In this document: positions 1-64,000 of the stretch, one piece after another | Layout: each line of letters starts with the position of its first letter | Numbering within the stretch: position 1 is the stretch's first letter | Source of the DNA: Planococcus rifietoensis | Lineage (GTDB): Bacteria > Bacillota > Bacilli > Bacillales_A > Planococcaceae | DNA: 64,000 nucleotides | NCBI RefSeq assembly: GCF_001465795.2 | Contig: NZ_CP013659.2 | Coordinates: 1,506,501 to 1,570,500 of the forward strand | Direction: 5' to 3' | Notes under the pieces: generated by a model | What the model saw: only the letters and a program-made list of their open reading frames with translations | Told to the model about the DNA's origin: nothing | Database searches by the model: none | Translations under genes and position numbers: made by a program

Positions 1-433
1 TCCGCCGATAATCAAGCGCACTGTGAAGGATCGGTAAGGTTTCGGCTTTCGCCATATTGATTTCATCGATGTAAAGGATATGGCCATGTTTCATGGCGGT
101 TACGACAGGGCCTTCAACAAACTCGATCGCGCTTTGGCCATCACGCTGCACCAATGTCTTAAAGCCAAGCAGCGCTTCTGCATCCAAGTCGACGGAACAG
201 TTGATGCTCTGGATCGGCTGTTGGAACAGGTCGGAAACGCTTTCGGCGAGTTTCGTTTTGCCTGCTCCCGTCGGCCCTTTCAATAGCACCGGCTTCTTTA
301 GCACGACAGCTGTCAGGATATCATTCCATAAATTTTCATCAGGCGAAATATAGCCGCCTTCTCCGATCAGATTTGAATCTTCTGCATGGTCCCGCTGCGT
401 CCGTTTCTTGATTTCTTCATCAATAATCGTCAT
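1..433 (-). CDS. yojN: MoxR-family AAA ATPase, YojN-like (C-terminus outside the window)
   Basis: Only the N-terminal 144 codons are present; the gene runs off the left edge. Seen: a Walker A motif (GPTGAGKT) near residue 45 and a Walker B-like run (ILYIDEIN) near residue 125, spaced as in MoxR/NorQ-type AAA+ ATPases, which usually act as chaperones that load cofactors or remodel partners together with a von Willebrand A protein. In B. subtilis yojN sits beside odhAB with the VWA gene yojO, and the position here fits. The ATG at 433 was chosen because GGAG lies about 8 bases upstream; an in-frame ATG at 454 lacks a ribosome binding site. The VWA partner cannot be checked. Confidence 0.8.
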   Translation of the reverse strand, partial: MTIIDEEIKKRTQRDHAEDSNLIGEGGYISPDENLWNDILTAVVLKKPVLLKGPTGAGKTKLAESVSDLFQQPIQSINCSVDLDAEALLGFKTLVQRDGQSAIEFVEGPVVTAMKHGHILYIDEINMAKAETLPILHSALDYRR

Positions 434-457
434 CTGCTCCACTCCTGTCTCCATAGA

Positions 458-483
458 AAAAACCGATGGATTCATCGGTTTTT
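458..483 (-). terminator. Rho-independent terminator
   Basis: An 11-bp inverted repeat (aaaaaccgatg / catcggttttt) with a 4-base loop, rich in A and T at both ends. It ends the small gene at 489-686 and separates it from the ATPase gene downstream. Confidence 0.75.
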
Positions 484-488
484 GTTCA

Positions 489-686
489 TCACTCGAAATA
501 AGTTTTGTAATAGCCGCCGACTTTACCCGTGTTGTCGACGACAAACAAAAATTCATCAGTTTCGTTTTTCACGTCATATTGTTGTCCTGCTGTCAGCACG
601 TTCGATACTAAAAATTTGTCAGCGTCGGTATGCTTGCACGTAACGGTGCGGACGGTTTCTTTTTCGAGCCAATTGGTATGTATCAT
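489..686 (-). CDS. small conserved Bacillales protein, 65 aa
   Basis: A 65-residue soluble protein beginning MIHTNWLEKE and ending with a KVGGYYKTYFE tail. I recall close relatives as short uncharacterised proteins in Bacillaceae (possibly DUF6501), but the function is unknown. An upstream in-frame ATG at 695 was rejected because the AAAGG ribosome binding site overlaps it; the same AAAGG lies eight bases before the ATG at 686. The gene is followed directly by a hairpin terminator, so it is probably a single-gene transcript. Confidence 0.75.
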   Translation of the reverse strand: MIHTNWLEKETVRTVTCKHTDADKFLVSNVLTAGQQYDVKNETDEFLFVVDNTGKVGGYYKTYFE

Positions 687-762
687 CGGTATCATCCTTT
701 TCTGTCAATGTGAATGTGATGTTCTACTGCTCTATTCAGTATAAGGAAAATTGCACGGGAAT

Positions 763-1362
763 TCAAACTTGCCCTCCCTTGCCGCCTTTTCGGAAGATGG
801 TTAGATACGCCACCAAACCGAGGACCGCGATACTCGATAAAGCGATTAAAAACCATTGCAAATGCCCGAGAATCGCTTCATAAGCATATGGAAAACTACG
901 GCCTAATGTGAAATACGTGATGGTCCAAACAAATCCGGCAGGCATCGCGAACAGTAAATAACGGCCAAGCGGAAAGCGATCCGCCCCTACAACATAAGGC
1001 ATCGCCCAGCGCACGCCTGGAAGGAAAAAACTAAAGGCAATCGCCCAATTGCCTTTATGGGCCAAAAATTGCCGGAATCGTTCGATGCCGCTCTGCAGAA
1101 ATGTCGTCTGCAGCCAAGCGATCAAGCGATGCCCGAACAGCCAACCGAGCCCGTAAGCAAATAAATTGCTCGTGATCAGCCCACTGTATGCTGATAAAAA
1201 GGCCGGAAGCGGCTTGAAGTCGCTCGTTTCCGTCACCACACCTGAAAACGCAGCCGCGAATTCATTCGGAATCGGCAAGCCAAACAGCAAAAGCCAATTG
1301 ACCAAGAACATGCTCAAGTATCCGTATTCCATCGCCATTTCCCATAAAAAATCCAGCTCCAT
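763..1362 (-). CDS. DedA family (VTT domain) membrane protein
   Basis: A 199-residue integral membrane protein of the DedA/SNARE-associated (VTT) family. Members are proton-dependent lipid transporters; some flip undecaprenyl phosphate or phospholipids and support membrane homeostasis. Seen: hydrophobic segments around residues 15-40, 50-75, 105-125, 135-155 and 165-190, and the family signature FFLPGVRWAMPYVVGAD in the middle, containing the conserved PG-R. Length matches the family. A GGGGGA ribosome binding site precedes the ATG at 1362. The gene stands alone between the odhB terminator and the small gene at 489-686. Which lipid it moves cannot be told from sequence. Confidence 0.85.
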   Translation of the reverse strand: MELDFLWEMAMEYGYLSMFLVNWLLLFGLPIPNEFAAAFSGVVTETSDFKPLPAFLSAYSGLITSNLFAYGLGWLFGHRLIAWLQTTFLQSGIERFRQFLAHKGNWAIAFSFFLPGVRWAMPYVVGADRFPLGRYLLFAMPAGFVWTITYFTLGRSFPYAYEAILGHLQWFLIALSSIAVLGLVAYLTIFRKGGKGGQV

Positions 1363-1399
1363 CCAAATCCCCCGTCTCTATGCCACATTATCCCATAAC

Positions 1400-1427
1400 A
1401 AAAGGCAGCCCCGCAATGGAGCTGCCT
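1400..1427 (-). terminator. Rho-independent terminator of odhAB
   Basis: aggcagc ... gctgcct stem with an inner GC-rich part, read on the minus strand followed by TTTTG. It lies 12 bp after the odhB stop codon. Confidence 0.8.
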
Positions 1428-1439
1428 AATGGTGTGGTC

Positions 1440-2726
1440 TTAAGATTCAAGCAATAGGTCTTCTGGGTTCTCGATCAATTCTTTCACTGTTTTCAAGAAG
1501 CCGACAGAATCGCTGCCATCGATGACACGGTGGTCATACGATAGTGCTACGTACATCATTGGACGGATTTCAACATTGTCGCCCACTGCGATCGGGCGCT
1601 TCTGGATCGTGTGCATGCCGAGGATCCCGACTTGCGTACCGTTCAAGATCGGTGTAGACAAGAGCGAACCGAAGACGCCGCCGTTTGTGATCGTGAACGA
1701 TCCGCCGGTCATATCGCCGATCGACAATTTCTTGTCGCGTGCTTTTGTTGCCAATTCGCCGATAGACGCTTCGATTTCTGCAAAGTTCTTTTTATCCGTA
1801 TCGCGAACGATCGGCACTACAAGGCCTTCTTCAGTCGATACAGCGATCCCTACATCATAGAACTGCTTCAAGAGCACATCCGTGCCATCGATTTCAGCGT
1901 TAACATATGGATATTTTTTCAATGCAGCAGTTACTGCTTTAGTGAAGAACGACATGAATCCAAGCTTAACATCGTGGTCTTGCTGGAATTTGTCTTTCTT
2001 GCGCTTGCGCAGTTCCATTACATTGGTCATGTCGATTTCATTGAACGTCGTCAGCATGGCAGTCGATTGCTTCACTTCGAGCAAACGCTTGGCAATGGTC
2101 TGGCGGCGTCTTGTCATTTTTTGACGGACTACGCGGCCGCTTTCTTCATCAGAAGAAGGCGCTGCAGATGCGGAAGCTTTCGGTGCTTCCTGTTTAGCTG
2201 GAGCTGGAGCCGCTGCCGGTTTCGAACCGTGTGCTTCAACGTCTTGGACGCGTACGCGGCCCATTGGGTCTACTGGCGTGATAGAAGCGAGGTCGATGCC
2301 TTTTTCACGAGCCAATTTACGTGCTGCTGGGCTTGCGATTGTGCGGTCGGAAGAAGTGCTTTCTTCTTCTGTAGGCGCAGCTTCCTGGTCTGCAGGAGCT
2401 TCTTGCTTCGCTTCTTCTTTCGCAAGATCTTCTTTTGGTGCTTCTTCTTTTTTAGCTTCTTCTTTCGGTGCTGAAGCTGCCGCTTCGCCGGAACCTTCTC
2501 CGACTGTTGCGATTACTTGGCCGACTTCAACTGTATCGCCTTCTTCAGCGAGCAATTCCTGAACGACGCCCGCTTCTTCAGAGATGACTTCAACGTTGAC
2601 TTTGTCTGTTTCAAGTTCAACGATGAATTCCCCTTTTTCTACTGTATCGCCCGGCTGTTTCAGCCACTGTGCGATTGTTCCTTCTGTAATCGATTCTGCT
2701 AATTCCGGTACTTTGATCTCTGCCAC
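1440..2726 (-). CDS. odhB: 2-oxoglutarate dehydrogenase E2, dihydrolipoyl succinyltransferase
   Basis: 428 residues. It transfers the succinyl group from lipoamide to coenzyme A in the TCA-cycle 2-oxoglutarate dehydrogenase complex. Domains in order: a lipoyl domain (residues 1-77) with the lipoylated lysine in ETDKVNVE (K42); an Ala/Glu/Lys-rich linker (about 80-125); a peripheral E1/E3-binding domain (about 128-165, starting [16 protein letters not shown]); a second Ala/Pro linker; and a catalytic domain (about 200-428) with the active-site HRVIDG motif (H399). Full length for a Bacillus-type E2. The start is 24 bp after odhA, so the two are co-transcribed, ending in a hairpin at 1400-1427. 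Confidence 0.97.
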
Positions 2727-2750
2727 AATTAATTCCTCCTTAAAAGTTCA

Positions 2751-5579
2751 TCATTTCGATTTAGCTAGAGCTTCATCGATGATGCGTGCCTGTTCGACTT
2801 TATGTGACTCGCCGTCGCCTTCTGCAGGGCTCTGGCGCTTCATGCGTCCGTAGTATTTCACTTCTTTGCCATCTGCGAGTTCACGCAAGTAAGGGTCGGC
2901 AAATGACCAAGATCCCATATTTTGCGGCTCTTCCTGGACCCAAGCCAATTCCTTGGCATTCGGGTAGCGGTCGACAATCGCTTTGATTTTTTCGGCCGGG
3001 AATGGATACAACTGCTCAACGCGGACAATATGCGCCCACTCGTAGCCTTTTCCGTCTTTGACGCGTTCTGCCAAATCGATGGCCATCTTACCACTAGCGA
3101 ATAGCAAGCGTTTCACTTTCTTCGCATCCTGCCCCATGCCCGGCTGTTCGATCACTGTCTCGAACTTGCCTTGTGCCAACTGGTCGACTTCAGCCCCAAC
3201 AAGCGGGTGTCTTAGAAGTGACTTCGGCGACACGATGATCAATGGGCGGATCGCTTCTTCCCCAAGCATTTTCGCCTGGCGGCGGAGAATGTGGAAATAG
3301 TTTGCTGCGCTGGATAGGTTAGCGACTGTCCAGTTGTTTTCTCCAGCCATCTGCAAATAACGCTCAAGACGTGCACTGGAGTGTTCCGGACCTTGTCCTT
3401 CATAGCCGTGCGGAAGCAGCATGACCAGGCCGGATTTTTGGCCCCATTTTGCGCGGCCGGACGAAATGAATTGGTCGAACATGACTTGTGCCATATTGGC
3501 GAAATCTCCATATTGAGCTTCCCAAATGACTAAAGCTTTGTCGTTCTCTACGTTATAGCCGTATTCGAAGCCAAGAATGGAAGCTTCACTTAGCGGGCTG
3601 TTGTAGACGACGAATGATGCTTTCGAGTCGGAAATGTGGTGAAGCGGAACAAGTTCGTTGCCGTTCTTCTCATCATGCAGCACAAGATGGCGGTGTGCGA
3701 ATGTCCCGCGCTGTGCATCTTGCCCTGTCAGGCGGATCGGGTTGCCTTCTTGTAAAATGGCACCGAAAGCCAAAGTTTCTGCATGGGCCCAATCGATTTT
3801 GCCTTTTCCTTTGAATGGCTCTTCGCGGCGTTTCAGGATGCGCGCCAATTTGCCGAATGCGGAAAAGTCTTGCGGCCATGACAATAATTCATTGTTCATC
3901 TTCTCAAGGATATCTTTGCCAACGCCCGTCTCGATTTCTGGGAAGCCGTTCAAAACAGCTTCCGGCATCTCTAACTTCGGATGATCGTCGGATTTGTTTT
4001 CTTTTACTTTGTCATAAGCTTCTTGCATCACTTTTTGGATGTCTGCATCAAGCTTTTTGACTTCATCTTCTGAAAGTACGCTTTCAGAAGCCAATTGTTT
4101 TCCGTACAATTCACGGACCGTATCGTGCTGATGAACGCCGTGATACATCATCGGGTTCGTCACTAACGGCTCATCCATTTCATTGTGGCCGTAACGGCGG
4201 TAGCCGATCAAGTCGATCAAAATGTCTTTGCCGAATTTCTCGCGGTATTCAAACGCTAAGCGTGCAACGGCTACAACAGCTTCCGGATCGTCTGCATTGA
4301 CGTGCAATACTGGAACTTCAAAGCCTTTTGCCGGGTCGGATGAATAATGCGTGGAGCGGGAATCGTGCTGTTCCGTCGTAAAGCCGATCAGGTTATTGGC
4401 GATGATATGAATCGATCCGCCAGTCTGATAGCCTTTAATGCGGCTAAAGTTCAATGTCTCGGTCACGATGCCTTGACCCGGGAATGCTGCGTCGCCGTGT
4501 ACAAGGATTGAATAGGCTTTATTCGGCTCATGTGATGCCAAGCCGCTCTTGGAAGTCATTTCCTGTGCAGCGCGTGTTTGCCCCGTGACGATCGGGCTTA
4601 CGACTTCCAGATGGGATGGGTTATAGGCAAGCTTGATTTTCGTTCCTGCTTTCGAACTGTGTGCAGCACCCATATGATACTTCACATCGCCGAACCAGCC
4701 TTTAGTGATCTCGAGCGATCCGTCTTCCGGAAGGAACGCTTCATCACCGACATGGGCGAATCCTGCGAACATCATTTCATACGGTTTATGGAGGATGTGC
4801 GTCAAGACATTCAAACGCCCACGGTGGGCCATGCCGATCATGATGTTTTCAGTGCCAGCAGATTCAGACATGCGGACCAGTTCATCCATCAAGACGACAA
4901 GCGAATCGACGCCTTCGATAGAAAAGCGTTTTTGCCCGACGAATGTACGGTGGACGAACTTCTCAAATCCTTCAACGCGCGTCAAAAGATCCAATACCTG
5001 TTTTTTCTTGTCGGCATCGAGTTTCGGCTTCATATCGCCCGCTTCGATTTTCGACTGTATCCAGCTGCGTTCCTGCGGTTGGATAACATGCGCGAATTCG
5101 TAAGCGATTTTGTCCGTGTAAAGCGATTTCAGGTAATTGATTGCATCCAGGCCGTTTTTCACTTCGGCTGGAGCGTTTTCCAGGATTAAGGATACTGGGA
5201 CATCTTTCAAATCGGCTTCAGTCAAGCCGTATTTTGAAATTTCCAGTCTTTCTGTATCCCGCGGCTGGTCTTCCAATGGATAGATATCTGAAGCCAGATG
5301 GCCGTGTGCACGGATCGCTTCCGCCAAATTAACCGCTGCGAGCACTTTTTCAAAACGGTTGGGTTCGACTGCCACACCGGCTGAAGCGACACTAGCATCG
5401 CCTGTCTGTACAGCAGGCTGCTCTGCAGGCGGGCCGTATTGTTTGAATAGCTCTGCAAACTCAGGATCGATCAATTCAGGGGATTCCTGGTAAAGGTCGT
5501 ACATCTCCATTACGTAGCCTAAGTTCGGGCCGGTTATGGAATTCCATGGGGATTTTGTGTCCGGTTGATTGGTAGACAT
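2751..5579 (-). CDS. odhA: 2-oxoglutarate dehydrogenase E1 component
   Basis: 942 residues. This thiamine-diphosphate enzyme decarboxylates 2-oxoglutarate and succinylates the lipoyl arm of OdhB. Seen: the N-terminal E2-contact helix region (GYVMEMYDLYQ), a first catalytic half with MIGMAHRGRLNVL and HGDAAFPGQG (TPP binding), and a C-terminal transketolase-like half with LLPHGYEGQGPEHSSARLER. Length is typical of Bacillus OdhA. The ATG at 5579 was chosen over the ATG at 5615 because GGAGG lies 7 bases upstream of it. It is first gene of the odhA-odhB operon. A promoter and a cre-like site lie upstream, suggesting carbon catabolite control. Confidence 0.97.
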   Translation of the reverse strand: MSTNQPDTKSPWNSITGPNLGYVMEMYDLYQESPELIDPEFAELFKQYGPPAEQPAVQTGDASVASAGVAVEPNRFEKVLAAVNLAEAIRAHGHLASDIYPLEDQPRDTERLEISKYGLTEADLKDVPVSLILENAPAEVKNGLDAINYLKSLYTDKIAYEFAHVIQPQERSWIQSKIEAGDMKPKLDADKKKQVLDLLTRVEGFEKFVHRTFVGQKRFSIEGVDSLVVLMDELVRMSESAGTENIMIGMAHRGRLNVLTHILHKPYEMMFAGFAHVGDEAFLPEDGSLEITKGWFGDVKYHMGAAHSSKAGTKIKLAYNPSHLEVVSPIVTGQTRAAQEMTSKSGLASHEPNKAYSILVHGDAAFPGQGIVTETLNFSRIKGYQTGGSIHIIANNLIGFTTEQHDSRSTHYSSDPAKGFEVPVLHVNADDPEAVVAVARLAFEYREKFGKDILIDLIGYRRYGHNEMDEPLVTNPMMYHGVHQHDTVRELYGKQLASESVLSEDEVKKLDADIQKVMQEAYDKVKENKSDDHPKLEMPEAVLNGFPEIETGVGKDILEKMNNELLSWPQDFSAFGKLARILKRREEPFKGKGKIDWAHAETLAFGAILQEGNPIRLTGQDAQRGTFAHRHLVLHDEKNGNELVPLHHISDSKASFVVYNSPLSEASILGFEYGYNVENDKALVIWEAQYGDFANMAQVMFDQFISSGRAKWGQKSGLVMLLPHGYEGQGPEHSSARLERYLQMAGENNWTVANLSSAANYFHILRRQAKMLGEEAIRPLIIVSPKSLLRHPLVGAEVDQLAQGKFETVIEQPGMGQDAKKVKRLLFASGKMAIDLAERVKDGKGYEWAHIVRVEQLYPFPAEKIKAIVDRYPNAKELAWVQEEPQNMGSWSFADPYLRELADGKEVKYYGRMKRQSPAEGDGESHKVEQARIIDEALAKSK

Positions 5580-5705
5580 TGAATAACCTCCAACTATTTG
5601 CCTTATGGCATTCACTTTTATTTATAGGTCTTTCCTATTTTAGCACGCCCCTCGCCTGACTTAAAGCTGCAGGGCTGTAGCGGTACTGAACGAATTTCCA
5701 TATCA

Positions 5706-5733
5706 ATCTTACTACTTCCACTGAAAAAAACAA
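5706..5733 (-). promoter_or_regulatory. candidate sigma-A promoter for odhAB
   Basis: On the minus strand a -35 TTGTTT (5728-5733) and a -10 TAAGAT (5706-5711) are separated by 16 bp. Transcription would start near 5699, about 120 bases before the odhA ATG. This is pattern matching only. Confidence 0.5.
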
Positions 5734-5766
5734 TGCTTTTGATTGAAAAGATTCGGCTAAAGCGCA

Positions 5767-5780
5767 TTGAAGCGCTTACA
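5767..5780. promoter_or_regulatory. candidate cre (CcpA) operator upstream of odhA
   Basis: The 14-mer TGTAAGCGCTTCAA (minus strand) matches the consensus TGNAANCGNWNNCA at every defined position except one. It lies upstream of the -35 element of odhAB, at roughly -70. TCA-cycle genes are often under CcpA control in Bacillales. The binding is inferred. Confidence 0.5.
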
Positions 5781-5823
5781 TGCACATAAGGCAGCAGAAT
5801 TCCCGTATTTTAATGGAAGAAAC

Positions 5824-7470
5824 TTATGCTTCACCGTGAAAACAAACGATGCCGCCGCCTTTTTTCTTCGCCTCATAGAGCGCATGATCGGCTTTTTGGA
5901 TCAGCTCCTCGAATTCGCTTCCGTCTTCCGGATACAAGGCGCTGCCAATAGAGCACGTCGGCGAGAATTGCCGGCCATTAATGACCCATCCGTCTTTTAA
6001 GGTTTGCTGGATGCGGGAGATGATGTTCTCAATCTGTTTGCGGCTATTGATTGCGGAGATGCCAGGCAGCAGGATGAGGAATTCATCTCCGCCGATACGC
6101 GCCGCCACATCGTGTTTTCGGATACTGCGCTCAAGCGCGCGGGCGAATTGGTGGATGAATTCGTCGCCAATTTCGTGGCCGTGCAGGTCGTTGATTTCCT
6201 TGAAATTATCGCCATCTATGTACAAAACAGCGACTTGGTCTCCCGTCCGGTTGCTCTTGGCTTCCATTTCACGGAAATGCTTGACCATCATCCGGCGGTT
6301 CGGCAAATTCGTCAACGGGTCGTGATACGCCATATGATGCAATTGCTCTTCCATTTCCTTGCGGTCAGTGATGTCGAATAAGATAGACAGCATTTGATAG
6401 ATGCGCCCTTCAACATCAAACAGCGGAATGATCGTAGCGTCCACCCAGAACGGCTGGCCATTCTTCTTCAAGCTGCGCACTTGCCCGCGCCAGATCTCGC
6501 CTTTTTTCAGGACGGACTGGAGATGGGCGAGCTGCTGGCCGGACATGATGGCTTGGCCGATCGACTGGATATTCATCCCAGTCAATTCACTGCTGTCAAA
6601 GCCCGTCAACTTCTTGAAATTTTCATTGGCAAATTCAATCATACCGGAGATATCCCAAATGAGTACGAGCGCTGCGTAATTCAGTGCATCTTTGTAGCTT
6701 TCCAGAATATTCTCCGTCCGTTTCAGTTCATGCTTCAATAATAATTCATTCGTTAACTCACGGAACACGACATGAAAAGCACGGATGATCCCGTTTTCCT
6801 TGATCAATGAATAACTGGCCGAAAACTTTGCCTCGCGCCCGTCACTTTTGATCCGGCTTAAAAAAATCGAACTCGCTTTATGGGTGCTTGTGCTGTTTTC
6901 AAGCAGAAGCTTGCCCATTTCGAAAAATTTCTGCTTGTCCTGCGGGATGTCGTCGTAATTACGGCCGAGCCATTCCTTTCGGTGCACGCCGAAGGTCTTT
7001 TCGTAAGCCGGGTTCATATCAAGGATCGTAAAATCGGCTGAGATCATCAACATCGGGTCGACTGAATTCTGGACGAGCGATTGATAGAACAGATAATCCT
7101 CTTCGATTTTCTTTTGTTCAGTCACATCTCTCGTGATAGCCAGCACGTATTGCACACCCTCATGCTTAAATGGGGTCAGCTCGGTTTCCATCGCGGTTCC
7201 CCGGTCTGAGAACAAGCTATAGTCCCTGTACAGATGGCGTTCATTGCGCTTGATCGCAATCCGGTATTGCTTGTGGATTTCAAGCGCCAATTCCCGGGGC
7301 ATGCTTTCTTCTACGCTGCGCCCCGTCAAATCGACCCCGAAAATCTCACGGCAAACCGGATTGACCCAAGCGTAAACAAAGCCGTTGCCCTGCTGTTGCA
7401 TGAAATAGACCGGGTCGGCCGCTTTCCCGTATAGCATATCCATTTGCTCTTTCGTAAAAGGTCCCGACAT
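5824..7470 (-). CDS. diguanylate cyclase with three PAS domains (PAS-PAS-PAS-GGDEF)
   Basis: About 548 residues, soluble. Three PAS-like sensor domains (roughly 10-120, 130-245, 260-390; the first two joined by the VTEQKKIEEDY linker and the third ending in FDITDRKEMEEQL) precede a GGDEF domain from about residue 395. The catalytic motif IGGDEF near residue 460 is intact, and an RxxD inhibitory site (RKHD) lies five residues before it, so it should make cyclic di-GMP with product feedback. No membrane segment is seen, so it would sense a cytosolic or diffusible signal. The ATG at 7470 has GGTGG five bases upstream; a GTG at 7479 is possible. It lies 18 bp after dapF and probably shares its transcript. 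Confidence 0.9.
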   Translation of the reverse strand: MSGPFTKEQMDMLYGKAADPVYFMQQQGNGFVYAWVNPVCREIFGVDLTGRSVEESMPRELALEIHKQYRIAIKRNERHLYRDYSLFSDRGTAMETELTPFKHEGVQYVLAITRDVTEQKKIEEDYLFYQSLVQNSVDPMLMISADFTILDMNPAYEKTFGVHRKEWLGRNYDDIPQDKQKFFEMGKLLLENSTSTHKASSIFLSRIKSDGREAKFSASYSLIKENGIIRAFHVVFRELTNELLLKHELKRTENILESYKDALNYAALVLIWDISGMIEFANENFKKLTGFDSSELTGMNIQSIGQAIMSGQQLAHLQSVLKKGEIWRGQVRSLKKNGQPFWVDATIIPLFDVEGRIYQMLSILFDITDRKEMEEQLHHMAYHDPLTNLPNRRMMVKHFREMEAKSNRTGDQVAVLYIDGDNFKEINDLHGHEIGDEFIHQFARALERSIRKHDVAARIGGDEFLILLPGISAINSRKQIENIISRIQQTLKDGWVINGRQFSPTCSIGSALYPEDGSEFEELIQKADHALYEAKKKGGGIVCFHGEA

Positions 7471-7488
7471 CGAATCCACCGCTTTCTG

Positions 7489-8436
7489 TTATCTCAGCTC
7501 TGCTGTCGCACTGCTGATTTTCTCAATGAATTTTTCATAAGCCGGCTGCTCATCCGATTGTTTTACCAGTTCCAGCGCACCATCTGCCAAAGAGTCACCG
7601 GCTTGGAAGCGATATACAGCTACATAGGTTGCATTGCCGCTCAATTTCAATTGATAATGGCCGTCCTCGGATTTTACCGAACAATTAACCATACCACCTG
7701 GGTTAAAGACGGAAACGTCCCCGAATGGCACAAGTCCGGCAAGACAGCTGACCAAAGCCGATGCCGTCATGGCCGTACCGCAAGCGTCCGTAAAGCCAAC
7801 GCCTCTTTCATAGGTGCGGACAAAAATCCCTTCTTTCAATGGCGTCACATAACTTAAATTGACACCATCCGAGAAATAAGGGTTATCACCGTTAAAATAG
7901 GCGGCCCATTTCTCCTGATGGGATGGGTCTTTCTGTAATTCCTTGCTGACGATCCCGATCAAATGAGGGTTTGGCACGGCAACGGCCGTAAATGGAATAT
8001 CAACATCCATAAAAGGCAGCGCTTGCTGGCGCCATTCTGTATGTTCTTCGAGCGTCATCGGCAAATCGGCAAGCTGGAAAGACACCGGCGAAATTTCTAC
8101 GCCGTACATGTTCACGCCCGCATCAATCTCCGGTTCTTTCTGCACTGCCAAATCTGCTTTCATCGTCTCGATCACTGCCTGGTCAACGCCTTCCCGCTCG
8201 CAAACAAAGCGCGCCACACAGCGCAAACCGTTGCCGCACATGGAAGCTTCAGAGCCGTCCGTATTGAAAACGCGCATTTTTGCATCAGCGTGCGTGGATG
8301 GCGAGACCGTCAAGAGGCCGTCGATTTGCTCATCAAGTGCTGCCAGTTGCTTCGTTAATTGAGGGAAATCCTCGCGGTCGTTTCCTTCATAGAGAAAAAA
8401 TGTATTCATTGAACCATGTACTTTCAGTAATTCCAT
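7489..8436 (-). CDS. dapF: diaminopimelate epimerase
   Basis: 315 residues. It interconverts LL- and meso-diaminopimelate for lysine and peptidoglycan synthesis, using two cysteines as acid and base. Seen: VHGSMN at the N-terminus, the first catalytic cysteine in SMCGNGLRC (C67) and the second in DACGTAM (about C220). It resembles the longer Listeria/Enterococcus-type DapF (about 325 aa) more than the 284-aa B. subtilis form. The first motif (HGSMN instead of HGxGN) is slightly off consensus, as in that subgroup. It is 23 bp downstream of the murG-type gene, which fits a shared role in wall precursor supply. Confidence 0.88.
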   Translation of the reverse strand: MELLKVHGSMNTFFLYEGNDREDFPQLTKQLAALDEQIDGLLTVSPSTHADAKMRVFNTDGSEASMCGNGLRCVARFVCEREGVDQAVIETMKADLAVQKEPEIDAGVNMYGVEISPVSFQLADLPMTLEEHTEWRQQALPFMDVDIPFTAVAVPNPHLIGIVSKELQKDPSHQEKWAAYFNGDNPYFSDGVNLSYVTPLKEGIFVRTYERGVGFTDACGTAMTASALVSCLAGLVPFGDVSVFNPGGMVNCSVKSEDGHYQLKLSGNATYVAVYRFQAGDSLADGALELVKQSDEQPAYEKFIEKISSATAELR

Positions 8437-8459
8437 AACGACACCTCTTCAGCTCGAGT

Positions 8460-9536
8460 TTATTTTGCGTGGGCAGCTACCAATTTCGCCATTTCATAAG
8501 CGGTTTTCGGCGGCTCTGCTTCTGTCATTGCTTGGATCAATTGCTCTTCTTCAGCTACCAGGCGCTCAATTGCCGCCATGAAGCTCTTAGCATTCACTTG
8601 TTCTTCCTCAAGTACATGGGCAAAGCCTTGCGCTTCGAACAAATTAGCATTTAAGATCTGGTCCCCGCGGCTTTTTTGCTTCGATAAAGGAATGAGCAGC
8701 ATCGGCTTTTTCAATGCCAAAAATTCAAAGATCGAATTCGATCCTGCCCGGGAGACGACCAGGTCCGTCAAATGCAAAAGATGCGACAATTCATGCGTCA
8801 CGTATTCAAACTGGCAATACTGTTCGTGGCCTTCAAGGCGTTCATCGATATTGCCTTTTCCGCATAAATGGATGATGTTGAATTGCTTGGTCAATGTATC
8901 CAGGTTTTCGCGCACCGCATCATTGATGAGTGCAGACCCTTGGCTTCCCCCCATAATCATCAATACTTTATGGGTATTGTCGAAATGGCATAATTCCCTG
9001 CCGCTCGCGGCTGAGCCATCGAGCAATTCGCTGCGAATGACCGAGCCCGTGCAAGTCGATTTCTCTTTTGGCACGTGGCTCATCGTTTCCTTGAAGACCG
9101 TAAAGATATGGTCCGCAAAGGGAATCGCCAGTTTGTTCGCAAGGCCCGGCGTGACATCGGATTCGTGGATGATGACAGGCACGCCCGCGAGACGCCCCGC
9201 CATCGCGACCGGCACCGAGACGAAACCGCCTTTTGAAAAGATTGCGACCGGCTTCACTTTGCGGATGATGTTCAAGGCTTGCGTTAATCCTGCCCCGACA
9301 CGGAACGGATCCGTGAAGTTCTTCATGGAGAAATAACGGCGCAGTTTGCCGCTTGAAATGGCGTGATAGGTGATCTCCGGATACGAATCGCGGATCAATT
9401 CGTTTTCGATTCCTTCTTTGGAGCCGATGTATTCAACGCGGAACCCGAGTTTTTCCAGTTCCGGAATGATTGCCTGATTTAATGAAACATGGCCGGCTGT
9501 TCCGCCGCCCGTTAAAATGATTGTCTTGTTTTCCAT
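8460..9536 (-). CDS. murG: UDP-GlcNAc:lipid I N-acetylglucosaminyltransferase (MurG type)
   Basis: 358 residues. MurG adds N-acetylglucosamine to lipid I on the inner membrane face to give lipid II. Seen: the N-terminal GGGTAGHV glycine loop, GGFVSVPVA, HESDVTPGLANK, GGSQGSALIN and the C-terminal UDP-GlcNAc site region SRAGSNSIFEFLALKKPMLLIPL. The start at 9536 was chosen because MENKTIILTGGGTAG matches family N-termini; its GGAG is rather far (13 bases). The gene is outside the usual division and cell-wall cluster, so it may be a second MurG, as in some Bacillales; whether another copy exists cannot be seen. It heads a murG-dapF-GGDEF run. Confidence 0.9.
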   Translation of the reverse strand: MENKTIILTGGGTAGHVSLNQAIIPELEKLGFRVEYIGSKEGIENELIRDSYPEITYHAISSGKLRRYFSMKNFTDPFRVGAGLTQALNIIRKVKPVAIFSKGGFVSVPVAMAGRLAGVPVIIHESDVTPGLANKLAIPFADHIFTVFKETMSHVPKEKSTCTGSVIRSELLDGSAASGRELCHFDNTHKVLMIMGGSQGSALINDAVRENLDTLTKQFNIIHLCGKGNIDERLEGHEQYCQFEYVTHELSHLLHLTDLVVSRAGSNSIFEFLALKKPMLLIPLSKQKSRGDQILNANLFEAQGFAHVLEEEQVNAKSFMAAIERLVAEEEQLIQAMTEAEPPKTAYEMAKLVAAHAK

Positions 9537-9645
9537 CTGTTGTCCGACTCTCCTACTATGCGCATATGTGTCTTCATCACTTTGCACGGTTTGTGTGATA
9601 TACTCGATTTATTTGGTATTGCAAGTGTATTGGGAGGCTATTCAT

Positions 9646-10995
9646 ATGTACGAAACGAAAACGACTCAAGAAAAACTTAAATTGTTAATGAAAATCGTCT
9701 TGCCGATTCTCATCACCCAAGTCGCTATGTATATGGTGACTTTTTTCGATATTTACATGACCGCCCGCTACGGGACCGAGGATCTTGCCGGCGTGTCGAT
9801 CGGATCCTCTTTTTGGGTTCCGGTGTATATCGGACTGGCCGGCATCCTCATGTCCATTACTCCAATTGTAGCACAATTGATGGGGGCCAAGAAAAAAGAT
9901 GGCGTGAAAGATGCCGTGCAGCAAGGGATTTACTTGGCGGTCATCCTGGCGGCGATCGTCTTCGCCTTCTTCTTCTTTGGCATCGATTGGCTGCTCGGCT
10001 TTATGGACCTCGAGCCAGCGGTCAACGACGTAGCCAGCCGCTACATTTTTGCGATGAGCTTAGGGCTGGTGCCGCTGTTCGCCTATAATGCGCTGCGTTC
10101 GTATATCGATGCACTCGGTGCCACGCGCGTGACGATGTTCATCACGTTGATGTCGGCACCGATCAATGTCTTCTTCAACTACTTGCTAATCTTCGGAAAC
10201 TTCGGCTTCCCTGAACTGGGCGGGCCGGGCGCCGGAATGGCTTCGGCGATCACGTATTGGCTCGTGCTGGCGATTGCCGCATTCATAATCCACACGAACG
10301 AACCGTTCAAGTCATTCGGGATTTTCCGCAAATGGACGCGTCCTTCCCTAAGCAGATGGAAAGAAATCACCGGCATCGGCGTGCCGATCGGCATTTCAAT
10401 CTTCGCCGAAACGAGCATCTTTTCTGCGGTCACGTTCATGATGTCCGTGTACGGCACGATCACCATCGCTGCTCATCAGATCGCCTTGAACTTTGCATCG
10501 CTCCTCTATATGCTGCCGCTCAGCATTTCGATGGGCGCGACAATTCTGGTCGGTTTTGAAGTCGGGGCAAAACGTGCGTCACATGCCAAACAATACAGCT
10601 GGCTTGGCGTCGGTGCAGCCGTAACGCTTAGTGTCATTTCGTCGGGCATCCTCTACTTCTTGCGGGAACCAATTGCCGGGTTGTACTCCTCCGACCCCGC
10701 CGTCATCGGGCTGGCTGTCCAGTTCCTGATCTTCGCCGCTTTGTTCCAAGTATCGGACGCTGTCCAAGCTCCGGTACAAGGGGCGCTGAGGGGATATAAG
10801 GACGTCAACATCACATTCATCATGGCGCTCATTTCCTATTGGGTCATCGGGCTGCCTTCTGGCTACCTGTTCGCCACGTTCACCGATCTCGGCGCGTTTG
10901 GGTATTGGGTCGGCCTGATCGCCGGACTCACTGCAGGCGCCATCACTTTGTCAATCCGCCTGTTGATCATCCAGAAAAAACTGGCTAGCCACTGA
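9646..10995 (+). CDS. MATE family multidrug/cation efflux transporter
   Basis: 449 residues with about twelve hydrophobic segments in two MATE repeats. These proteins export drugs or organic cations using a sodium or proton gradient. Seen: PILITQVAMYMVTFFDIYMTARYG at the N-terminus, followed by GVSIGSSFWVPVYI and the repeat-two counterpart IGVPIGISIFAETSIFSAV, features of the NorM/DinF-like group. The ATG at 9646 follows GGGAGG by seven bases; a longer reading frame from 9517 overlaps the divergent murG start and has no ribosome binding site. The gene is transcribed away from murG. Substrate is unknown. A strong hairpin at 11086-11147 would end the transcript. Confidence 0.92.
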   Translation: MYETKTTQEKLKLLMKIVLPILITQVAMYMVTFFDIYMTARYGTEDLAGVSIGSSFWVPVYIGLAGILMSITPIVAQLMGAKKKDGVKDAVQQGIYLAVILAAIVFAFFFFGIDWLLGFMDLEPAVNDVASRYIFAMSLGLVPLFAYNALRSYIDALGATRVTMFITLMSAPINVFFNYLLIFGNFGFPELGGPGAGMASAITYWLVLAIAAFIIHTNEPFKSFGIFRKWTRPSLSRWKEITGIGVPIGISIFAETSIFSAVTFMMSVYGTITIAAHQIALNFASLLYMLPLSISMGATILVGFEVGAKRASHAKQYSWLGVGAAVTLSVISSGILYFLREPIAGLYSSDPAVIGLAVQFLIFAALFQVSDAVQAPVQGALRGYKDVNITFIMALISYWVIGLPSGYLFATFTDLGAFGYWVGLIAGLTAGAITLSIRLLIIQKKLASH

Positions 10996-11085
10996 TAATT
11001 TGCAGTGGCAAACCGTGAGAAGCATCAAGGCCAGATCAAAGCCATCGAATTATTCTGTCACTGCCTATCTATATAACATAAAAAA

Positions 11086-11147
11086 AACACCTTTCACTGA
11101 AAATCGGGTATGAAAATACCAGCAACTCAGTGTAAAGGTGTTTTTTT
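11086..11147 (+). repeat. solo insertion-sequence leader hairpin, also terminator-like
   Basis: A long hairpin: acacctttcactga (11087-11100) pairs with the complementary arm at 11127-11140, followed by seven T, with a small inner hairpin GGTAT-GAAA-ATACC. The same structure, with shared core sequence (cggg.atgaaaatacca), stands directly before the IS3-family orfA at 26102-26152. It is therefore the left end of a decayed copy of that element. It probably now also terminates the MATE transcript. Confidence 0.7.
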
Positions 11148-11210
11148 ATTGGATGGGCCAGTTATTTGATGGAAGTTAAGATAAATACAACTGAGTGGAT
11201 TTCTTAAGGT
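11148..11210 (+). pseudogene. remnant of IS3-family orfA N-terminus
   Basis: Reading from the base after the T-run gives I-G-W-A-S-Y-L-M-E-V-K-I and then a stop within 20 codons. This lines up with the start of the orfA remnant at 26153 (M-A-T-R-V-S-Y-P-V-E-V-K-M) at the same distance from the hairpin. Only about 60 bp of coding sequence remain. The rest of 10996-11316 holds no gene that I can see. Confidence 0.55.
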
Positions 11211-11316
11211 TAGAACAGATAGCTGTGTTTTAAAACCGCTGGATCGGAGAATTAATAAAGTAAACTATTTTTAGTGATTGAATGCAGTCGACATCAAACG
11301 ACGGGAGGCTCAACTA

Positions 11317-11877
11317 ATGAAACAAGTTTTATTCATCCATAGTGCTGGCCCACAAGGTGAGCAAGAAGGCAGTTCGAGGCTGCTGCAGTATTTGAAGCAA
11401 CAATTAGATGCCGAATATCAGGTAATTGCACCAAAAATGCCCTACCCTGAAGACCCGCATTACTTGCCTTGGAAACACGTATTAAAAAAAGAAATCGAAT
11501 CATTGAACGATGGCGCAATTGTGATAACCCACTCACTCGGAGGTTCGGTTTTGTTTAAATTTTTATCAGAACAAGCTCCTCGAAAGTCATTTGCTAAAAT
11601 CATCGCTGTCGCAGCACCGTATTGGGAAATCAATTCGCAATGGGCAGTCGAAGAGTTTTTACTGGAAGAGAATTTCGGTTCTCATATTGATCCCTTACCG
11701 GAAGTCGTTCTTTTCCATAGCGCTGGCGATCCCATTGTCCCTTTCAGCCATTCACAAAAATACTCAGAGAAACTGTCGAATGCGACAGTGAGAAAACTTC
11801 CCGGAAATGATCACCTGTTCCCAAATGGGATAAGCGGGCTTGTCTCGGAAATCAGAAAAACAGAGAGTCGAGACTGA
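11317..11877 (+). CDS. alpha/beta hydrolase, RBBP9/YdeN family serine hydrolase
   Basis: 186 residues. Small serine hydrolases of this family have an alpha/beta fold and act on unknown small esters. Seen: the N-terminal strand VLFIHSAGPQGEQEGSS, the nucleophile elbow THSLGGSV (catalytic Ser near residue 77), a catalytic Asp candidate in HSAGDPIVPF and a His in GNDHLFP near the C-terminus, so the triad appears complete. The ATG at 11317 follows GGGAGG; a longer frame from 11278 has no ribosome binding site. It is a single gene facing the convergent minus-strand gene at 11932. Physiological substrate unknown. Confidence 0.85.
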   Translation: MKQVLFIHSAGPQGEQEGSSRLLQYLKQQLDAEYQVIAPKMPYPEDPHYLPWKHVLKKEIESLNDGAIVITHSLGGSVLFKFLSEQAPRKSFAKIIAVAAPYWEINSQWAVEEFLLEENFGSHIDPLPEVVLFHSAGDPIVPFSHSQKYSEKLSNATVRKLPGNDHLFPNGISGLVSEIRKTESRD

Positions 11878-11884
11878 TAATTTA

Positions 11885-11915
11885 TAAAAAAAGCTGCCGG
11901 AGAATTCCCGGTAGC
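11885..11915 (-). terminator. Rho-independent terminator after the 79-aa gene
   Basis: GCTACCGGG / CCGGCAGC stem (one G-U pair) with loop AATTCT, followed on the minus strand by seven T. It may also stop the convergent hydrolase transcript. Confidence 0.75.
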
Positions 11916-11931
11916 CTGAACAGCTTGCTGC

Positions 11932-12171
11932 TCATTGAGCGGCAAGTTTTTTATATAGCTGGATTAATTGTGTTTTTTCCTCTTCCATAAGCGCAGACTC
12001 GCCAATTCGTTCGACCGCCAACTCCAGCTTTTCTTCCACTGATTTACGGACGCGCGGATGGGTCAGTTCGTCGTTCAGTTCCACGCGTATGCTTGTCTCC
12101 AACTCGTCTTGCGTCGTGATGCGCTGCACCCCTTGCCGGTCCGGCCATAATCGTTTATACGCCTCGATCAT
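11932..12171 (-). CDS. unrecognised 79-aa protein coupled to the COG0523 GTPase
   Basis: 79 residues, highly charged, predicted mostly helical, with no membrane segment and no cysteine. I do not recognise a family. Its ATG overlaps the stop of the upstream COG0523 GTPase gene by four bases (ATGA), so translation is probably coupled and the product may work with that GTPase. A good terminator follows the stop. The C-terminal half (EEEKTQLIQLYKKLAA) looks like an amphipathic helix. Confidence 0.65.
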   Translation of the reverse strand: MIEAYKRLWPDRQGVQRITTQDELETSIRVELNDELTHPRVRKSVEEKLELAVERIGESALMEEEKTQLIQLYKKLAAQ

Positions 12172-13049
12172 GGCATTACCAACTCTTCAAGATTTTCACC
12201 GATCAGCACAATCTGGTTGCGCAGCTTCATGTATTCTGGCAGCCACTGCACCATGCCGTAAGCGTATTGGAAAGAATGCGGATAGCTATGGCCTGAGAGC
12301 GTAAGATAGCCTTTGATGCGATAGACCGTATCCGGCAAATTGCGCAGCCATTCTTCAAACGCTTCGCGCTCGATTGGCTCATCAAATGAAACGATCTTCG
12401 TCTGCAGATTCAATTTTGACACCGGTGCTTGTTCGACCGGCCCGCGCTGTGCAGGGCTCACGGATTCGAGCAATTTCAAAGGCACTTTGGCATGGACCGT
12501 CTGAACGATGCGCGCCGTCGGATTGATTTGCTGGATCTCAAAAATAGCTTGGCTTTGTTCCGATTCGCTCAGCAAATCCGTTTTATTCGCCAATAATAAA
12601 TCGGCGTGGCGGATTTGCTCGATGAACAGCGAGCGGATTTGCGGAGACAATTGCTGGCGCTCTAAAAAGCGTTTGCTGTCTGCCACGGTGACAATGCCGC
12701 GGAAATTCAAGCGCTCCGCAAACAAAGGCGAGAAAATCGCGTCGAGCGCCTCGACGGGATGCGCCGCGCCTGTCGTTTCGATCAGCAAGACATCGAATTC
12801 AGACTCTGCGAGCAAAGTCTGAATTTGTGCTTCCGATTTTTCCGAGCCGCTGCAGCAAATGCAGCCATCCAGGATTTCCTTAAGCGGCACCCCGTCCCCG
12901 ACTTCTTCCGAATCGAAATTCATCGATCCGAGTTCATTCATGAATACGGCCGGCTTCAAGCCTTTTTCCTTAAATTCCATAATCATCTTTTTCAGCAAGG
13001 TCGTTTTCCCGCTGCCGAGAAATCCGCTGAACAAATACACATCAACCAT
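12168..13049 (-). CDS. COG0523 (CobW/ZagA-like) metal-chaperone GTPase
   Basis: 293 residues. COG0523 G3E GTPases deliver or manage metals, often zinc. Seen: Walker A GFLGSGKTT near residue 12, the family metal-binding CxCC motif in DGCICCSG (about residue 70), a switch region ETTGAAHP, NKTD for guanine specificity (about residue 150) and a C-terminal domain with KGYLTLSG. The ATG at 13049 follows AAAGGGTGAG; an upstream in-frame ATG at 13076 lies beside the ctpB terminator and lacks a ribosome binding site. It overlaps the downstream 79-aa gene by 4 bp. The target metal cannot be decided; no Zur box was recognised. Confidence 0.88.
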   Translation of the reverse strand: MVDVYLFSGFLGSGKTTLLKKMIMEFKEKGLKPAVFMNELGSMNFDSEEVGDGVPLKEILDGCICCSGSEKSEAQIQTLLAESEFDVLLIETTGAAHPVEALDAIFSPLFAERLNFRGIVTVADSKRFLERQQLSPQIRSLFIEQIRHADLLLANKTDLLSESEQSQAIFEIQQINPTARIVQTVHAKVPLKLLESVSPAQRGPVEQAPVSKLNLQTKIVSFDEPIEREAFEEWLRNLPDTVYRIKGYLTLSGHSYPHSFQYAYGMVQWLPEYMKLRNQIVLIGENLEELVMP

Positions 13050-13078
13050 CAACTCACCCTTTCTCTCATTATGCAAGA

Positions 13079-13104
13079 AAAGGCCCGCCGGAAGCGGGCC
13101 TTTT
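13079..13104 (-). terminator. Rho-independent terminator of ctpB
   Basis: AGGCCCGC / GCGGGCCT perfect 8-bp GC-rich stem with a 5-base loop and T-runs on both sides. It may act in both directions. Confidence 0.85.
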
Positions 13105-13112
13105 CAACAAAC

Positions 13113-14642
13113 TTATTCTTCTGTGTCGGCTTCTTCATCAGCCGGTTCTTCCGTTGTTAAGCCAGCCTGCTCCATCAGGATATCTGTTGCTTCCTGTAGC
13201 TGTGGATCTTCCGTATTGATCTTTTCGCGCAATTGGTCCATGACCGCATACGTCGTGTCTTCGGTCAATACACCGTCCGCTTCCAGATCGTTCGCTTCCT
13301 GGAACTCAGTTACGGCCTGCTCCATCTCTTCTTCGAACACGCCGTCGATTTCGCCGACTTCATAACCGAGTGCATCCAGCATTTTCTCTGCCGTTTGTAC
13401 TTGTTCGGATATGCTGCCGTCTTTCAATTCGACTGACGGATCGAGGAACGGCAAGGACGCATATTCTGGATATGGAACCACTTCGTCCGGCTCGATGCCT
13501 TCTTCGTGGATCCAATTGCCATCTGGCGTCAGCCATTTAGCTGTCGTGAACTTCAAGTTCGAGCCATCCGAAAGGTCATTCGCTGTTTGGACGGTCCCTT
13601 TCCCGAAGGTTTTCTCTCCGACCAAGGTAACATCCGCGGATTCGCTCATCGCTCCTGCCAAAATCTCAGAAGCTGATGCACTGCCTCCATCGATCAATAA
13701 TGTGACTGGGATATCCAGTTTGTCGCCGCCTGTAGCGAGATACACTTCAGGCTCTTCGCCTTTTGCCTGCACTTCGAACATTTCCTTGCCTTCTTCAATA
13801 AAGAGGTTGGAAATATCGAGTGCCGTATTCAACAAACCGCCTGGATTCTGGCGCACATCAAGGACTGCTGCTTCCATGCCTTGTTCTTCCATTTCAGCAA
13901 TGGCTTCCTGCAGTTCATCGTAAGTATTCTCAGAGAAACTTGTAATATTGATGTGGGCGACTTTGTCATTGACCATTTCCGCATACACCGTTTCGATCGG
14001 AATCTCGTCGCGGACGATCGTGATTTCGATCGGGTCAGCATTTTCGCCGCGCTGGATCGTCAAGGTCACTTCGGTTCCTTTTTCGCCGCGGATCAACATG
14101 ACCGCTTCGGTCGTAGAAAACCCTTGTATGCTTTCGCCATCAACTTCCAATATCTGATCATTTGGCAAGACGCCCGCTTTTTCAGCTGGCGAGTTCTTAA
14201 TCGGTGAAACCACCGTTACATAGCCATTGCGCTCTTGGACTTCTGCGCCGATTCCTTCAAAGCTGGAGGAAATGCCTTCCATAAACTGGGCAGCTTCGTT
14301 TTCATCCATATAATCGGAATACGGGTCGCCAAGTGCGTCCACCATGCCGTTGATGGCACCGTTGATCAAGTCTTCCTGTTCTACTTCCTCAAAATACTGT
14401 GCTTCTATTTGATCGTAAGCAGAATATAATTTCTGGAATTCCTGGCGCTCAGGGCTGTTCACTTCCACTGCTTTATCTTCTCCGAAAGTTAAAGCGAAAA
14501 CGGTGATGCCCGCTGTCGCGATAATCAAGAAAAAGACGAGCATGATGAAATAGAAGGTCTTCATTCGAATAAAATGCGACTTTGGTTCCTCTGCCGCCTG
14601 CGCTTCGGGTTGCTGTTCTTCGCCCGGTCGCTTTTCGTCCAT
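13113..14642 (-). CDS. ctpB: carboxyl-terminal processing protease, peptidase S41 (CtpB type)
   Basis: About 509 residues. A membrane-anchored serine protease acting outside the membrane. Domains in order: a short charged cytoplasmic tail, one transmembrane helix (about 30-52), a PDZ domain (about 115-200), the S41 catalytic core with Ser in DGGSASASEIL and Lys in GEKTFGKGTVQT, then a C-terminal peptidoglycan-binding domain (LDALGYEVGEIDGVF) and an acidic tail. In B. subtilis CtpB cleaves SpoIVFA in sporulation; its role here may be wider. Start choice is uncertain: the ATG at 14642 has a weak GTGG; an ATG at 14663 has AGG too close. Confidence 0.93.
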   Translation of the reverse strand: MDEKRPGEEQQPEAQAAEEPKSHFIRMKTFYFIMLVFFLIIATAGITVFALTFGEDKAVEVNSPERQEFQKLYSAYDQIEAQYFEEVEQEDLINGAINGMVDALGDPYSDYMDENEAAQFMEGISSSFEGIGAEVQERNGYVTVVSPIKNSPAEKAGVLPNDQILEVDGESIQGFSTTEAVMLIRGEKGTEVTLTIQRGENADPIEITIVRDEIPIETVYAEMVNDKVAHINITSFSENTYDELQEAIAEMEEQGMEAAVLDVRQNPGGLLNTALDISNLFIEEGKEMFEVQAKGEEPEVYLATGGDKLDIPVTLLIDGGSASASEILAGAMSESADVTLVGEKTFGKGTVQTANDLSDGSNLKFTTAKWLTPDGNWIHEEGIEPDEVVPYPEYASLPFLDPSVELKDGSISEQVQTAEKMLDALGYEVGEIDGVFEEEMEQAVTEFQEANDLEADGVLTEDTTYAVMDQLREKINTEDPQLQEATDILMEQAGLTTEEPADEEADTEE

Positions 14643-14711
14643 ATGTTTCACCACTTTCTTCATTCACCTGACAGCAAGTTTCAAAAATTCTCCGAAACTT
14701 GGCGGGGTTAA

Positions 14712-14744
14712 AAGAAAAAGACTGCCTCGACAGTCTTTTTTCCT
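14712..14744 (-). terminator. Rho-independent terminator of deoD
   Basis: AAAAAGACTG / CAGTCTTTTT stem with a 6-base loop, just after the deoD stop. Confidence 0.85.
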
Positions 14745-14745
14745 G

Positions 14746-15450
14746 TTAGTCTTGGATCGCTGCGTCCAATGCCACAACAATCATATCATTGAAAGTTGTT
14801 TGGCGCTCTTCTGCAGAAGTTACTTCACCAGTCAACAGATGGTCGCTGACTGTCAAGATCGATAGTGCTTTGCGGCCGAATTTCGCTGCTAGCGTGTACA
14901 ATGCGGAAGATTCCATTTCCAAGCCAAGAATTCCGTATTGTGCCCATTTTTCGTGCTCTGCGTGCTCGTTGTAGAAGACGTCTTCAGTGAAAACGTTCCC
15001 GACGCGCAAGTTCAAGCCTTTTTCCTGCCCGGCTGCATAGGCCTTTTGCAGAAGATCGAAGTTGGCAATCGGCGCATACGAGATGCCGTTGAAGATGATG
15101 TCGTTCATTTTCGAATCTGTTGAAGCTGCTTGTGCAAGGATGACATCGCGCACTTTAACGTCTTTATGGATCGAGCCGCAAGTACCGACGCGGATCAATT
15201 TCTGCACGTCATATTCTTGCATCAATTCCGTCACATAGATCGAGATCGACGGGACACCCATGCCCGTTCCTTGAACGGAAATGCGTTTGCCTTTGTATGT
15301 ACCCGTATAGCCGAACATATTGCGGACTTCGTTATACAATGTTACGTCTTCTAGGAATGTTTCCGCGATGTACTTCGCGCGAAGCGGGTCTCCAGGAAGC
15401 AGAATAGTATCGGCGATATCGCCTTTTTTAGCATTAATGTGGACACTCAT
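14746..15450 (-). CDS. deoD: purine nucleoside phosphorylase, DeoD type
   Basis: 234 residues. A hexameric enzyme that phosphorolyses purine (deoxy)nucleosides to base and (deoxy)ribose 1-phosphate for salvage. Seen: [17 protein letters not shown] at the N-terminus, [40 protein letters not shown] (ribose and base contacts) and the catalytic Asp in [10 protein letters not shown]. Nearly collinear with B. subtilis DeoD (233 aa). Of two adjacent ATGs the second (15450) has the better-spaced GAGG. It is a single gene between ctpB and yozE with its own terminator. Confidence 0.96.
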
Positions 15451-15519
15451 CATAAAACCTCACTTTATTTTAGTCGATTTAATCATACTGTTTTTTTTAG
15501 ACAAGTGCAATGAAGAGCC

Positions 15520-15735
15520 TCAACCTGCCTCGTATTCTTCCCACATCCGGTCGAATGTGGAAGCTTGGAGAACTGGATGCGCTTTCTCTTCGACATATTG
15601 TGAGATTTCCTGAAAATCCGTACTCATTTTCGGAAAGCTGTGGTCCAAAAACATTGCCTCGGCAAATTGGGAATATTCATCCTGTATAAGCTTGCCGCGG
15701 TATTTCAATGCAAATTGATAAAACGAGCGCTCCAT
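15520..15735 (-). CDS. yozE: YozE family (UPF0346) protein
   Basis: 71 residues. A small SAM-like helical protein conserved in Firmicutes, with function unknown. Seen: SFYQFALKYRGK at the N-terminus, the conserved DHSFPKMSTDFQEIS core and a C-terminal FDRMWEEYE, matching B. subtilis YozE in length and pattern. GGAGGAGCC precedes the ATG by a few bases. It lies downstream of the msrA-msrB terminator. Confidence 0.88.
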   Translation of the reverse strand: MERSFYQFALKYRGKLIQDEYSQFAEAMFLDHSFPKMSTDFQEISQYVEEKAHPVLQASTFDRMWEEYEAG

Positions 15736-15755
15736 GAGAGGCTCCTCCTTTCAGC

Positions 15756-15784
15756 AAAAAGCCCGGACCGGAGTCCAGGCTGCC
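15756..15784 (-). terminator. Rho-independent terminator of msrA-msrB
   Basis: AGCCTGGAC / GTCCGGGCT stem with one mismatch, followed by five T on the minus strand, only four bases after the msrB stop and just upstream of the yozE ribosome binding site. Confidence 0.75.
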
Positions 15785-15787
15785 TTA

Positions 15788-16213
15788 TTATTCAAATAGC
15801 CGCAAATACTCGCTATAACCTTGTTGTTCCAATTGGTCTTTCGGAACAAAACGCAATGCTGCGGAGTTGATGCAATAGCGCAAGCCGCCGAGTTCAGATG
15901 GCCCGTCCGGGAATAAATGGCCGAGATGTGAATCGGCTGAAGCAGAACGCACTTCAGTCCGTCTCATGCCATGGCTTGTATCGAAGCTTTCTTTGACTTC
16001 TTCACCTTCGATCGGCTTGGCAAAACTCGGCCAGCCGCAATGTGCATCGAATTTGTCTTTCGAGCTGAACAAGGGTTTGCCTGAGACAATGTCGACATAG
16101 ATGCCTTCTTCAAAATGCTGGTCGAATTCGCCCTGGAACGGCGGTTCAGTGCCGTTTTCTTGCGTGACATGATATTGCATCGGCGTCAATTTCGCTTTCA
16201 AATCGTCTTTCAT
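15788..16213 (-). CDS. msrB: peptide-methionine (R)-S-oxide reductase
   Basis: 141 residues. It reduces the R epimer of methionine sulfoxide in proteins. Seen: the SelR fold motifs [19 protein letters not shown] and the catalytic cysteine in [11 protein letters not shown]. The two CxxC zinc motifs found in some MsrB proteins are absent, as in the zinc-free subgroup. The ATG at 16213 has GGGGGA upstream and overlaps the msrA stop in ATGA, so the two are translationally coupled. Together MsrA and MsrB repair both epimers. Confidence 0.95.
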
Positions 16214-16740
16214 TTCGATTCCCCCCAATGGTTTTGGATAAATGCCTTGCGACCGGATCCTGTCGCATAGCGGTTATAATGCGTTGGGTTTTTCTCGTAA
16301 TAATCCTGGTGATACGTTTCGGCTGGATAAAATTCCTTCGCCGGTAAAATATCCGTTGCGATCGGTTTAGTGAACTTGCCCGACTGCTCTAATTGCTGTT
16401 TGGAGGCTTCAGCTGCAATCCGCTGCTCTTCCGTATGGTAATAAATAGCGGTTTTATAAGAATCGCCGCGGTCGAAAAACTGGCCGCCCGCATCGGTCGG
16501 GTCGATCTGGGACCAATACACTTCTAGCAGTTGCTCATAAGGGTAAAGCTCCGGCTGGAATGTGATTTCAACAGCTTCCCGATGGCCGGTCATGTTCGTG
16601 CAGACTTGCTCATAGGTCGGATTCGGCAAATCGCCGCCTGTATAGCCACTGACCACCGCTTCGATGCCTTCGAGCGAATCAAAAGGCTGTACCATGCACC
16701 AAAAACAGCCGCCGGCAAATGTCGCTTTTTCTGTCTTCAT
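16210..16740 (-). CDS. msrA: peptide-methionine (S)-S-oxide reductase
   Basis: 176 residues. It reduces the S epimer of methionine sulfoxide. The catalytic motif GCFWC lies at residues 11-15, and [10 protein letters not shown] near residue 145 is typical. The ATG at 16740 has AGGAGGAG upstream; the in-frame ATG at 16755 sits before that ribosome binding site and was rejected. First gene of the msrA-msrB pair; ypmS lies 16 bp upstream, so all may be one transcript with ypmR-ypmS. Confidence 0.95.
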
Positions 16741-16756
16741 CTTACTCCTCCTCACA

Positions 16757-17332
16757 TTATGGCTGAATCGTTACTAAAAGACGGATGTCGTCTTCTTCAA
16801 GGTCGAACGATGTTGCGCGTACTGAAACGCCGCCGTTGATGGGAATTTCGGTGAGATTCAACACGACTTCCTCTTCTTTCGGCAGTACTTCCATAAATTC
16901 TGGAAGATCCACGGAGTCTCGAAGCAATTTTAACGCTGATTCCGGGGGTATGTCGAGCCGTCCGACTTCGACCGAACGCTGTTCCAACAGCAAATTGCCA
17001 TCCGGCAGCACGACCGGGTCGAATGTCAAGAGGATCGGCAAGGTCACCCCGAAGACCGTCAACTCGGTCGACAAGCTGACATTATCGGTCACCGACAGGC
17101 GCAAGGGCATCGGCTGGCCTTCCATCGCATCAGCGATATACGTATTCGCAATGCCTTCAAAATCGGCTTTGGTCGTATTGACGACGACTGTATTGCCTTC
17201 AGGCGGCGGGCTGCTTTCCGCTTGGTAAGTCTTAAAATTATCGGATGGTGTTGTAATGAACAGGAAAAATCCAATGACGGCAATAAGGTTCAACACCAAT
17301 AGCACGAAAAAGGCAAAACGCCATTTTTTCAT
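16757..17332 (-). CDS. ypmS: YpmS-like membrane-anchored protein (DUF2140)
   Basis: 191 residues. An N-terminal signal anchor ([21 protein letters not shown], residues 6-26) is followed by an extracytoplasmic beta-rich domain of the DUF2140/YpmS type. Function unknown. It lies between the lipase-like ypmR and msrA, the same order as in B. subtilis, and starts 13 bp after the ypmR stop. The anchor and gene pairing with YpmR suggest a shared cell-envelope task; that is inference. Confidence 0.88.
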
Positions 17333-17345
17333 CTTTTTTCACCTC

Positions 17346-18143
17346 CTATCCTTGGAAGCTGATTCCGCATTGCCCCATTCTTTCAGATACCCGCTCAGCC
17401 ATCAGGTCATAGCCTTTGCTGTTCGGGTGGAAGAAATCGGTATGATATACCAAATTTTCGTTGCCGACGAATAAATCGCTGACGGGCACGAAACAGGCAT
17501 GCGGATCGTCTTCCACTGTCTCTTGCATGACTCCATTATAGGAGGCGATAATTTGATCGAATTCCTCCACTTCATCCGTCACCAGTGAAAACGGATTGTA
17601 CAGGCCGACGACGATGAGCGGCGCGGATGGATTCAACGAGCGGATGGATGCATAGATGGTCTCGAAGCGGTTCTGGTAAAGAATTAACTCTTCGGTGAAC
17701 GCATCGATATTCAGCGAAAACAAATCCCGTTTGACGATGCGCATGACGTCGTTGCCGCCAATCGTCATGAAAATATAATCCGAAGCGAGCAGCGGACCGG
17801 ACAGCTTGCCTTGCTGGAACAGCGCCAATAATTGGTCGCTTCTTCTGCCGCGCTTCGCCGTGTTTTCAAGGGCGATGCCTTCCACCCCCGGCCATTCCGC
17901 CATTTCGAGCGCCAGACGGCCGGCATAGCCCCCACGGTTCTCCGTATCGCCCACGCCTTGTGACAAAGAATCGCCAAGGGCCGTGATGATGACAGTTTGC
18001 GGGATGAAGTTTGGCGGGACCGTGTAAGGGGTGAATTCCACCGGCAAGCGCGGCGCCGCTTCTTCTTTACCGAAATTGAACGTTGAAGCACATCCCGCAA
18101 GCACAATCGATAAAGCGATGACAATATACAGGATGCGTTTCAC
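17346..18143 (-). CDS. ypmR: SGNH/GDSL-family lipoprotein hydrolase, YpmR
   Basis: 265 residues. An extracellular lipoprotein esterase of the SGNH type. Seen: a signal peptide ending in the lipobox LAGC (Cys18), block I GDSLSQG with the nucleophilic serine, block III GGND (about residue 130) and block V DFFHPNSKGY with the catalytic Asp and His. All catalytic blocks are intact. Substrate is unknown; relatives act on acylated lipids or wall polymers. It is part of a degV-ypmR-ypmS-msrAB run in the same direction. Confidence 0.9.
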   Translation of the reverse strand: MKRILYIVIALSIVLAGCASTFNFGKEEAAPRLPVEFTPYTVPPNFIPQTVIITALGDSLSQGVGDTENRGGYAGRLALEMAEWPGVEGIALENTAKRGRRSDQLLALFQQGKLSGPLLASDYIFMTIGGNDVMRIVKRDLFSLNIDAFTEELILYQNRFETIYASIRSLNPSAPLIVVGLYNPFSLVTDEVEEFDQIIASYNGVMQETVEDDPHACFVPVSDLFVGNENLVYHTDFFHPNSKGYDLMAERVSERMGQCGISFQG

Positions 18144-18172
18144 GTCCGTCTCTCCTTTATGATTCTTTTAAT

Positions 18173-19012
18173 TTACTCCGTGTAATACATGAACCCGATG
18201 GCGCCAATTCCCGTATGCGTGGAAATGACCGGAGTCGTGAAATCATAGCGTACGGCGGTAAAGCCGGTTTCCTTGATTTTTTCGCGCAGCGGCTCGGCCA
18301 TCGACTGACCGTTTGCCTGGGCGATGCCGACACCTTTGACCACTTTGCCTTTTGTGCGTTCAGCAAAATCTTTCACCAAATAATCGACCACTTGCTTATG
18401 GCTGCGCATTTTGGCGACAGGGGTGTATTCGCCGTCGTCAAGCGAAGCAATCGGCTTGATCTTTAAGAACGATCCGATCATCGCACGGCCTTTGCCGATG
18501 CGTCCTCCTTTGACTAAATTATCGAGCGTATCGACTACGACATACAGTTTCGTATTGCGCCGCACTTGCTCCACGCGTTCGACGATTTCCTGGACCGTTT
18601 TGCCTTGCTTCGCCATGTCTGCAGCTTCGAATACCTGGAACGTCAAGGCATGGGAAATATAACGGGAGTCGATGACGGTAACATCAGAATCGGTCAATTC
18701 CGCAGCGGTGCGCGCAGATTCCACGGTGCCGCTCATGCCGCCGGTCATATGGATGGAAATGATTTGGCTTCCATCCTTTCCGAGTTCGTCATACAGCTCT
18801 TTAAAGACGCCTGGCGCCGGCTGGGAGCTCTTCGGGAATTCCTCTGAATTCTTCATCAGTTCAAGAAAAGCTTCCGGTTCCAAATCGACACGGTCGAGAT
18901 AGGTCTTGCCCCCGATCTGGATCGACAACGGCACGACGTGAAGCCCGTAAGCTTCTATTTCTTCTGCTTTCAAATCAGCAGTCGAATCCGTTACAATGTG
19001 AATTTTCGACAT
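18173..19012 (-). CDS. DegV family fatty-acid-binding protein
   Basis: 279 residues. DegV proteins bind a fatty acid and, as FakB, present it to the kinase FakA. Seen: the N-terminal TDSTADL motif (residues 8-14), the central SIHMTGGMSGTVESA and the C-terminal HTGIGAIGFMYY. All are positions that hold the fatty acid carboxylate and domain interface. A partner FakA is not in the window. It lies 29 bp upstream of ypmR, as in B. subtilis. Confidence 0.92.
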   Translation of the reverse strand: MSKIHIVTDSTADLKAEEIEAYGLHVVPLSIQIGGKTYLDRVDLEPEAFLELMKNSEEFPKSSQPAPGVFKELYDELGKDGSQIISIHMTGGMSGTVESARTAAELTDSDVTVIDSRYISHALTFQVFEAADMAKQGKTVQEIVERVEQVRRNTKLYVVVDTLDNLVKGGRIGKGRAMIGSFLKIKPIASLDDGEYTPVAKMRSHKQVVDYLVKDFAERTKGKVVKGVGIAQANGQSMAEPLREKIKETGFTAVRYDFTTPVISTHTGIGAIGFMYYTE

Positions 19013-19075
19013 TCGATCACTTCCATTTCATCTGCTTATAGGGTGTTAATGGGATTAACTTTTCACACAAACGAT

Positions 19076-19795
19076 CTACTGAACATCAGCCAACGCTTGT
19101 TCAATGCGGCTTCTGACCAACTGCGCCGCTTTCACGCCCGCAGCGTCCAGCTCTTGTGGAGTTAAGGGTTCAAGCACTTGAACCTTTACACGGGCCGGGC
19201 GGATTTGGTTATTGTTGTTCTCCATGATGCGCGATGTGCCTTCGATGGCGATCGGCACAACCGGCACGCCAGCTTCTTTCGCGATGCGCATGAATCCTGC
19301 TTTAAACTCCTTGAGCCCCTGGCCTTTACTTCTCGTGCCTTCCGGGAAAATCAGGATGGAATGGCCTTCGTGAAGCTTCCCGATGGTATCAGTGATGGAT
19401 TTGAACGCGCTTCGGCGATCGGTGCGGTCAAGGAATACGCAATTCATCTCTTCCATATAAGACGGGATGATCGGAAATTTCCTTACTTCTTCTTTGGAAA
19501 TAAAGCCGAACGGTTTCGGGATCGACGACAACAGCACCGGGATGTCGAAATTGCCTTCGTGGTTGCTGACAAATAACACGGGCCCTTCCGGTAAATAATC
19601 GAGCCCGCTCACTTCGACCTGGCTGCCCGTCCGCTTCATAATGCCAGACGCCCATTTCTGGGGTTCGCTATGGATCAGCTTGCTGTATTCCTCTTGGCTC
19701 ATGCCCGTTTTGCGCTTTTTGAACTTCGCCAGATTAGCAGCAGCAATCGGCAAATAGCCGAATAGATAAGAAAATGTACGGGCGGACTTAATCAC
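19076..19795 (-). CDS. plsC: 1-acyl-sn-glycerol-3-phosphate acyltransferase
   Basis: 239 residues. It converts lysophosphatidate to phosphatidate at the membrane. Seen: catalytic block I as NHEGNFD (H and D of the HX4D motif near residue 80), block III FPEGTRSKG near residue 150 and block IV VPVVPIAIEGT. The start is GTG at 19795 with GGGGGAGAG upstream. It overlaps the dfrA stop by eight bases, so translation is coupled. In B. subtilis the gene ypkP occupies the same place next to dfrA. Confidence 0.92.
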   Translation of the reverse strand: MIKSARTFSYLFGYLPIAAANLAKFKKRKTGMSQEEYSKLIHSEPQKWASGIMKRTGSQVEVSGLDYLPEGPVLFVSNHEGNFDIPVLLSSIPKPFGFISKEEVRKFPIIPSYMEEMNCVFLDRTDRRSAFKSITDTIGKLHEGHSILIFPEGTRSKGQGLKEFKAGFMRIAKEAGVPVVPIAIEGTSRIMENNNNQIRPARVKVQVLEPLTPQELDAAGVKAAQLVRSRIEQALADVQ

Positions 19796-20285
19796 CTGAC
19801 TCTCCCCCTGCGTTTCGTTCGTACACCAAATACGAATACGGGATGCCGTTCGAGTGTTGGCGTTCAGACTCCGATACTAGCTTCCATTCCCTTCCGTATT
19901 CAGGGAAAAACGTATCTCCCTCGAACGACTGGTGGACCAGTGTAATATACAGCCTGTCGGCGATCGGCAAGGCTTCACGGAAAATCTGCTCACCGCCGAT
20001 GATCATCACTTCCTCGTGTTGCTCTTTGGCCAATTCGATTGCATCTTCCAGGTTATGGGTGATGTCGGCGCCTTGTACCGTGTAGTCCGTGTTGCGCGTC
20101 ACAACGACATTGCGCCGCTTCGGCAAAGGGCGGCCAATCGACTCGAAGGTATTGCGCCCCATTACCATGCCTTTTCCGAGGGTGTGTTTTTTAAAATATG
20201 CCAAATCTTCCGGAATATGCCACGGCAACTGGTTATTCTTGCCGATTACGTGATTCGGGTCATGCGCCACCATCAATGAAATCAT
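19788..20285 (-). CDS. dfrA: dihydrofolate reductase
   Basis: 165 residues. It reduces dihydrofolate to tetrahydrofolate with NADPH, regenerating the cofactor used by thymidylate synthase next door. Seen: ISLMVAHDPNHVIGKNNQLPWHIPEDLAYFK at the start (substrate loop and catalytic acidic residue), GRNTFESIGRPLPKR, and MIIGGEQIF. The ATG at 20285 has AGGAGGAG upstream; a frame extending to 20354 overlaps thyA and lacks a site. The gene starts 19 bp after thyA. Confidence 0.96.
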   Translation of the reverse strand: MISLMVAHDPNHVIGKNNQLPWHIPEDLAYFKKHTLGKGMVMGRNTFESIGRPLPKRRNVVVTRNTDYTVQGADITHNLEDAIELAKEQHEEVMIIGGEQIFREALPIADRLYITLVHQSFEGDTFFPEYGREWKLVSESERQHSNGIPYSYLVYERNAGGESGD

Positions 20286-20304
20286 AAGTTCTCCTCCTTG
20301 GCCG

Positions 20305-21246
20305 TTATACTGCAACAGGCGCTTTGATCCGCGGATGCGGGTCATAGCCCTCAATTTGAATGTCTTCCATGTCCATGTCGAACATCGATTTGCCTTCTGT
20401 TAAGTTCAAAGTCGGCAAAGCTTTCGGTTCTCTGCTCAACTGCTCCTGCACTTGTTCTAAATGGTTCACGTAAAGATGCGTATCGCCGGTCGTATGAATG
20501 AATTCACCAGGCTCGAGCCCGCATTCCTGCGCAACAAGATGCGTCAAAAGTGCGTAGGACGCAATATTGAACGGCACGCCGAGAAAGACGTCCGCGCTTC
20601 TTTGGTATAGCTGACACGACAATTTACCGTCTGCTACGTAAAACTGGAACATGATATGGCAAGGCGGAAGCGCCATATCATCGATGAATTCCGGATTCCA
20701 TGCCGTTACCAAATGGCGGCGCGAGTCAGGATTGTTTTTGATCGATTCAACGACATTTTTTAACTGGTCAATCTGGCCGCCGTCAGTCGCTGCCCACGAT
20801 CGCCATTGCTTGCCGTAAACCGGCCCCAAATCACCGTATTTTTTGGCAAACTCGTCATCTGCCAGTACTTTTTCCTGGAACAGCGTCATTTGCTTTTTGT
20901 ACAGCTCCGCAAATTCCGGATCGCGCTGTGCCCGCCGGCCGAAATCATTCATCTCCGGCCCGTCGTATTCATCGCTTTCGACCCACTGGGCAAATGCCCA
21001 CTCGTCCCAGATGTGGTTATTATCTTTCAATAAAGTTTGGACATTCGTGTCGCCTTTAATGAACCAAAGAAGTTCCGAGACGATCAGGCGAAACGCTGTT
21101 TTTTTGGTGGTCATGAGCGGGAAGCCCTCTGCCAGGTCAAAACGCATCTGATGCCCGAATACGCTGAGCGTCCCGGTCCCCGTACGGTCTTCTTTTTGGG
21201 CTCCTTGATCCAGAATATGTTCACACAACGCTAAATATTGTTTCAT
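20305..21246 (-). CDS. thyA: thymidylate synthase
   Basis: 313 residues. It makes dTMP from dUMP using methylene-tetrahydrofolate. Seen: [20 protein letters not shown] near residue 20, the catalytic cysteine in [11 protein letters not shown] (about C195), [19 protein letters not shown] and IEGYDPHP at the end. At 313 aa it belongs to the longer Staphylococcus/Lactobacillus-type ThyA with an insert around residues 85-135. GGAGGG precedes the ATG. It heads thyA-dfrA-plsC. Confidence 0.97.
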
Positions 21247-21341
21247 GCAATTCCCTCCATTATTAGTATCATCATAACAAAAACAACTCGAATAAGAAAA
21301 ACTTTAAGAGTATCACATCTTAAGAAAGAAATGGGCGCATT

Positions 21342-21370
21342 AAAAAAAACCGTTATGGTGATAACGGTTT
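21342..21370 (-). terminator. Rho-independent terminator of ypjP
   Basis: AAACCGTTAT / ATAACGGTTT perfect 10-bp stem, loop of four, followed by eight T on the minus strand. It begins at the ypjP stop codon. Confidence 0.88.
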
Positions 21371-21963
21371 CAGGAAAGCCATTTAGGCGGTGTATTTTTT
21401 GACCAGTAGATGTCCCCGATGCTGATGTGACGCTGGTACTGATCGCTTGCCAAATGGTAATGGAAATTGAATGAATAGCCTTCAAGCGGTTTTTTCTCCG
21501 TCCGGACATGGAAGCGGATTTCATCTTGCCCGCTGTCCTTGTCATAGACGTGGAAAATTTTTTCGGCATGGTCGCCGGATGGTTTTTCGGAAATCGTCAA
21601 ATTGCGCAATCTGTCTTTGCTGTATCCGGCCAGTTCCGTGTCGATCACGTCCTGGATCGTCGGCAAAATGCGCGTACGGAATTCCGAGTCGATCACCGGG
21701 CCGATGCGCGATCCGAATTTTATGTAGGACTGTTCTTCAGCGGCTTGGCGAAAATCGGCAAGAATTGAGTCTGCCGTCACATAATATTCTGCAGGATCGA
21801 TCCATTCAAGCGTATACTCTTTTGTTTGCCCTTGGCTTGCATGTGTTTTTGGGCCATCCTCTTCATCGAGCAAGGATTCCCAAATCATATGGTTTGGCGT
21901 AATGGCTCCTAGCGTCAGAACCGTTACAGCAACCATCAAGGACTTCTGCCACCAACTCTTCAC
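21370..21963 (-). CDS. ypjP: YpjP-like secreted or anchored protein
   Basis: 197 residues. The first 20 residues (WWQKSLMVAVTVLTLGAITP) form a signal peptide or N-terminal anchor without a lipobox; the rest is soluble and includes YTLEWIDPAEYY and the C-terminal HISIGDIYWSKNTPPKWLS that I associate with B. subtilis YpjP. That gene lies next to the thymidylate synthase gene there as well. Function unknown. It has its own terminator, so it is separate from thyA. Confidence 0.85.
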   Translation of the reverse strand: MKSWWQKSLMVAVTVLTLGAITPNHMIWESLLDEEDGPKTHASQGQTKEYTLEWIDPAEYYVTADSILADFRQAAEEQSYIKFGSRIGPVIDSEFRTRILPTIQDVIDTELAGYSKDRLRNLTISEKPSGDHAEKIFHVYDKDSGQDEIRFHVRTEKKPLEGYSFNFHYHLASDQYQRHISIGDIYWSKNTPPKWLS

Positions 21964-22109
21964 TAAACATCACCCTCAATTTTGAACATTTTGTCAAGAT
22001 AGTTATAGTAATAAACGATTTTTAAGTGGAAAGGTTTCATCTTGTTCCATTTCATTGTACAATAAAGCGAGTAAGTACGCCTTGTTTTTTTCAAAAAGGA
22101 GGAATTTTC

Positions 22110-22187
22110 ATGGACGCGTCATTATTGATTGGATTGGGTCTATTGTTTATGCTTGTGTATTTGACTTCGCTATCCTTTACAGACTAA
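22110..22187 (+). CDS. 25-residue hydrophobic peptide (putative single-span membrane miniprotein)
   Basis: Twenty-five residues, MDASLLIGLG to TSLSFTD, almost entirely hydrophobic. An excellent ribosome binding site (AAAGGAGGAATTTTC) lies six bases before the ATG, and a strong terminator starts right at the stop codon. That combination argues for a real gene. It should insert as one transmembrane helix. I do not recognise it. It is the only plus-strand gene between thyA and the accessory island. It could be a membrane regulator, a leader peptide or a toxin-like peptide; nothing decides between these. Confidence 0.6.
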   Translation: MDASLLIGLGLLFMLVYLTSLSFTD

Positions 22188-22219
22188 AAAAATCTCCCGC
22201 TTTGGGAGATTTTTTTATT
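22187..22219 (+). terminator. Rho-independent terminator of the miniprotein gene
   Basis: AATCTCCC / GGGAGATT stem with loop GCTTT and a run of seven T. The same 30-bp hairpin is repeated at 22391-22423. Confidence 0.9.
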
Positions 22220-22250
22220 ATGTCGAGAAAGGTAAGAAGCCGTATTTTCC

Positions 22251-22298
22251 GAAGCTTATCGCTCGCTTTCCGCGGGCGGGAATCGAGCGATAAGCTTC
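22251..22298. repeat. 48-bp palindrome (15-bp perfect arms)
   Basis: GAAGCTTATCGCTCG is followed after 18 bases by its exact reverse complement. The centre (CTTTCCGCGGGCGGGAAT) resembles a GC-rich repeat core that I recall as common between genes in Bacillales and Planococcaceae. It lies between the two copies of the terminator. The rest of 22219-22390 has no gene. Confidence 0.7.
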
Positions 22299-22390
22299 TC
22301 CAAACACTAAACCACATCATTGATTTTTGAATGCGGAAAAGATAATCTTTGTTTAATTTATAATGGATTTCAGACTTCTTCAACACTCCG

Positions 22391-22423
22391 AAAAAAATCT
22401 CCCGCTTTGGGAGATTTTTTTAT
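22391..22423 (-). terminator. Terminator of the ypiP-brxA operon, duplicate of the one at 22187-22219
   Basis: AAAAATCTCCC / GGGAGATTTTTT with loop GCTTT. The methyltransferase stop codon (TTA on the plus strand at 22420-22422) overlaps the T-run. It is nearly symmetric and can work both ways. Confidence 0.85.
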
Positions 22424-23202
22424 TGGCTCTTATTCATTTGTATGACGCCGAAATGGAATTTCGTATTTGGGCGCACGCGCCGATTGAAGCCGAACGCCTC
22501 AAAATCAGTCGAGCGGAAATGCGCTTTCAAGACGACGCTTTTCCTTGCAACGCGCTTCGCTTCCTCTACCCATTCCTCCGTCAATTGCCCGTGGTCTGCA
22601 TTGTTTCTAAGCGGCGCGAAGTTTGATGCTTCGGCAATCTGTTCCGTGAACATCGGATCCATATAAACGACATCGAAGGAATTATCATCAAGCCCTTTCA
22701 AATAATCGACTGCATTTTGAGAGGCGACTTGAATGCGCCTCATCGAATCGTGCAGTTTCGGCATATCCTGATAATTTTTCAAGCCTTCACGGATGATATG
22801 GGCGATGACCGGGTCGCTTTCACAGCCAATCACTCTTCCGGTGTCCCCAACGACAAGCGAAGCAATGAGCGCGTCACTCGCCATGCCGAGCGTGCAATCC
22901 AGATAGGCATCGCCTGCCTCAAGTCCAGACACTTCAACGAGTGGATCGTTTCCGAGCGGCCGCTTCGAGCGAAATGCCGCCGAATTGGGATGAAAAAAGA
23001 ACGGCTCGCTTTGTCCGACTGGATAAAGTTCGAGCCGTTCTTTTTTGCAGACGATGACGTCCGCTGCTAGTTCTTCGTGCAGTTTGTAGACCGGCCGCTT
23101 ATTGCGCTCGACTGCCTGCAGGCCAAGGAACTGTGCGGTCTCTTGTGCACGGCGCTTGGTCGCATCCGTCGGCCGGTAAGCGGTCGTGACGATCGTCTTC
23201 AC
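22420..23202 (-). CDS. ypiP: class I SAM-dependent methyltransferase, YpiP-like
   Basis: 260 residues. Seen: the glycine-rich SAM loop variant LDCTLGMASDALIAS with an acidic residue at the end of strand 2 (GCESDPV), and the catalytic-type motif VVYMDPMF (DPPY-like with the second position changed). I recall B. subtilis YpiP as the homologue, lying beside yphP (brxA), as here. Substrate unknown; the DPxF motif suggests an amino group on a nucleic acid base. The ATG overlaps the brxA stop by four bases, so translation is coupled. Confidence 0.85.
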   Translation of the reverse strand: MKTIVTTAYRPTDATKRRAQETAQFLGLQAVERNKRPVYKLHEELAADVIVCKKERLELYPVGQSEPFFFHPNSAAFRSKRPLGNDPLVEVSGLEAGDAYLDCTLGMASDALIASLVVGDTGRVIGCESDPVIAHIIREGLKNYQDMPKLHDSMRRIQVASQNAVDYLKGLDDNSFDVVYMDPMFTEQIAEASNFAPLRNNADHGQLTEEWVEEAKRVARKSVVLKAHFRSTDFEAFGFNRRVRPNTKFHFGVIQMNKSQ

Positions 23203-23633
23203 TGCGCTGCTTCCTCGATCGCTTGTTTCACGGCATCACGCACTTGTTCCATCTCAAAGCCTTCGATTTCTTCGCGTGGAATAAAATGCGCAAGCTGCCC
23301 GTCTTTTACGACCGCGATTGAAGGAGACGATGGCGGCACTTCCTCAAAATACTGGCGCATCTGTGCTGTCGCTTCTTTGTCCTGTCCTGCAAATACTGTT
23401 ACCAAATGGTCAGGTTTATGTTCAGCCAATTCCACCGCTTCGCGTACCGCTGGGCGTGCAAGTCCTGCGGCGCATCCGCAGATCGAGTTGATGATCACGA
23501 GGCTCACGCCTTGTGAATTGCTCATATGTTCGTTGACGTCTTCTGCCGTCGTCAGCTCCGTAAATCCGGATTCCGTCAGTTCTTTGCGCATTGGGACGAC
23601 AATGCCTTTCATGTACTCATCGTATGCTTGCAT
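23199..23633 (-). CDS. brxA: bacilliredoxin BrxA/BrxB family (YphP)
   Basis: 144 residues. These thioredoxin-fold proteins remove bacillithiol from oxidised protein cysteines. The active site is CGC in NSICGCAAGLARP (about residue 48), the hallmark of the YphP/YqiW family; FAGQDKEATAQMR and PPSSPSIAVVKDG also fit. The ATG at 23633 was chosen because it has AGG seven bases upstream and matches YphP N-termini; an ATG at 23651 lacks a site. First gene of a brxA-ypiP pair. Its role implies the organism makes bacillithiol. Confidence 0.92.
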   Translation of the reverse strand: MQAYDEYMKGIVVPMRKELTESGFTELTTAEDVNEHMSNSQGVSLVIINSICGCAAGLARPAVREAVELAEHKPDHLVTVFAGQDKEATAQMRQYFEEVPPSSPSIAVVKDGQLAHFIPREEIEGFEMEQVRDAVKQAIEEAAQ

Positions 23634-23845
23634 GGTTTCGCCTACTTTCATAAGTTTGTGTTTTCGATTAATTTAAAGGAGGTGTTCACCGTTTACTATA
23701 ACTTAGTTTAACGAACTTTTATATCTTGCCGTTTTAAATGTGGTTTTTTGTTAGTATTTAAGTACTCGGTTTCTTCTAAAATGTTAGTGAATCTACTCTT
23801 TGATTTTAACATGAGTCCATAAAAGTTAAGGTCTTCATACTTTCT

Positions 23846-24067
23846 TCAAAGTACGGATAACCTGATCAATCTAACGGACTGATATAATTTCATCAACACC
23901 CAATTTTGTTCAGATAGGGAATCATTGTAAACGATTATGCTATTGTGTAAATCTAGTTCAATGATTTTCCCTGTATGATAGTAGAACTGGAAATCTTTCC
24001 AGATTTGAATTTTAGCTTCGCATTTTTGCATCATTGCAATTTGTACATTTTCCTGCAACGAGTGCAA
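23846..24067 (-). pseudogene. small ORF, possibly the end of a YolD-like gene
   Basis: 73 residues from a TTG. The pattern of alternating hydrophobic strands (CEAKIQIWKDF, GKIIELDLHNSIIVYND, VRLIRLSVL) recalls the C-terminal half of YolD-like proteins, which accompany Y-family polymerases. A good AAAGGTGAGGA sequence lies upstream, but the first in-frame codon at the correct spacing is ATC, and the usual N-terminal half is missing. It may be a truncated gene. Assignment is weak. Confidence 0.3.
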
Positions 24068-24214
24068 ATGGAACTCATCTAATTCGGTTCTGACGATTTT
24101 GTTGTCCTCACCTTTCTATTCTCTTAGCATACCCCGAAGTTATAGCAGCATTCAAAAGTGCGTGTAGGTACTATAGTGATTCAAGCAGTATGAGACTACG
24201 CATTATATAATAAC

Positions 24215-24258
24215 AAAGTCCCTCATTGCTGATTTTCACAGTCAATACGAGGGGGTAT
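24215..24258 (-). terminator. possible terminator of the two-gene cassette
   Basis: CCCTCGTATTGACTG and CAGCAATGAGGG form an imperfect stem just after the membrane-protein stop; the following T-run is short. Confidence 0.4.
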
Positions 24259-24261
24259 TTT

Positions 24262-24885
24262 TCACTCATCATAATCTGCTACGAATAATACATATCGATA
24301 TAATAAAGTTGCATTACGAAGTGAAATGATAATTGTAAACAATATTGCTCCCAACCATAGAGCTCCTAGTAAACTTAAAGGTATTGTTACTGCAAGTCCT
24401 GATAGGAATGAAAATGAAGAAGCAATTCCGCTAAAGCTATTTGAAATTACTTCTAATATCAATCCACCTATTAAAACAATCAACTGAATGAGAATAGCAA
24501 ATGAAAAGAATGAAACTAACTGTTTAAGTAGTGTACCATCGCCATTTTCAACAGTATGTTGTCTCAAGAACTTCAATACACTACTATTACTGGCAGCGAT
24601 AATTGCTAAACTAGTAGTGTTAAATCCTGCTAAAATAGCTATTACTGTTAATGCATCTGAATTCATATCTATAACAATTCTTAATAGTTCGGCATTCGAG
24701 ATATCGATTAATAAAAAAGTACTGAATACAATTATTGACGCAATAATAGGTATGCCCAAAAATGTTTTGAACTCAAAGGAAGTAGTGTATTTCTTATAAT
24801 TCGTTAAAACTTCTTTGAAATCTCTCCCAGGTTTATTGTAATCATCTGTCTCCTTAACTTTACCTGTTCTCTTCGTCCCGCTCAT
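24262..24885 (-). CDS. four-helix membrane protein of a two-gene cassette
   Basis: 207 residues. A charged cytoplasmic N-terminus of about 40 residues is followed by four hydrophobic segments (about 43-63, 75-98, 125-150 and 160-190) and a short tail. The start ATG (24885) lies inside the end of the upstream gene (26-bp overlap) with its own GGGAG ribosome binding site, so both are made together. I recognise no family. A four-helix membrane protein coupled to a cytosolic partner is the architecture of RexB/RexA and of several phage-exclusion pairs, where it acts as an ion channel. That parallel is structural only. Confidence 0.7.
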   Translation of the reverse strand: MSGTKRTGKVKETDDYNKPGRDFKEVLTNYKKYTTSFEFKTFLGIPIIASIIVFSTFLLIDISNAELLRIVIDMNSDALTVIAILAGFNTTSLAIIAASNSSVLKFLRQHTVENGDGTLLKQLVSFFSFAILIQLIVLIGGLILEVISNSFSGIASSFSFLSGLAVTIPLSLLGALWLGAILFTIIISLRNATLLYRYVLFVADYDE

Positions 24886-25876
24886 CTATTATCACTCCCT
24901 CGTACTGTGCATTATAAACTTTAGCACCTAAAGGATTGTCTCTTAGCGCTATCCGAGACATGCCATTAATTAAGTCGCTAAGTGATGGAATGCCACTCTC
25001 ATTAAACTCAACATCTACGTCGAAAGCTCTCTGGATATTTTCTAACTCTATTGTTTTTGTTCTCCCTGAATGCAATTTTCCGTTAACGCCTAAACCATCA
25101 AAATAATCAGCTTCGAATAGCCTTCTAAAGTAATTCTCAACCCCAGTCACCGAGCGCTTAGGGATTTTGTTTTCAAAAGAAATTTTCACCCTTGTTACAT
25201 CCTGCATTCCGTTTTCCTCTGCCCGATTGTGCAAATAAAGTAAATTAGAAACTTCATTACTTGTCGCCGCTGTTTCTGAAATATCTAGATAATAATAAGC
25301 TTCTTTTATAGACGCGAACTCACCAATTTCTTCGAAAAAAGTTCTATTTGGAAGACTTGCGATTTTCAAGAAATTATTTTTATGAATTTTAATAGGATCG
25401 TTCTGGTTATTGAAAGCAGATTGATACTCCACAATTTTGTCTTTGTGATAACGAATAAATTTACGAATCATTTGTCCTGCAGCCACTTGTTCGGAGTCCT
25501 TTTCTACTAATAGTAACCCTGTTCTAGAATCTACAGTAAAATGAACTTCATTCTTCATTCCATGATTTCTAGGTTTAGTGCCTGCCCCAGTCTGTTCCTC
25601 GACATCAAGAATTTCTTGCTCTTTGCCGTATCGAGCGGTTGTGAAGATTCCTTCCCAGATAAATGCATCATCCGATTGTTCGAAGGAAATTAAATTTATC
25701 ATCTTTGTTTTTTCCCTGTTTTTAAAGGCTCTTTGCTTAATTGGAATCGTATCAATAATATTTTTAAAAAAGAAGTGGAAGGTTTCAAAATCAAACCTAC
25801 CAAAATCATAATTTGTTCCTTGAAACTTTGGTGTAGTGAGTTCATATCCATATATAGTTACTAATCTATTTTCCAT
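24860..25876 (-). CDS. cytosolic protein of a two-gene cassette, RexA-like architecture (unrecognised)
   Basis: 338 residues, no membrane segment and no catalytic motif I can name. The N-terminal third is mixed beta/alpha with a possible FHFFFKNIIDTIPI helix and EGIFTTARYG; a central part is helical; the C-terminal third carries RVKISFENKIPKRSVTGV. Start ATG 25876 follows AAAGGGTGCGA; an ATG at 25906 has no site. First gene of the pair with the membrane protein, in an island with prophage and IS debris. By organisation it could be the sensor of a Rex-like abortive infection module. It could equally belong to an unnamed family; confidence in function is low. Confidence 0.7.
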   Translation of the reverse strand: MENRLVTIYGYELTTPKFQGTNYDFGRFDFETFHFFFKNIIDTIPIKQRAFKNREKTKMINLISFEQSDDAFIWEGIFTTARYGKEQEILDVEEQTGAGTKPRNHGMKNEVHFTVDSRTGLLLVEKDSEQVAAGQMIRKFIRYHKDKIVEYQSAFNNQNDPIKIHKNNFLKIASLPNRTFFEEIGEFASIKEAYYYLDISETAATSNEVSNLLYLHNRAEENGMQDVTRVKISFENKIPKRSVTGVENYFRRLFEADYFDGLGVNGKLHSGRTKTIELENIQRAFDVDVEFNESGIPSLSDLINGMSRIALRDNPLGAKVYNAQYEGVIIDERDEENR

Positions 25877-25891
25877 TTCGCACCCTTTCCG

Positions 25892-25968
25892 GGTCCCGTC
25901 TAACAAATGATTTTACTCTATTCTGCAATGAATAATTGAATAGATATGAGAGTATGACGAACGGGACC
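25892..25968. repeat. inverted repeat ggtcccgt / acgggacc upstream of the cassette
   Basis: Two 8-bp arms (25892-25899 and 25961-25968), 61 bases apart, flank the likely promoter region of the two-gene cassette. They could be operator half-sites or a transcript hairpin. Chance cannot be excluded. Confidence 0.35.
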
Positions 25969-26084
25969 TTCCTTTAAGACTTTTTCACGCTTTCTAATTG
26001 TATCATAATGGTAATTTTCTACAATTTCATTTCATTAAAAAAACCACTAACTACTTAGGTTCACTGACCTAGAAGCATGAGACA

Positions 26085-26152
26085 AATAAAAACCTCTTTC
26101 GTTGAAAAACGGGAATGAAAATACCAATAAATCAACATGGAGGTGTTTTTCT
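26085..26152 (+). repeat. IS3-family leader hairpin (second copy)
   Basis: AACCTCTTTCGTTGA pairs with TCAACATGGAGGTGTT, with the inner part CGGGAATGAAAATACC. It occupies the same place and shares core bases with the hairpin at 11086-11147, while the arms differ in a mostly pairing-preserving way. It lies directly before orfA. Confidence 0.65.
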
Positions 26153-26562
26153 GTGGCGACAAGAGTCAGTTATCCAGTAGAAGTCAAGATGAAGGCGATT
26201 GAAATGAGGTTGGCGGGGATACTCGTCAAAATAGCTCTAGAGGAATTGAATATCAAAATCCATTCCCAGCTGAAAACGTGGATGAAATGGCACCGAGAGG
26301 GAGCGCATAAGCGATTCTATCAACCTGTAGGTAAACATTATGCCTACGGCAAAGGAACTGAAAATGAATCGGAAACCGTGCGACTCTAGGTCGATAATCA
26401 CTCCTTAAAACAACAGATTGACGTGTTAAAAAAGTACAAGGAATTGGAGAGAAAGTGGTTGGAGTAGCGTTTTTCAAACTGGTCGGAGAGTCAAAGGGAA
26501 CGATGTCCATCCAACTCATCTGCAAGCATCTGGGCGTTGCGCGCTCAACGTATTATCTCTGA
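26153..26562 (+). pseudogene. IS3-family transposase orfA and orfB fragment
   Basis: From the GTG at 26153 (GGAGG nine bases upstream) the frame reads MATRVSYPVEVKMKAIEMR, a helix-turn-helix orfA start, through LKTWMKWHREGAHKR to QPVGKHYAYGKG, then stops at 26389. Further on, other frames give KYKELERKW and ICKHLGVARSTYY, the typical beginning of an IS150-type orfB. Stops and frameshifts separate these pieces and the integrase core is missing. Confidence 0.7.
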
Positions 26563-26589
26563 AAAAACAACAGAAATAAAACCGCGGGA

Positions 26590-26979
26590 ATAGTTGAACA
26601 AGATCAAGCCATCAGCCAGCTGTACACAGTTCTCTAAAATCGATAATCCTTCGTTCACGATAAAGAAAACCGCAACGCCTAGAATCAACAGGCCTTTTAT
26701 GTCCTGACCCATGTGAATAAAAAAGTATTCGACGCCGGCAGCCCTAGCCTAAACAAAGAATACTGTGAATTTCTTAATAAGGTTCGCCAGTCCGAGTTTG
26801 CTATTTAATGATTTCTTCATACACGCTCGAAGCAGTCCAGTAATCATATCTAGAAACGAAAAAAACAATAGTACGACGGTGGCGGCATCAATCAAGCCTA
26901 CCAGATAAACTGCAAAGTTTGTAATCGTAGCCTTGATTCCTTTTACCGCCACGACCTCCCATATGAGAATATTCTTCAC
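26590..26979 (-). pseudogene. phage holin, broken
   Basis: The first 76 codons encode a phage holin-like N-terminus with a hydrophobic helix (LVGLIDAATVVLLFFSFLDMITGLLRA) and SLNSKLGLANLIKK, then a stop at 26749. Downstream the reading continues in the same sense as YFFIHMGQDIKGLLILGVAVFFIVNEGLSILENC, which is the normal second half of such holins. A stop codon (and small lesion) therefore splits the gene. Its 3' end is lost at the junction with the IS remnant. It shows a prophage lysis module once lay here. Confidence 0.7.
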
Positions 26980-27024
26980 CCTCTCTCATATCTAAATCTC
27001 CCTTGCATATCATCTTTTGAGTAT

Positions 27025-27052
27025 ATAAAAAGAGCGTCCCTGGAGACACTCT
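27025..27052 (-). terminator. Rho-independent terminator after the 56-aa gene
   Basis: AGAGTGTC / GACGCTCT stem (one G-U pair), loop TCCAGG, then five T on the minus strand. Confidence 0.75.
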
Positions 27053-27081
27053 AAAGAATATTTCAGTTATTCTAATAAATT

Positions 27082-27252
27082 TTATGCATTACCTAAACTT
27101 CCAATCTGAACGTCTTGCTCTGATACTCCTTCAATTCTTGCGATTTCTTCTTTCGCATACTGATCCTCTAAACCTTCCAATTCTAAGGTTTTATACTTGG
27201 ACTCTGAACCGTATTTACTTAATATTTTATATTCAACATTTACTTTAGCCAT
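27082..27252 (-). CDS. unrecognised 56-aa protein in prophage remnant
   Basis: Fifty-six residues, MAKVNVEYKI to GSLGNA, acidic, no membrane segment. A strong AGGAGGTGAGTAA site precedes the ATG, and a terminator follows. It is intact although the flanking phage genes are broken. It lies 127 bp downstream of the 278-aa gene, same strand, so the two may form one unit. I do not recognise it. Confidence 0.6.
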   Translation of the reverse strand: MAKVNVEYKILSKYGSESKYKTLELEGLEDQYAKEEIARIEGVSEQDVQIGSLGNA

Positions 27253-27379
27253 TTACTCACCTCCTATAATTGTTATTTGCTGAGTATCAAAAGGACTTCT
27301 TTTTAATAAGCTTTATCGGAATTTCTTACTTTCACTTTTTCTGTAAATCAAAGAGTGACCTTTGCAAACATTTTGGTAA

Positions 27380-28216
27380 TCATTTAAATTCTTTTTGAGA
27401 ATAGTAAAGGTAAGCATAGTCTTTGAGTTCTGGAGGAAGGCTTCTTGGTTTTAGTGACATCTCCGAGCTAACATTTATTGAAGATAGAAGACCTACCGCC
27501 AATCCAGTCTCAAAAGTATACTGTCCAGTAAAACTACCCAAAACTGTAGTTCCAGTTTTGGCCGCCATATCTTTCCAATCGAATTCTATTTTAAGACTTT
27601 GTGCTAGCCGACTCATGAATGACTCTTCCATTAAGCGATCTATCTCTTTTGTTTTTCTAGCAAGTAATTCTAGGCTTTTAAGCTTATCCCTTTCTTGATC
27701 TCCGGAGTTCACAATATCTAAATACAAATTATCGATTAAGCTTCTAAATTCTAGTAGTTCATCTTTTCTTTTCTCTTTAAATTCTAGAATATCTACAAGA
27801 GGTACATCTTTTTCTGGTACTGGGAGACTTTGATATAATTCCACCTCAATATTCCGGCTCATTATCCCACTGACCTCGTCAAGAACTAAATTATAGTGAG
27901 GTTGTGCTAATGACCAACTTCCAACTTCTTTTTCATTATTTAGTCTAAATGCTTCCATCTGACTTTTTAAAAAAAGGTTTGTAAATTCTCCAGCCATTTG
28001 TAGGTTAACTCTTGATCTTTTTAATGCACCAGTCGATTCTAAAAAGTCTGTATCAGCAGTTCCTCCGAAGGTTATTATATTACTTGTAGGAAAATCAATC
28101 TGATCCCAGTAAAGCAAGTATTGTCGTAACTTTATAGGTGCAATAGTGCCTCCATTTACACTCATCGAATTTTTTCCGCTCATAACTATTTCTGGCGAAA
28201 CTACAATCCCTCTCAT
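27380..28216 (-). CDS. unrecognised 278-aa protein, probable prophage cargo
   Basis: 278 residues, intact, with GAGGAGGG seven bases before the ATG. It starts RGIVVSPEIVMSGKNSMSVNGG, has a charged helical middle (KEKRKDELLEFRSLIDNLYLD and KSLELLARKTKEIDRLMEE) and ends with a hydrophobic patch (TGLAVGLLSSINV). There is no signal peptide and no catalytic motif that I can name. It sits between degraded tail-end genes and a broken holin, the place where phages often carry accessory genes. Its intact frame among decayed neighbours suggests selection. Function unknown. Confidence 0.65.
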   Translation of the reverse strand: MRGIVVSPEIVMSGKNSMSVNGGTIAPIKLRQYLLYWDQIDFPTSNIITFGGTADTDFLESTGALKRSRVNLQMAGEFTNLFLKSQMEAFRLNNEKEVGSWSLAQPHYNLVLDEVSGIMSRNIEVELYQSLPVPEKDVPLVDILEFKEKRKDELLEFRSLIDNLYLDIVNSGDQERDKLKSLELLARKTKEIDRLMEESFMSRLAQSLKIEFDWKDMAAKTGTTVLGSFTGQYTFETGLAVGLLSSINVSSEMSLKPRSLPPELKDYAYLYYSQKEFK

Positions 28217-28292
28217 ATGAATCCCTCCTCTTGTTATTTAAATTTTACAATAGGAAGAGGTTTCCTTCAATTTCATTTTTTTCTAATTTCGT

Positions 28293-28421
28293 TTACTCAA
28301 CCATAAATCCCATACCGCTATCCAACAAAATCTTTTTCACTTGCAGCTGCAACATAGCCGATACTTCTGCGAACGTCATTTTCTCCAAAATCATTCGTTG
28401 TGCCATCAACATCGCCCTCAT
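28293..28421 (-). CDS. small phage tail-end protein, 42 aa
   Basis: Forty-two residues, MRAMLMAQRM to GMGFMVE, with an ideal GGGAGGTGAAATC before the ATG. The pattern AQRxIxxxKxTFxxVxxxLQxQVKxxLxDxGxG is one I associate with tiny proteins found between tail-fibre genes and holins in Bacillales phages. Function unknown. Because of the frameshift in the gene before it, a longer frame from 28628 now runs into this one without a stop. Confidence 0.6.
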   Translation of the reverse strand: MRAMLMAQRMILEKMTFAEVSAMLQLQVKKILLDSGMGFMVE

Positions 28422-28459
28422 GATTTCACCTCCCGTCAAAAACATCAGTAGTTTGAGTA

Positions 28460-28628
28460 TCACTTGTACACCAGCTGCGCCATTTCTACCAAGCAAGCAT
28501 TCTGCCACGAAGTCGGCTCGATCACCTAATGCACGAGCCTGAGCTCGAAGGACTTCGACTTCGGATGGGATGAACGGTTGGGGTTCTGGAGCTTCTTCGT
28601 CTCCCACATATTTGGTGCCGTCCCACAT
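28460..28628 (-). pseudogene. phage tail-end gene (XkdW-like position), frameshifted
   Basis: Codons from WDGTKYVGDEE through QPFIPSEVEVLRAQARAL to FVAECL look like the conserved short protein encoded after tail fibres in Bacillus prophages. After the C-L codons a directly repeated CTTG (near 28487-28494) shifts the frame. In the shifted frame the normal ending VEMAQLVYK and a stop at 28460 appear. The upstream sequence lacks a ribosome binding site, so the gene is dead at both ends. Confidence 0.65.
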
Positions 28629-28959
28629 TGACCAGCAGAAACCTGATAGAAAATATAGCGATATGACATTGGAGACTTATTGACTTTGAACAGATTGGGA
28701 AACGTATTGTTCTGACATTGTTAAGTAAATCAGCTAGTAGTTGGATAGTTCGAAGTGTTATCGATTTTCTGGTTGGCAATACCATTTAAGTCCCATCGAC
28801 AGCTGCCCAAAGATATGTGACATGTCCGAAGACTTTCTAAAATCATGCGTAGCCATTCAGACAATGTTTAAAATGTTACTAGGCATTATCAAATCCTTTT
28901 AAACCAGATGAAATTCTGTAGGAATGAATTCTGAGGGCTTACCAAACATCTTCTCCACT

Positions 28960-29380
28960 ATCGATATCGTCCAGGAAAGTTAAGTTCAAATCACCCTCCT
29001 ATTTCACAGTTTCCTTAAACATTTCAAGATGCTTGTCGATCATTTCGGTTGCTTTGTCTACATTACTGCTATCGAATTAATAATCACTGGGAGGAACAAG
29101 TTGCTGCTCACTGTAATATCATTCCATAACCGGTTCTGCCTACATGGCTCTGTCTGAAATGTCTAGTAAGTGTATAAGCATCTAGTAAGCTTTTAAATTT
29201 AAACGATCAGCACGAATTTTCTTTAATTCTTCTATTCGCGCGGATGTAAACATTCTGCACCATTGGGACTTCACCGCCTTCTTACTGTATCAATGTCGAA
29301 TAGCCGCTGTGTAACGTTCAAATCAATCAAATACTCATCAATAAACATCTGTTGCTTTTACGTAAACTTTACCATCTACA
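28960..29380 (-). pseudogene. degraded prophage tail/baseplate gene fragments
   Basis: Several frames give recognisable phage-tail type pieces in the expected order: VVDGKVYVKATDVY and, one frame over, DEYLIDLNVTQRLFDIDTVRRR (about 29300-29380); ARIEELKKIRADRLNLKAY (about 29190-29250); then EQQLVPPSDY and DSSNVDKATEMIDKHLEMFKETVK with a stop (about 28998-29100). Each is cut by stops or frameshifts. They precede the other tail-end genes on the same strand. Between 28629 and 28960 I see no feature. Confidence 0.55.
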
Positions 29381-29411
29381 ACCAACTTTGAGGTTATTCA
29401 CCAATTTTCAG

Positions 29412-29439
29412 ACATAAAAAACATCCCTAAGGATGTTTT
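29412..29439 (-). terminator. Rho-independent terminator after the 86-aa gene
   Basis: AAAACATCC / GGATGTTTT stem with a 5-base loop, then TTTATG on the minus strand, seven bases after the stop. Confidence 0.8.
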
Positions 29440-29445
29440 AATTGA

Positions 29446-29706
29446 TCATTCTAATACACGGATAGCTGGACTTTGATTTTTCACTTTCTTATTCATTACT
29501 TTATTGTGATCAACTTGAACCGCGAAAATTTCTGCACACATTTGTTCAGAGAAGGGAGTGTGAACAACCATTTCAACTTGGTACCATTCAGAGTCCTCTG
29601 AAATAGTTAAATATTCATCTTCAATTGGAAGTCTTTCGAAATTGTAATACTGATTACTGAAATCCGATTCACCATCACTGTGTAAGTGTACGAACACTTT
29701 AGCCAA
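29446..29706 (-). CDS. unrecognised 86-aa protein (second gene of a pair)
   Basis: 86 residues, beta-rich and acidic, starting at a TTG with a strong AAAGGAGG ten bases upstream. Begins AKVFVHLHSDGESDF and contains QVEMVVHTPFSEQMCAEIF. No known motif is seen. It starts 20 bp after the 107-aa gene and has its own terminator, so the two form a compact pair. Such a pair could be a toxin-antitoxin or immunity module, but nothing in the sequence proves this. Confidence 0.6.
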   Translation of the reverse strand: MAKVFVHLHSDGESDFSNQYYNFERLPIEDEYLTISEDSEWYQVEMVVHTPFSEQMCAEIFAVQVDHNKVMNKKVKNQSPAIRVLE

Positions 29707-29726
29707 TTTAAATTGCCTCCTTTGCT

Positions 29727-30050
29727 TTAGAAACCTAATTTCTTCACTACATATTCTTTGCCTGCGGTTGAAAACATATCTTTCCAGCTTTCAAACTTAC
29801 TCTGTTGCCGTATGTATTCATCCAATCGTTTTTCATCGATACTTTCAAATTCTTTTTGAGTCTCAAACTCAAAAGGACTCTCTTCAAAAAAATCGGTGAT
29901 ATTTGTGAAGTTCGTATATCTTGTCATGAAATTCTGAGTAAACAAATCTTTGAAGTCTACAGAGCTAGTTTCATTTATTTCTTTAGCTCCACTTTCAATT
30001 TCTTTGAACCTCTTGTCTAATTGCTTTGATACCTTAATACGTTTAGACAT
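29727..30050 (-). CDS. unrecognised 107-aa protein (first gene of a pair)
   Basis: 107 residues, strongly charged and mostly helical. The N-terminus (SKRIKVSKQLDKRFKEIESGAKEI) is basic and amphipathic; the C-terminus ends GKEYVVKKLGF. GGAGGGGG lies a few bases before the ATG. A basic N-terminal helix could bind nucleic acid, as in many antitoxins, but I recognise no domain. It is followed closely by the 86-aa gene. Confidence 0.6.
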   Translation of the reverse strand: MSKRIKVSKQLDKRFKEIESGAKEINETSSVDFKDLFTQNFMTRYTNFTNITDFFEESPFEFETQKEFESIDEKRLDEYIRQQSKFESWKDMFSTAGKEYVVKKLGF

Positions 30051-30189
30051 TTCTACACCCCCTCCTATACAATCATTCTATATAAGGAAAATAAATACCT
30101 TTTTTACATATGCGTAATTCAGACTTGCTAGAGATTCGAGAGTGACAATTCATTTAAACAGATATAGTTTTACCTCTTTGTTAGACATA

Positions 30190-30216
30190 ATAAAAAGCAC
30201 CTCCTAAGAAATGCTT
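30190..30216 (-). terminator. Rho-independent terminator after the 100-aa gene
   Basis: AAGCATTTC / GAGGTGCTT stem with two G-U pairs, loop TTAG and TTTTTATT on the minus strand. Confidence 0.65.
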
Positions 30217-30235
30217 GAACACCTGTATGCAAAAA

Positions 30236-30538
30236 TCATTTTATATTCTCGAATACCCATCTTACTATTTTCGGATAAGTGTCCACAGCGAACCAGGTTT
30301 CAGATGCATAGGATGCCACAACTCCTACCGGTAGCTCACCTAAATAAGTTTCAACTATTTTTAATTGAGTAACGCCTTTTGCAGCATTTTCTTTATTCTC
30401 CTCTAAATACACGTGCTTGCTAAATTCATTTATAATTGCTCTATAAACATTCCCAGCCTCTTCTTCGGTGTCAAAGTCCCAAGATTTTTCATCATCACCA
30501 TTGCTGGTTGATAATATATAAAATGGGTTGGCTTTCAT
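30236..30538 (-). CDS. 100-aa protein, distantly similar to the gene at 33143
   Basis: 100 residues, acidic, cytosolic. The N-terminal half (SWDFDTEEEAGNVYRAIINEFSKHVYLEE) follows the same pattern as residues 18-46 of the protein at 33143-33445 (SWEFEKEDERDRFYESVKKKFADHAFEEE), so the two are probably distant relatives of one small family. AAGGTGAG precedes the ATG and a terminator follows. Function unknown. Confidence 0.65.
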   Translation of the reverse strand: MKANPFYILSTSNGDDEKSWDFDTEEEAGNVYRAIINEFSKHVYLEENKENAAKGVTQLKIVETYLGELPVGVVASYASETWFAVDTYPKIVRWVFENIK

Positions 30539-30618
30539 CTTCTCACCTTCCTTTACTAAATAACATAATTTAATTCTACAGAGAAGTAACCAATACCTTT
30601 TAATATAAATAAACCATA

Positions 30619-30822
30619 TTAGAACCTTATTAGAAACATTTGATAAACTAAAAATAAAAACAATAGGCTTGCACCAACACCTCCAATATATTTGGGTACC
30701 TTAAGTATATTAAGAATTTCTACTACAACCAACATAACTATAAAAGGTAAAAGCAATACCACTACTATATGCATGACGAACTCATTCATCATTGGCTGGA
30801 AAACACTAAAATCTATTTCCAA
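30619..30822 (-). CDS. small membrane protein, 67 aa
   Basis: 67 residues with two long hydrophobic segments (about 17-37 and 46-65) joined by a short basic loop (LKVPKYIGG). It starts at a TTG with a very strong AGGAGGTGAGG upstream. Both ends would be on the same side of the membrane. Function unknown. Confidence 0.6.
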   Translation of the reverse strand: MEIDFSVFQPMMNEFVMHIVVVLLLPFIVMLVVVEILNILKVPKYIGGVGASLLFLFLVYQMFLIRF

Positions 30823-30911
30823 AGATCCTCACCTCCTACACAATACATATCGGTTGATAAGAGTATTTAGTTTAGAGACAAAGAAAATAACACATCCGAA
30901 GAGTTGGTTTT

Positions 30912-31421
30912 CTACGATTTTTCATATCCAAGTTTACTAATCTCTTTCAGAAAACCTTGTTTATTTTTTTCGTAATCAGTTAGCTTTAATTTTAATGTTT
31001 CTCCGATAGATACCCAATCGCCTGTAAAGTCATGTCGTAACGAGACAATAATACCTGTCACCAATACTAACATTTCATAGAAATCATCTTTTTCAGATTC
31101 TCGGTAGTTGTAGGCTTGATAATTAGCAAGCCTTCTCACGGTTTCTGGAGATGAGTATAGATAAGTTTGTTTGATTAGGTTTTTTAGATGAACAGAATCT
31201 GCCATTCTTTTTTTAACTTTAGGATCATCGTTAGACATCAACATATCGGTCCACTGATTTAGGATCTTATGCATGTCTTCACCACTTCTATTACGGTAGT
31301 AATTCGATATTTGCAAATATTTTGTGTCTGCAAACTGTTTTTTATTTTCAATGAGTTTCCATATAATATTTACTATTGCAGTTACCACGCTGCTAGTTAA
31401 AACCAGGATTATCCAATCCAA
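30912..31421 (-). CDS. membrane-anchored helical protein, 169 aa
   Basis: 169 residues. An N-terminal transmembrane helix (IILVLTSSVVTAIVNIIW, residues 4-21) is followed by a soluble, charged helical domain of about 140 residues. It starts at a TTG with AAGGAGAGG upstream. I recognise no family. Small genes downstream on the same strand (30822, 30538, 30050) each have their own ribosome binding site but are separated by gaps of 90-190 bp. Confidence 0.62.
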   Translation of the reverse strand: MDWIILVLTSSVVTAIVNIIWKLIENKKQFADTKYLQISNYYRNRSGEDMHKILNQWTDMLMSNDDPKVKKRMADSVHLKNLIKQTYLYSSPETVRRLANYQAYNYRESEKDDFYEMLVLVTGIIVSLRHDFTGDWVSIGETLKLKLTDYEKNKQGFLKEISKLGYEKS

Positions 31422-31486
31422 TTTAAATCCTCTCCTTCTTGCTTAATATTAACAAATAAAGTAATTATCATGGGAGGAATTTAAAA

Positions 31487-31570
31487 ATGATTTTCGGTAC
31501 TTCACACTGTAGTGGAGCTATTCAACTTCCCGAACCTATAATTAAGTGTAAAACAAAAAATAAAAAATGA
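31487..31570 (+). CDS. doubtful 27-aa ORF, possibly frameshifted
   Basis: GGGAGGAATTTAAAA precedes an ATG; the frame reads MIFGTSHCSGAIQLPEP and stops after 27 codons in an A-rich stretch. A shift within AAAAAA would continue it as NDEIEQITHLEHFSKM to VMRYLGI, about 56 residues in total. It may be a decayed small gene or none at all. The minus strand of the following region carries a competing remnant (31644-31830). Confidence 0.25.
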   Translation: MIFGTSHCSGAIQLPEPIIKCKTKNKK

Positions 31571-31643
31571 TGAAATTGAACAAATAACACATCTAGAACA
31601 TTTTTCAAAAATGATTTTTATTAAAGAATCTGTAATGCGTTAT

Positions 31644-31830
31644 TTAGGGATATGAGATAGCCTCATACGAAGACCAATCCATTTCAGATTTATCAAACAT
31701 TATATTTTTCATATTTGGCTTCGTCACCCGTATGAGTTCTTCTGCTTAAGTACGTTTTTATTCTACTCGAATCCTTGTCCTTCCATTTGCCACCAAACTC
31801 CAGCTTCTCATCACTGTCAAAAGCTACCAT
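31644..31830 (-). pseudogene. frameshifted gene fragment
   Basis: Minus-strand frames give MVAFDSDEKLEFGGKWKDKDSSRIKTYL and, after a one-base shift, AEELIRVTKPNMKNIMFDKSEMDW to a stop at 31644. The two halves join naturally, so this is probably the tail of a gene broken by a frameshift. I do not recognise the family. The rest of 31422-31898 holds nothing else I can support. Confidence 0.35.
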
Positions 31831-31898
31831 AATAATTTAAAACCTGATAGGCATTCCCCAGCTTCTGATAAACTGAAGCTAAAAAGGAAGTGAATCGT

Positions 31899-32321
31899 AT
31901 GAAACCAAGAATCTCTGTCATTACCATTGGTGTGGATGATCTTAAGCGATCGCTGGAATTTTACCGAGACGGCCTGGGCTTACCGACAGAAGGAATTGTC
32001 GGGGAAGAGTTCGATAACGGAGCCGTGGCCTTTTTCGATCTACAGCCAGGGCTGAAACTTGCCATTTGGAAACGCCAAGACATCGCCCACGAAACGAAAG
32101 TATCGATTGGGCCGCCAAGTCCTACAGAATTCACTCTCGGCCATAACGTCAACAGCAAAGCCGAAGTCGATGCGGCAATTGCCCAGGCTGAACAAGCGGG
32201 AGCCATTATAACCGATCCGGCTCACGATACCTTTTGGGGCGGTTACTCTGGCCATTTCCAAGATCCGGACGGCCATTTATGGGAAATTGTATGGAATCCT
32301 GCATGGGGAGAAGTGGATTAA
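31899..32321 (+). CDS. glyoxalase/bleomycin resistance (VOC) family protein
   Basis: 140 residues. A vicinal-oxygen-chelate fold protein with two beta-alpha-beta-beta-beta repeats: SVITIGVDDLKRSLEFYRDGLGLP at the start and the closing GHFQDPDGHLWEIVWNP. Metal-ligand positions look partly kept (E in LWEIVWN). Reaction unknown; such proteins include lyases, dioxygenases and drug-binding proteins. The ATG at 31899 has AAGGAAGTG upstream. Base composition is back to the chromosomal average here, which marks the right edge of the AT-rich island. Confidence 0.85.
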   Translation: MKPRISVITIGVDDLKRSLEFYRDGLGLPTEGIVGEEFDNGAVAFFDLQPGLKLAIWKRQDIAHETKVSIGPPSPTEFTLGHNVNSKAEVDAAIAQAEQAGAIITDPAHDTFWGGYSGHFQDPDGHLWEIVWNPAWGEVD

Positions 32322-32350
32322 CTCCTGTTTCAAATTAAAGGGGGATTAAC

Positions 32351-33049
32351 ATGAAATTACGCAATTTCTTTTACGAGGTATTCCTGTTCCTGCTGGTAAT
32401 TGTTTCTGTCGTCATTGCGCTCGTTTCCAACGAACGTTTCACTTTAGTTCATTGGATCATCTGGGGGATTTTCTTCGTTGATTATTTCATCCGCTTCTTT
32501 GCCGCTGAACGCAAATGGCATTTTATTAAGTCCCACCCATTGGAATTGATCGCCATCATTCCGCTGGATGCGATTTATCAGGCGGCGCGCTTTTTCATGT
32601 TTTTCCGGATGTTGAAATTATGGGGCATCCTCCCCCGCTTTTTGAGGCCTGTGTATGCCGTCCTAAAAACGAATGGCTTGGAAAAGCTGCTGATTTTCGC
32701 GGTCATTTTGATTTTCCTTGTGCCAATCCCAATGATCCTAATCGAACCCCAAATCGTTAATTACACCGATGCCATCTGGTGGGCTATTGTGACGATTACG
32801 ACTGTCGGATATGGCGATATCACCCCTGAAACCGGCGTCGGACGTTTGTTGGCGGTCATTTTGATGTTTGTTGGAATTGGCATTATCGGAACCTTCACCA
32901 GCGCCATTTCTGCCTATTTCGCCTCCCGCAGGCGAGCACTGGAAGAAGACCATGTACTCGACATCGTCAATTCGATCAAAAAAATCGAAAAACTGACTGT
33001 AGAAGACCACCAGCTCATCCAGCGTTATTTGAAGAAAAAAATGGAATGA
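32351..33049 (+). CDS. voltage-gated-type potassium channel
   Basis: 232 residues. About six hydrophobic segments, including an S4-like stretch (RFFMFFRMLKLWGILPRFLR) with a few basic residues, a pore loop with the selectivity filter TTVGYGD (about residue 155) and an inner helix LAVILMFVGIGIIGTFTSAI. The C-terminal coil (about 200-232) probably makes a tetramer contact. It lets potassium cross the membrane; gating stimulus is unknown. AAGGGGGA lies before the ATG. It starts 29 bp after the VOC gene. Confidence 0.92.
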   Translation: MKLRNFFYEVFLFLLVIVSVVIALVSNERFTLVHWIIWGIFFVDYFIRFFAAERKWHFIKSHPLELIAIIPLDAIYQAARFFMFFRMLKLWGILPRFLRPVYAVLKTNGLEKLLIFAVILIFLVPIPMILIEPQIVNYTDAIWWAIVTITTVGYGDITPETGVGRLLAVILMFVGIGIIGTFTSAISAYFASRRRALEEDHVLDIVNSIKKIEKLTVEDHQLIQRYLKKKME

Positions 33050-33078
33050 TATGCCTCTAAAAGCTTATACCGCTATGC

Positions 33079-33126
33079 AAAAAGAGTCGCCCGCTTGTAG
33101 AATTCCACAAGCGGGCGACTCTTTTT
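33079..33126. terminator. bidirectional Rho-independent terminator
   Basis: A perfect 20-bp inverted repeat with an 8-base loop, A-run on one side and T-run on the other, between the convergent channel gene and the 100-aa gene. Confidence 0.95.
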
Positions 33127-33142
33127 TATTCGTAATAACATT

Positions 33143-33445
33143 TTATTTGTTCTTATATTGCCCGTTGATATAGGACAGCATGTCTCCGAAGCTATCGTAA
33201 TGGAACCAGTCATAGCGCATTTTTTGGTCCACTTCGCCTTCCTCATCGATATGCATGGAATTGGCGCTCAGCTGCAGGATTTCCGTATCTTCCACATCTG
33301 TCGGTTCTTCTTCGAAAGCATGATCGGCGAATTTTTTCTTCACCGATTCATAAAACCTGTCGCGCTCATCTTCTTTTTCAAATTCCCACGATTCGTATTT
33401 GCCGCGGCAAAGAACTTCTATTGAATATACTTGTTTTTCAGCCAT
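33143..33445 (-). CDS. 100-aa acidic protein, relative of the gene at 30236
   Basis: 100 residues, acidic. The N-terminal half (YESWEFEKEDERDRFYESVKKKF) resembles the island protein at 30236-30538; the C-terminal half (YDWFHYDSFGDMLSYIN) is richer in aromatic residues. GGAGGAGAG precedes the ATG. It sits between the potassium-channel gene and ypgR on the opposite strand to the channel. Function unknown; it may be the chromosomal member of a small family. Confidence 0.7.
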   Translation of the reverse strand: MAEKQVYSIEVLCRGKYESWEFEKEDERDRFYESVKKKFADHAFEEEPTDVEDTEILQLSANSMHIDEEGEVDQKMRYDWFHYDSFGDMLSYINGQYKNK

Positions 33446-33516
33446 GTTCTCTCTCCTCCAAGTAAAGCGTCGTATTGCTCTTTACCTCAAGGAGACAGGT
33501 GGGAAACATTTGCCTC

Positions 33517-34647
33517 TTACTTATTGTCTTTCATCGTCTGGCGGGCTTCGGTCATTTGCTTCCATACCGAACCGCGCGCTTCTTCGCCTTGTTCGATGCG
33601 GGCAATCGCCATCTTGATCTGAAGCTTCACTTCGAACTCAGGGTCATTTTCCGCTTCCTTAAGTGCCGGAAGCGCTTTTTCTGTCCCGGTTTCATACAAG
33701 AACATCGCGGCACGCCAGCGCACGAGCTTATTCTTGTCTTGCAAGGTTTCGATCATGATCGGCTCGAACGCTTCGAAGCCAAGGTCGCTGATGGTGTCAC
33801 CAGCTGTGCGGCGGACCGCCCATGACTTGTCTCTCATCGCCTGTTCAGCGTAAGGTAAGACCGCTTCGTCGTCGATATCGCCGAGATAGATGGCTGCTTG
33901 GCGGCGGATCGACATTTTGTCGTCTTCCAATGCCTTGCCTAACAGCGGCAAATCTTCAAGATCCGCTTCAACCAATTGCCCGAGCAATTGGAAGCGTGTC
34001 TCCCAATCCGGTGCGTCGAATTCTTCCAGCGACACTCTGCGTTTGTTGATTTTGCCAGCCGATTCATTCGATTCGGTTTTGCTTGTCAAAGACACCAAAC
34101 GGTCATCGGGGTAAGCCGCTTCGATTTCTTCGACGATGCTTTTGCCGATTTCCTCTTTTTCGCCGTAGCGGACGCCGTAATCTGCCCATTTGCGCTGGAA
34201 AATGAAGTTTTCATCGGTTGGATCCATGACTTTGTTCATCGCCTGCACAAACCGTTCCGGCATCGCAAAGCGCTCTTCCGACTGCGAATCGAACACTTTT
34301 ACTTGCAGCGGAATGCCTTTGAATTCCTGGACATGGACATACACTTCGCCGAAATGCTCATCGATCTCGAGTTCTTCTTCGGAGCCATTGCCTTCGCCGA
34401 AGACTTTACGCACATCCGCAAGAATGCCTTCCCAGTCGGATTTCGCATTGCGTTCGACTGCTAGGAAATCTGCCACATGGTAGATGCCTTTGACGCCATC
34501 GATTTCTAATATTTGCTGCACTTCTTTCGGCGCGCCTTCTGTCTGGTCTTTCTTGTAATTATGGCTTTTCCCGAACGGCAATTCCTGATCGATGATCACT
34601 TTCATCGTATTCGGGCTTGGTGTCGGTTCAATAGCTACTATTTTCAA
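33517..34647 (-). CDS. ypgR: conserved virulence factor C-like protein, YpgR (Nfu N-terminal domain plus HEAT repeats)
   Basis: 376 residues. The first 90 residues (EPTPSPNTMKVIIDQELPFG) form a NifU-like scaffold N-domain as in Nfu proteins; then a linker domain and, from about residue 215, HEAT-like repeats (SIRRQAAIYLGDIDDEAVL, WAVRRTAGDTISDLG, LVRWRAAMFLYETGTEKALP). This matches B. subtilis YpgR and staphylococcal CvfC; exact function is unsettled. The start is TTG at 34647 with AGGAGGGA upstream; a longer frame overlaps the ABC-F gene. ypgQ lies two genes upstream, with the ABC-F gene inserted between them. Confidence 0.85.
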   Translation of the reverse strand: MKIVAIEPTPSPNTMKVIIDQELPFGKSHNYKKDQTEGAPKEVQQILEIDGVKGIYHVADFLAVERNAKSDWEGILADVRKVFGEGNGSEEELEIDEHFGEVYVHVQEFKGIPLQVKVFDSQSEERFAMPERFVQAMNKVMDPTDENFIFQRKWADYGVRYGEKEEIGKSIVEEIEAAYPDDRLVSLTSKTESNESAGKINKRRVSLEEFDAPDWETRFQLLGQLVEADLEDLPLLGKALEDDKMSIRRQAAIYLGDIDDEAVLPYAEQAMRDKSWAVRRTAGDTISDLGFEAFEPIMIETLQDKNKLVRWRAAMFLYETGTEKALPALKEAENDPEFEVKLQIKMAIARIEQGEEARGSVWKQMTEARQTMKDNK

Positions 34648-34667
34648 GATAATCCCTCCTGTGTAAA

Positions 34668-36560
34668 TTACGCTTCTGCCAGTTCCTGCAGATAGCTCCA
34701 CCGTTCGATCAATTCATCGTACTGGGCGGTGTAGGCATCGATTTGGTTGGTCAATTCCTGCAATTTATCAAAGTCAGACCCAGCTTTGGACATTTCTGCC
34801 TCGGTCTGTTCGATCTTCTCTTCCACTTCCGCGATTTTGTCGAGTATGCCGTCATATTCCTTTTTCTCGAGGAAACTCATCTTTTTCTTTTTTTCCGGTG
34901 CCTGCGGTACAGGTTCAACAGCCGGTGCGTCATTTGCCACAGTAACAGCTTGCGGCTCAACTACCGGCTTCTTTTCTTTCAGCCAGTCCGTATAGAGTCC
35001 TTGGTACTCGTCGACAGTGCCGCTGCCAAGCGTCCATAGCTTTTTCGCAATTCGGTCAAGGAAAAAGCGGTCATGGGAAATGGTCAAGACAACGCCCGGG
35101 AAATTCTCCAAAAAGTCCTCTAAAACAGATAAAGTCTGGATATCCAAATCATTTGTCGGCTCATCGAGCAATAAGATATTCGGTTTTTCCATCAATAATT
35201 TCAGTAAGTACAAGCGCTTGCGCTCGCCTCCTGACAATTTGCCGATCAAAGTACCGTGTGCATTCGACGGGAACAGGAATCGTTCAAGCATTTGTGTCGC
35301 GGACAAGCGTACGCCTTTTTCCGCTTCAAAATCGCTCGACACTTCCTGGATGTACTCGATCATGCGCTGGGATTCGTCCATTTCCGGCAAACGCTGCGTG
35401 AAATGGGCAATCTTGACGGTGCTGCCGTAGTCCAACGTGCCGCTTGTCGCTTCCAAGTCGCCAGCGATCAATTTCATAAGTGTCGATTTCCCTGCGCCAT
35501 TCGGGCCGACGATGCCAATGCGGTCGCCGCCTTGCAAGAGGAAGTCAAACGAATGGAAAATTTCATGGTCGCCGTATGAAACGCCCAAGTTTTCCCCTTC
35601 AATAATCTTCTTGCCGAGTCGCTGGCTCTGCATTGATAATTCAAGGCTCGTATTATCGGACGTTGATTGCAGATCTTCCGACAATTGGTCAAAACGCTGG
35701 ATGCGCGCTTTTTGTTTCGTGCTGCGGGCTTTCGCACCGCGGCGAATCCATTTCAGCTCTGAGCGGAAACGGTTGTGCATCTTCTGTTTGGTCGCTTCGG
35801 CCATTTCTTCGCGCACGGCTCTGGCTTCCAGATAATCGCCGTAGTTCCCTTTATGCGTATACATCGTCTGATCCGCCAGTTCAAAGATATGCGTCGAGAC
35901 CGCGTCAAGGAAGTAGCGGTCATGCGTCACGAAAAGCATGGCGCTGTTCATGCGCAAAAGTGTTTCCTGCAGCCATTCCGTAGAGCCTGCGTCCAAATGG
36001 TTGGTCGGCTCATCCAAAAGAATTAAATCAGCTGGTTCGATCAATGCTTTTGCAAGTGCTACGCGTTTGCGCTGGCCGCCGGATAATTCACTGATCTGCT
36101 GGTCGTACATATCGATGCCAAGTTTGGTCAAGGCGGTTTTCGCCAAGGCGTTGATGTCCCAGGCATTTTCGCGTTCCATGCCTTCCTGGATTTTCATCAA
36201 TTCTTCCTGCAATTGTTCAGATCCAGAGTCAGCAATCATGTTTTGCAGCGCTCTTTCATAAGAGCGGTTGAGCGCGAGCAGCGGCGAGTCGCCGGAGAAG
36301 ACAGTCTCAAGGACGGTCAACGATTCATCGAACTCAGGCTCCTGCATCAAGTAGGTAATCCGGTATTTTTTCGGATGGTCCATTTCCATCGTGTCGGATT
36401 CGAGATCCCCTGCGAGGATCGACAAAAGAGTCGACTTGCCGGTGCCGTTGACGCCGATCAAGCCGGCGCGTTCTCCCGGATACAATGAAAATTCGACATT
36501 GGTAAAGAGGGTCTTGACCCCCACTGATTTGCTTAAGTTTGTTACGTGTAAGTGGCTCAT
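34668..36560 (-). CDS. ABC-F family ATPase (Uup/YfmR type)
   Basis: 630 residues, cytosolic. Two ABC cassettes: Walker A GVNGTGKST (about 37) and GPNGAGKST (about 350), signatures LSGGQRKR and LSGGERKR, Walker B LILLDEPTNHLD and ILLLDEPTNDLD. A linker between cassettes (about 245-300) and a C-terminal coiled-coil (MSFLEKKEYDGILDKIAEVEEKI) are typical of Uup/YfmR, which act on stalled ribosomes or nucleic-acid structures. No membrane partner is encoded. The ATG overlaps the ypgQ stop by four bases. It is separated from antibiotic-resistance ABC-F proteins by its overall architecture; that judgement is by eye. Confidence 0.92.
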   Translation of the reverse strand: MSHLHVTNLSKSVGVKTLFTNVEFSLYPGERAGLIGVNGTGKSTLLSILAGDLESDTMEMDHPKKYRITYLMQEPEFDESLTVLETVFSGDSPLLALNRSYERALQNMIADSGSEQLQEELMKIQEGMERENAWDINALAKTALTKLGIDMYDQQISELSGGQRKRVALAKALIEPADLILLDEPTNHLDAGSTEWLQETLLRMNSAMLFVTHDRYFLDAVSTHIFELADQTMYTHKGNYGDYLEARAVREEMAEATKQKMHNRFRSELKWIRRGAKARSTKQKARIQRFDQLSEDLQSTSDNTSLELSMQSQRLGKKIIEGENLGVSYGDHEIFHSFDFLLQGGDRIGIVGPNGAGKSTLMKLIAGDLEATSGTLDYGSTVKIAHFTQRLPEMDESQRMIEYIQEVSSDFEAEKGVRLSATQMLERFLFPSNAHGTLIGKLSGGERKRLYLLKLLMEKPNILLLDEPTNDLDIQTLSVLEDFLENFPGVVLTISHDRFFLDRIAKKLWTLGSGTVDEYQGLYTDWLKEKKPVVEPQAVTVANDAPAVEPVPQAPEKKKKMSFLEKKEYDGILDKIAEVEEKIEQTEAEMSKAGSDFDKLQELTNQIDAYTAQYDELIERWSYLQELAEA

Positions 36561-37192
36561 TTTTTCCCATCCGTTTCGTTTTGTAGTTGCTCTAGAAAGG
36601 ATAGCATAAATCGGTGGCGTTCTTCAGCCATTTGCTTTCCGCTATCCGTCACCATGCGCTCTTTCAAAAGCAAAAGCTTTTCGTAAAAATGCGTCACGGT
36701 GCTCGTATCGCCGTTCCGGTATTCGTTTTCAGTCATCGCTGTGCGCGCTTGTTCATTCCGGTTATATAATTTGCGGCCTTTTGCGCCGCCGTAGGCAAAG
36801 GCGCGGGCGATGCCGATGGCGCCAATGGCATCGAGCCGGTCAGCATCCCTCACGATTCTGCCTTCAAGCGTTTCCGGCTCCTCGTTCGTCCCGCCTTTAA
36901 AGGAAACGGTCCGAATGATTGAGCGGATGTCACTGCGCTCTTTGTCCGTCAGCTCAAGCTGCAAGAGGATTTCTTGTTCCGGGTCTTCCCCTGCTTTTTT
37001 GTATTTCGGATCGGAGACGTCATGCAACAGCACGGCAAGCTCGATCAGCGCCAGATCGCCGCCTTCTGCCTGTGCAATATGGCGGGCGTTCTCCAGCACG
37101 CGCTCGATGTGCTGCCAGTCGTGGCTCGCGTCAAACTGTTCATAGATGCTTTTTACTTTCATGCGGCAGTCCGCTATTACTTGGGGATTCAT
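36557..37192 (-). CDS. ypgQ: HD-domain phosphohydrolase, YpgQ
   Basis: 211 residues. An HD-superfamily metal-dependent phosphohydrolase. Seen: metal ligands H in ASHDWQHIERV (about 24-32), HD in LLHDVSD (about 51-52) and D in VRDADRLDAIGAIG. B. subtilis YpgQ hydrolyses nucleoside triphosphates with manganese; the same activity is likely. First gene of a ypgQ-ABC-F-ypgR run with short or negative spacing. Confidence 0.9.
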   Translation of the reverse strand: MNPQVIADCRMKVKSIYEQFDASHDWQHIERVLENARHIAQAEGGDLALIELAVLLHDVSDPKYKKAGEDPEQEILLQLELTDKERSDIRSIIRTVSFKGGTNEEPETLEGRIVRDADRLDAIGAIGIARAFAYGGAKGRKLYNRNEQARTAMTENEYRNGDTSTVTHFYEKLLLLKERMVTDSGKQMAEERHRFMLSFLEQLQNETDGKK

Positions 37193-37264
37193 GGATTCTC
37201 TCCTTTAAGGTGTCCTGACTCCATTATAACGTGAAACCGGCTGAAACGGCGCCCCATCGCCGTA

Positions 37265-37293
37265 TTGACCTTATATGCACCATCATGTATAGT
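37265..37293 (+). promoter_or_regulatory. sigma-A promoter of the cold-shock gene
   Basis: -35 TTGACC (37265-37270) and -10 TATAGT (37288-37293) with a 17-bp spacer. The transcript would start near 37300, leaving a 5' leader of about 55 bases. Confidence 0.75.
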
Positions 37294-37354
37294 TAAGCCA
37301 TCCATTGGCTCTAAGGCTAAGGGTTTGACAATCTGAATATTAGGGGGAAGGTCC

Positions 37355-37561
37355 ATGCACCACGGAATTGTGAAATGGTTCAATTCAGAAAAAGGCTATG
37401 GCTTTATCGAATGTGACAACGGTGATGATGTTTTTGTCCATTTTACCGGCATCCAAGGTGATGGTTTTCGCTCGCTGCAAGAAGGCGCAGCCGTTTCGTT
37501 CGATATCATCGACGGCAATCGCGGGCCGCAAGCAGCAAACGTCGTGCAGGACCAACCATAA
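37355..37561 (+). CDS. cold-shock domain protein
   Basis: 68 residues, a single cold-shock domain binding single-stranded RNA or DNA. RNP1 is KGYGFIE and RNP2 VFVHF, both intact. The tail is slightly longer and the body less canonical ([22 protein letters not shown]) than CspB of B. subtilis, so it may be a secondary Csp. GGGGGAAGG precedes the ATG. It has its own promoter and terminator and so forms one transcription unit. Confidence 0.93.
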
Positions 37562-37574
37562 AAATTGAAACAGC

Positions 37575-37611
37575 AAAAGACCCAGGAATTTTTCCTGGGT
37601 CTTCTTTTTTA
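37575..37611 (+). terminator. Rho-independent terminator of the cold-shock gene
   Basis: AAGACCCAGGAA / TTCCTGGGTCTT stem with a 3-base loop, then CTTTTTT. Confidence 0.9.
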
Positions 37612-37676
37612 TTCAAGTAAATCTGTGCATACTGGATTGCTATGCTAATGAAAACACCCTGCAACTGCTCGAGGGT

Positions 37677-37874
37677 TTACTTACCGCCCGTGCCAATTTT
37701 ATTTAATTCCTGCCCCAAAAACTGCAATTGGGTGCCGACTGTGCATTCGCTGATGCAAAAGCGGTGCGCCGCCGTTTTTCCTTCGTCCTTGCGGAGTTGG
37801 GCTTTGACAAAGCAGCCTTCACAATACGTATTGAGCATTTCATCGATTTCGTTGATGATGGATACTTTTTTCAT
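37677..37874 (-). CDS. zinc-finger-like small protein, YpeQ/DUF2602
   Basis: 65 residues with four cysteines: YCEGC near residue 19-22 and RFCISEC near residue 40-44, spaced for a zinc site. Similar short proteins (YpeQ type, DUF2602) lie near ypdP/ypgQ in B. subtilis, and GKTAAHRFCI is a shared core. The ATG at 37874 follows GGAGGGACC. Function unknown; a nucleic-acid or protein-binding zinc knuckle is likely. Confidence 0.75.
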   Translation of the reverse strand: MKKVSIINEIDEMLNTYCEGCFVKAQLRKDEGKTAAHRFCISECTVGTQLQFLGQELNKIGTGGK

Positions 37875-37918
37875 TCGGGTCCCTCCGCAAAATGTCATTC
37901 TATTATTCTACTATGAAT

Positions 37919-37947
37919 TTGTTTTTTTCTGCAACAATCGGTATACT
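37919..37947 (+). promoter_or_regulatory. sigma-A promoter of the queuosine-precursor transporter gene
   Basis: -35 TTGTTT (37919-37924) and -10 TATACT (37942-37947) with exactly 17 bp between. Transcription would start near 37954, just before the riboswitch-like leader. Confidence 0.7.
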
Positions 37948-37969
37948 GGCTTGGGACATTTTCGTCCTT

Positions 37970-38008
37970 AGCGGTTCGAAACTTCCCGCTCTACCAAAAC
38001 TAAGGAGG
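37970..38008 (+). ncRNA. candidate preQ1-I riboswitch
   Basis: A stem AGCGG / CCGCT (37970-37974 and 37986-37990) closes an 11-base loop ending in CUUC, followed by the tail CTACCAAAACTAAGGAGG. This is the layout of the class I preQ1 aptamer: short stem, C-containing loop, A-rich tail, and a 3' purine stretch that pairs with the loop. The last bases are also the Shine-Dalgarno of the transporter gene, so ligand binding would block translation. The gene it controls belongs to the expected pathway. Matched by eye only. Confidence 0.75.
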
Positions 38009-38015
38009 AAGCAGT

Positions 38016-38711
38016 TTGTTTAATGAATTTTTAGGGCTAGGCTTCGCCCTGTTCAATTTTGTGTTATTGCTCATCATGTATAAAGTGTTCGGCAAGACCG
38101 GGCTGTTCGCCTGGGTCGCGTTCGCCACCATCCTGGCGAATATTCAAGTGACAAAGACGATTGAGATCATCGGTTTGACCGCAACGCTCGGCAATAGCTT
38201 GTACGCCTCGACTTTTCTCGCAACCGATATTCTCAATGAAAAATACGGCAGAAAAGAAGCGAAGAAAGCAGTATGGCTCGGCTTTTCCTCACTTTTGATC
38301 ATGGTCGTGACGATGCAGTTCGGCCTTCAATTCATTCCGGCGGACAGTGATTTTGCGCACGAAGCACTCGAGACAGTCTTCGGATTGGTGCCGCAAATCG
38401 CCATTGCCAGCATGATCGCTTACTTGCTCGCGCAGCATATCGACGTCATCGTCTTTTCGGCTTTGCGAAAAATCTTTCCGAAAGACAGCCAGTTCTGGAT
38501 TCGCAATAATGGCTCGACTTTGCTTAGTCAATTGATCGATACCTTGATCTTCACATCGATCGCTTTTTTCGGCGTCTTTCCGTTCGATGTCTGGATCCAG
38601 ATCTTTATTTCAACGTATGTATTGAAATTCATCGTGTCGGTGCTGGATACGCCGTTCGGCTATATCGCGAAGAAAATTCGGCCGCTCGATGAACAGGAGG
38701 CTGTGCGATGA
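38016..38711 (+). CDS. ypdP: queuosine precursor transporter (YhhQ/VUT family), YpdP
   Basis: 231 residues, about six membrane helices. It imports a 7-deazaguanine precursor (preQ0/preQ1) for tRNA queuosine. Seen: the family pattern NIQVTKTIEIIGLTATLGN, ATDILNEKYGRKEAKKAVWLGF near residue 70 and WIRNNGSTLLSQLIDTLIFTSIAFFGVFP. The start is TTG at 38016 after AAGGAGGAAGC, which is part of the candidate preQ1 riboswitch. Overlaps the downstream RNase H-like gene by four bases, as ypdP-ypdQ in B. subtilis. Confidence 0.92.
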   Translation: MFNEFLGLGFALFNFVLLLIMYKVFGKTGLFAWVAFATILANIQVTKTIEIIGLTATLGNSLYASTFLATDILNEKYGRKEAKKAVWLGFSSLLIMVVTMQFGLQFIPADSDFAHEALETVFGLVPQIAIASMIAYLLAQHIDVIVFSALRKIFPKDSQFWIRNNGSTLLSQLIDTLIFTSIAFFGVFPFDVWIQIFISTYVLKFIVSVLDTPFGYIAKKIRPLDEQEAVR

Positions 38712-39097
38712 TCGAATTGTTCGTGGACGCATCGACTGCTGGCGGTGTCAACGTCAGCGCAGTCGGCGTATTTTTAAGAGGCGAAGGGCATTCCATCAAA
38801 TGGAGTGAATACGTCGGCGAAATGGATAATCACCAGGCCGAATTCACGGCGCTATTAAAAGGGCTGAAGCTCGCTCGTCCGCTCGCGACCGGCATGGTGT
38901 CCATCAAATCGGACTCAAAACTCGTCGTTGACGCCTTCGAAAAACGCTTTGTGAAAAATCCGGTCTACAAAAAATTGCTGGACGAGTCCTTGTCGATTGC
39001 GGACGAATTCGATTATTGCTTCATCAAATGGATCCCCGATTCCCAGAACAAGGCGGCTCACACACTTGCTAACGACAAACTAAAAGAGCATAAATAA
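38708..39097 (+). CDS. ypdQ: RNase H-like protein, YpdQ
   Basis: 129 residues with the RNase H fold. Catalytic acidic residues expected for cleaving RNA in RNA-DNA hybrids are present: D in ELFVDAST (residue 7), E in HQAEFTALLKGL (about 45), D in IKSDSKLVVDAFEKR (about 68) and N/D near SQNKAAHTLAN at the C-terminus. B. subtilis YpdQ has weak or no activity in some tests, so function is open. ATGA overlap with ypdP. Confidence 0.87.
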   Translation: MIELFVDASTAGGVNVSAVGVFLRGEGHSIKWSEYVGEMDNHQAEFTALLKGLKLARPLATGMVSIKSDSKLVVDAFEKRFVKNPVYKKLLDESLSIADEFDYCFIKWIPDSQNKAAHTLANDKLKEHK

Positions 39098-39098
39098 A

Positions 39099-39133
39099 GA
39101 AAGCAGCCGTTCAACTGAGCGTCTGCTTTTTAC
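39099..39133 (+). terminator. Rho-independent terminator of ypdPQ
   Basis: AAAGCAG / CTGCTTT stem extended by CG and TCA pairs with one mismatch, then TTTTTA. Confidence 0.75.
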
Positions 39134-39199
39134 TTTGGGATGCCAGAAATCGCACGATTCTGATATGATGGAGTCATACTGATTTACTGGAGGCTATTT

Positions 39200-39412
39200 A
39201 TGAGATCGAAACTAGGCACCGCACTCGATATTTTCATCATCCTGATCGGCCCATTCATTATCTATGCACGCATCGTGGACATCATGCAAAACGGTGTATC
39301 ACTCTATCCGTTATTGTCGGTAATCATTGTCGGGCTTGCACTCGCTTTCGCCGTCTTCAATTTGGTCCAGCTGTTGAAAGAAAGACAAAACAGCACACCG
39401 CGCAAAAAATAG
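39200..39412 (+). CDS. small membrane protein, 70 aa
   Basis: 70 residues with two transmembrane helices (about 8-26 and 36-58) and a basic tail (LLKERQNSTPRKK). GGAGGC precedes the ATG. Function unknown. It lies 18 bp upstream of another small membrane protein gene, and the pair ends at a shared terminator. Confidence 0.7.
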   Translation: MRSKLGTALDIFIILIGPFIIYARIVDIMQNGVSLYPLLSVIIVGLALAFAVFNLVQLLKERQNSTPRKK

Positions 39413-39430
39413 CAGAAATGAGGATATCCC

Positions 39431-39757
39431 TTGAAAACGCTTTTATTGTATCTTGTTCCATTAATCGTTTATGCACTGATGAATAATCTGGTCAACGACA
39501 GCTTTACTTGGCCCCAATACTTGATTCTGTTGTTCGCTTTCCTGGCGTTCCAGCTCGGCCGGCTGCGCTATCCGAAAAACGAAGTGCCGCCTGCTGCAAA
39601 AGTAACACAGGCCGTCTTTTACGTTTTGACGGTCGCCATCATTTTCCGCGATAAGTATTTGGACGCTGGGCTGATCAATTTAATGATTGTCCTCGTAGCA
39701 GTGTTTGTCATCGTCGAATGGATTATCGCCAAACCACAGCAAAAAACGAATGCATAA
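39431..39757 (+). CDS. membrane protein, 108 aa
   Basis: 108 residues with about four transmembrane segments (2-18, 26-42, 60-77 and 83-100). It starts at TTG with GAGG seven bases upstream. No family recognised. Probably co-transcribed with the 70-aa gene before it; a strong terminator follows. Confidence 0.7.
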   Translation: MKTLLLYLVPLIVYALMNNLVNDSFTWPQYLILLFAFLAFQLGRLRYPKNEVPPAAKVTQAVFYVLTVAIIFRDKYLDAGLINLMIVLVAVFVIVEWIIAKPQQKTNA

Positions 39758-39767
39758 CTGCAAAAAC

Positions 39768-39808
39768 GCAATAAACGCGAAGCCTAGACTACGGGCTTCG
39801 CGTTTATT
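39768..39808. terminator. bidirectional Rho-independent terminator
   Basis: AATAAACGCGAAGCC pairs with GGCTTCGCGTTTATT across an 8-base loop, between the 108-aa membrane gene and the convergent 39-aa gene. Confidence 0.92.
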
Positions 39809-39820
39809 TATGCAGTCCCT

Positions 39821-39940
39821 TTAAATTACATACCACAGGATGAACAGCACGACCGCGATACTGATCCATGTGATGATGCGGACCAAATTGCGTTTTTTAC
39901 GCAGTTCTTCTTGTTCTTTCACGTCTTTTAGCAGTGGCAT
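39821..39940 (-). CDS. 39-residue single-span membrane protein
   Basis: MPLLKDVKEQ to LFILWYVI: a charged cytoplasmic N-terminal half (about 20 residues) and one C-terminal transmembrane helix (RIITWISIAVVLFILWYVI). AAGGAGGGCGAG lies eight bases before the ATG. It has a clean stop and a terminator close by. Function unknown; the topology resembles other tiny tail-anchored membrane proteins of Firmicutes. Confidence 0.65.
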   Translation of the reverse strand: MPLLKDVKEQEELRKKRNLVRIITWISIAVVLFILWYVI

Positions 39941-40017
39941 TTCTCGCCCTCCTTGCTGTATTTCATTTCCCAACGCTTCCTGCTTCGATTATGATGAATA
40001 AAAAGGAGGTTTTCAAG

Positions 40018-41031
40018 TTGAAAAAATGGCTTTTTCCCGGGGTTCTGGCAATAGCACTTGCCGGATGCAGCAATGGGCCGGCGAATCCCGATGAAGCGAC
40101 CGCACCTGCAGATGCAATCGCGACAGACCTTGAAGCCCCTTGGTCAATCAACAAGCAAGGAGACGCTTTCTATATATCAGAACGTCCAGGCACAGTCGCT
40201 TACATTGATGCTGAAGGAAAGTTGGAACGCCAAGACGTCAATTTCTCTTCGCCCTTGTCCTCGGCTTCTGAAGCCGGATTTCTCGGATTTGTGCTGAAGC
40301 CTGATTTCGATGACTCACAGGAAGCTTACGGCTATTATGTCTATGAAGATAATGGAAATACTTATAATAAAATTGCGGAATTCCGGTTGGACGGCGGCAG
40401 CTGGTCGGAAACGGCCGTTCTCTTGTCAGGCATTCCAACAGGCAATGTCCATCACGGTGGCCGGTTAGAATTCAGTGAAGACGGCACGCTGTATGCGACC
40501 ATCGGAGACGCATCCGAACCTGATCTTGCGCAGGATCCCGCTTCAGTCAACGGGAAGATTCTCCGCCTCAACGAATTCAATGAATTTGAAATCTATTCGC
40601 TCGGCCACCGCAATCCACAAGGCTTGGCGTGGGACGGGGAGACAATGTATGCAGCAGAACATGGCCAATCCGCAAACGATGAGATTAATATCATCGAACA
40701 GGACGCCAATTATGGCTGGCCCGATATCGAAGGAGAAGAAACAGCAGATGGCTTAGAAGCACCTCTAGCAACTAGCGGCGATGATGATACATGGGCGCCA
40801 AGCGGGATCGATTTCCACGACGGTGCGCTGTATATCGCAGCACTTCGCGGGACGGCGATCAAAGTGATGGATCCAGAATCGGCAGAAATCACCGATTCCA
40901 TCGAAGGGTACGGCCGTATCCGCGATGTCCATTCTGACGGCGACGATTTGTATTTCATCACGAATAATACTGATGGCCGGGGAACCCCGACAGAAGGCGA
41001 CGACAAACTGTATATTTTAAATGAACAATAA
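40018..41031 (+). CDS. lipoprotein sugar dehydrogenase-like beta-propeller (PQQ-dependent type)
   Basis: 337 residues. A signal peptide ends in the lipobox LAGC (about Cys14), so it is anchored outside. The rest is a beta-propeller of the soluble glucose/sorbosone dehydrogenase family: NVHHGGRLEFSEDGTLYATIGD, NGKILRLNEF, SLGHRNPQGLAWD and EHGQSANDEIN contain residues that bind PQQ, calcium and sugar. The start is TTG at 40018 (AAGGAGG upstream); a longer frame from 39934 would add a non-signal stretch. Whether this bacterium makes PQQ cannot be seen here. Single gene with terminator. Confidence 0.85.
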   Translation: MKKWLFPGVLAIALAGCSNGPANPDEATAPADAIATDLEAPWSINKQGDAFYISERPGTVAYIDAEGKLERQDVNFSSPLSSASEAGFLGFVLKPDFDDSQEAYGYYVYEDNGNTYNKIAEFRLDGGSWSETAVLLSGIPTGNVHHGGRLEFSEDGTLYATIGDASEPDLAQDPASVNGKILRLNEFNEFEIYSLGHRNPQGLAWDGETMYAAEHGQSANDEINIIEQDANYGWPDIEGEETADGLEAPLATSGDDDTWAPSGIDFHDGALYIAALRGTAIKVMDPESAEITDSIEGYGRIRDVHSDGDDLYFITNNTDGRGTPTEGDDKLYILNEQ

Positions 41032-41063
41032 AAAAAGGCGGAGACCAGTGTCTCCGCTTTTTT
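41031..41063. terminator. Rho-independent terminator
   Basis: AGGCGGAGAC / GTCTCCGCTT stem with loop CAGT and A/T runs on both sides, between the dehydrogenase gene and the convergent acetyltransferase gene. Confidence 0.9.
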
Positions 41064-41077
41064 CTATTTTTTCTTTT

Positions 41078-41575
41078 TTACAGCTTCAGCACCATCAACA
41101 ACTCATCGATATAACGGCTGTCTGCCTTCTGGGCATTCGGCGTTGTGCCGATGCGCTGAAAGCCGGATCGTTCGTAAAAACGGATGGCGCGCGGGTTGGC
41201 AGAATTGACGGCGAGTTCAAGCTGTTCGAGCCCATCCCATTCCCTTGCAAATGCCAGCAACTGATCAAAAAGCGTGGACGCAACCCCTGTCCCTCTCGTT
41301 TCTTCCGTTGCATAGACGGCGAGTACTTCGGCTCTGTGGCTGGTCTTCTTCCCCGATAATCTGAGCAGTGTCATCATCGCGAGCAAACGGCCTTCGTCAT
41401 AAGCCCCGAATGTCACAGCGGAAGGATTGGCAAGATTGTTGGCGGTCGCACTCAACGGACTTTGGTTTGCTTCATTGAAATCAGTCGAGAACGCATCGGC
41501 ATCTGTCTGCAATGCGATCAAGCGGAGTTCACGGTACTGTTCAGCATCTTCTGGTGTTAACTGGCGATAATCCAT
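41078..41575 (-). CDS. GNAT family N-acetyltransferase
   Basis: 165 residues. The acetyl-CoA loop is VYATEETRGTGVASTLFDQLL (RGTGVA as the Q/RxxGxG/A motif) and the C-terminal part NSANPRAIRFYERSGFQRIG is typical. Substrate unknown. The ATG at 41575 has AAAGG about nine bases upstream; earlier in-frame ATGs overlap the ribosome binding site. It lies 16 bp after the S66 peptidase gene and so may be in its transcript. Confidence 0.88.
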   Translation of the reverse strand: MDYRQLTPEDAEQYRELRLIALQTDADAFSTDFNEANQSPLSATANNLANPSAVTFGAYDEGRLLAMMTLLRLSGKKTSHRAEVLAVYATEETRGTGVASTLFDQLLAFAREWDGLEQLELAVNSANPRAIRFYERSGFQRIGTTPNAQKADSRYIDELLMVLKL

Positions 41576-41591
41576 GGCATTCATCCTTTCT

Positions 41592-42602
41592 TTAGCGGAA
41601 TTCCTGGACGACACGTCCTTTTCCGTCGTCAACGTGGAAAATCGCGTGCGCCCCGTTGACCAAAATCACTTGCGGTGGCTGATGGCCAATATCGGCATCA
41701 TAAACGATGGGAACTTTTAATTGCTCCGCCAGTTCCTGGTACACCATCTCCGCGGTATAGCCTTGCACGGCATCGTTCGCTTCGCTTCTGCCGAAGACGA
41801 TTCCGGAACAATTATCGAACCAGCCTGCATATTTCATCTGCAGCAAACTGCGCTTCAAATCCGGTGTGTTCATTTCACAGTTTTCCAAAAACCAGACGAC
41901 CGGCTCCCCTGAAATGAATTTCTTTCGGAAAGCATCCACGTCACCGTATGGCGTACCGATGAGGTGGCGAATCACGTCGATGCATCCGCCAAGGAGTCGG
42001 CCTTCCAGCCGCTCAGCTTGTCCCGATACGGTTTTCCAGTCGGTCGGCTCGGTCAAATTGAAAACGCCAGGAGCCGGCTTGTCATGGCTCCAATTTTTTT
42101 GGTGCCGCTCAGAAGAGACTTGTTTAATGACCGCGCCTTTCGTCGAAGACAGCACATCCACCCAACGCGCAGTAGTCGGATCGGTTTCACTGCCGCGCAA
42201 GTCGACGATATTGGTGCCATGTGCCGTCGCGATTCCGGTATTTAACGTAATTGCCAATGACAGCAAGCTGACGTCCGAATACCCAAGAAGCCATTTCGGC
42301 GTGAACTTCTGAAAATCCAGATGCTCCAATACTTCCAATAACAACTCCCCACCCCATGGCGGAATGATCGCGTCGACTTTGGAATCACGCCAAATGCTGA
42401 GCAGTTCTTTCGCGCGGATGGCTGCAGGCGATGACTTCGCTTCTTTTTGGGTCCAGGCATTCGCCGTAGTTTTGACAGCAAATCCTTGTTTCTCCAACTG
42501 GGCTGTAGCTCCTTCAAGCAAATGATGAAGTTCTTCAGACACCCCTGAAGAAGGTGCCGTGACGCCGATGGTTCTTAACGCTCGATCGGGATAGCGGATC
42601 AT
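41592..42602 (-). CDS. peptidase family S66, LD-carboxypeptidase or MccF-like
   Basis: 336 residues. Family S66 serine peptidases cut L,D-bonds in wall peptides or, as MccF, inactivate microcin C-like compounds. Seen: VTAPSSGVSEE at the N-terminus, the nucleophile in LLGYSDVSLLSLA (about Ser110), ENCEMNTPDLKR with the catalytic Glu and VYDADIGHQPPQVILVNGA with the His. Length and the wide loop structure look closer to the MccF subgroup. GGAGGAGAG precedes the ATG. It is followed by the GNAT gene. Confidence 0.87.
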   Translation of the reverse strand: MIRYPDRALRTIGVTAPSSGVSEELHHLLEGATAQLEKQGFAVKTTANAWTQKEAKSSPAAIRAKELLSIWRDSKVDAIIPPWGGELLLEVLEHLDFQKFTPKWLLGYSDVSLLSLAITLNTGIATAHGTNIVDLRGSETDPTTARWVDVLSSTKGAVIKQVSSERHQKNWSHDKPAPGVFNLTEPTDWKTVSGQAERLEGRLLGGCIDVIRHLIGTPYGDVDAFRKKFISGEPVVWFLENCEMNTPDLKRSLLQMKYAGWFDNCSGIVFGRSEANDAVQGYTAEMVYQELAEQLKVPIVYDADIGHQPPQVILVNGAHAIFHVDDGKGRVVQEFR

Positions 42603-42614
42603 TGTCTCTCCTCC

Positions 42615-42824
42615 TTACCAATTGATATAATTGAACAACACATAAACGATGCCCAGCAGTAAAGCGGCTCCAAAACCGGTTAAGACGACGTGGACCAATC
42701 CGTCCACCAAAAGATTCGGCTGCTTGTCGAGACGTTTGCCTTTGAACTGTGAAAAATCCGGCGGCGTTTCTTTTAGATTGCGTTGCTGTATGGACAGGTC
42801 ATTTTCCTCGAATTGTTTGCTCAT
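42615..42824 (-). CDS. small single-span membrane protein, 69 aa
   Basis: 69 residues: a charged soluble N-terminal half and one membrane helix near the C-terminus (VHVVLTGFGAALLLGIVYVLF). GGGG lies before the ATG. It stops 12 bp upstream of the S66 peptidase start, so it is probably transcribed together with it. Function unknown. Confidence 0.65.
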   Translation of the reverse strand: MSKQFEENDLSIQQRNLKETPPDFSQFKGKRLDKQPNLLVDGLVHVVLTGFGAALLLGIVYVLFNYINW

Positions 42825-42996
42825 ATATAAACACCCCTATAATTTAACATTTTTAAATTATTTTTCTTTTTACAATTATACTAAAAGTTGCGCCAAGAAA
42901 ACATGCTAGTTTTTTGCATCATATCCTATATTTTGGCTATAGTCCGATTTTTCGGGTATAGGGTGTAGGTAGCCAAATTTTAAGGAGGAAATTGAA

Positions 42997-43641
42997 ATGA
43001 AGACACTCGTAATTGGAGCAAACGGCAAGATTGGACAGCATTTGGTGCGCCTGCTTGCGAAACATCCAGAGCACACAGTGAAAGCGATGATCCGCAAACC
43101 AGAGCAACGCCCGTTTTTTGAAGAGTTAAAAGCGGAAACTGTCGTGGCAAGCCTCGAAGGAAGCGTGGAAGAACTGCAAAAAGCGATGACTGACTGCGAT
43201 GCAGTAGTCTTCACAGCTGGCAGCGGCGCTTCAACCGGTGCAGACAAAACGATGACTGTCGATTTGGACGGCGCGGCAAAAGCGGTAGAAGCGGCAGAAC
43301 TAGCCGGCATCGATCGCTTCATCATGGTCAGCGCCATCCATGCCGATGACCGCTCCCATTGGACTAAGGAAATGACGCCGTACTATATCGCCAAACACCA
43401 CGCTGATCGCATCTTGCAATCGAGCAGCTTGGCGTATACGATTGTCCGGCCCGGCTTATTGACAGACGATCCGGCAACAGGGCAAATTGCTGCAGCCGGG
43501 AAACTCGATCCCGGCAGCATTCCGAGAGAAGACGTCGCAGCTGTCATCGTCGCGTGCCTTGAATCCACAGATCTTACAGACAAAGTATTCGAGCTGACCG
43601 CAGGCGACAGCCAAATCGAAGACGCCTTAAAACAAATTTAA
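42997..43641 (+). CDS. NAD(P)-binding atypical SDR, YhfK-like
   Basis: 214 residues. A Rossmann-fold protein: the dinucleotide loop VIGANGKIGQHLVRLL at the N-terminus, a central VFTAGSGASTGADKTMTVD, YYIAKHHADRIL with the SDR Tyr-x3-Lys, and TIVRPGLLTDDPATGQI. It resembles B. subtilis YhfK and other SDR family 5 proteins of unknown substrate. AAGGAGGAAATTG precedes the ATG. Single gene with a strong terminator. Confidence 0.88.
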   Translation: MKTLVIGANGKIGQHLVRLLAKHPEHTVKAMIRKPEQRPFFEELKAETVVASLEGSVEELQKAMTDCDAVVFTAGSGASTGADKTMTVDLDGAAKAVEAAELAGIDRFIMVSAIHADDRSHWTKEMTPYYIAKHHADRILQSSSLAYTIVRPGLLTDDPATGQIAAAGKLDPGSIPREDVAAVIVACLESTDLTDKVFELTAGDSQIEDALKQI

Positions 43642-43648
43642 TGAAACG

Positions 43649-43688
43649 AAAAAGAAGGTGAAGACTTTCTCTTCACCTTCTTTTTTTC
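43649..43688. terminator. bidirectional Rho-independent terminator
   Basis: AAAGAAGGTGAAGA / TCTTCACCTTCTTT perfect stem, loop CTTTC, between convergent genes. Confidence 0.93.
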
Positions 43689-43944
43689 ATGCTTTTGTAT
43701 ACTCCTGGCCTTTCCAATTGCGGTAGCCGATCACCACTTGGAAAACGAATGCGATCGAACAGACCACAATGGCGATATAGCCAAGTATCGTAATCGGCTG
43801 CATCAAAATCGACTGAACGACAAGCAATAGCATCAAAGCCGCGATTCCGAAATTGACGATATAGGGTTTATCGTAGTATTTCTTTGACGCGATCCCGACA
43901 AAAACCGCCACCCCAATTATTGCGATAAATAACAACGTGTCCAT
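43687..43944 (-). CDS. membrane protein, 85 aa
   Basis: 85 residues with three transmembrane helices (about 2-20, 30-48 and 53-72) and a short basic tail (YRNWKGQEYTKA). AAAGGATGG precedes the ATG. No family recognised. It shares a terminator with the convergent SDR gene. Confidence 0.7.
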   Translation of the reverse strand: MDTLLFIAIIGVAVFVGIASKKYYDKPYIVNFGIAALMLLLVVQSILMQPITILGYIAIVVCSIAFVFQVVIGYRNWKGQEYTKA

Positions 43945-44053
43945 TGAATTCCATCCTTTTGTTGAAAGATTAAGTCATTTTTTAACATCAACTACAGCTA
44001 CTATAGCATAATTCACATCCAGAAAGCGGCTTGATTTCGGCTAAAACAACAGC

Positions 44054-44092
44054 CAAAAATCCCCAATCCACAAATACTGGATTGGGGTTTTT
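44054..44092 (-). terminator. Rho-independent terminator of the amidohydrolase-SDR-73aa run
   Basis: AATCCCCAATCCA / TGGATTGGGGTT stem, 7-base loop, T-runs on both sides. Confidence 0.9.
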
Positions 44093-44096
44093 TAGC

Positions 44097-44318
44097 TTAA
44101 TGCGCTTTTAATTCCGCTACAAGCTTCCGATAGTAGTCAAAATCGAATTCTACGCTTCCTTTTTTATAAAACCATAGCACGGCATCTTTATCCCCACGTT
44201 CGAGCATATGTGTGACAAGGGCTTTTGGGCTCGACACATCGACGCCTGCTTGGTCCGCTTCACGCAATTTCGTTAGCATTTGCTGTTTCGTAGCCAATTG
44301 GGCTTCCCCCTTTTTCAT
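44097..44318 (-). CDS. 73-aa helical protein coupled to an SDR gene
   Basis: 73 residues, charged and helical, with no membrane segment; contains QMLTKLREADQAGVDVSSPKALVTHML and FDYYRKLVAELKAH. The family is not recognised, although I believe similar short proteins occur in Bacillales. The ATG overlaps the stop of the SDR gene (ATGA) and has GAGGGAG upstream. Third gene of the amidohydrolase-SDR-73aa operon. Confidence 0.68.
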   Translation of the reverse strand: MKKGEAQLATKQQMLTKLREADQAGVDVSSPKALVTHMLERGDKDAVLWFYKKGSVEFDFDYYRKLVAELKAH

Positions 44319-45034
44319 TTCGGCAGCTCCCTCAAATCAAGCAATACCGGCAGTTCATTGAAATCAGGGCGTTGCATCAACTGGATCAAGCCTGATGCTG
44401 TGTCTTCCGGGGTGCTCAGTTTGCCGCTGCGCTTATAATCACGGAAATGCTCGATCTGCGGGAAATCCTCTTCCCCGCTTTCCCGTATTTTTTCTTGCAT
44501 GCCGGTATCGATAATGCCCGGTGCCACCGAAACCGCTTTAAGGTTTTCATATTCAGCATCGAGGCATGTCGTGTAATGGTCGAGACCCGCCTTGCCGGCG
44601 CAATAGGCGCTCCAGCCTTTGACCTGTTTTCTGCCGGCACCTGATGAGATATTGACGATGCGGCGCGTCTTTATGGACTCTGTCCCGCCCAAGAAAGCGG
44701 AAGACAAAGCCATTGGCGCCGTCAAGTTCAAAGTGATGCTCTTCTCGATGTCCTGTCCGTCGTTCGCGGCGGCAAAGCCGATTGGTTCGACCGTCCCGGC
44801 ATTATTGACCAAAGTAACCGCTTCGGCTTCAGCTGAAATTTCTGTTGCCGCTCGTGACATGACTTTGGAAATCCCAGCGATATCGGTCAAATCATGGCTG
44901 ATGAACAGTGCACCTGTCCAGTCTTCAGGCTGCGTGCGGGCAATGCCGATTACTTGATGACCGGACTCTGCCAATTGCTTGCTGAGTGCAAGGCCGATGC
45001 CTTTTGAAGCACCGGTGATGATAAACGTTTCCAT
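44315..45034 (-). CDS. short-chain dehydrogenase/reductase (YueD-like)
   Basis: 239 residues. Cofactor loop TGASKGIGLAL (residues 6-16), NNAGTVEP, catalytic Ser in VNISSGAG and YCAGKAG with Tyr and Lys. The pattern fits the B. subtilis YueD (benzil reductase) subgroup; the natural substrate is unknown. ATG 45034 has GGAGG seven bases upstream; a GTG at 45040 is less likely. It starts two bases after the amidohydrolase stop. Confidence 0.88.
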   Translation of the reverse strand: METFIITGASKGIGLALSKQLAESGHQVIGIARTQPEDWTGALFISHDLTDIAGISKVMSRAATEISAEAEAVTLVNNAGTVEPIGFAAANDGQDIEKSITLNLTAPMALSSAFLGGTESIKTRRIVNISSGAGRKQVKGWSAYCAGKAGLDHYTTCLDAEYENLKAVSVAPGIIDTGMQEKIRESGEEDFPQIEHFRDYKRSGKLSTPEDTASGLIQLMQRPDFNELPVLLDLRELPK

Positions 45035-45036
45035 CT

Positions 45037-46617
45037 TCACACCTCCACGCCATTTTTCTCGTACATGACTTCGCCTGCGACGACTGTCATTTCCACTTCA
45101 GCGTCTAGCAATTGCTCCTCAGGCCCTTCGAACAAATCACGGTCAAACACGGTGAAATCCGCATCGAAGCCTTCTTTGATCAAGCCGCGGCGGTGCTCCA
45201 TAGAAATCGCTTGTGCACTGCCGTACGTATACAAGCGGATCGCTTCGAAGCGGCTGAGTTTTTGTTCCGGCAAATATCCTTCATGCGTCTCTTCAGGCTT
45301 TCTGCGTGCAACAGCCGCAAATAAACCTTGGCGCGGGTCGACTTCTTCAATCGGCGCATCGGATCCGCCTGCGCAGATGATGCCCTCATCCAATAGCGTC
45401 TTCCAAGCATATGATAACGCGAGGCGGTCTTCGCCGAGACGCTCCACTACCCACGGGAAATCTGAAGGCACAAAACTTGGCTGTAGATCAAGCGCCACAT
45501 CAAGGCGCTTCAAGCGTTCAAGCAAGTCTTCTCTCAGTACCATCGCGTGGATGAGGCGGTCCCTCTTGCCTTCAGGCGTTGGGTGGGCTTCGATCGCATC
45601 GAGCGCTTTTTCCATAGCGAAATCCCCGATGACGTGGATAGCGACCGCTTCCCCGTGTTTTCTCGCGACCGACACCAGGCGTTTCAGTTCTTCATCGGAA
45701 TGAATCGCCACGCCGCTAGTCGATGGGTCGTCTGTATAAGGGCGGCTAAGCAGTGCCGTTCTGCCTCCGATCGAACCGTCAGCGAATAATTTCATCGGGC
45801 CTGGATCGATAAACGGTTCTAAGTAGTCGGCGTTCTCCATCATCTCCTCAAAAGCGATATGGGCGCGCAGCAAATGGGCGCGGAATTTCGTTTCCTTGCC
45901 GATTACGTTTCGGAAAGCTTGCAGCGGCCGTGAGTAATGGCCGTAATACCCCATATCTTCTGTATGGCCTCCCGTTAGCCCGAGCTTGAGCAAATCGTCG
46001 ACCGAGGTTTTCAGCGCTTTCGTCAAATAGTCGACGCTCACTTCCGGCACGACTCCTGCGACGAGATCCTGGGCTGCATCGAGCAAATACCCTGTCGGTT
46101 CACCGTTTGTATCACGCACGATGACGCCGCCTTCTGGATCTTCAGTTTCTTTTGTGATCCCTGCCAGTTCAAGCGCGCGCGAATTGGCGAGCACCGCATG
46201 GCGGCACACGCGTTTTAACATCATCGGCGATTCGCAGATGGCATCGAGTTCGCTGCGATGGAAAATTTTCCGGTCCGGGAAATTATTTTCATTCCAACCT
46301 TCTCCGATAAACCATTCATCTCCAGAATGGCCTTCCGTCGAGCGGATCAATTGCTGTTTCATCTCATCTGAACTGTCGATCTTCGATAAATCGACACGCA
46401 TCAACTTTTCTCCGTGCTGGATCAGGTGCAGGTGGCTGTCAACAAGCCCCGGATACATCGTACGGCCGGCTAAATCGATTTCCTTATCGGCTAGTTGACG
46501 CAATTCTTCGTAAGACCCTGTTTTTTCTATGTGGTCGTCAGAGACCAGCACCGCTTCTACGGTCTCGCCTTCTGTTGCCATTGTATAAATCTGTCCCCCG
46601 TAAATAAGCACCTTCAT
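45037..46617 (-). CDS. amidohydrolase family 3, YtcJ-like
   Basis: 526 residues. A metal-dependent hydrolase of the YtcJ/NfdA type. Seen: the N-terminal beta-sandwich piece and AGRTMYPGLVDSHLHLIQHG with the HxH metal ligands (about residue 62-64), the central GGHTEDMGYYGH, KLFADGSIGGRTALLS, HVIGDFAMEKALDAIE and the final metal-ligand region GGSDAPIEEVDP. All core positions look intact. Substrate unknown, probably an amide or carbamate. AAGGAGTGG precedes the ATG. First gene of its operon. Confidence 0.92.
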   Translation of the reverse strand: MKVLIYGGQIYTMATEGETVEAVLVSDDHIEKTGSYEELRQLADKEIDLAGRTMYPGLVDSHLHLIQHGEKLMRVDLSKIDSSDEMKQQLIRSTEGHSGDEWFIGEGWNENNFPDRKIFHRSELDAICESPMMLKRVCRHAVLANSRALELAGITKETEDPEGGVIVRDTNGEPTGYLLDAAQDLVAGVVPEVSVDYLTKALKTSVDDLLKLGLTGGHTEDMGYYGHYSRPLQAFRNVIGKETKFRAHLLRAHIAFEEMMENADYLEPFIDPGPMKLFADGSIGGRTALLSRPYTDDPSTSGVAIHSDEELKRLVSVARKHGEAVAIHVIGDFAMEKALDAIEAHPTPEGKRDRLIHAMVLREDLLERLKRLDVALDLQPSFVPSDFPWVVERLGEDRLALSYAWKTLLDEGIICAGGSDAPIEEVDPRQGLFAAVARRKPEETHEGYLPEQKLSRFEAIRLYTYGSAQAISMEHRRGLIKEGFDADFTVFDRDLFEGPEEQLLDAEVEMTVVAGEVMYEKNGVEV

Positions 46618-46783
46618 CTAAAACCACTCCTTTTCTCTTTGTTCATCATAAATATATTTTTCAGTGCATTCAATAAGTTTGGCTGGAAACGGCTAAATTT
46701 TTCTGCGCCCGCCCGCAGATACAAGCTTCCCCATTTATGATATACTATGCACAACTTTAGAAAGCTGAGGTGAGCTCCCGGAC

Positions 46784-48097
46784 ATGGGGGACGAATTGGA
46801 CAGTATATTTTATCTTTATATCGCAACCGCAAGTATTCTTTTATTTTTTACCGCTTTTTTTGTTGGAGCGGAATTCTCCATCATCCGGGTGCGCTTATCG
46901 CGCATCGAACAAGCCTTATCGGAAGGGCGTAAAAATGCCAATTGGCTGGAAAAAATCAGCAATAATTTGGATTATTATCTATCCGTTTCGCGCTTTGGCA
47001 TCGCAGTGACAGCAATTGGTCTTGGCTGGTTGTCAAAAAACATTGCCGAATTGCCTTCTGTACAGGCAGTGGCAGACAACGCCGGACCAAATGCGGCAGG
47101 ACCAATCGCTTATATCACTGTGCTCGTCCTGGTCTTTTTCATTCGGGCGATCATTGGGGAACTGGCGCCGAAAGCATTGGCGGCCCAGTACGCAGAACGC
47201 GCGGCCTTTCGCCTCGCCCCTGCACTGAGTCTTGCCGGCAGTGTATTTGCACCCGTACTATGGCTGCTTAACGCAGCGGCACGGCTTCTGTTGCGCCCGC
47301 TCGGCATTCGAACTTTGCAGCCGGAATATGGCCACTCCGAAGAAGACTTGAAGCATCTGATGCATGAAAGTTACCAAAGCGGCGAAATCAACCAGAATGA
47401 ATTGGCGTATATGCAAAACATCTTTTCATTTGATGAACGGCTTGCGAAAGACATCATGCTGCCGAGAACGCAAATGATTACCATTTCATTGGAAATGGAT
47501 CACGCTGAATTAATGGAGATTATCGAAGAACATCAATATACTCGCTACCCGGTAACCGAAGACGGCGATAAAGACGCCATCATTGGCTTTGTCAATATTA
47601 AGGAATTGCTGACGAGCTATACGACGGCCGGGGATCTCTCGAAAAGCTTGACAATTCACGATTTGCCGTTCGTCCATGACCAGGCGCCGATCCAAGATGT
47701 GCTGCTGCGCATGCAAAGCCAGCATGTCCATATGGCAATTGTCGTCGACGAATACGGCGGGACAGCCGGTGTCATCACCATGGAAGACATCCTGGAAGAA
47801 ATTGTCGGTGAAATCCGCGATGAATTCGATCACGATGAAACCGATGACATCAAACGGATAGATCATCATAATTTCCTCGTCAACGCCCGTGTGCTGCTGT
47901 CAGAACTCGAAGCCCGCTTCCCGATCGAATTCGAAGAAAGTGAAGACATCGACACTATCGGAGGCTGGGTCCAGATGATGGACACAGATATCGAAGAGGG
48001 TGGCGTCATCGATTTGACCGACTTCCGCTTTATCGTACGCGAGATGGAGAACCACCAAATCATCACTGTCCAATTAAACAAGAAAAATAAATCATAA
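46784..48097 (+). CDS. hemolysin-family membrane protein with CNNM, CBS and CorC domains (MpfA/YhdP-like)
   Basis: 437 residues. Order: a CNNM/DUF21 membrane domain (three to four helices, residues 1-180, with [16 protein letters not shown] and GLGWLSKNI), a CBS pair (about 215-340, [11 protein letters not shown] and [25 protein letters not shown]), and a CorC_HlyC domain (about 350-430). Relatives in Bacillales (MpfA/YhdP) export magnesium. The ATG at 46784 is likely, although the GAGG is 13 bases away; a GTG/TTG start nearby cannot be ruled out. Single gene with strong terminator. Confidence 0.9.
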
Positions 48098-48136
48098 AAA
48101 AACGGCATTGCTTGTCATTAGCAATGCCGTTTTTTA
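48096..48136. terminator. bidirectional Rho-independent terminator
   Basis: AACGGCATTGC / GCAATGCCGTT stem, loop of about nine, A- and T-runs, between the CNNM gene and the convergent rhodanese gene. Confidence 0.93.
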
Positions 48137-48137
48137 T

Positions 48138-49070
48138 TTACTTTTTATCTTCCAAGAGCGATTTTTCGTATTCAAATTTCTTCATCAGCATCTCACCGGT
48201 GTAGCCTTCTTCGATCAACTTCGCCAGTACCGCTCTCGTCTGGTCATCAGCTGCTTCTGGATGCTCATCGCGGTCGATTTCCACGACACTATCCTCATCG
48301 GAGATCCAGTCGGAATAGCTGCCGACATACAATTTCAAGCCTTCGTATTGTTTTTCGGCAAGCATGGCATACAGCGCAGCCGCCGTTACGCCGCTGCCGC
48401 AATATACGACAGCTGGTTCTTTTGGCTGCAGCAATCCGCCGAACTCTTCATCGGTGCGGAATGCGCCATTCGACACCAATTGCGACCAATCGTAATTGCG
48501 TGCACCCGGGATGCGCCCGGCGACGGCGTCGATCGGTTCGTTGATGCCGGCATAGCGTTCCGCAGAACGGGCATCGATCAAGACGCCCAATTCTTTGCCG
48601 TCGACGATTTGCTGGACGTCTTTACGCGTCGCAAGCAATCCATCGTTAAACTCCGGCGTAATGGATGAAGCTGAATAGGATGTTGATTCTGTCGAAGTGG
48701 CAATGCCTTGCTGCTTCAGTTCGTCAAAACCGACACGGCTGATAAAAGCGTGTTCGAATCCGGCATAAGAAAGCAACCACCATGCTCGTGCGGCATAAGG
48801 AGAACCGCCCTGGTCATAGACGACGATCGAATCCGTCAATTCCAAACCAGCTGCTTGGAACAATTGCGTCAGCTGTTCTTTGCTCGGCATCGGGTGGCGG
48901 CCGTTTTCAGACGCCATATCGGATAAATCGTTCTCCAAGTCCCAATGGATCGCCCCTGCCACATGTTCCGCCGCAAAGCGTTCGCTTCCCCATGCGGAAT
49001 CCTTTAAGTCAAAGCGTGCATCGATCCAACGGTAATTCTCTGTATCTGTCGTTTCAATAAAAACAGTCAT
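48138..49070 (-). CDS. sulfurtransferase with two rhodanese domains (SseA type) and a C-terminal extension
   Basis: 310 residues. Two rhodanese modules; the second carries the catalytic cysteine loop CGSGVTAA (about residue 220), which suits 3-mercaptopyruvate or thiosulfate as sulfur donor; the first has DQGGSPYAARAWW without cysteine, as normal. An extra 30-residue tail (RAVLAKLIEEGYTGEMLMKKFEYEKSLL) resembles a SHOCT-like helix. The ATG follows AGGGGATAAC and sits one base after the dynA stop, so it is co-transcribed. Confidence 0.9.
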   Translation of the reverse strand: MTVFIETTDTENYRWIDARFDLKDSAWGSERFAAEHVAGAIHWDLENDLSDMASENGRHPMPSKEQLTQLFQAAGLELTDSIVVYDQGGSPYAARAWWLLSYAGFEHAFISRVGFDELKQQGIATSTESTSYSASSITPEFNDGLLATRKDVQQIVDGKELGVLIDARSAERYAGINEPIDAVAGRIPGARNYDWSQLVSNGAFRTDEEFGGLLQPKEPAVVYCGSGVTAAALYAMLAEKQYEGLKLYVGSYSDWISDEDSVVEIDRDEHPEAADDQTRAVLAKLIEEGYTGEMLMKKFEYEKSLLEDKK

Positions 49071-49071
49071 G

Positions 49072-52000
49072 TTATCCCCTGCCTTCCATCAATTTTTCGT
49101 GCAATTTCTTCCATTGCGCCAAAATTTCGCTTTGCTGCAACAAGCTGCGCTCGGATTCGATCTGTTCAATCGCCTGGCGCAACAGATGCTGACGGAGCCC
49201 TTCCGCTTCCTGTTCGATCCAGAATTCCGCCCATTCGGTCAACGCAGCTTTTTCCTGTTCCAAGTAACGGCTTGCATCCGGTTCCATCATTCCCTGCAGT
49301 GCATCGCGCATCGCTTCTTTTTCGTTTTTCTCAAAAAAGCTCTTGTTGTTTTTATAATACGATTTAGCTGGGGAATAATCAGCATCCCCAAACGGCTGGC
49401 CTGCTTCGATCAACTGGGCTTCTTTCACTTCATATGGAAGGAACGAAAACTCCGAATTCCAGTCCTTCAGTTTAACGGCATCGTCTTTAAAGCGTTCCGT
49501 CAATTTCTTTTCGACAAATCGTGCAAGCCTCAGATTAGTCACTCTCATCTCCTGCTGGAAATCAAAAGCCGTCATTTCCTGCAAATCGCGCATTGCCGTA
49601 TCAAGCGCTTGCTTCGAGGATTCCCTTGCGAATAGCGAAGGATTGAATGCTTCCTTGAAGAAATCGTTGAAGCGGTAAAATACGCGCTGTTTCACATAAT
49701 ACAGCAATTCACCGAGTTCTTGGTTCGCTTCTTGCTCCAATACCGGTGCCATTGTTTCGCTATAGCGTTTACGTACTTTCTGTTCCAATTGCTTTAATTC
49801 TTCCAAGCGCTCGTCTTTGCGTTCCAGGTTCTTTTCGGTCGACTGAATCAAATTGCGGAAACGGTCCACTGTCTTCTGTTCTTCTTCCGACAATGACTGG
49901 ACCGCCATCCCTTTCAGCTCTTCTTTCAGGAAATGCTGGAAGTTTTCTTCGAACTCCGGCATGCCGGAAATGTCGCGGTCTTTTAAGGCTTGCAGGCTTG
50001 AAACGCCGAACAGGCGCGGGAAGCGGATGCCGAAGCGCTGCAATTCGTTGCCGACATAGTCGATGACTGCCTGTTTTTCCTCTTCGTTATTCGCCAAATC
50101 GATGGCATTGACGACAAAGAACATTTTGTCCATTTCGAAAGCGTCTTTCACGCGGCCAAGCTGAATCAAAAATTCGCGGTCCGCGCGGGCAAAGGCGTGG
50201 TTGTAATATGTGATGAACAACACAGCATCAGCATTACGGATATATTCGAATGCGACATTCGTATGACGCGCATTGATCGAATCCGCACCTGGCGTGTCCA
50301 CCAAGGTAACACCGTTTCTTGTCAGCTCGCAATCGAAATAAAAGTCGATTTCCTCGACAAAACAACTGCGTTCTTCTTTAGCAACATACAAGCTGAATTC
50401 TTCGCGGTTTACGCGCAAGGTTTCGCCAAGATGTCCGGAAAAGGCTTCATAGCCGCCTTTAAAGGCCAGCAGGAACGATTTGTGGATTTGCTGCTCGGTT
50501 GTTGCATCGTCCGGCAGCGCATCGGTTTTCGCATAGGCTTGTTCCAATGTCTCCACTTTCACGCCGAACACGGCAAATGAGTTTTTAACATCTTCGGTCA
50601 TCGCCGAAACGGTTTTCAAGCGCACATCAGCGGTTTCATGCGGATGTGCGTCGGTCACCGGGCGGATGCGGTTGATGGTCGCAGTCGTCGGGTTCGGGGA
50701 GACTGGCAGAACCGTCTCGCCCATCAATGCATTCGAGAACGATGATTTCCCGGCACTGAATGCGCCGAACAAAGCAATGGTAAATTCCTGGCCTTCCAAA
50801 CGCTTCGCTTTGCGTTTTAAATAAGCTACCGTTTCCGAGAATCCTCGCACCGGCTCCAAAATATCGGCAGTTGTCTTCACGCGCGACAGTACTTGCTGTT
50901 CATCAAAAGATGCCAGTTCGTGTGTCGGGGCACTTTCGCCATCGTCCCATTGCTGCTGTTCTTCCTCTTCGAGCATCGATGGCGTGAATTCTACCATGTC
51001 TTCAGCTGACAAATGAAACGCATCTTGCCATCCGGCCACTTGTTTTTCTGCCGCATCCATCTGTTTTGGCAAAATGGCTGTGAAGGATTTTTTCACTTTA
51101 TCGATCGCTTCGTCCATTTCCTCGAGCGTGCGGATCGCAAGCACCTTTTGTTCAAGCGACTCGGATTTCATGTCGATCTCTGTTCCCGCATCGTCTGGAA
51201 GCCCTTCGAAGCCTTCTTGCTGGCGGGCTTTCCATGGATCGGTTTCCTGTATGAGCCAGCGCTGCACTTGAGCGGTCAGGCTCTTGCTGACATTGAGCAC
51301 TGTATCCGCAGTCATCGTAGACGTTTCTGGAACATTCTCCTCGACAACTTCAAACGGCAAGTCAAATTTTATTTTGTCGATTTCAAGCGACTCGGTATCT
51401 GTCAATAAGCCCGCTTCTCGCAGCGATGTTTTCATCAACTTTTTCAAATGGCCGGACATTTGTGAGTCGATCGTTTTCGACAACTTGTCATGAAGGTCTT
51501 TTTTGCGGTTTTCTCGCTCTTCTTCGGTTTTCTTGCCGCTGAACAACAAACCCACTTTGAATCCTGGTTGACGCGCTTCTATATAAGCACTGAGCGCATC
51601 CCTCACTTCATACGGCATGATATTGGCGTTTTCAAGCAGCTCTTTGCGCTTTTTCTCGAAATTCGATCGCCAATTGTCGTAATCCTGGACAGAACTGCGG
51701 CGCTTGATCAGTTCGTGTTCTTTTTTCAGGTCTTCGCGTGCAGCCCATTCTTCCTCTGACAACACATTTGCGAAGGCTTCGAGCCGCTCCGCTTTTTCAT
51801 CTTCCAAAAAGCCGATGTGCTCATCTTTTAATTGACGAAGTGCAGACGCCGATGCTTCGCCGAGATGCCCTTGCCAATTGTCCATAACTGAGGAAACGAG
51901 CTGTTTCACTTCTGGAAATTCATTGCCCGGGAAGTCATGGACTTTCAATGAAGTGAAAAAGATGCCTTTCGGTTCGACGCCCCAAGCGGCAAAACTATCC

Positions 52001-52653
52001 GCAACCGATTGCTGGAATTCCGCGAACGACATCTCGCTTTCCTGATGCTTATCGATCTGGTTGACGATCAAATAAAGTTCCGTGTATTTCTGCAATTCCT
52101 TTGTGAAATTGAAATTGAGTTCGGATTGCACATGGTTGTAATCCATCACATAAAACACCATGTCTGCCACGTGCAAAGCCGATTCAGTCGACATCCGGTG
52201 GGCATCATCCGTTGAGTCGACGCCTGGCGTGTCCATGACGGTGATCCCTTCAGGCAACACAGAAGTCGAATGCCCGATGTCGATTTGCGTGACGTCCCCG
52301 CTCTTACAGAAATCCTTCACTGCCTGGAAATCATAGTTTTCAGGGAAATACACGGGACGGTCTCCCCTGCGGTTGACGATGGCATAGTCTTTTTCTGCCT
52401 TATGGACATTGACGATGTTCGCGCTTGTCGGGATCGGGCTCGATGGCAATAATGTCTCGCCCGTCAAAGCGTTGATCATGGACGATTTTCCGGAGGAGAA
52501 ATGGCCGGCAAACCCGATGATGAATTGGTCTTTTAAGATTTTGCGCGCAAATAATTCCGCTTTTTCTTCACGTTCCGTATCTTCATTGTCTTTGAAAATC
52601 CGGTAAAGATGCGCTGTTTCGATTAATTCCTGTTTATGGTCTGTCGCTGTCAT
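49072..52653 (-). CDS. dynA: bacterial dynamin-like protein with two GTPase domains
   Basis: 1193 residues. A double dynamin that binds and can fuse or protect membranes, as B. subtilis DynA (YpbR). First GTPase: G1 GHFSSGKSS (50-58), G2 Thr in PIPTSANI, G3 DTPGVDSTDD, NQID. Second GTPase near residue 630: GAFSAGKSS, NPTTATI, DTPGADSINARH, NAID. Long helical stalk regions lie between and after them. The ATG at 52653 has AAGGAGATATACAT; an earlier ATG at 52689 does not. The DynA family protects membranes against pore-forming compounds and phage lysis. Confidence 0.93.
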   Translation of the reverse strand: MTATDHKQELIETAHLYRIFKDNEDTEREEKAELFARKILKDQFIIGFAGHFSSGKSSMINALTGETLLPSSPIPTSANIVNVHKAEKDYAIVNRRGDRPVYFPENYDFQAVKDFCKSGDVTQIDIGHSTSVLPEGITVMDTPGVDSTDDAHRMSTESALHVADMVFYVMDYNHVQSELNFNFTKELQKYTELYLIVNQIDKHQESEMSFAEFQQSVADSFAAWGVEPKGIFFTSLKVHDFPGNEFPEVKQLVSSVMDNWQGHLGEASASALRQLKDEHIGFLEDEKAERLEAFANVLSEEEWAAREDLKKEHELIKRRSSVQDYDNWRSNFEKKRKELLENANIMPYEVRDALSAYIEARQPGFKVGLLFSGKKTEEERENRKKDLHDKLSKTIDSQMSGHLKKLMKTSLREAGLLTDTESLEIDKIKFDLPFEVVEENVPETSTMTADTVLNVSKSLTAQVQRWLIQETDPWKARQQEGFEGLPDDAGTEIDMKSESLEQKVLAIRTLEEMDEAIDKVKKSFTAILPKQMDAAEKQVAGWQDAFHLSAEDMVEFTPSMLEEEEQQQWDDGESAPTHELASFDEQQVLSRVKTTADILEPVRGFSETVAYLKRKAKRLEGQEFTIALFGAFSAGKSSFSNALMGETVLPVSPNPTTATINRIRPVTDAHPHETADVRLKTVSAMTEDVKNSFAVFGVKVETLEQAYAKTDALPDDATTEQQIHKSFLLAFKGGYEAFSGHLGETLRVNREEFSLYVAKEERSCFVEEIDFYFDCELTRNGVTLVDTPGADSINARHTNVAFEYIRNADAVLFITYYNHAFARADREFLIQLGRVKDAFEMDKMFFVVNAIDLANNEEEKQAVIDYVGNELQRFGIRFPRLFGVSSLQALKDRDISGMPEFEENFQHFLKEELKGMAVQSLSEEEQKTVDRFRNLIQSTEKNLERKDERLEELKQLEQKVRKRYSETMAPVLEQEANQELGELLYYVKQRVFYRFNDFFKEAFNPSLFARESSKQALDTAMRDLQEMTAFDFQQEMRVTNLRLARFVEKKLTERFKDDAVKLKDWNSEFSFLPYEVKEAQLIEAGQPFGDADYSPAKSYYKNNKSFFEKNEKEAMRDALQGMMEPDASRYLEQEKAALTEWAEFWIEQEAEGLRQHLLRQAIEQIESERSLLQQSEILAQWKKLHEKLMEGRG

Positions 52654-52709
52654 ATGTATATCTCCTTCACCGTTACTTCTATTCATCATATCATTTTTTC
52701 CAGCAGAAC

Positions 52710-52743
52710 GAAAAACATCCTTCCATTACTGGAAGGATGTTTC
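52710..52743 (-). terminator. Rho-independent terminator of the SDR gene
   Basis: AAACATCCTTCCA / TGGAAGGATGTTT perfect 13-bp stem, loop of four, then TTCG on the minus strand. Confidence 0.9.
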
Positions 52744-52744
52744 T

Positions 52745-53503
52745 TCATGAAAATCCGTGGATCGACATGCCGCCGTCGATGAACAAAGTCTGCCCGGTGA
52801 TATAGCCCGCTGCATCCGATGCAAGGAACACAACAGGAGAAGCTACTTCCGGCAATTCGCCGACGCGTTTCAGCGGTGTCACTGCAAGGATCGAATCCAG
52901 ATATTCCTGATCCGACAGCAAATTCTCCGTAAGCGGCGTACGGAAATACCAAGGGCCGATTGCATTGACGCGGATGCCCCGCTCGCCCCATTCCATCGCC
53001 ATCACTTTCGTCATTTGAATAATTGCTGCTTTAGAAGCCGCATAGACGACGCCTGTTTTCAGGGCACGGTCTCCGCCGACAGAACTGACGTTGATGATCG
53101 AAGCTCCTTTAGTCATGTGTTTCGCCGCTTCCTGTGAAAACATGAATACACTCTGCGCATTGGTATCCATGATTCTATGCCACTCACTATCGGTCGCATC
53201 GTCCAGTTTGGAACGAATATTCATCCCTGCATTATTGACCAGGATATCGACGCCCCCGAACCGCTCAACCGCCTTTTCGACTGCCAATTGAATATCGTTT
53301 CGGTCAGTCACATCCGCAACTGCATAAGCTGTGCGATCGCCAGCCATTTCCTCCATCACTTGCTCGAGGTCACTTTCGGTCCGTGCGACAAGCAGGACAT
53401 TCGCTCCTGCTTCACCAAGCGCCAATGCAATCGCACGCCCGATGCCTTTTCCGGCTCCGGTAACGATTGCGGTCTTGCCTTCTAAACGAAAAGATGCCAA
53501 CAC
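52745..53503 (-). CDS. SDR family oxidoreductase (glucose dehydrogenase/FabG-like)
   Basis: 252 residues. Classical SDR: TGAGKGIGRAIA cofactor loop, NNAGMN, Ser in INVSSVGG, YAASKAA with Tyr and Lys and the C-terminal GYITGQTLFIDGGMSIHG. The specific substrate cannot be assigned; gluconate 5-dehydrogenase-like or FabG-like members share this layout. A GTG at 53503 with GGGGGA seven bases upstream is the likely start. Own terminator downstream. Confidence 0.88.
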   Translation of the reverse strand: MLASFRLEGKTAIVTGAGKGIGRAIALALGEAGANVLLVARTESDLEQVMEEMAGDRTAYAVADVTDRNDIQLAVEKAVERFGGVDILVNNAGMNIRSKLDDATDSEWHRIMDTNAQSVFMFSQEAAKHMTKGASIINVSSVGGDRALKTGVVYAASKAAIIQMTKVMAMEWGERGIRVNAIGPWYFRTPLTENLLSDQEYLDSILAVTPLKRVGELPEVASPVVFLASDAAGYITGQTLFIDGGMSIHGFS

Positions 53504-53543
53504 AAAAAATCCCCCTTTAGTCATTTCTATTCATTTCATTACT

Positions 53544-55043
53544 TTAATCCAATTGATAGATTTTTGCATATTTCGTTTCCAAGTATTCGGCCAGATAATT
53601 TCCATTCAAGCCTTCGCCAGTCGCTTCTTCCAAAAGCTCAAGCGGCTTCTTGACAGCTCCGTGTTGGTGGACTTTTTCAGTCAGCCATTCGGTCACTGGG
53701 CCGATTTCTCCTTTTGACAGCAATTCATCGAAATTCGGGATGTCTTTTTGCATGGCATTCTTGAACTGCGCTGCATATAGAAGCCCCAATGCATAGGAAG
53801 GGAAATAGCCAAAACTGCCGCCTGCCCAATGGACATCCTGAAGTACGCCTTCCCCGTCATGTTCCGGACGGATGCCTAAATATTCCTCGTATTTATCGTT
53901 CCACAAAGCCGGGAGATCTTTCACTTCATAGTCGCCATCGAACAAGCCTTTTTCCAATTCATAACGAATCATGATATGGAGTGCATAAGTCAATTCATCG
54001 GCTTCGATGCGGATCAATGAAGGCTTTGATTCATTGATGGCTTCAAGAAATTCATTGAGCGCCACTTCCTTGAATGAATCGGGTGCGTAAGACAGGAATT
54101 TTTCATAGTTATGGCGCCAAAATGACTCATTGCGCCCGACAAAGTTTTCAAAGAATAATGACTGCGATTCATGGATGCCCATCGATGAGCCGCCGTCGAC
54201 CGGCAAGCCGCTTAAATCACTGCTAATGTTCTGTTCGTACAAAGCATGGCCTGCCTCATGAATCGTGCCAAAGACAGCCGTACGGAAATCCTGTTCATCG
54301 TATTTTGTCGTTACCCGGACATCTCCGCGGTTCACCGCAATCATGAATGGATGGACTGTTTCGTCCAGTCGGCCCGCTTCGAAGTCATAGCCCAATTGGT
54401 TCAGCACTTCCAAGCTGAAATCCTGCTGGGCTTGTTTTGGGAAATGCCCATATAAGAATTCGGTGTTTGGCTGATTTTCAGACGCCTGGATTTGTTTGAC
54501 GAGCGGCACGATGCGCTCTCTCAATTGCCCGAATACCTCATCCAGTTGTTCGGTTGTGACGCCCGGCTCATACTGGTCGAGCAAAGTATTATAGACACTG
54601 CCGTTTTTCATTCCCCAATAGCCGACAAAGCGGCGCGTCGTTTCCACGAGCTGCTCAAGGTAAGGTTGGAACATGGCGAAATCTTCCTGCTCTTTCGCCT
54701 CTTCCCATACGGATTCCGCTTTGCTCGTCAAGACGACAAATTCGCGGTATTCTTCTGGCGGAATTTTGGCGTTTAATTGGTATTCACGGTCCGCTTCTTC
54801 CACAGAGCGCTGCATTGCAATTGATAAACCGTCCTGTTTTTTCAGCTCAGCGATTAGCTTGCCGTATTCCTCGGATGTCGACATCGCGAACAGTTCTGAA
54901 GACAAGGTCCCGATCGTCTCTGAACGCAGGTCTTGGCCTTTTTTCGGTGCACCTGTCCGCATATCCCAATACAGCAAGGAGATGGCTTCGTTATAACTTG
55001 TCATTTTCTGGTGTAGTTCCCTGAATTGTTGTTCCATTGACAC
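53544..55043 (-). CDS. ypwA: carboxypeptidase family M32 (YpwA)
   Basis: 499 residues. A zinc or cobalt carboxypeptidase removing C-terminal residues from peptides. The metal site HEAGH (about residue 260), the downstream Glu in GIHESQSLFFENFVGR and the M32 motifs DRGDVRVTTKY-like (VNRGDVRVTTKYDEQ) and HIMIRYELEKGLF are present. It starts at GTG 55043 with AGGAGG upstream. It lies next to the ypvA helicase gene, as in B. subtilis, though separated by a terminator. Length matches the family. Confidence 0.94.
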   Translation of the reverse strand: MSMEQQFRELHQKMTSYNEAISLLYWDMRTGAPKKGQDLRSETIGTLSSELFAMSTSEEYGKLIAELKKQDGLSIAMQRSVEEADREYQLNAKIPPEEYREFVVLTSKAESVWEEAKEQEDFAMFQPYLEQLVETTRRFVGYWGMKNGSVYNTLLDQYEPGVTTEQLDEVFGQLRERIVPLVKQIQASENQPNTEFLYGHFPKQAQQDFSLEVLNQLGYDFEAGRLDETVHPFMIAVNRGDVRVTTKYDEQDFRTAVFGTIHEAGHALYEQNISSDLSGLPVDGGSSMGIHESQSLFFENFVGRNESFWRHNYEKFLSYAPDSFKEVALNEFLEAINESKPSLIRIEADELTYALHIMIRYELEKGLFDGDYEVKDLPALWNDKYEEYLGIRPEHDGEGVLQDVHWAGGSFGYFPSYALGLLYAAQFKNAMQKDIPNFDELLSKGEIGPVTEWLTEKVHQHGAVKKPLELLEEATGEGLNGNYLAEYLETKYAKIYQLD

Positions 55044-55149
55044 AATATTCCTCCTTCTTTTCCGGTCTATTGTATCATAAGCAGTCATTTCCACGCCGCA
55101 TCAGCTTTTGGGAAATTCATTTTTTAGGGCAGGATATCAGAAAAAACAT

Positions 55150-55185
55150 AAAAAAAAATCAGCGGAGGAAATCCCCCGCTGATTC
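55150..55185 (-). terminator. Rho-independent terminator of ypvA
   Basis: AATCAGCGG / CCGCTGATT stem with further G-C pairs inside, then nine T on the minus strand. Confidence 0.9.
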
Positions 55186-55201
55186 GTAACTGCTATTTTA
55201 T

Positions 55202-57109
55202 TCAGCGATTTTTCGCCGGCACCGGCAAGACATTCTGCCAGAGGTGTTCAATGCGCAATTCCTCTTCGGTCAATAGCAAATGGATTTCGCCATGATCGGA
55301 AGAAGAACGGATGAGTCGTCCGACGCCTTGCTGCAGACGCAGCTGCATGAACGGCAAGTCGATCTCTTCTAGCGGATGTTCGCTGAATTTACGTTTCGCG
55401 TCGAATACCGGATCGCTCGGCGGCATCGGCAAGTCGACAATGATGACTTTCGTCAAGGCATCGCCAGGCAAATCCATCCCTTCCCATAGATGGTGGGAAC
55501 ACAGCACTTGGAATTTACCTTCCTGGAAATCACGCACGACGGACGATAGCTCACGGTCGCCTTCGAACTCGATGGCAAGTGGCGTGTCTGTCGGCACTGC
55601 GCGTTTGAATGATTGCATGGCGGCTTTTGATTTGAACAACACCAAGGTTTGTCCGCCTTCCGCTGCCAACTCCAGTACTTTTGGCGCTTTTGCCTGCTGT
55701 GCAACTGGATGCTTGAAGATCTCCATCACTTCTTCGTATTCAAATGGCGATGGCACTGAGAACGATTCGAAATTGTCGATCCCCAAAGTATCCGCCAAAT
55801 AAGTGAAATCTTTCGCGACAGACAATGTGGCGGAAGAAAAGACAATCGGCAGTTTGCCATCGAATAATTTCTCCTCGAGAATATCCGTCACAAGGCGTGG
55901 CATGATGACCAAGGTTTCAATTTCATCTTTTTCTTCAAGCCAACTGATCGCGTCGCCATTTTCAACAAACAAGCCCATCGAGAAGTTATACTGCTCAAAA
56001 TACTCCTCGGCCAAATTGAGTTCATATTCAGGAATGCTGAACAATTCTCCCTCAAAGACGAACTCTTCCAATAGGCTGTCAACGGTTCGGATCAATTCTG
56101 TTCCGATGCGTTTCAGCAGCGGGTCTTCCTGGATCGCTTTGCGGTCTTCTTCACTTGGAATCAAATTGCTGCGCAGTACACGGAAAAATTCGGTATGCAA
56201 ATCGATGGTCCGTTCAATAAGGCCAAGTGTCTTTTCACGGACGCCGTCGACCATGACTTTTTCTGTCACGTCGTAAAGCGAGCTTTCCTGCACTTCATAA
56301 GTAAGCGCGCGCTGTGCTGCAAACTCCAATAAATGGCCTTCATCAAGCACGATTTGGGAAACTTCCGGAAGCAACGGCGCCTGGCCTTCATGCTTGCGGT
56401 TTTCTTTCGTCCAAATATGCTCCATCAGGAAATCATGTGAACAAATGACAAGGTCAGTTGCTTCGCGGTAATGGTTACGGTGCAGCGTCTGTCCGCATTT
56501 ATTACGCATATCGCATGCGTTGCAGTTTTGGATCGGGTGATAGTTGACTTGCTGCCACTGGTCATCGGTCAATTCCGGATAACTTGAGCGTTCGCCATAT
56601 GGATACATTTGCTGCATTGAATAGGTTTTGTTGACGAATTCTGGAAGCGTATCTTCGATATGGTCGAGAAAATCCGCTTCGCTGCGTTTTTTCGCCCCTT
56701 CGAAACGCTGCAGGCATAAATATTGGTCGCGCGATTTCGCAAGGCGGACATCGAGGTTCAAATTGAACAACTCATCCAACCGGTCGATATCGCCGCCTTT
56801 TTTCACCAATTGCTCGATCAATGCCTCATCGGCACAAGAAATGAGCGCGGGCTTTCCTGTATAGCGTGCGTACGCAATCGCTGGCAATAAATACGCCATC
56901 GTCTTGCCTGTTCCTACACCAGCTTCTGCAAATAGCACTTGTCGTTCTTTCAACGCTTTTTCCAATTGAAACGACATGAAAATCTGTTCATCACGAAGTT
57001 CATACCCTTTTTCAGGCAGAATATCGTAGAAGATATCCCCGATCCAGTCGTTCAATGAGTCAAAGAACGTTTTATCTTTGGATAACGGAAATGGCAATGC
57101 TTGTCTCAT
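55202..57109 (-). CDS. ypvA: DinG/XPD-like ATP-dependent helicase, YpvA
   Basis: 635 residues, cytosolic. A superfamily 2 helicase with an iron-sulfur domain. Seen: Walker A EAGVGTGKTMAYLLP (about 62-72), the cysteine cluster C in DQYLCLQRF plus CNACDMRNKC (about 195-205) for a 4Fe-4S site, the DEGH box (VLDEGHLLEFA) and motif VI QGVGRLIRSSSDHG. These support 5'-3' DNA unwinding. It lies between ypsC and ypwA, as in B. subtilis, and probably helps repair or replication. Confidence 0.92.
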   Translation of the reverse strand: MRQALPFPLSKDKTFFDSLNDWIGDIFYDILPEKGYELRDEQIFMSFQLEKALKERQVLFAEAGVGTGKTMAYLLPAIAYARYTGKPALISCADEALIEQLVKKGGDIDRLDELFNLNLDVRLAKSRDQYLCLQRFEGAKKRSEADFLDHIEDTLPEFVNKTYSMQQMYPYGERSSYPELTDDQWQQVNYHPIQNCNACDMRNKCGQTLHRNHYREATDLVICSHDFLMEHIWTKENRKHEGQAPLLPEVSQIVLDEGHLLEFAAQRALTYEVQESSLYDVTEKVMVDGVREKTLGLIERTIDLHTEFFRVLRSNLIPSEEDRKAIQEDPLLKRIGTELIRTVDSLLEEFVFEGELFSIPEYELNLAEEYFEQYNFSMGLFVENGDAISWLEEKDEIETLVIMPRLVTDILEEKLFDGKLPIVFSSATLSVAKDFTYLADTLGIDNFESFSVPSPFEYEEVMEIFKHPVAQQAKAPKVLELAAEGGQTLVLFKSKAAMQSFKRAVPTDTPLAIEFEGDRELSSVVRDFQEGKFQVLCSHHLWEGMDLPGDALTKVIIVDLPMPPSDPVFDAKRKFSEHPLEEIDLPFMQLRLQQGVGRLIRSSSDHGEIHLLLTEEELRIEHLWQNVLPVPAKNR

Positions 57110-57126
57110 ATAAAACCCCTCACAGA

Positions 57127-57155
57127 GAAACGGAAGGGCTGGCGCCCTTCCGTTT
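57127..57155 (-). terminator. Rho-independent terminator of ypsC
   Basis: AAACGGAAGGGC / GCCCTTCCGTTT perfect stem, loop of four; the T-run is short. Confidence 0.8.
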
Positions 57156-57157
57156 CC

Positions 57158-58294
57158 TCATTTATTTTTTGGACGTTCTCCCCAAAATTGGAACAGGTCC
57201 GTGCGGATAAAGCCATTGTATAATTTGCGTTTTTTCGTCGCTTTTTGACCGTAGAGTTTTTCAAAGCCTTCCATTGAAGACAGCATATAAACAGACCATG
57301 TCGGGTATTTCGAGAACATTTGCCCCATATCCTCGATCATTTCTTCGATGACTTCCACTTCACCGATCCGCTCGCCGTATGGCGGGTTTCCGATGACAAC
57401 ACCGTTCTCTTCCGTCGTCGTGAAATCTGTCACTTGGCGCTGCTGCAAGCGGACAATTCCTGCAAATCCCGCTTCAATGACGTTTTCTTCGGCGATTTGG
57501 ATCATCCGGTGGTCGATATCCGTACCGAGAATATTGAGCGGCTGATCGTAATCCGCTTGTTCTTCCGCTTCAGCTCGGACTTCATCCCAAATCTTGGATC
57601 CAACCCATGGCCATTGTTCGCTATCGAATTCACGGTTATAGCCCGGTGCGATATTTTGCCCGATCATTGCCGCTTCGATAACGATTGTCCCTGAACCGCA
57701 GAACGGGTCGACGAACGGGCGGTCTGGGGTCCAGCGCGACAACTTGACGAGCGCAGCTGCCAAAGTTTCCTTCAGCGGTGCTTCGCCTTGCCCGACGCGG
57801 TAGCCGCGTTTATGGAGTCCGGCTCCGCTTGTATCGATCGATAACTGCACTTTGTCTTTTAGGATCGATACTTCGATCTTAAAGCGCGGTCCCGACTCAT
57901 CCAAAAAGGCGTTGCGGTGGTATGCTTTTTTCATTCGTTCGACAATCGCTTTTTTGACGATTGACTGGCAGGTCGGCACACTGTGAAGCTTCGATTTAAC
58001 CGATTTTCCCTGTACGGGTAATTCAGCATCGACTGGCAAATATTTCTCCCATTCGATTGCTTTCGTCTGTTCAAACAAATCATCGAATGTCGTCGCTTCG
58101 AATTCGCCGGCGATCAGTTTCACGCGGTCAGCTGTTCGCAGCCAAAGATTCGTTTTCGCGATATCGCGGGCCGTTCCTTCGAAAAATACTTTGCCGTTGT
58201 CTGTCGTCGTTTCGTACCCAAGTTCTTTTACTTCATTCGCCACGATGGATTCGAGCCCCATCGCTGCAGTGGCCAGTAATTTATAACTAGTCAT
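57158..58294 (-). CDS. ypsC: THUMP-domain class I rRNA methyltransferase (RlmL/YpsC type)
   Basis: 378 residues. An N-terminal ferredoxin-like and THUMP domain (about 1-160) binds RNA; the catalytic part has the SAM site FVDPFCGSGTIVIEAA (about 195) and the catalytic GNPPYGERIG (about 310) for N2-guanine methylation of 23S rRNA, by family. AAGGAAG precedes the ATG. Gene order ypsC-rnpB-gpsB matches B. subtilis. Between this start and rnpB (58295-58472) there are short inverted repeats but no recognised riboswitch. Confidence 0.92.
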   Translation of the reverse strand: MTSYKLLATAAMGLESIVANEVKELGYETTTDNGKVFFEGTARDIAKTNLWLRTADRVKLIAGEFEATTFDDLFEQTKAIEWEKYLPVDAELPVQGKSVKSKLHSVPTCQSIVKKAIVERMKKAYHRNAFLDESGPRFKIEVSILKDKVQLSIDTSGAGLHKRGYRVGQGEAPLKETLAAALVKLSRWTPDRPFVDPFCGSGTIVIEAAMIGQNIAPGYNREFDSEQWPWVGSKIWDEVRAEAEEQADYDQPLNILGTDIDHRMIQIAEENVIEAGFAGIVRLQQRQVTDFTTTEENGVVIGNPPYGERIGEVEVIEEMIEDMGQMFSKYPTWSVYMLSSMEGFEKLYGQKATKKRKLYNGFIRTDLFQFWGERPKNK

Positions 58295-58430
58295 AACAAC
58301 TTCCTTTCCGTCTTCCTAATACCTGTTTTGGTCATATAGCAGCTACTGCTGACACTACCAGATGTCGATAGGCGGCAGCTTGAACCATATATAATTTTTT
58401 ACTTCAAATTTTTCTTCATTCATATGAAGA

Positions 58431-58458
58431 AAGGCTCCCCAACAGGAGAGCCTTTCAA
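58431..58458 (-). terminator. Rho-independent terminator of rnpB
   Basis: AAAGGCTCTCC / GGGGAGCCTTT stem with a short loop, 15 bases after the 3' end of the RNA; a second weak hairpin (CTTCAT-TCAT-ATGAAG) follows. Confidence 0.8.
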
Positions 58459-58471
58459 AAAAGATAAGTTA

Positions 58472-58871
58472 AGACCATTCAAAATTCTATAAGCCATGTT
58501 TTGTCTCCACGTACTCAAACAGCCAAAGCCTCGTACTAGCGGATGGCAATCATCTATCTGCGGATTCACTCCGCCTCTTCCGTCGGTTCATTTCCCTTGG
58601 AAAAGTGCCCCTACCATAATTTGGGTTTCTCACTCGCGGGGTTTACCTCGTTCCACCTGCATAGTTTCCTAGACAGCTCCGTCACTGTGGCACCTTCAGG
58701 GTATTTCGGCCATATCCGAAGACTTAGGCGTTCTACCCGCCGTCAGCATTACTGCTGCCCCAGCTTATTGTTTCGCTGAGCGCGATCACTACGGTCATCG
58801 CAGATCCGTGTGAGCATGGACTTTCCTCTCCCGCATCAAGTGCGGGAGCGATTGCCAGAATTTCAAATGGC
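58472..58871 (-). ncRNA. rnpB: RNase P RNA, Bacillus type (B)
   Basis: About 400 nt. The catalytic RNA of ribonuclease P removes tRNA 5' leaders. Seen on the minus strand: the near-universal GAGGAAAGTCCATGCTC, GAGAAACCCAAATT with GCAGGGG-type joints nearby, and a closing helix P1 formed by CCATTTGAAATTCT at the 5' end and AGAATTTTGAATGG at the 3' end. The order of helices matches B. subtilis type B. It has its own promoter and terminator. The ends are estimated within a few bases. Confidence 0.95.
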
Positions 58872-58877
58872 TAACTA

Positions 58878-58906
58878 AGTATACGCTATTCAGCCGCTGT
58901 TGACAA
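58878..58906 (-). promoter_or_regulatory. sigma-A promoter of rnpB
   Basis: On the minus strand -35 TTGTCA (58901-58906) and -10 TATACT (58878-58883) are exactly 17 bp apart, giving a start near 58871, where the RNA begins. Confidence 0.85.
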
Positions 58907-58911
58907 GCTTG

Positions 58912-59205
58912 TTATCTGTTATCCAGCTTGTTGCCGAATACGTGATTTTCCAAATGGGACAATCTACGCAAAATATCAAAATTGGTCGTTCCAGGCGCGG
59001 GAGTTGCTTGCTTTTTTGGCGATTCCTCCAGCTCCGTGCGCAATCGACGGTTTTCATTTTGCAATTGTTCGATTTTTTTGTTGTACAATTCATAGTCTTG
59101 AATGACTTCATCCAGGAAATGATCTACTTCGTCCTGATTGTAGCCGCGCATGGCTGTTTTAAAGTCTTTTTCTAAAATGTCTTTTGCTCCATATTTAATA
59201 TCCAT
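58912..59205 (-). CDS. gpsB: cell-division protein GpsB
   Basis: 97 residues. A DivIVA-like coiled-coil adaptor that moves PBP1 between the septum and side wall. The N-terminal membrane- and partner-binding domain has [25 protein letters not shown], followed by a coiled coil ([20 protein letters not shown]), a proline-rich hinge (ATPAPGTTN) and a C-terminal trimerising helix ([14 protein letters not shown]). All typical. Its gene lies beside rnpB, and ponA probably lies just outside the window, as in B. subtilis. Confidence 0.96.
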
Positions 59206-59280
59206 TCGAATCGTCCTTCCATTAAAAGAAACTTCGTGAAATATGTCTATTCCTTACGGCTAGTATAGCATAAGCGATAT

Positions 59281-60537
59281 TTAACGTGTTCTGTGAACCG
59301 TAGATTCGGCGGCTTTTTTTCTTTTTTTCTCCTCGAGCCGCAATTCGCGCTTGGCCAAGTCATCCAATATCGACTGCCTGACTTTCGTATGGCTGGCAGC
59401 TTCTTTTGCAAAACCGGTCATGACAAGTGCCTGCGATGGGTCTTTGAATTGATGTTCGTGAAGTTTCGCTAAATGCACCCATGCCTCCACTTCCACAGGG
59501 CCGCGCAGATGAGGCGCTGCTTCTTTGAACAATTGAAGCGCTTCCGCAAATTCGCCTTTGCGTTTTTTTTGGACTGCCAGCAAAAAGCGGGCAAGCGCCC
59601 CGGCGTCTCCGCGCTCAAGCGTGACATGCTCGAGATAAGCGGCGCTTTGGTCGAATTGCTTCAAGTCCGCGTACCATTTGCCGATATTCGTATAGGCGCC
59701 GCTCGATTCGCTTGAGAGGTCCTCCATCAGCAAATCGGATGACCGGATGTACAGCGACACAAGCGAGAGGATGTCCAGTTCATTATGGTATAACACTTTC
59801 GCCAAGCCTTCCGGAAAACCGCTTTTGACTGCATCGAGATAAATTGCGGGGATCAAATATCCCGGCACGTCACCGCTGCGGGCAAAGCCGAGCTTTTCTT
59901 CTTCGATGACGCTGAGCTTGAGCCGCTGCAATTCGTTTTTCCAGATCCGTTTCGTGCCGTGGAATAAATCGATTTGCTTCGGGTCAGGCAGTTTCGGCAA
60001 GGCCCCGCGGTGCATCGTCCAGCGTGAATGAAGCTGCGGCCAGTCAAAGCTTTTGCCATTATAAGAAAAAATGACCGAATCCTGGGCTTGCCACAAATTC
60101 GACTCATAGAGAAAAGCCGCCTCTTGCGACGGATCCGGCATGATCCATTGGGTCATTTCAAAGCCGCCCGGTTTTCGTTCCAATACGCCGATCAGGAAAA
60201 TATATGCCCCCGTGCCACCAAGCCCTGTCGTTTCCGTATCGAAAAACACCAAAGGAGCCTCTTCCGAAAGTTTGAACGGATGATCATACTCGGTGTTCTG
60301 CCATGCTTCAAGCACGCGGTCGAGTTCGCCCAGCACGACATTGCCGTGACGGTAATCAAGCGGATATGCGATTTTCTTCTCAAACACAAAACCGAATTTA
60401 TTTTCCTTTAAGGTCAATCCGATTTTTTTCCATTGCAGTTCGTGAGACGGCCGTACAGGAGTCGTTTGCGCTTTTCGGGCTGCCGGTTTTTTATTCAGCA
60501 TGCCTTTCATCTGCATCAACTTGTTTTCAAAAGACAT
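59281..60537 (-). CDS. mrfB: 3'-5' exonuclease, mitomycin repair factor MrfB (YprB)
   Basis: 418 residues. A DEDD-type exonuclease domain: FFDTETTGLGGTGAYIFLIGVLE (first acidic pair, about residue 97), FSYNGKSFDWPQL and the late HNELDILSLVSLY with an acidic residue. The C-terminal 130 residues are helical, TPR-like (YLEHVTLERGDAGALARFLLAV). In B. subtilis MrfA and MrfB together excise mitomycin C damage. The gene lies 4 bp after mrfA, so they are co-transcribed. Confidence 0.93.
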   Translation of the reverse strand: MSFENKLMQMKGMLNKKPAARKAQTTPVRPSHELQWKKIGLTLKENKFGFVFEKKIAYPLDYRHGNVVLGELDRVLEAWQNTEYDHPFKLSEEAPLVFFDTETTGLGGTGAYIFLIGVLERKPGGFEMTQWIMPDPSQEAAFLYESNLWQAQDSVIFSYNGKSFDWPQLHSRWTMHRGALPKLPDPKQIDLFHGTKRIWKNELQRLKLSVIEEEKLGFARSGDVPGYLIPAIYLDAVKSGFPEGLAKVLYHNELDILSLVSLYIRSSDLLMEDLSSESSGAYTNIGKWYADLKQFDQSAAYLEHVTLERGDAGALARFLLAVQKKRKGEFAEALQLFKEAAPHLRGPVEVEAWVHLAKLHEHQFKDPSQALVMTGFAKEAASHTKVRQSILDDLAKRELRLEEKKRKKAAESTVHRTR

Positions 60538-60541
60538 ACGC

Positions 60542-62812
60542 TCACCCCTCTTTCTCCAATTCCACGAGCAATTCGATGACGCGCCCTTTCATATCCATCG
60601 CTGCATCCTGAGCGCCGATGCACGACGGACAACCGTCGAAGCATGGGCATTCCGTGACGTGCTGGCGCGCTTTTTCAAGCAGCGGCTGCCATAACTCATA
60701 GATGCGCTCGCTGATGCCGATGCCGCCTGGGTAGGAATCGTGAATGAAAAATGACGGCTGATCGTTATGCGGCGATTTCACTTGAGGCACGACATGGACG
60801 TCCCTCCGGTCACATTGCACGAATATTGGGATAAAGCTTTCGATTGCATAAGCCGCGCCGGTCATCATATCCGACAAATCCGAATCGCTGAAATCCGCAG
60901 GCTTGTCGAAGCTGAGCCAAGTCGATGAAGTATGCAATTCTTCTGCTGGGAGTGAAATTGGCCCAGAGCCGATATTGTCATGCGTATCGAAACGGATTTT
61001 CTTGAAAATTGTCGGCATGGCCAGAACCGCCACATCGCCGTAATACACATTGGATTGATGCAGTTTCCGGTGCTTGTCTTCGCTGATCACTTTTAATTCA
61101 ATCGCGAGATTCGCGTCGGTGAAATAATCGACATCCACTTCGCGCACATACGCTTTTTTTTCTTCCCAGTCCAAAATCTCCACTTGGAACTGAGTGCCTT
61201 GGTGAAGGTAGATCGCTTCTTCGTGCAAAAGTGTCATGGCGCTGAAGCGGTCCATCTCGCCGATGACTTTCGTATCGGCCGGAACCGATTGATCGACGAT
61301 GACGACGTTTTCCTGTGTCGCCGAGCGCAAGGAAATATCGTGCGCCGGGAAACGGTCGCTCATCCAATGCCAACGGTCTGATGTCCGGACGAGAACCCCT
61401 TCTTCCTGAAGATATTCAAGCAAGGCCTGGACATCAAATTCCCCGTACATATCATCTGTCGAAAACGGCAGTTCAAACGAGGCGCATTTCAAATGATCCA
61501 TCAAGATGATGATGTTCTCCGGATGGATGCGCGCTTCTTCCGGTGATTGGTCGAGAAGATATTCCGGATGGTTGATGATGTATTGATCGAGCGCTGTCGA
61601 CTGGGCAACATAGACGACGAGCGATTCGTCCTGGCGTCTGCCTGCACGGCCTGCCTGCTGCCATGCGCTCGCGATATTGCCTGGATAGCCGGTCATGATG
61701 CACGCCTGCAATTGGCCGATGTCGACACCGAGTTCGAGTGCATTAGTCGATACAACACATTGGATGGAACCGTCGCGCAAGCCTTTTTCGATGGCGCGCC
61801 GCTCCGAAGGCAAATAACCGCCGCGGTAGCCTTTAATCGATTCGTCCTGCAACTTATATTTCGTAATTTCGTTTAAATAAGTTACCAGCATTTCCACGCG
61901 CACGCGGCTTTTGGCAAAAACGATCGTTTGGACACCTTGCTTGACAAGATATGTCGCCAAATCACGCACTTCGAGCACCGCACTGCGCCGGACGCCGAAT
62001 GTCGGGTGGACGATCGGCGGATTATAAAACAGGATATGCTTTTTGCCCGCTGGCGCGCCATTCTGGTCGATCAATTCATGATCGGTATTGGTCAAACTTT
62101 CAGCCAGCTGCTTCGGATTGGCGATGGTCGCCGACGTACAGATAAAGACCGGATCGCTGCCGTAAAAGTTGCAGATGCGTTTCAAGCGGCGGATGACATG
62201 CGCCACATGGGTGCCGAACACTCCTTTATAGGTATGGAGCTCATCGATCACTATATAATGAAGGTTCTCGAAAAGAGACACCCATTTCGTGTGATGCGGC
62301 AAAATGCCGGAATGGAGCATATCAGGATTAGTCATGACGATTTGTCCGGCTTTCCTTACCTTGGTGCGGATCGACGGGGACGTGTCGCCGTCATAGGTAT
62401 AAGACAGGATCGACTGCTCGGTCTTTTCGATTAAATCGTGCAAATCACTTTTTTGGTCTTGCGCCAAAGCCTTTGTCGGAAACAAGTACAAGGCGCGTGC
62501 ATTCGGGTCATTCAATATTTTGTGCAGCACCGGCAAATGATAGCAATACGATTTGCCGGATGCGGTCGGCGTTACGGCTGTAAATGAATTGCCCGCTTGC
62601 GCCAAGTCGAACGCCTGCCGCTGATGGGTATACAATTGTTCGATGCCTTTCTTGCGCAATGCCTGTTTCAGGCTATCGTGCATCGCTTCCGGAAAATCGG
62701 CATAGCTTGCCGGTTTTTCAGCTTTCGTGTGCCAGTGGTAAATGCGCTCCATCATCTCCGGCTCCACTTTCCACTCTTTAAGGATTTCCGGTATCGTCTT
62801 TTTGATTCTCAT
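60542..62812 (-). CDS. mrfA: DEAD/DEAH-box helicase, mitomycin repair factor MrfA (YprA)
   Basis: 756 residues. Superfamily 2 helicase: Walker A TPTASGKSYC (81-90), DELH box (VIDELHTYKG, about 190), motif III STSATI-like CTSATIANP, helicase C-domain with VVSTNALELGVDIG and QQAGRAGRR. A C-terminal DUF1998 domain holds four cysteines (ECPCFDGCPSCIG), the metal site needed for MrfA function in B. subtilis. Pairs with mrfB downstream (4 bp gap) and overlaps yppE upstream by four bases. Confidence 0.95.
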   Translation of the reverse strand: MRIKKTIPEILKEWKVEPEMMERIYHWHTKAEKPASYADFPEAMHDSLKQALRKKGIEQLYTHQRQAFDLAQAGNSFTAVTPTASGKSYCYHLPVLHKILNDPNARALYLFPTKALAQDQKSDLHDLIEKTEQSILSYTYDGDTSPSIRTKVRKAGQIVMTNPDMLHSGILPHHTKWVSLFENLHYIVIDELHTYKGVFGTHVAHVIRRLKRICNFYGSDPVFICTSATIANPKQLAESLTNTDHELIDQNGAPAGKKHILFYNPPIVHPTFGVRRSAVLEVRDLATYLVKQGVQTIVFAKSRVRVEMLVTYLNEITKYKLQDESIKGYRGGYLPSERRAIEKGLRDGSIQCVVSTNALELGVDIGQLQACIMTGYPGNIASAWQQAGRAGRRQDESLVVYVAQSTALDQYIINHPEYLLDQSPEEARIHPENIIILMDHLKCASFELPFSTDDMYGEFDVQALLEYLQEEGVLVRTSDRWHWMSDRFPAHDISLRSATQENVVIVDQSVPADTKVIGEMDRFSAMTLLHEEAIYLHQGTQFQVEILDWEEKKAYVREVDVDYFTDANLAIELKVISEDKHRKLHQSNVYYGDVAVLAMPTIFKKIRFDTHDNIGSGPISLPAEELHTSSTWLSFDKPADFSDSDLSDMMTGAAYAIESFIPIFVQCDRRDVHVVPQVKSPHNDQPSFFIHDSYPGGIGISERIYELWQPLLEKARQHVTECPCFDGCPSCIGAQDAAMDMKGRVIELLVELEKEG

Positions 62813-63177
62813 TGTTTCTCATCGCCCTTTTCATCTATCGCTGTAAGCAAGGTCTGTATCGTGTACTGAGCCGCTTGGATCGTTTGGACAAAACGTTTTT
62901 TGCTTGTATCTTTATAGAAACTTTGGACGAATACTTGCCCCATGCCTTCTGCCGCATTGTCGATTTGCAGCTTGTGGACGTATTTCGGCCGTTCGTTCCG
63001 GATAAACATAAGCGAAGCATCTTTCCATTCATCTATGGCAGCATGCCATTTGTCGGCATACGGTTTTACATCTTGAAAAAAATCAGGATCTGCATCCAGT
63101 TCACGCATTTTCTTAAAGCGCGCGAGACACATATCGCATTCGTGGTAAAGATCGGTTGATAATTGCTTGAGGTCCAT
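62809..63177 (-). CDS. yppE: YppE family protein (DUF1798)
   Basis: 122 residues, helical, cytosolic. Matches the YppE pattern: short N-terminal helix pair with YHECDMCLARFKKMRE, central YADKWHAAIDEWKD and a C-terminal QSFYKDTSKKRFVQTIQAAQYTI. Function unknown. The stop overlaps the mrfA start (ATGA), so it is first in a yppE-mrfA-mrfB unit. It is transcribed away from recU. Confidence 0.9.
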   Translation of the reverse strand: MDLKQLSTDLYHECDMCLARFKKMRELDADPDFFQDVKPYADKWHAAIDEWKDASLMFIRNERPKYVHKLQIDNAAEGMGQVFVQSFYKDTSKKRFVQTIQAAQYTIQTLLTAIDEKGDEKQ

Positions 63178-63367
63178 TTTTTTCCCCCTCCATAGCCATT
63201 AGTTTATCACAATCCGGCAAGCCATATACAGTTTGCCGAACAAGCATTCTTTTCAGTTGGAGATGGCTCAAAAATCCGCTATTATTAGGAATAAAGTTCG
63301 GAAACCTTTCATCATATTTGTCGTCTATGTGCGTGTGATATGATAAAGTAAGCGAGGTGTATCACAA

Positions 63368-63970
63368 ATGGCGATCAATTACCCAAACGGAAAGAAATTT
63401 TCTCCACCGAAGGATCAACCGGTGCAGAAAAAGAAAAAAGATGTTTCATTCAGCAATCGCGGGAAAACCCTGGAAGATGAACTGAACGAAACGAATAGTT
63501 TTTATTTGCAGCGCGGGCTCGCCGTCATCCATAAAAAGCCCGTGCCGGTGCAAATCGTGCGTGTCGAATACCCGTCACGAAGCGCCGCGGTCATCCGGGA
63601 AGCTTATTTCCAAGCGCCCTCGACGACCGATTATAACGGCATCTGGCAAGGCCGCTACGTCGATTTCGAAGCGAAAGAAACCGAGATTCGGACCTCCTTT
63701 CCGCTAAAGAACATCCACGAACACCAAGTGCATCATATGGCAGACATCATCCGCCACGGGGGCCTGGCCTTTTTGATTATCCGATTCTCTTCCCTCGACC
63801 GCTATTTCGTCTTGCCATTCGAAATACTGGAAACCTATTGGAAGCGAATGGCCGCCGGCGGCAGAAAATCGATGACTTTGGCAGAAGTGGAAGAAGCTTC
63901 GGTTGAAGTAAAGCCAGGCGCATTTCCGAGAATCGATTATTTATCCGTGCTCCATCAGCTAATGAAATAG
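63368..63970 (+). CDS. recU: Holliday junction resolvase RecU
   Basis: 200 residues. A nuclease resolving recombination intermediates and segregating chromosomes. Seen: NRGKTLEDELNETNSFYLQRGLAVIHKKP (strand-exchange stalk and first acidic residue), GIWQGRYVDFEAKETE with the D-E-K catalytic set, and HQVHHMADIIRHGGLAFLIIRF. GAGGTGTATCAC precedes the ATG. In B. subtilis recU is followed by ponA, and a GTG with a ribosome binding site appears right after it here. Confidence 0.96.
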   Translation: MAINYPNGKKFSPPKDQPVQKKKKDVSFSNRGKTLEDELNETNSFYLQRGLAVIHKKPVPVQIVRVEYPSRSAAVIREAYFQAPSTTDYNGIWQGRYVDFEAKETEIRTSFPLKNIHEHQVHHMADIIRHGGLAFLIIRFSSLDRYFVLPFEILETYWKRMAAGGRKSMTLAEVEEASVEVKPGAFPRIDYLSVLHQLMK

Positions 63971-63997
63971 CATATACATGAAAGTGAGGAAGCGCTA

Positions 63998-64000
63998 GTG
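63998..64000 (+). CDS. probable start codon of ponA (gene lies outside)
   Basis: GTG at the last three bases, with GAGGAAGC nine bases upstream and 27 bp after the recU stop. In B. subtilis the recU-ponA operon has this spacing. No codon beyond the start is visible, so the identity rests only on gene order. Confidence 0.35.

Follow-up and report, generated by a model that had tools for sequence, protein, structure and literature searches.

The window analysed here, a stretch of 64,000 nucleotides from Planococcus rifietoensis (NZ_CP013659.2), carries a gene pair that is of the RexAB type by its predicted fold and its architecture, in a lineage of Bacillota for which such a pair has not been seen described. 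It is probably a module for phage exclusion that a decayed prophage has left behind, in which the cytosolic protein A, activated on infection, would open the membrane protein B. The sequence-only reading had taken the two genes for a RexA/RexB-like sensor and membrane-effector pair, and this is supported by the RexA-like predicted fold of A, the conserved and co-inherited pairing, the prophage location and gene orders resembling those of actinophages. No description of a Rex pair from Bacillota was found in the literature searched, subscription journals and preprint servers lying outside the search.

The gene pair

The features of the pair and its immediate surroundings are as follows (positions are those of the window):

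24860–25876, minus strand: gene A, open reading frame from ATG for a 338-aa cytosolic protein, putative infection sensor or DNA-binding partner
24262–24885, minus strand: gene B, open reading frame for a 207-aa four-helix membrane protein, putative channel or effector
24860–24885, minus strand: A/B overlap of 26 bp, from the reading-frame coordinates
26062–26612 (about), no strand: IS remnant, lying between the holin remnant and A, 86% identical to DNA of the relative L108
26545–26979, minus strand: phage holin remnant (PF05105, Phage_holin_4_1) in two frames, from Pfam
23652–31889, no strand: variable insertion site, from a genus comparison of flanking genes

The reading frames and a Kyte-Doolittle scan of both proteins, which gives no hydrophobic segment in A and four in B, confirm the layout first proposed, that is, a 338-aa cytosolic gene overlapping a 207-aa four-helix gene by 26 bp. 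A TTG-initiated form of A could alternatively be read from 25906. Shine-Dalgarno-like stretches were recognised by eye ahead of both genes (AAAGGG for A, GAGGGAG for B) and correspond to the ribosome binding site claimed for each. The AT-rich island of the sequence-only reading was recovered as well: GC is 0.345–0.350 over the pair and 0.32–0.41 across 24–32 kb, against 0.41–0.55 in the rest of the window.

Protein A and the known Rex systems

In the Foldseek comparison with RexA that the sequence-only reading had suggested, the best hit of the model of protein A (pLDDT 83.3) among solved structures is lambda RexA (8TWQ), well ahead of the unrelated structures that follow (Foldseek/VIA). The global TM-score between them is just 0.29–0.38, so the match is to be read as domain-wise; the predicted structure has the two-domain RexA/RdgC fold. 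Nothing points to a housekeeping family. A has no Pfam, PADLOC or NCBIfam family at E ≤ 1. The isoelectric point is 5.5 in the window and 5.4–9.0 across 17 members, a range which is neither for nor against DNA binding.

PMC12894663 names lambda Rex as the earliest abortive system to be linked with defence against phages, describes its activation as still unknown, and counts only five described systems. Defence is reported for CarolAnn, Sbash and Butters (PMC6426596, PMC6426606, PMC7542560). As in lambda, the Planococcus pair combines a cytosolic partner with the RexA/RdgC fold (predicted for A), a membrane partner encoded directly downstream and a prophage origin. The proteins differ in size from lambda RexA and RexB (338 versus 279 aa for A, 207 versus 144 aa for B), and the lambda genes lie 15 bp apart, whereas those of the window overlap. 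The lambda Rex models (PF15969, PF15968 and PADLOC RexA and RexB) match neither the window pair nor any of 13 A proteins, and PADLOC RexA and RexB match none of 17 B proteins; the lambda proteins match all four models, and the proteins of CarolAnn, Butters, Toast and Sejanus match none. Comparison by hhalign gave nothing between the A or B families and RexA, RexB or the actinophage Rex families, and nothing between lambda and actinophage Rex either. Judged by sequence similarity, the pair is outside the lambda RexA/RexB families, yet fold, partner and location agree, which on these three features places it in the RexAB-type class as PMC12894663 uses the term.

Sizes similar to those of A and B are found in CarolAnn gp44/gp43 (370/178 aa) and Sbash gp30/gp31 (372/165 aa). 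The genes overlap in both, by 26 bp in CarolAnn as in the window and by 41 bp in Sbash, and the pair stands beside a repressor or shortly past a holin, with two genes between in Sbash; the differences are the actinobacterial hosts and the lack of hhalign similarity. Butters gp30/gp31 likewise follow shortly after lysin and holin genes, with one gene between; they differ in the lack of hhalign similarity and in that gp30 is the reported effector. In the mycobacteriophage Sejanus the order is HTH, RexA, small protein, IrrE-like, one gene, integrase, the second and third being gp46 (annotated as RexA family) and gp45. Two relatives of the window pair, L014 and L016, come near to this order; in both, one further gene separates HTH from A. 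Sejanus differs in sequence and host phylum. RexABpp of Pseudomonas putida (PP_5643/5644) differs in its host class, Gammaproteobacteria.

Relatives and co-inheritance

Genome searches, extended to phage and provirus records and to contigs of named genomes, gave 19 distinct A–B loci (the window, L003, L013–L022, L024, L025, L027, L028, L031, L032 and L113), 18 with both genes complete and one, L018, with A cut at the contig end. Repeat records of one element were removed before counting, and so was L112, in which the contig stops at A. Named hosts are Terribacillus, Salibacterium, Bacillus sp. J33, Brevibacillus, Pontibacillus, Paenibacillus and Sporolactobacillus, and L003 lies in a Staphylococcus aureus phage. 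Gene A is rare and patchy. A single-protein query found it in 2 of 200 genomes at the level of the family and in 3 of 261 at that of the order; a four-sequence profile found it in 6 of 398 genomes for the class and in 2 of 398 for the phylum (the genome of the window is counted in each).

At all 19 loci the gene next after A, in the same orientation, is a hydrophobic B. An order repeated at every locus with a readable neighbour is pairing beyond chance, and the possibility, raised at the outset, that homologues might never occur as a pair does not hold. The weakest locus is L018, where the listed B frame has 113 aa only; the open frame continues upstream of this, with no standard start codon where one would be expected. 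The 18 complete pairs contain no inner stops. When the first possible start of B is used, 11 of them overlap and 7 are spaced by 0–24 bp; the record of L003 annotates a later start, with an overlap of 17 bp.

Pairwise distances of A and B are correlated (r 0.876, 17 aligned pairs), a value reached in none of 20,000 permutations; this indicates co-inheritance, not contact. Purifying selection is seen where silent sites are unsaturated, namely on A in L017/L032 (dN 0.089, dS 1.76) and in L003/L113 (dN 0.097, dS 0.56). Silent sites are saturated for B in L017/L032 (dN 0.132, dS 2.74) and for both genes in the comparison of the window with L021.

Protein B and the proposed mode of action

The model of B (pLDDT 84.3) has long helices at residues 36–59, 64–97, 119–155 and 164–206, so that the four hydrophobic segments of the window protein are accompanied by four model helices, as is proper to the membrane partner of a RexAB-type pair. 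Four segments are found in 15 of the 18 complete B proteins, that of the window included; the other three (L020, L031, L032) have three, one of which is long enough for two. The longest conserved run, ILAGFN, lies within the second helix, and G87, F88 and R190 are invariant in 17 of 17 aligned members. The model has no relative among solved structures, and B has no sequence link to RexB.

By analogy with the known systems we infer that A is the sensor and B the membrane effector, with control running from A to B. Following the Rex literature, A would be a cytosolic protein of the RexA/RdgC fold that probably dimerises and binds DNA or DNA–protein complexes, and B a four-helix protein of the inner membrane, silent in the uninfected cell. 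Infection by another phage would activate A, which could then contact the cytosolic side of B, that is, its N-terminus and central loop; these, like the C-terminus, are net positive on average across the family. Opening of B by A would depolarise the membrane, and growth and phage replication would stop.

The same charges are consistent with the docking of an acidic A to a B whose sole role would be to tether A to the membrane and release it on infection, A itself being the protein that stops growth. Butters gp30/gp31, with the same two-gene layout, are reported to work in this way (PMC7542560, PMC12894663). Such an arrangement is rather unlikely here, since the membrane protein is the reported effector in three of the four systems besides lambda, namely RexABpp, CarolAnn and Sbash (PMC12894663), and the position of ILAGFN within the second helix is channel-like rather than anchor-like.

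Genomic settings

Carriage by temperate phages or prophages, as in the RexAB-type class, is found for many loci. At L014, L016, L025 and L031 HTH regulators stand on one side of the pair and an integrase or recombinase on the other, assigned mostly by eye; the integrase of L014 is confirmed by Pfam, as is an IrrE-like peptidase beside L014 and L016. L019 and L024 have, by eye, a setting similar to this lysogeny position. Lysis genes are neighbours elsewhere: L021 has the order holin, amidase, A; L022 has a convergent amidase; at L028 an amidase lies a few small reading frames from the pair. The window belongs to this type. At L013 two genes stand between B and a terminase-like region, and in L112 and L113 gene A follows a terminase-small-subunit-like gene in short elements (all by eye), while the pair of L003 is on the integrase side of its Staphylococcus phage. 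Around L015, L017, L018, L020 and L032 nothing in the stretches examined was recognised as a prophage gene.

The A proteins of L112 and L113 are close relatives of the Staphylococcus phage A, and their elements resemble, by eye, phage-inducible islands. Beside the most divergent pair, that of L020, an ATPase-like protein and a small CxxC protein (4512–6413 of that locus) look Septu-like by eye.

In the window, the IS remnant and prophage debris that had been said to adjoin the pair were both located. The DNA to which the former is 86% identical overlaps a transposase-like reading frame, identified by eye. The holin remnant, with frames at 26979–26749 (Pfam E 2.2e-10) and 26712–26545 (Pfam E 1.6e-5), lies upstream of A on the same strand, which places the pair on the lysis-module side of a decayed prophage. 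The insertion site is flanked by a bacilliredoxin-like gene (23199–23651) and a glyoxalase-like gene (31890–32321), both named by eye. The flanking genes were searched in 25 genomes of the genus and are close together in eight, that of the window included, where the distances from the bacilliredoxin-like gene to an ion-channel-like gene are 0.71, 0.72, 3.6, 5.1, 7.4, 8.7 (window), 9.4 and 13.4 kb. The two shortest leave no space for an insert; the other six hold differing cargo, some with degraded pieces in common with the window. A nucleotide search with the A–B stretch itself gave nothing at E 1e-5 in the other seven genomes. The varied spacing and differing cargo indicate a variable insertion site with prophage debris, of which the pair is cargo. 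The family, often carried by prophages, occurs in accessory regions, as the sequence-only reading would require.

The same island contains, on the minus strand, an AbiN-like protein at 30912–31421 (PADLOC AbiN E 3.4e-31; phrog_8187), whose gene is, by this similarity, a candidate second abortive-infection gene of the island, and a DUF6236 protein at 27380–28216 (Pfam E 1.5e-76; phrog_23128). At 22055–22386, similar translations come from reading frames on opposite strands, which suggests an imperfect inverted repeat.

The occurrence of the pair between HTH regulators and integrase or recombinase at no fewer than four distinct loci (at least L014, L016, L025 and L031) could also mean that it tunes lysogeny instead of defending the cell, A acting on the switch of its own prophage and B modulating this. 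Lambda RexA is reported to bias the switch toward the lytic state (PMC11077077). Other loci stand away from the switch, with lysis genes next to the pair or terminase genes in its vicinity, and in the window both genes of the pair keep open frames while the holin gene is broken; such a role has little probability, below even that of membrane anchoring.

Relation to Kiwa and PDC-M53

KwaA and KwaB are a four-helix membrane protein and a cytosolic protein. This shared layout would allow B to sense membrane damage at infection and A to be a DNA-acting effector, which is very improbable, as the fold match of A is RexA and PADLOC Kwa models, taken without a known-Kiwa control, give no match at E ≤ 1 among 13 A and 17 B proteins.

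Exclusion by opening of B, the preferred explanation, could reach a system already listed. PADLOC holds PDC-M53A/B, likewise a two-gene system, as a candidate for which neither a name nor a mechanism was found. Its PDC-M53B model has hits in 7 of 17 B proteins, the best at E 4.7e-8. With PDC-M53A, one of the 13 A proteins scanned out of 17 gave a hit, that of L020 (E 2e-4, residues 37–156); the B of L020 has no PDC-M53B match. A genome-level search with PDC-M53B gave the B proteins of L015 (E 4.6e-6), L014 (9.3e-5) and L024 (3.8e-4) and none in the window, whose pair matches neither model. On these partial matches the A–B family and PDC-M53 are probably related, and the Rex reading would then extend to PDC-M53. 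The term PDC-M53 occurs in no paper of the literature searched; a survey of defence in the Bacillus cereus group mentions PDC-M systems. The claim that the system is undescribed therefore stands in part: literature on a Bacillota Rex pair was not found, but PADLOC already lists a related unnamed candidate.

Significance

There is about an even chance that these pairs belong to a broad and old class, a Rex fold with a four-helix partner, which sequence searches miss. In Bacillota it would form a diverse lineage in prophages and terminase-bearing staphylococcal elements, PDC-M53 included, with an effector unrelated in sequence to RexB and marked by an ILAGFN pore helix and an invariant last-helix arginine. 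Such a lineage would offer natural variants in easily handled hosts, and swaps and mutants could then be used to test both the sensing step of A and the opening of B. The Rex reading also offers a mechanism for the unnamed defence candidate PDC-M53. Finally, it adds to the evidence that Rex pairs slip past sequence-profile searches, and prophage defence is therefore probably under-counted.
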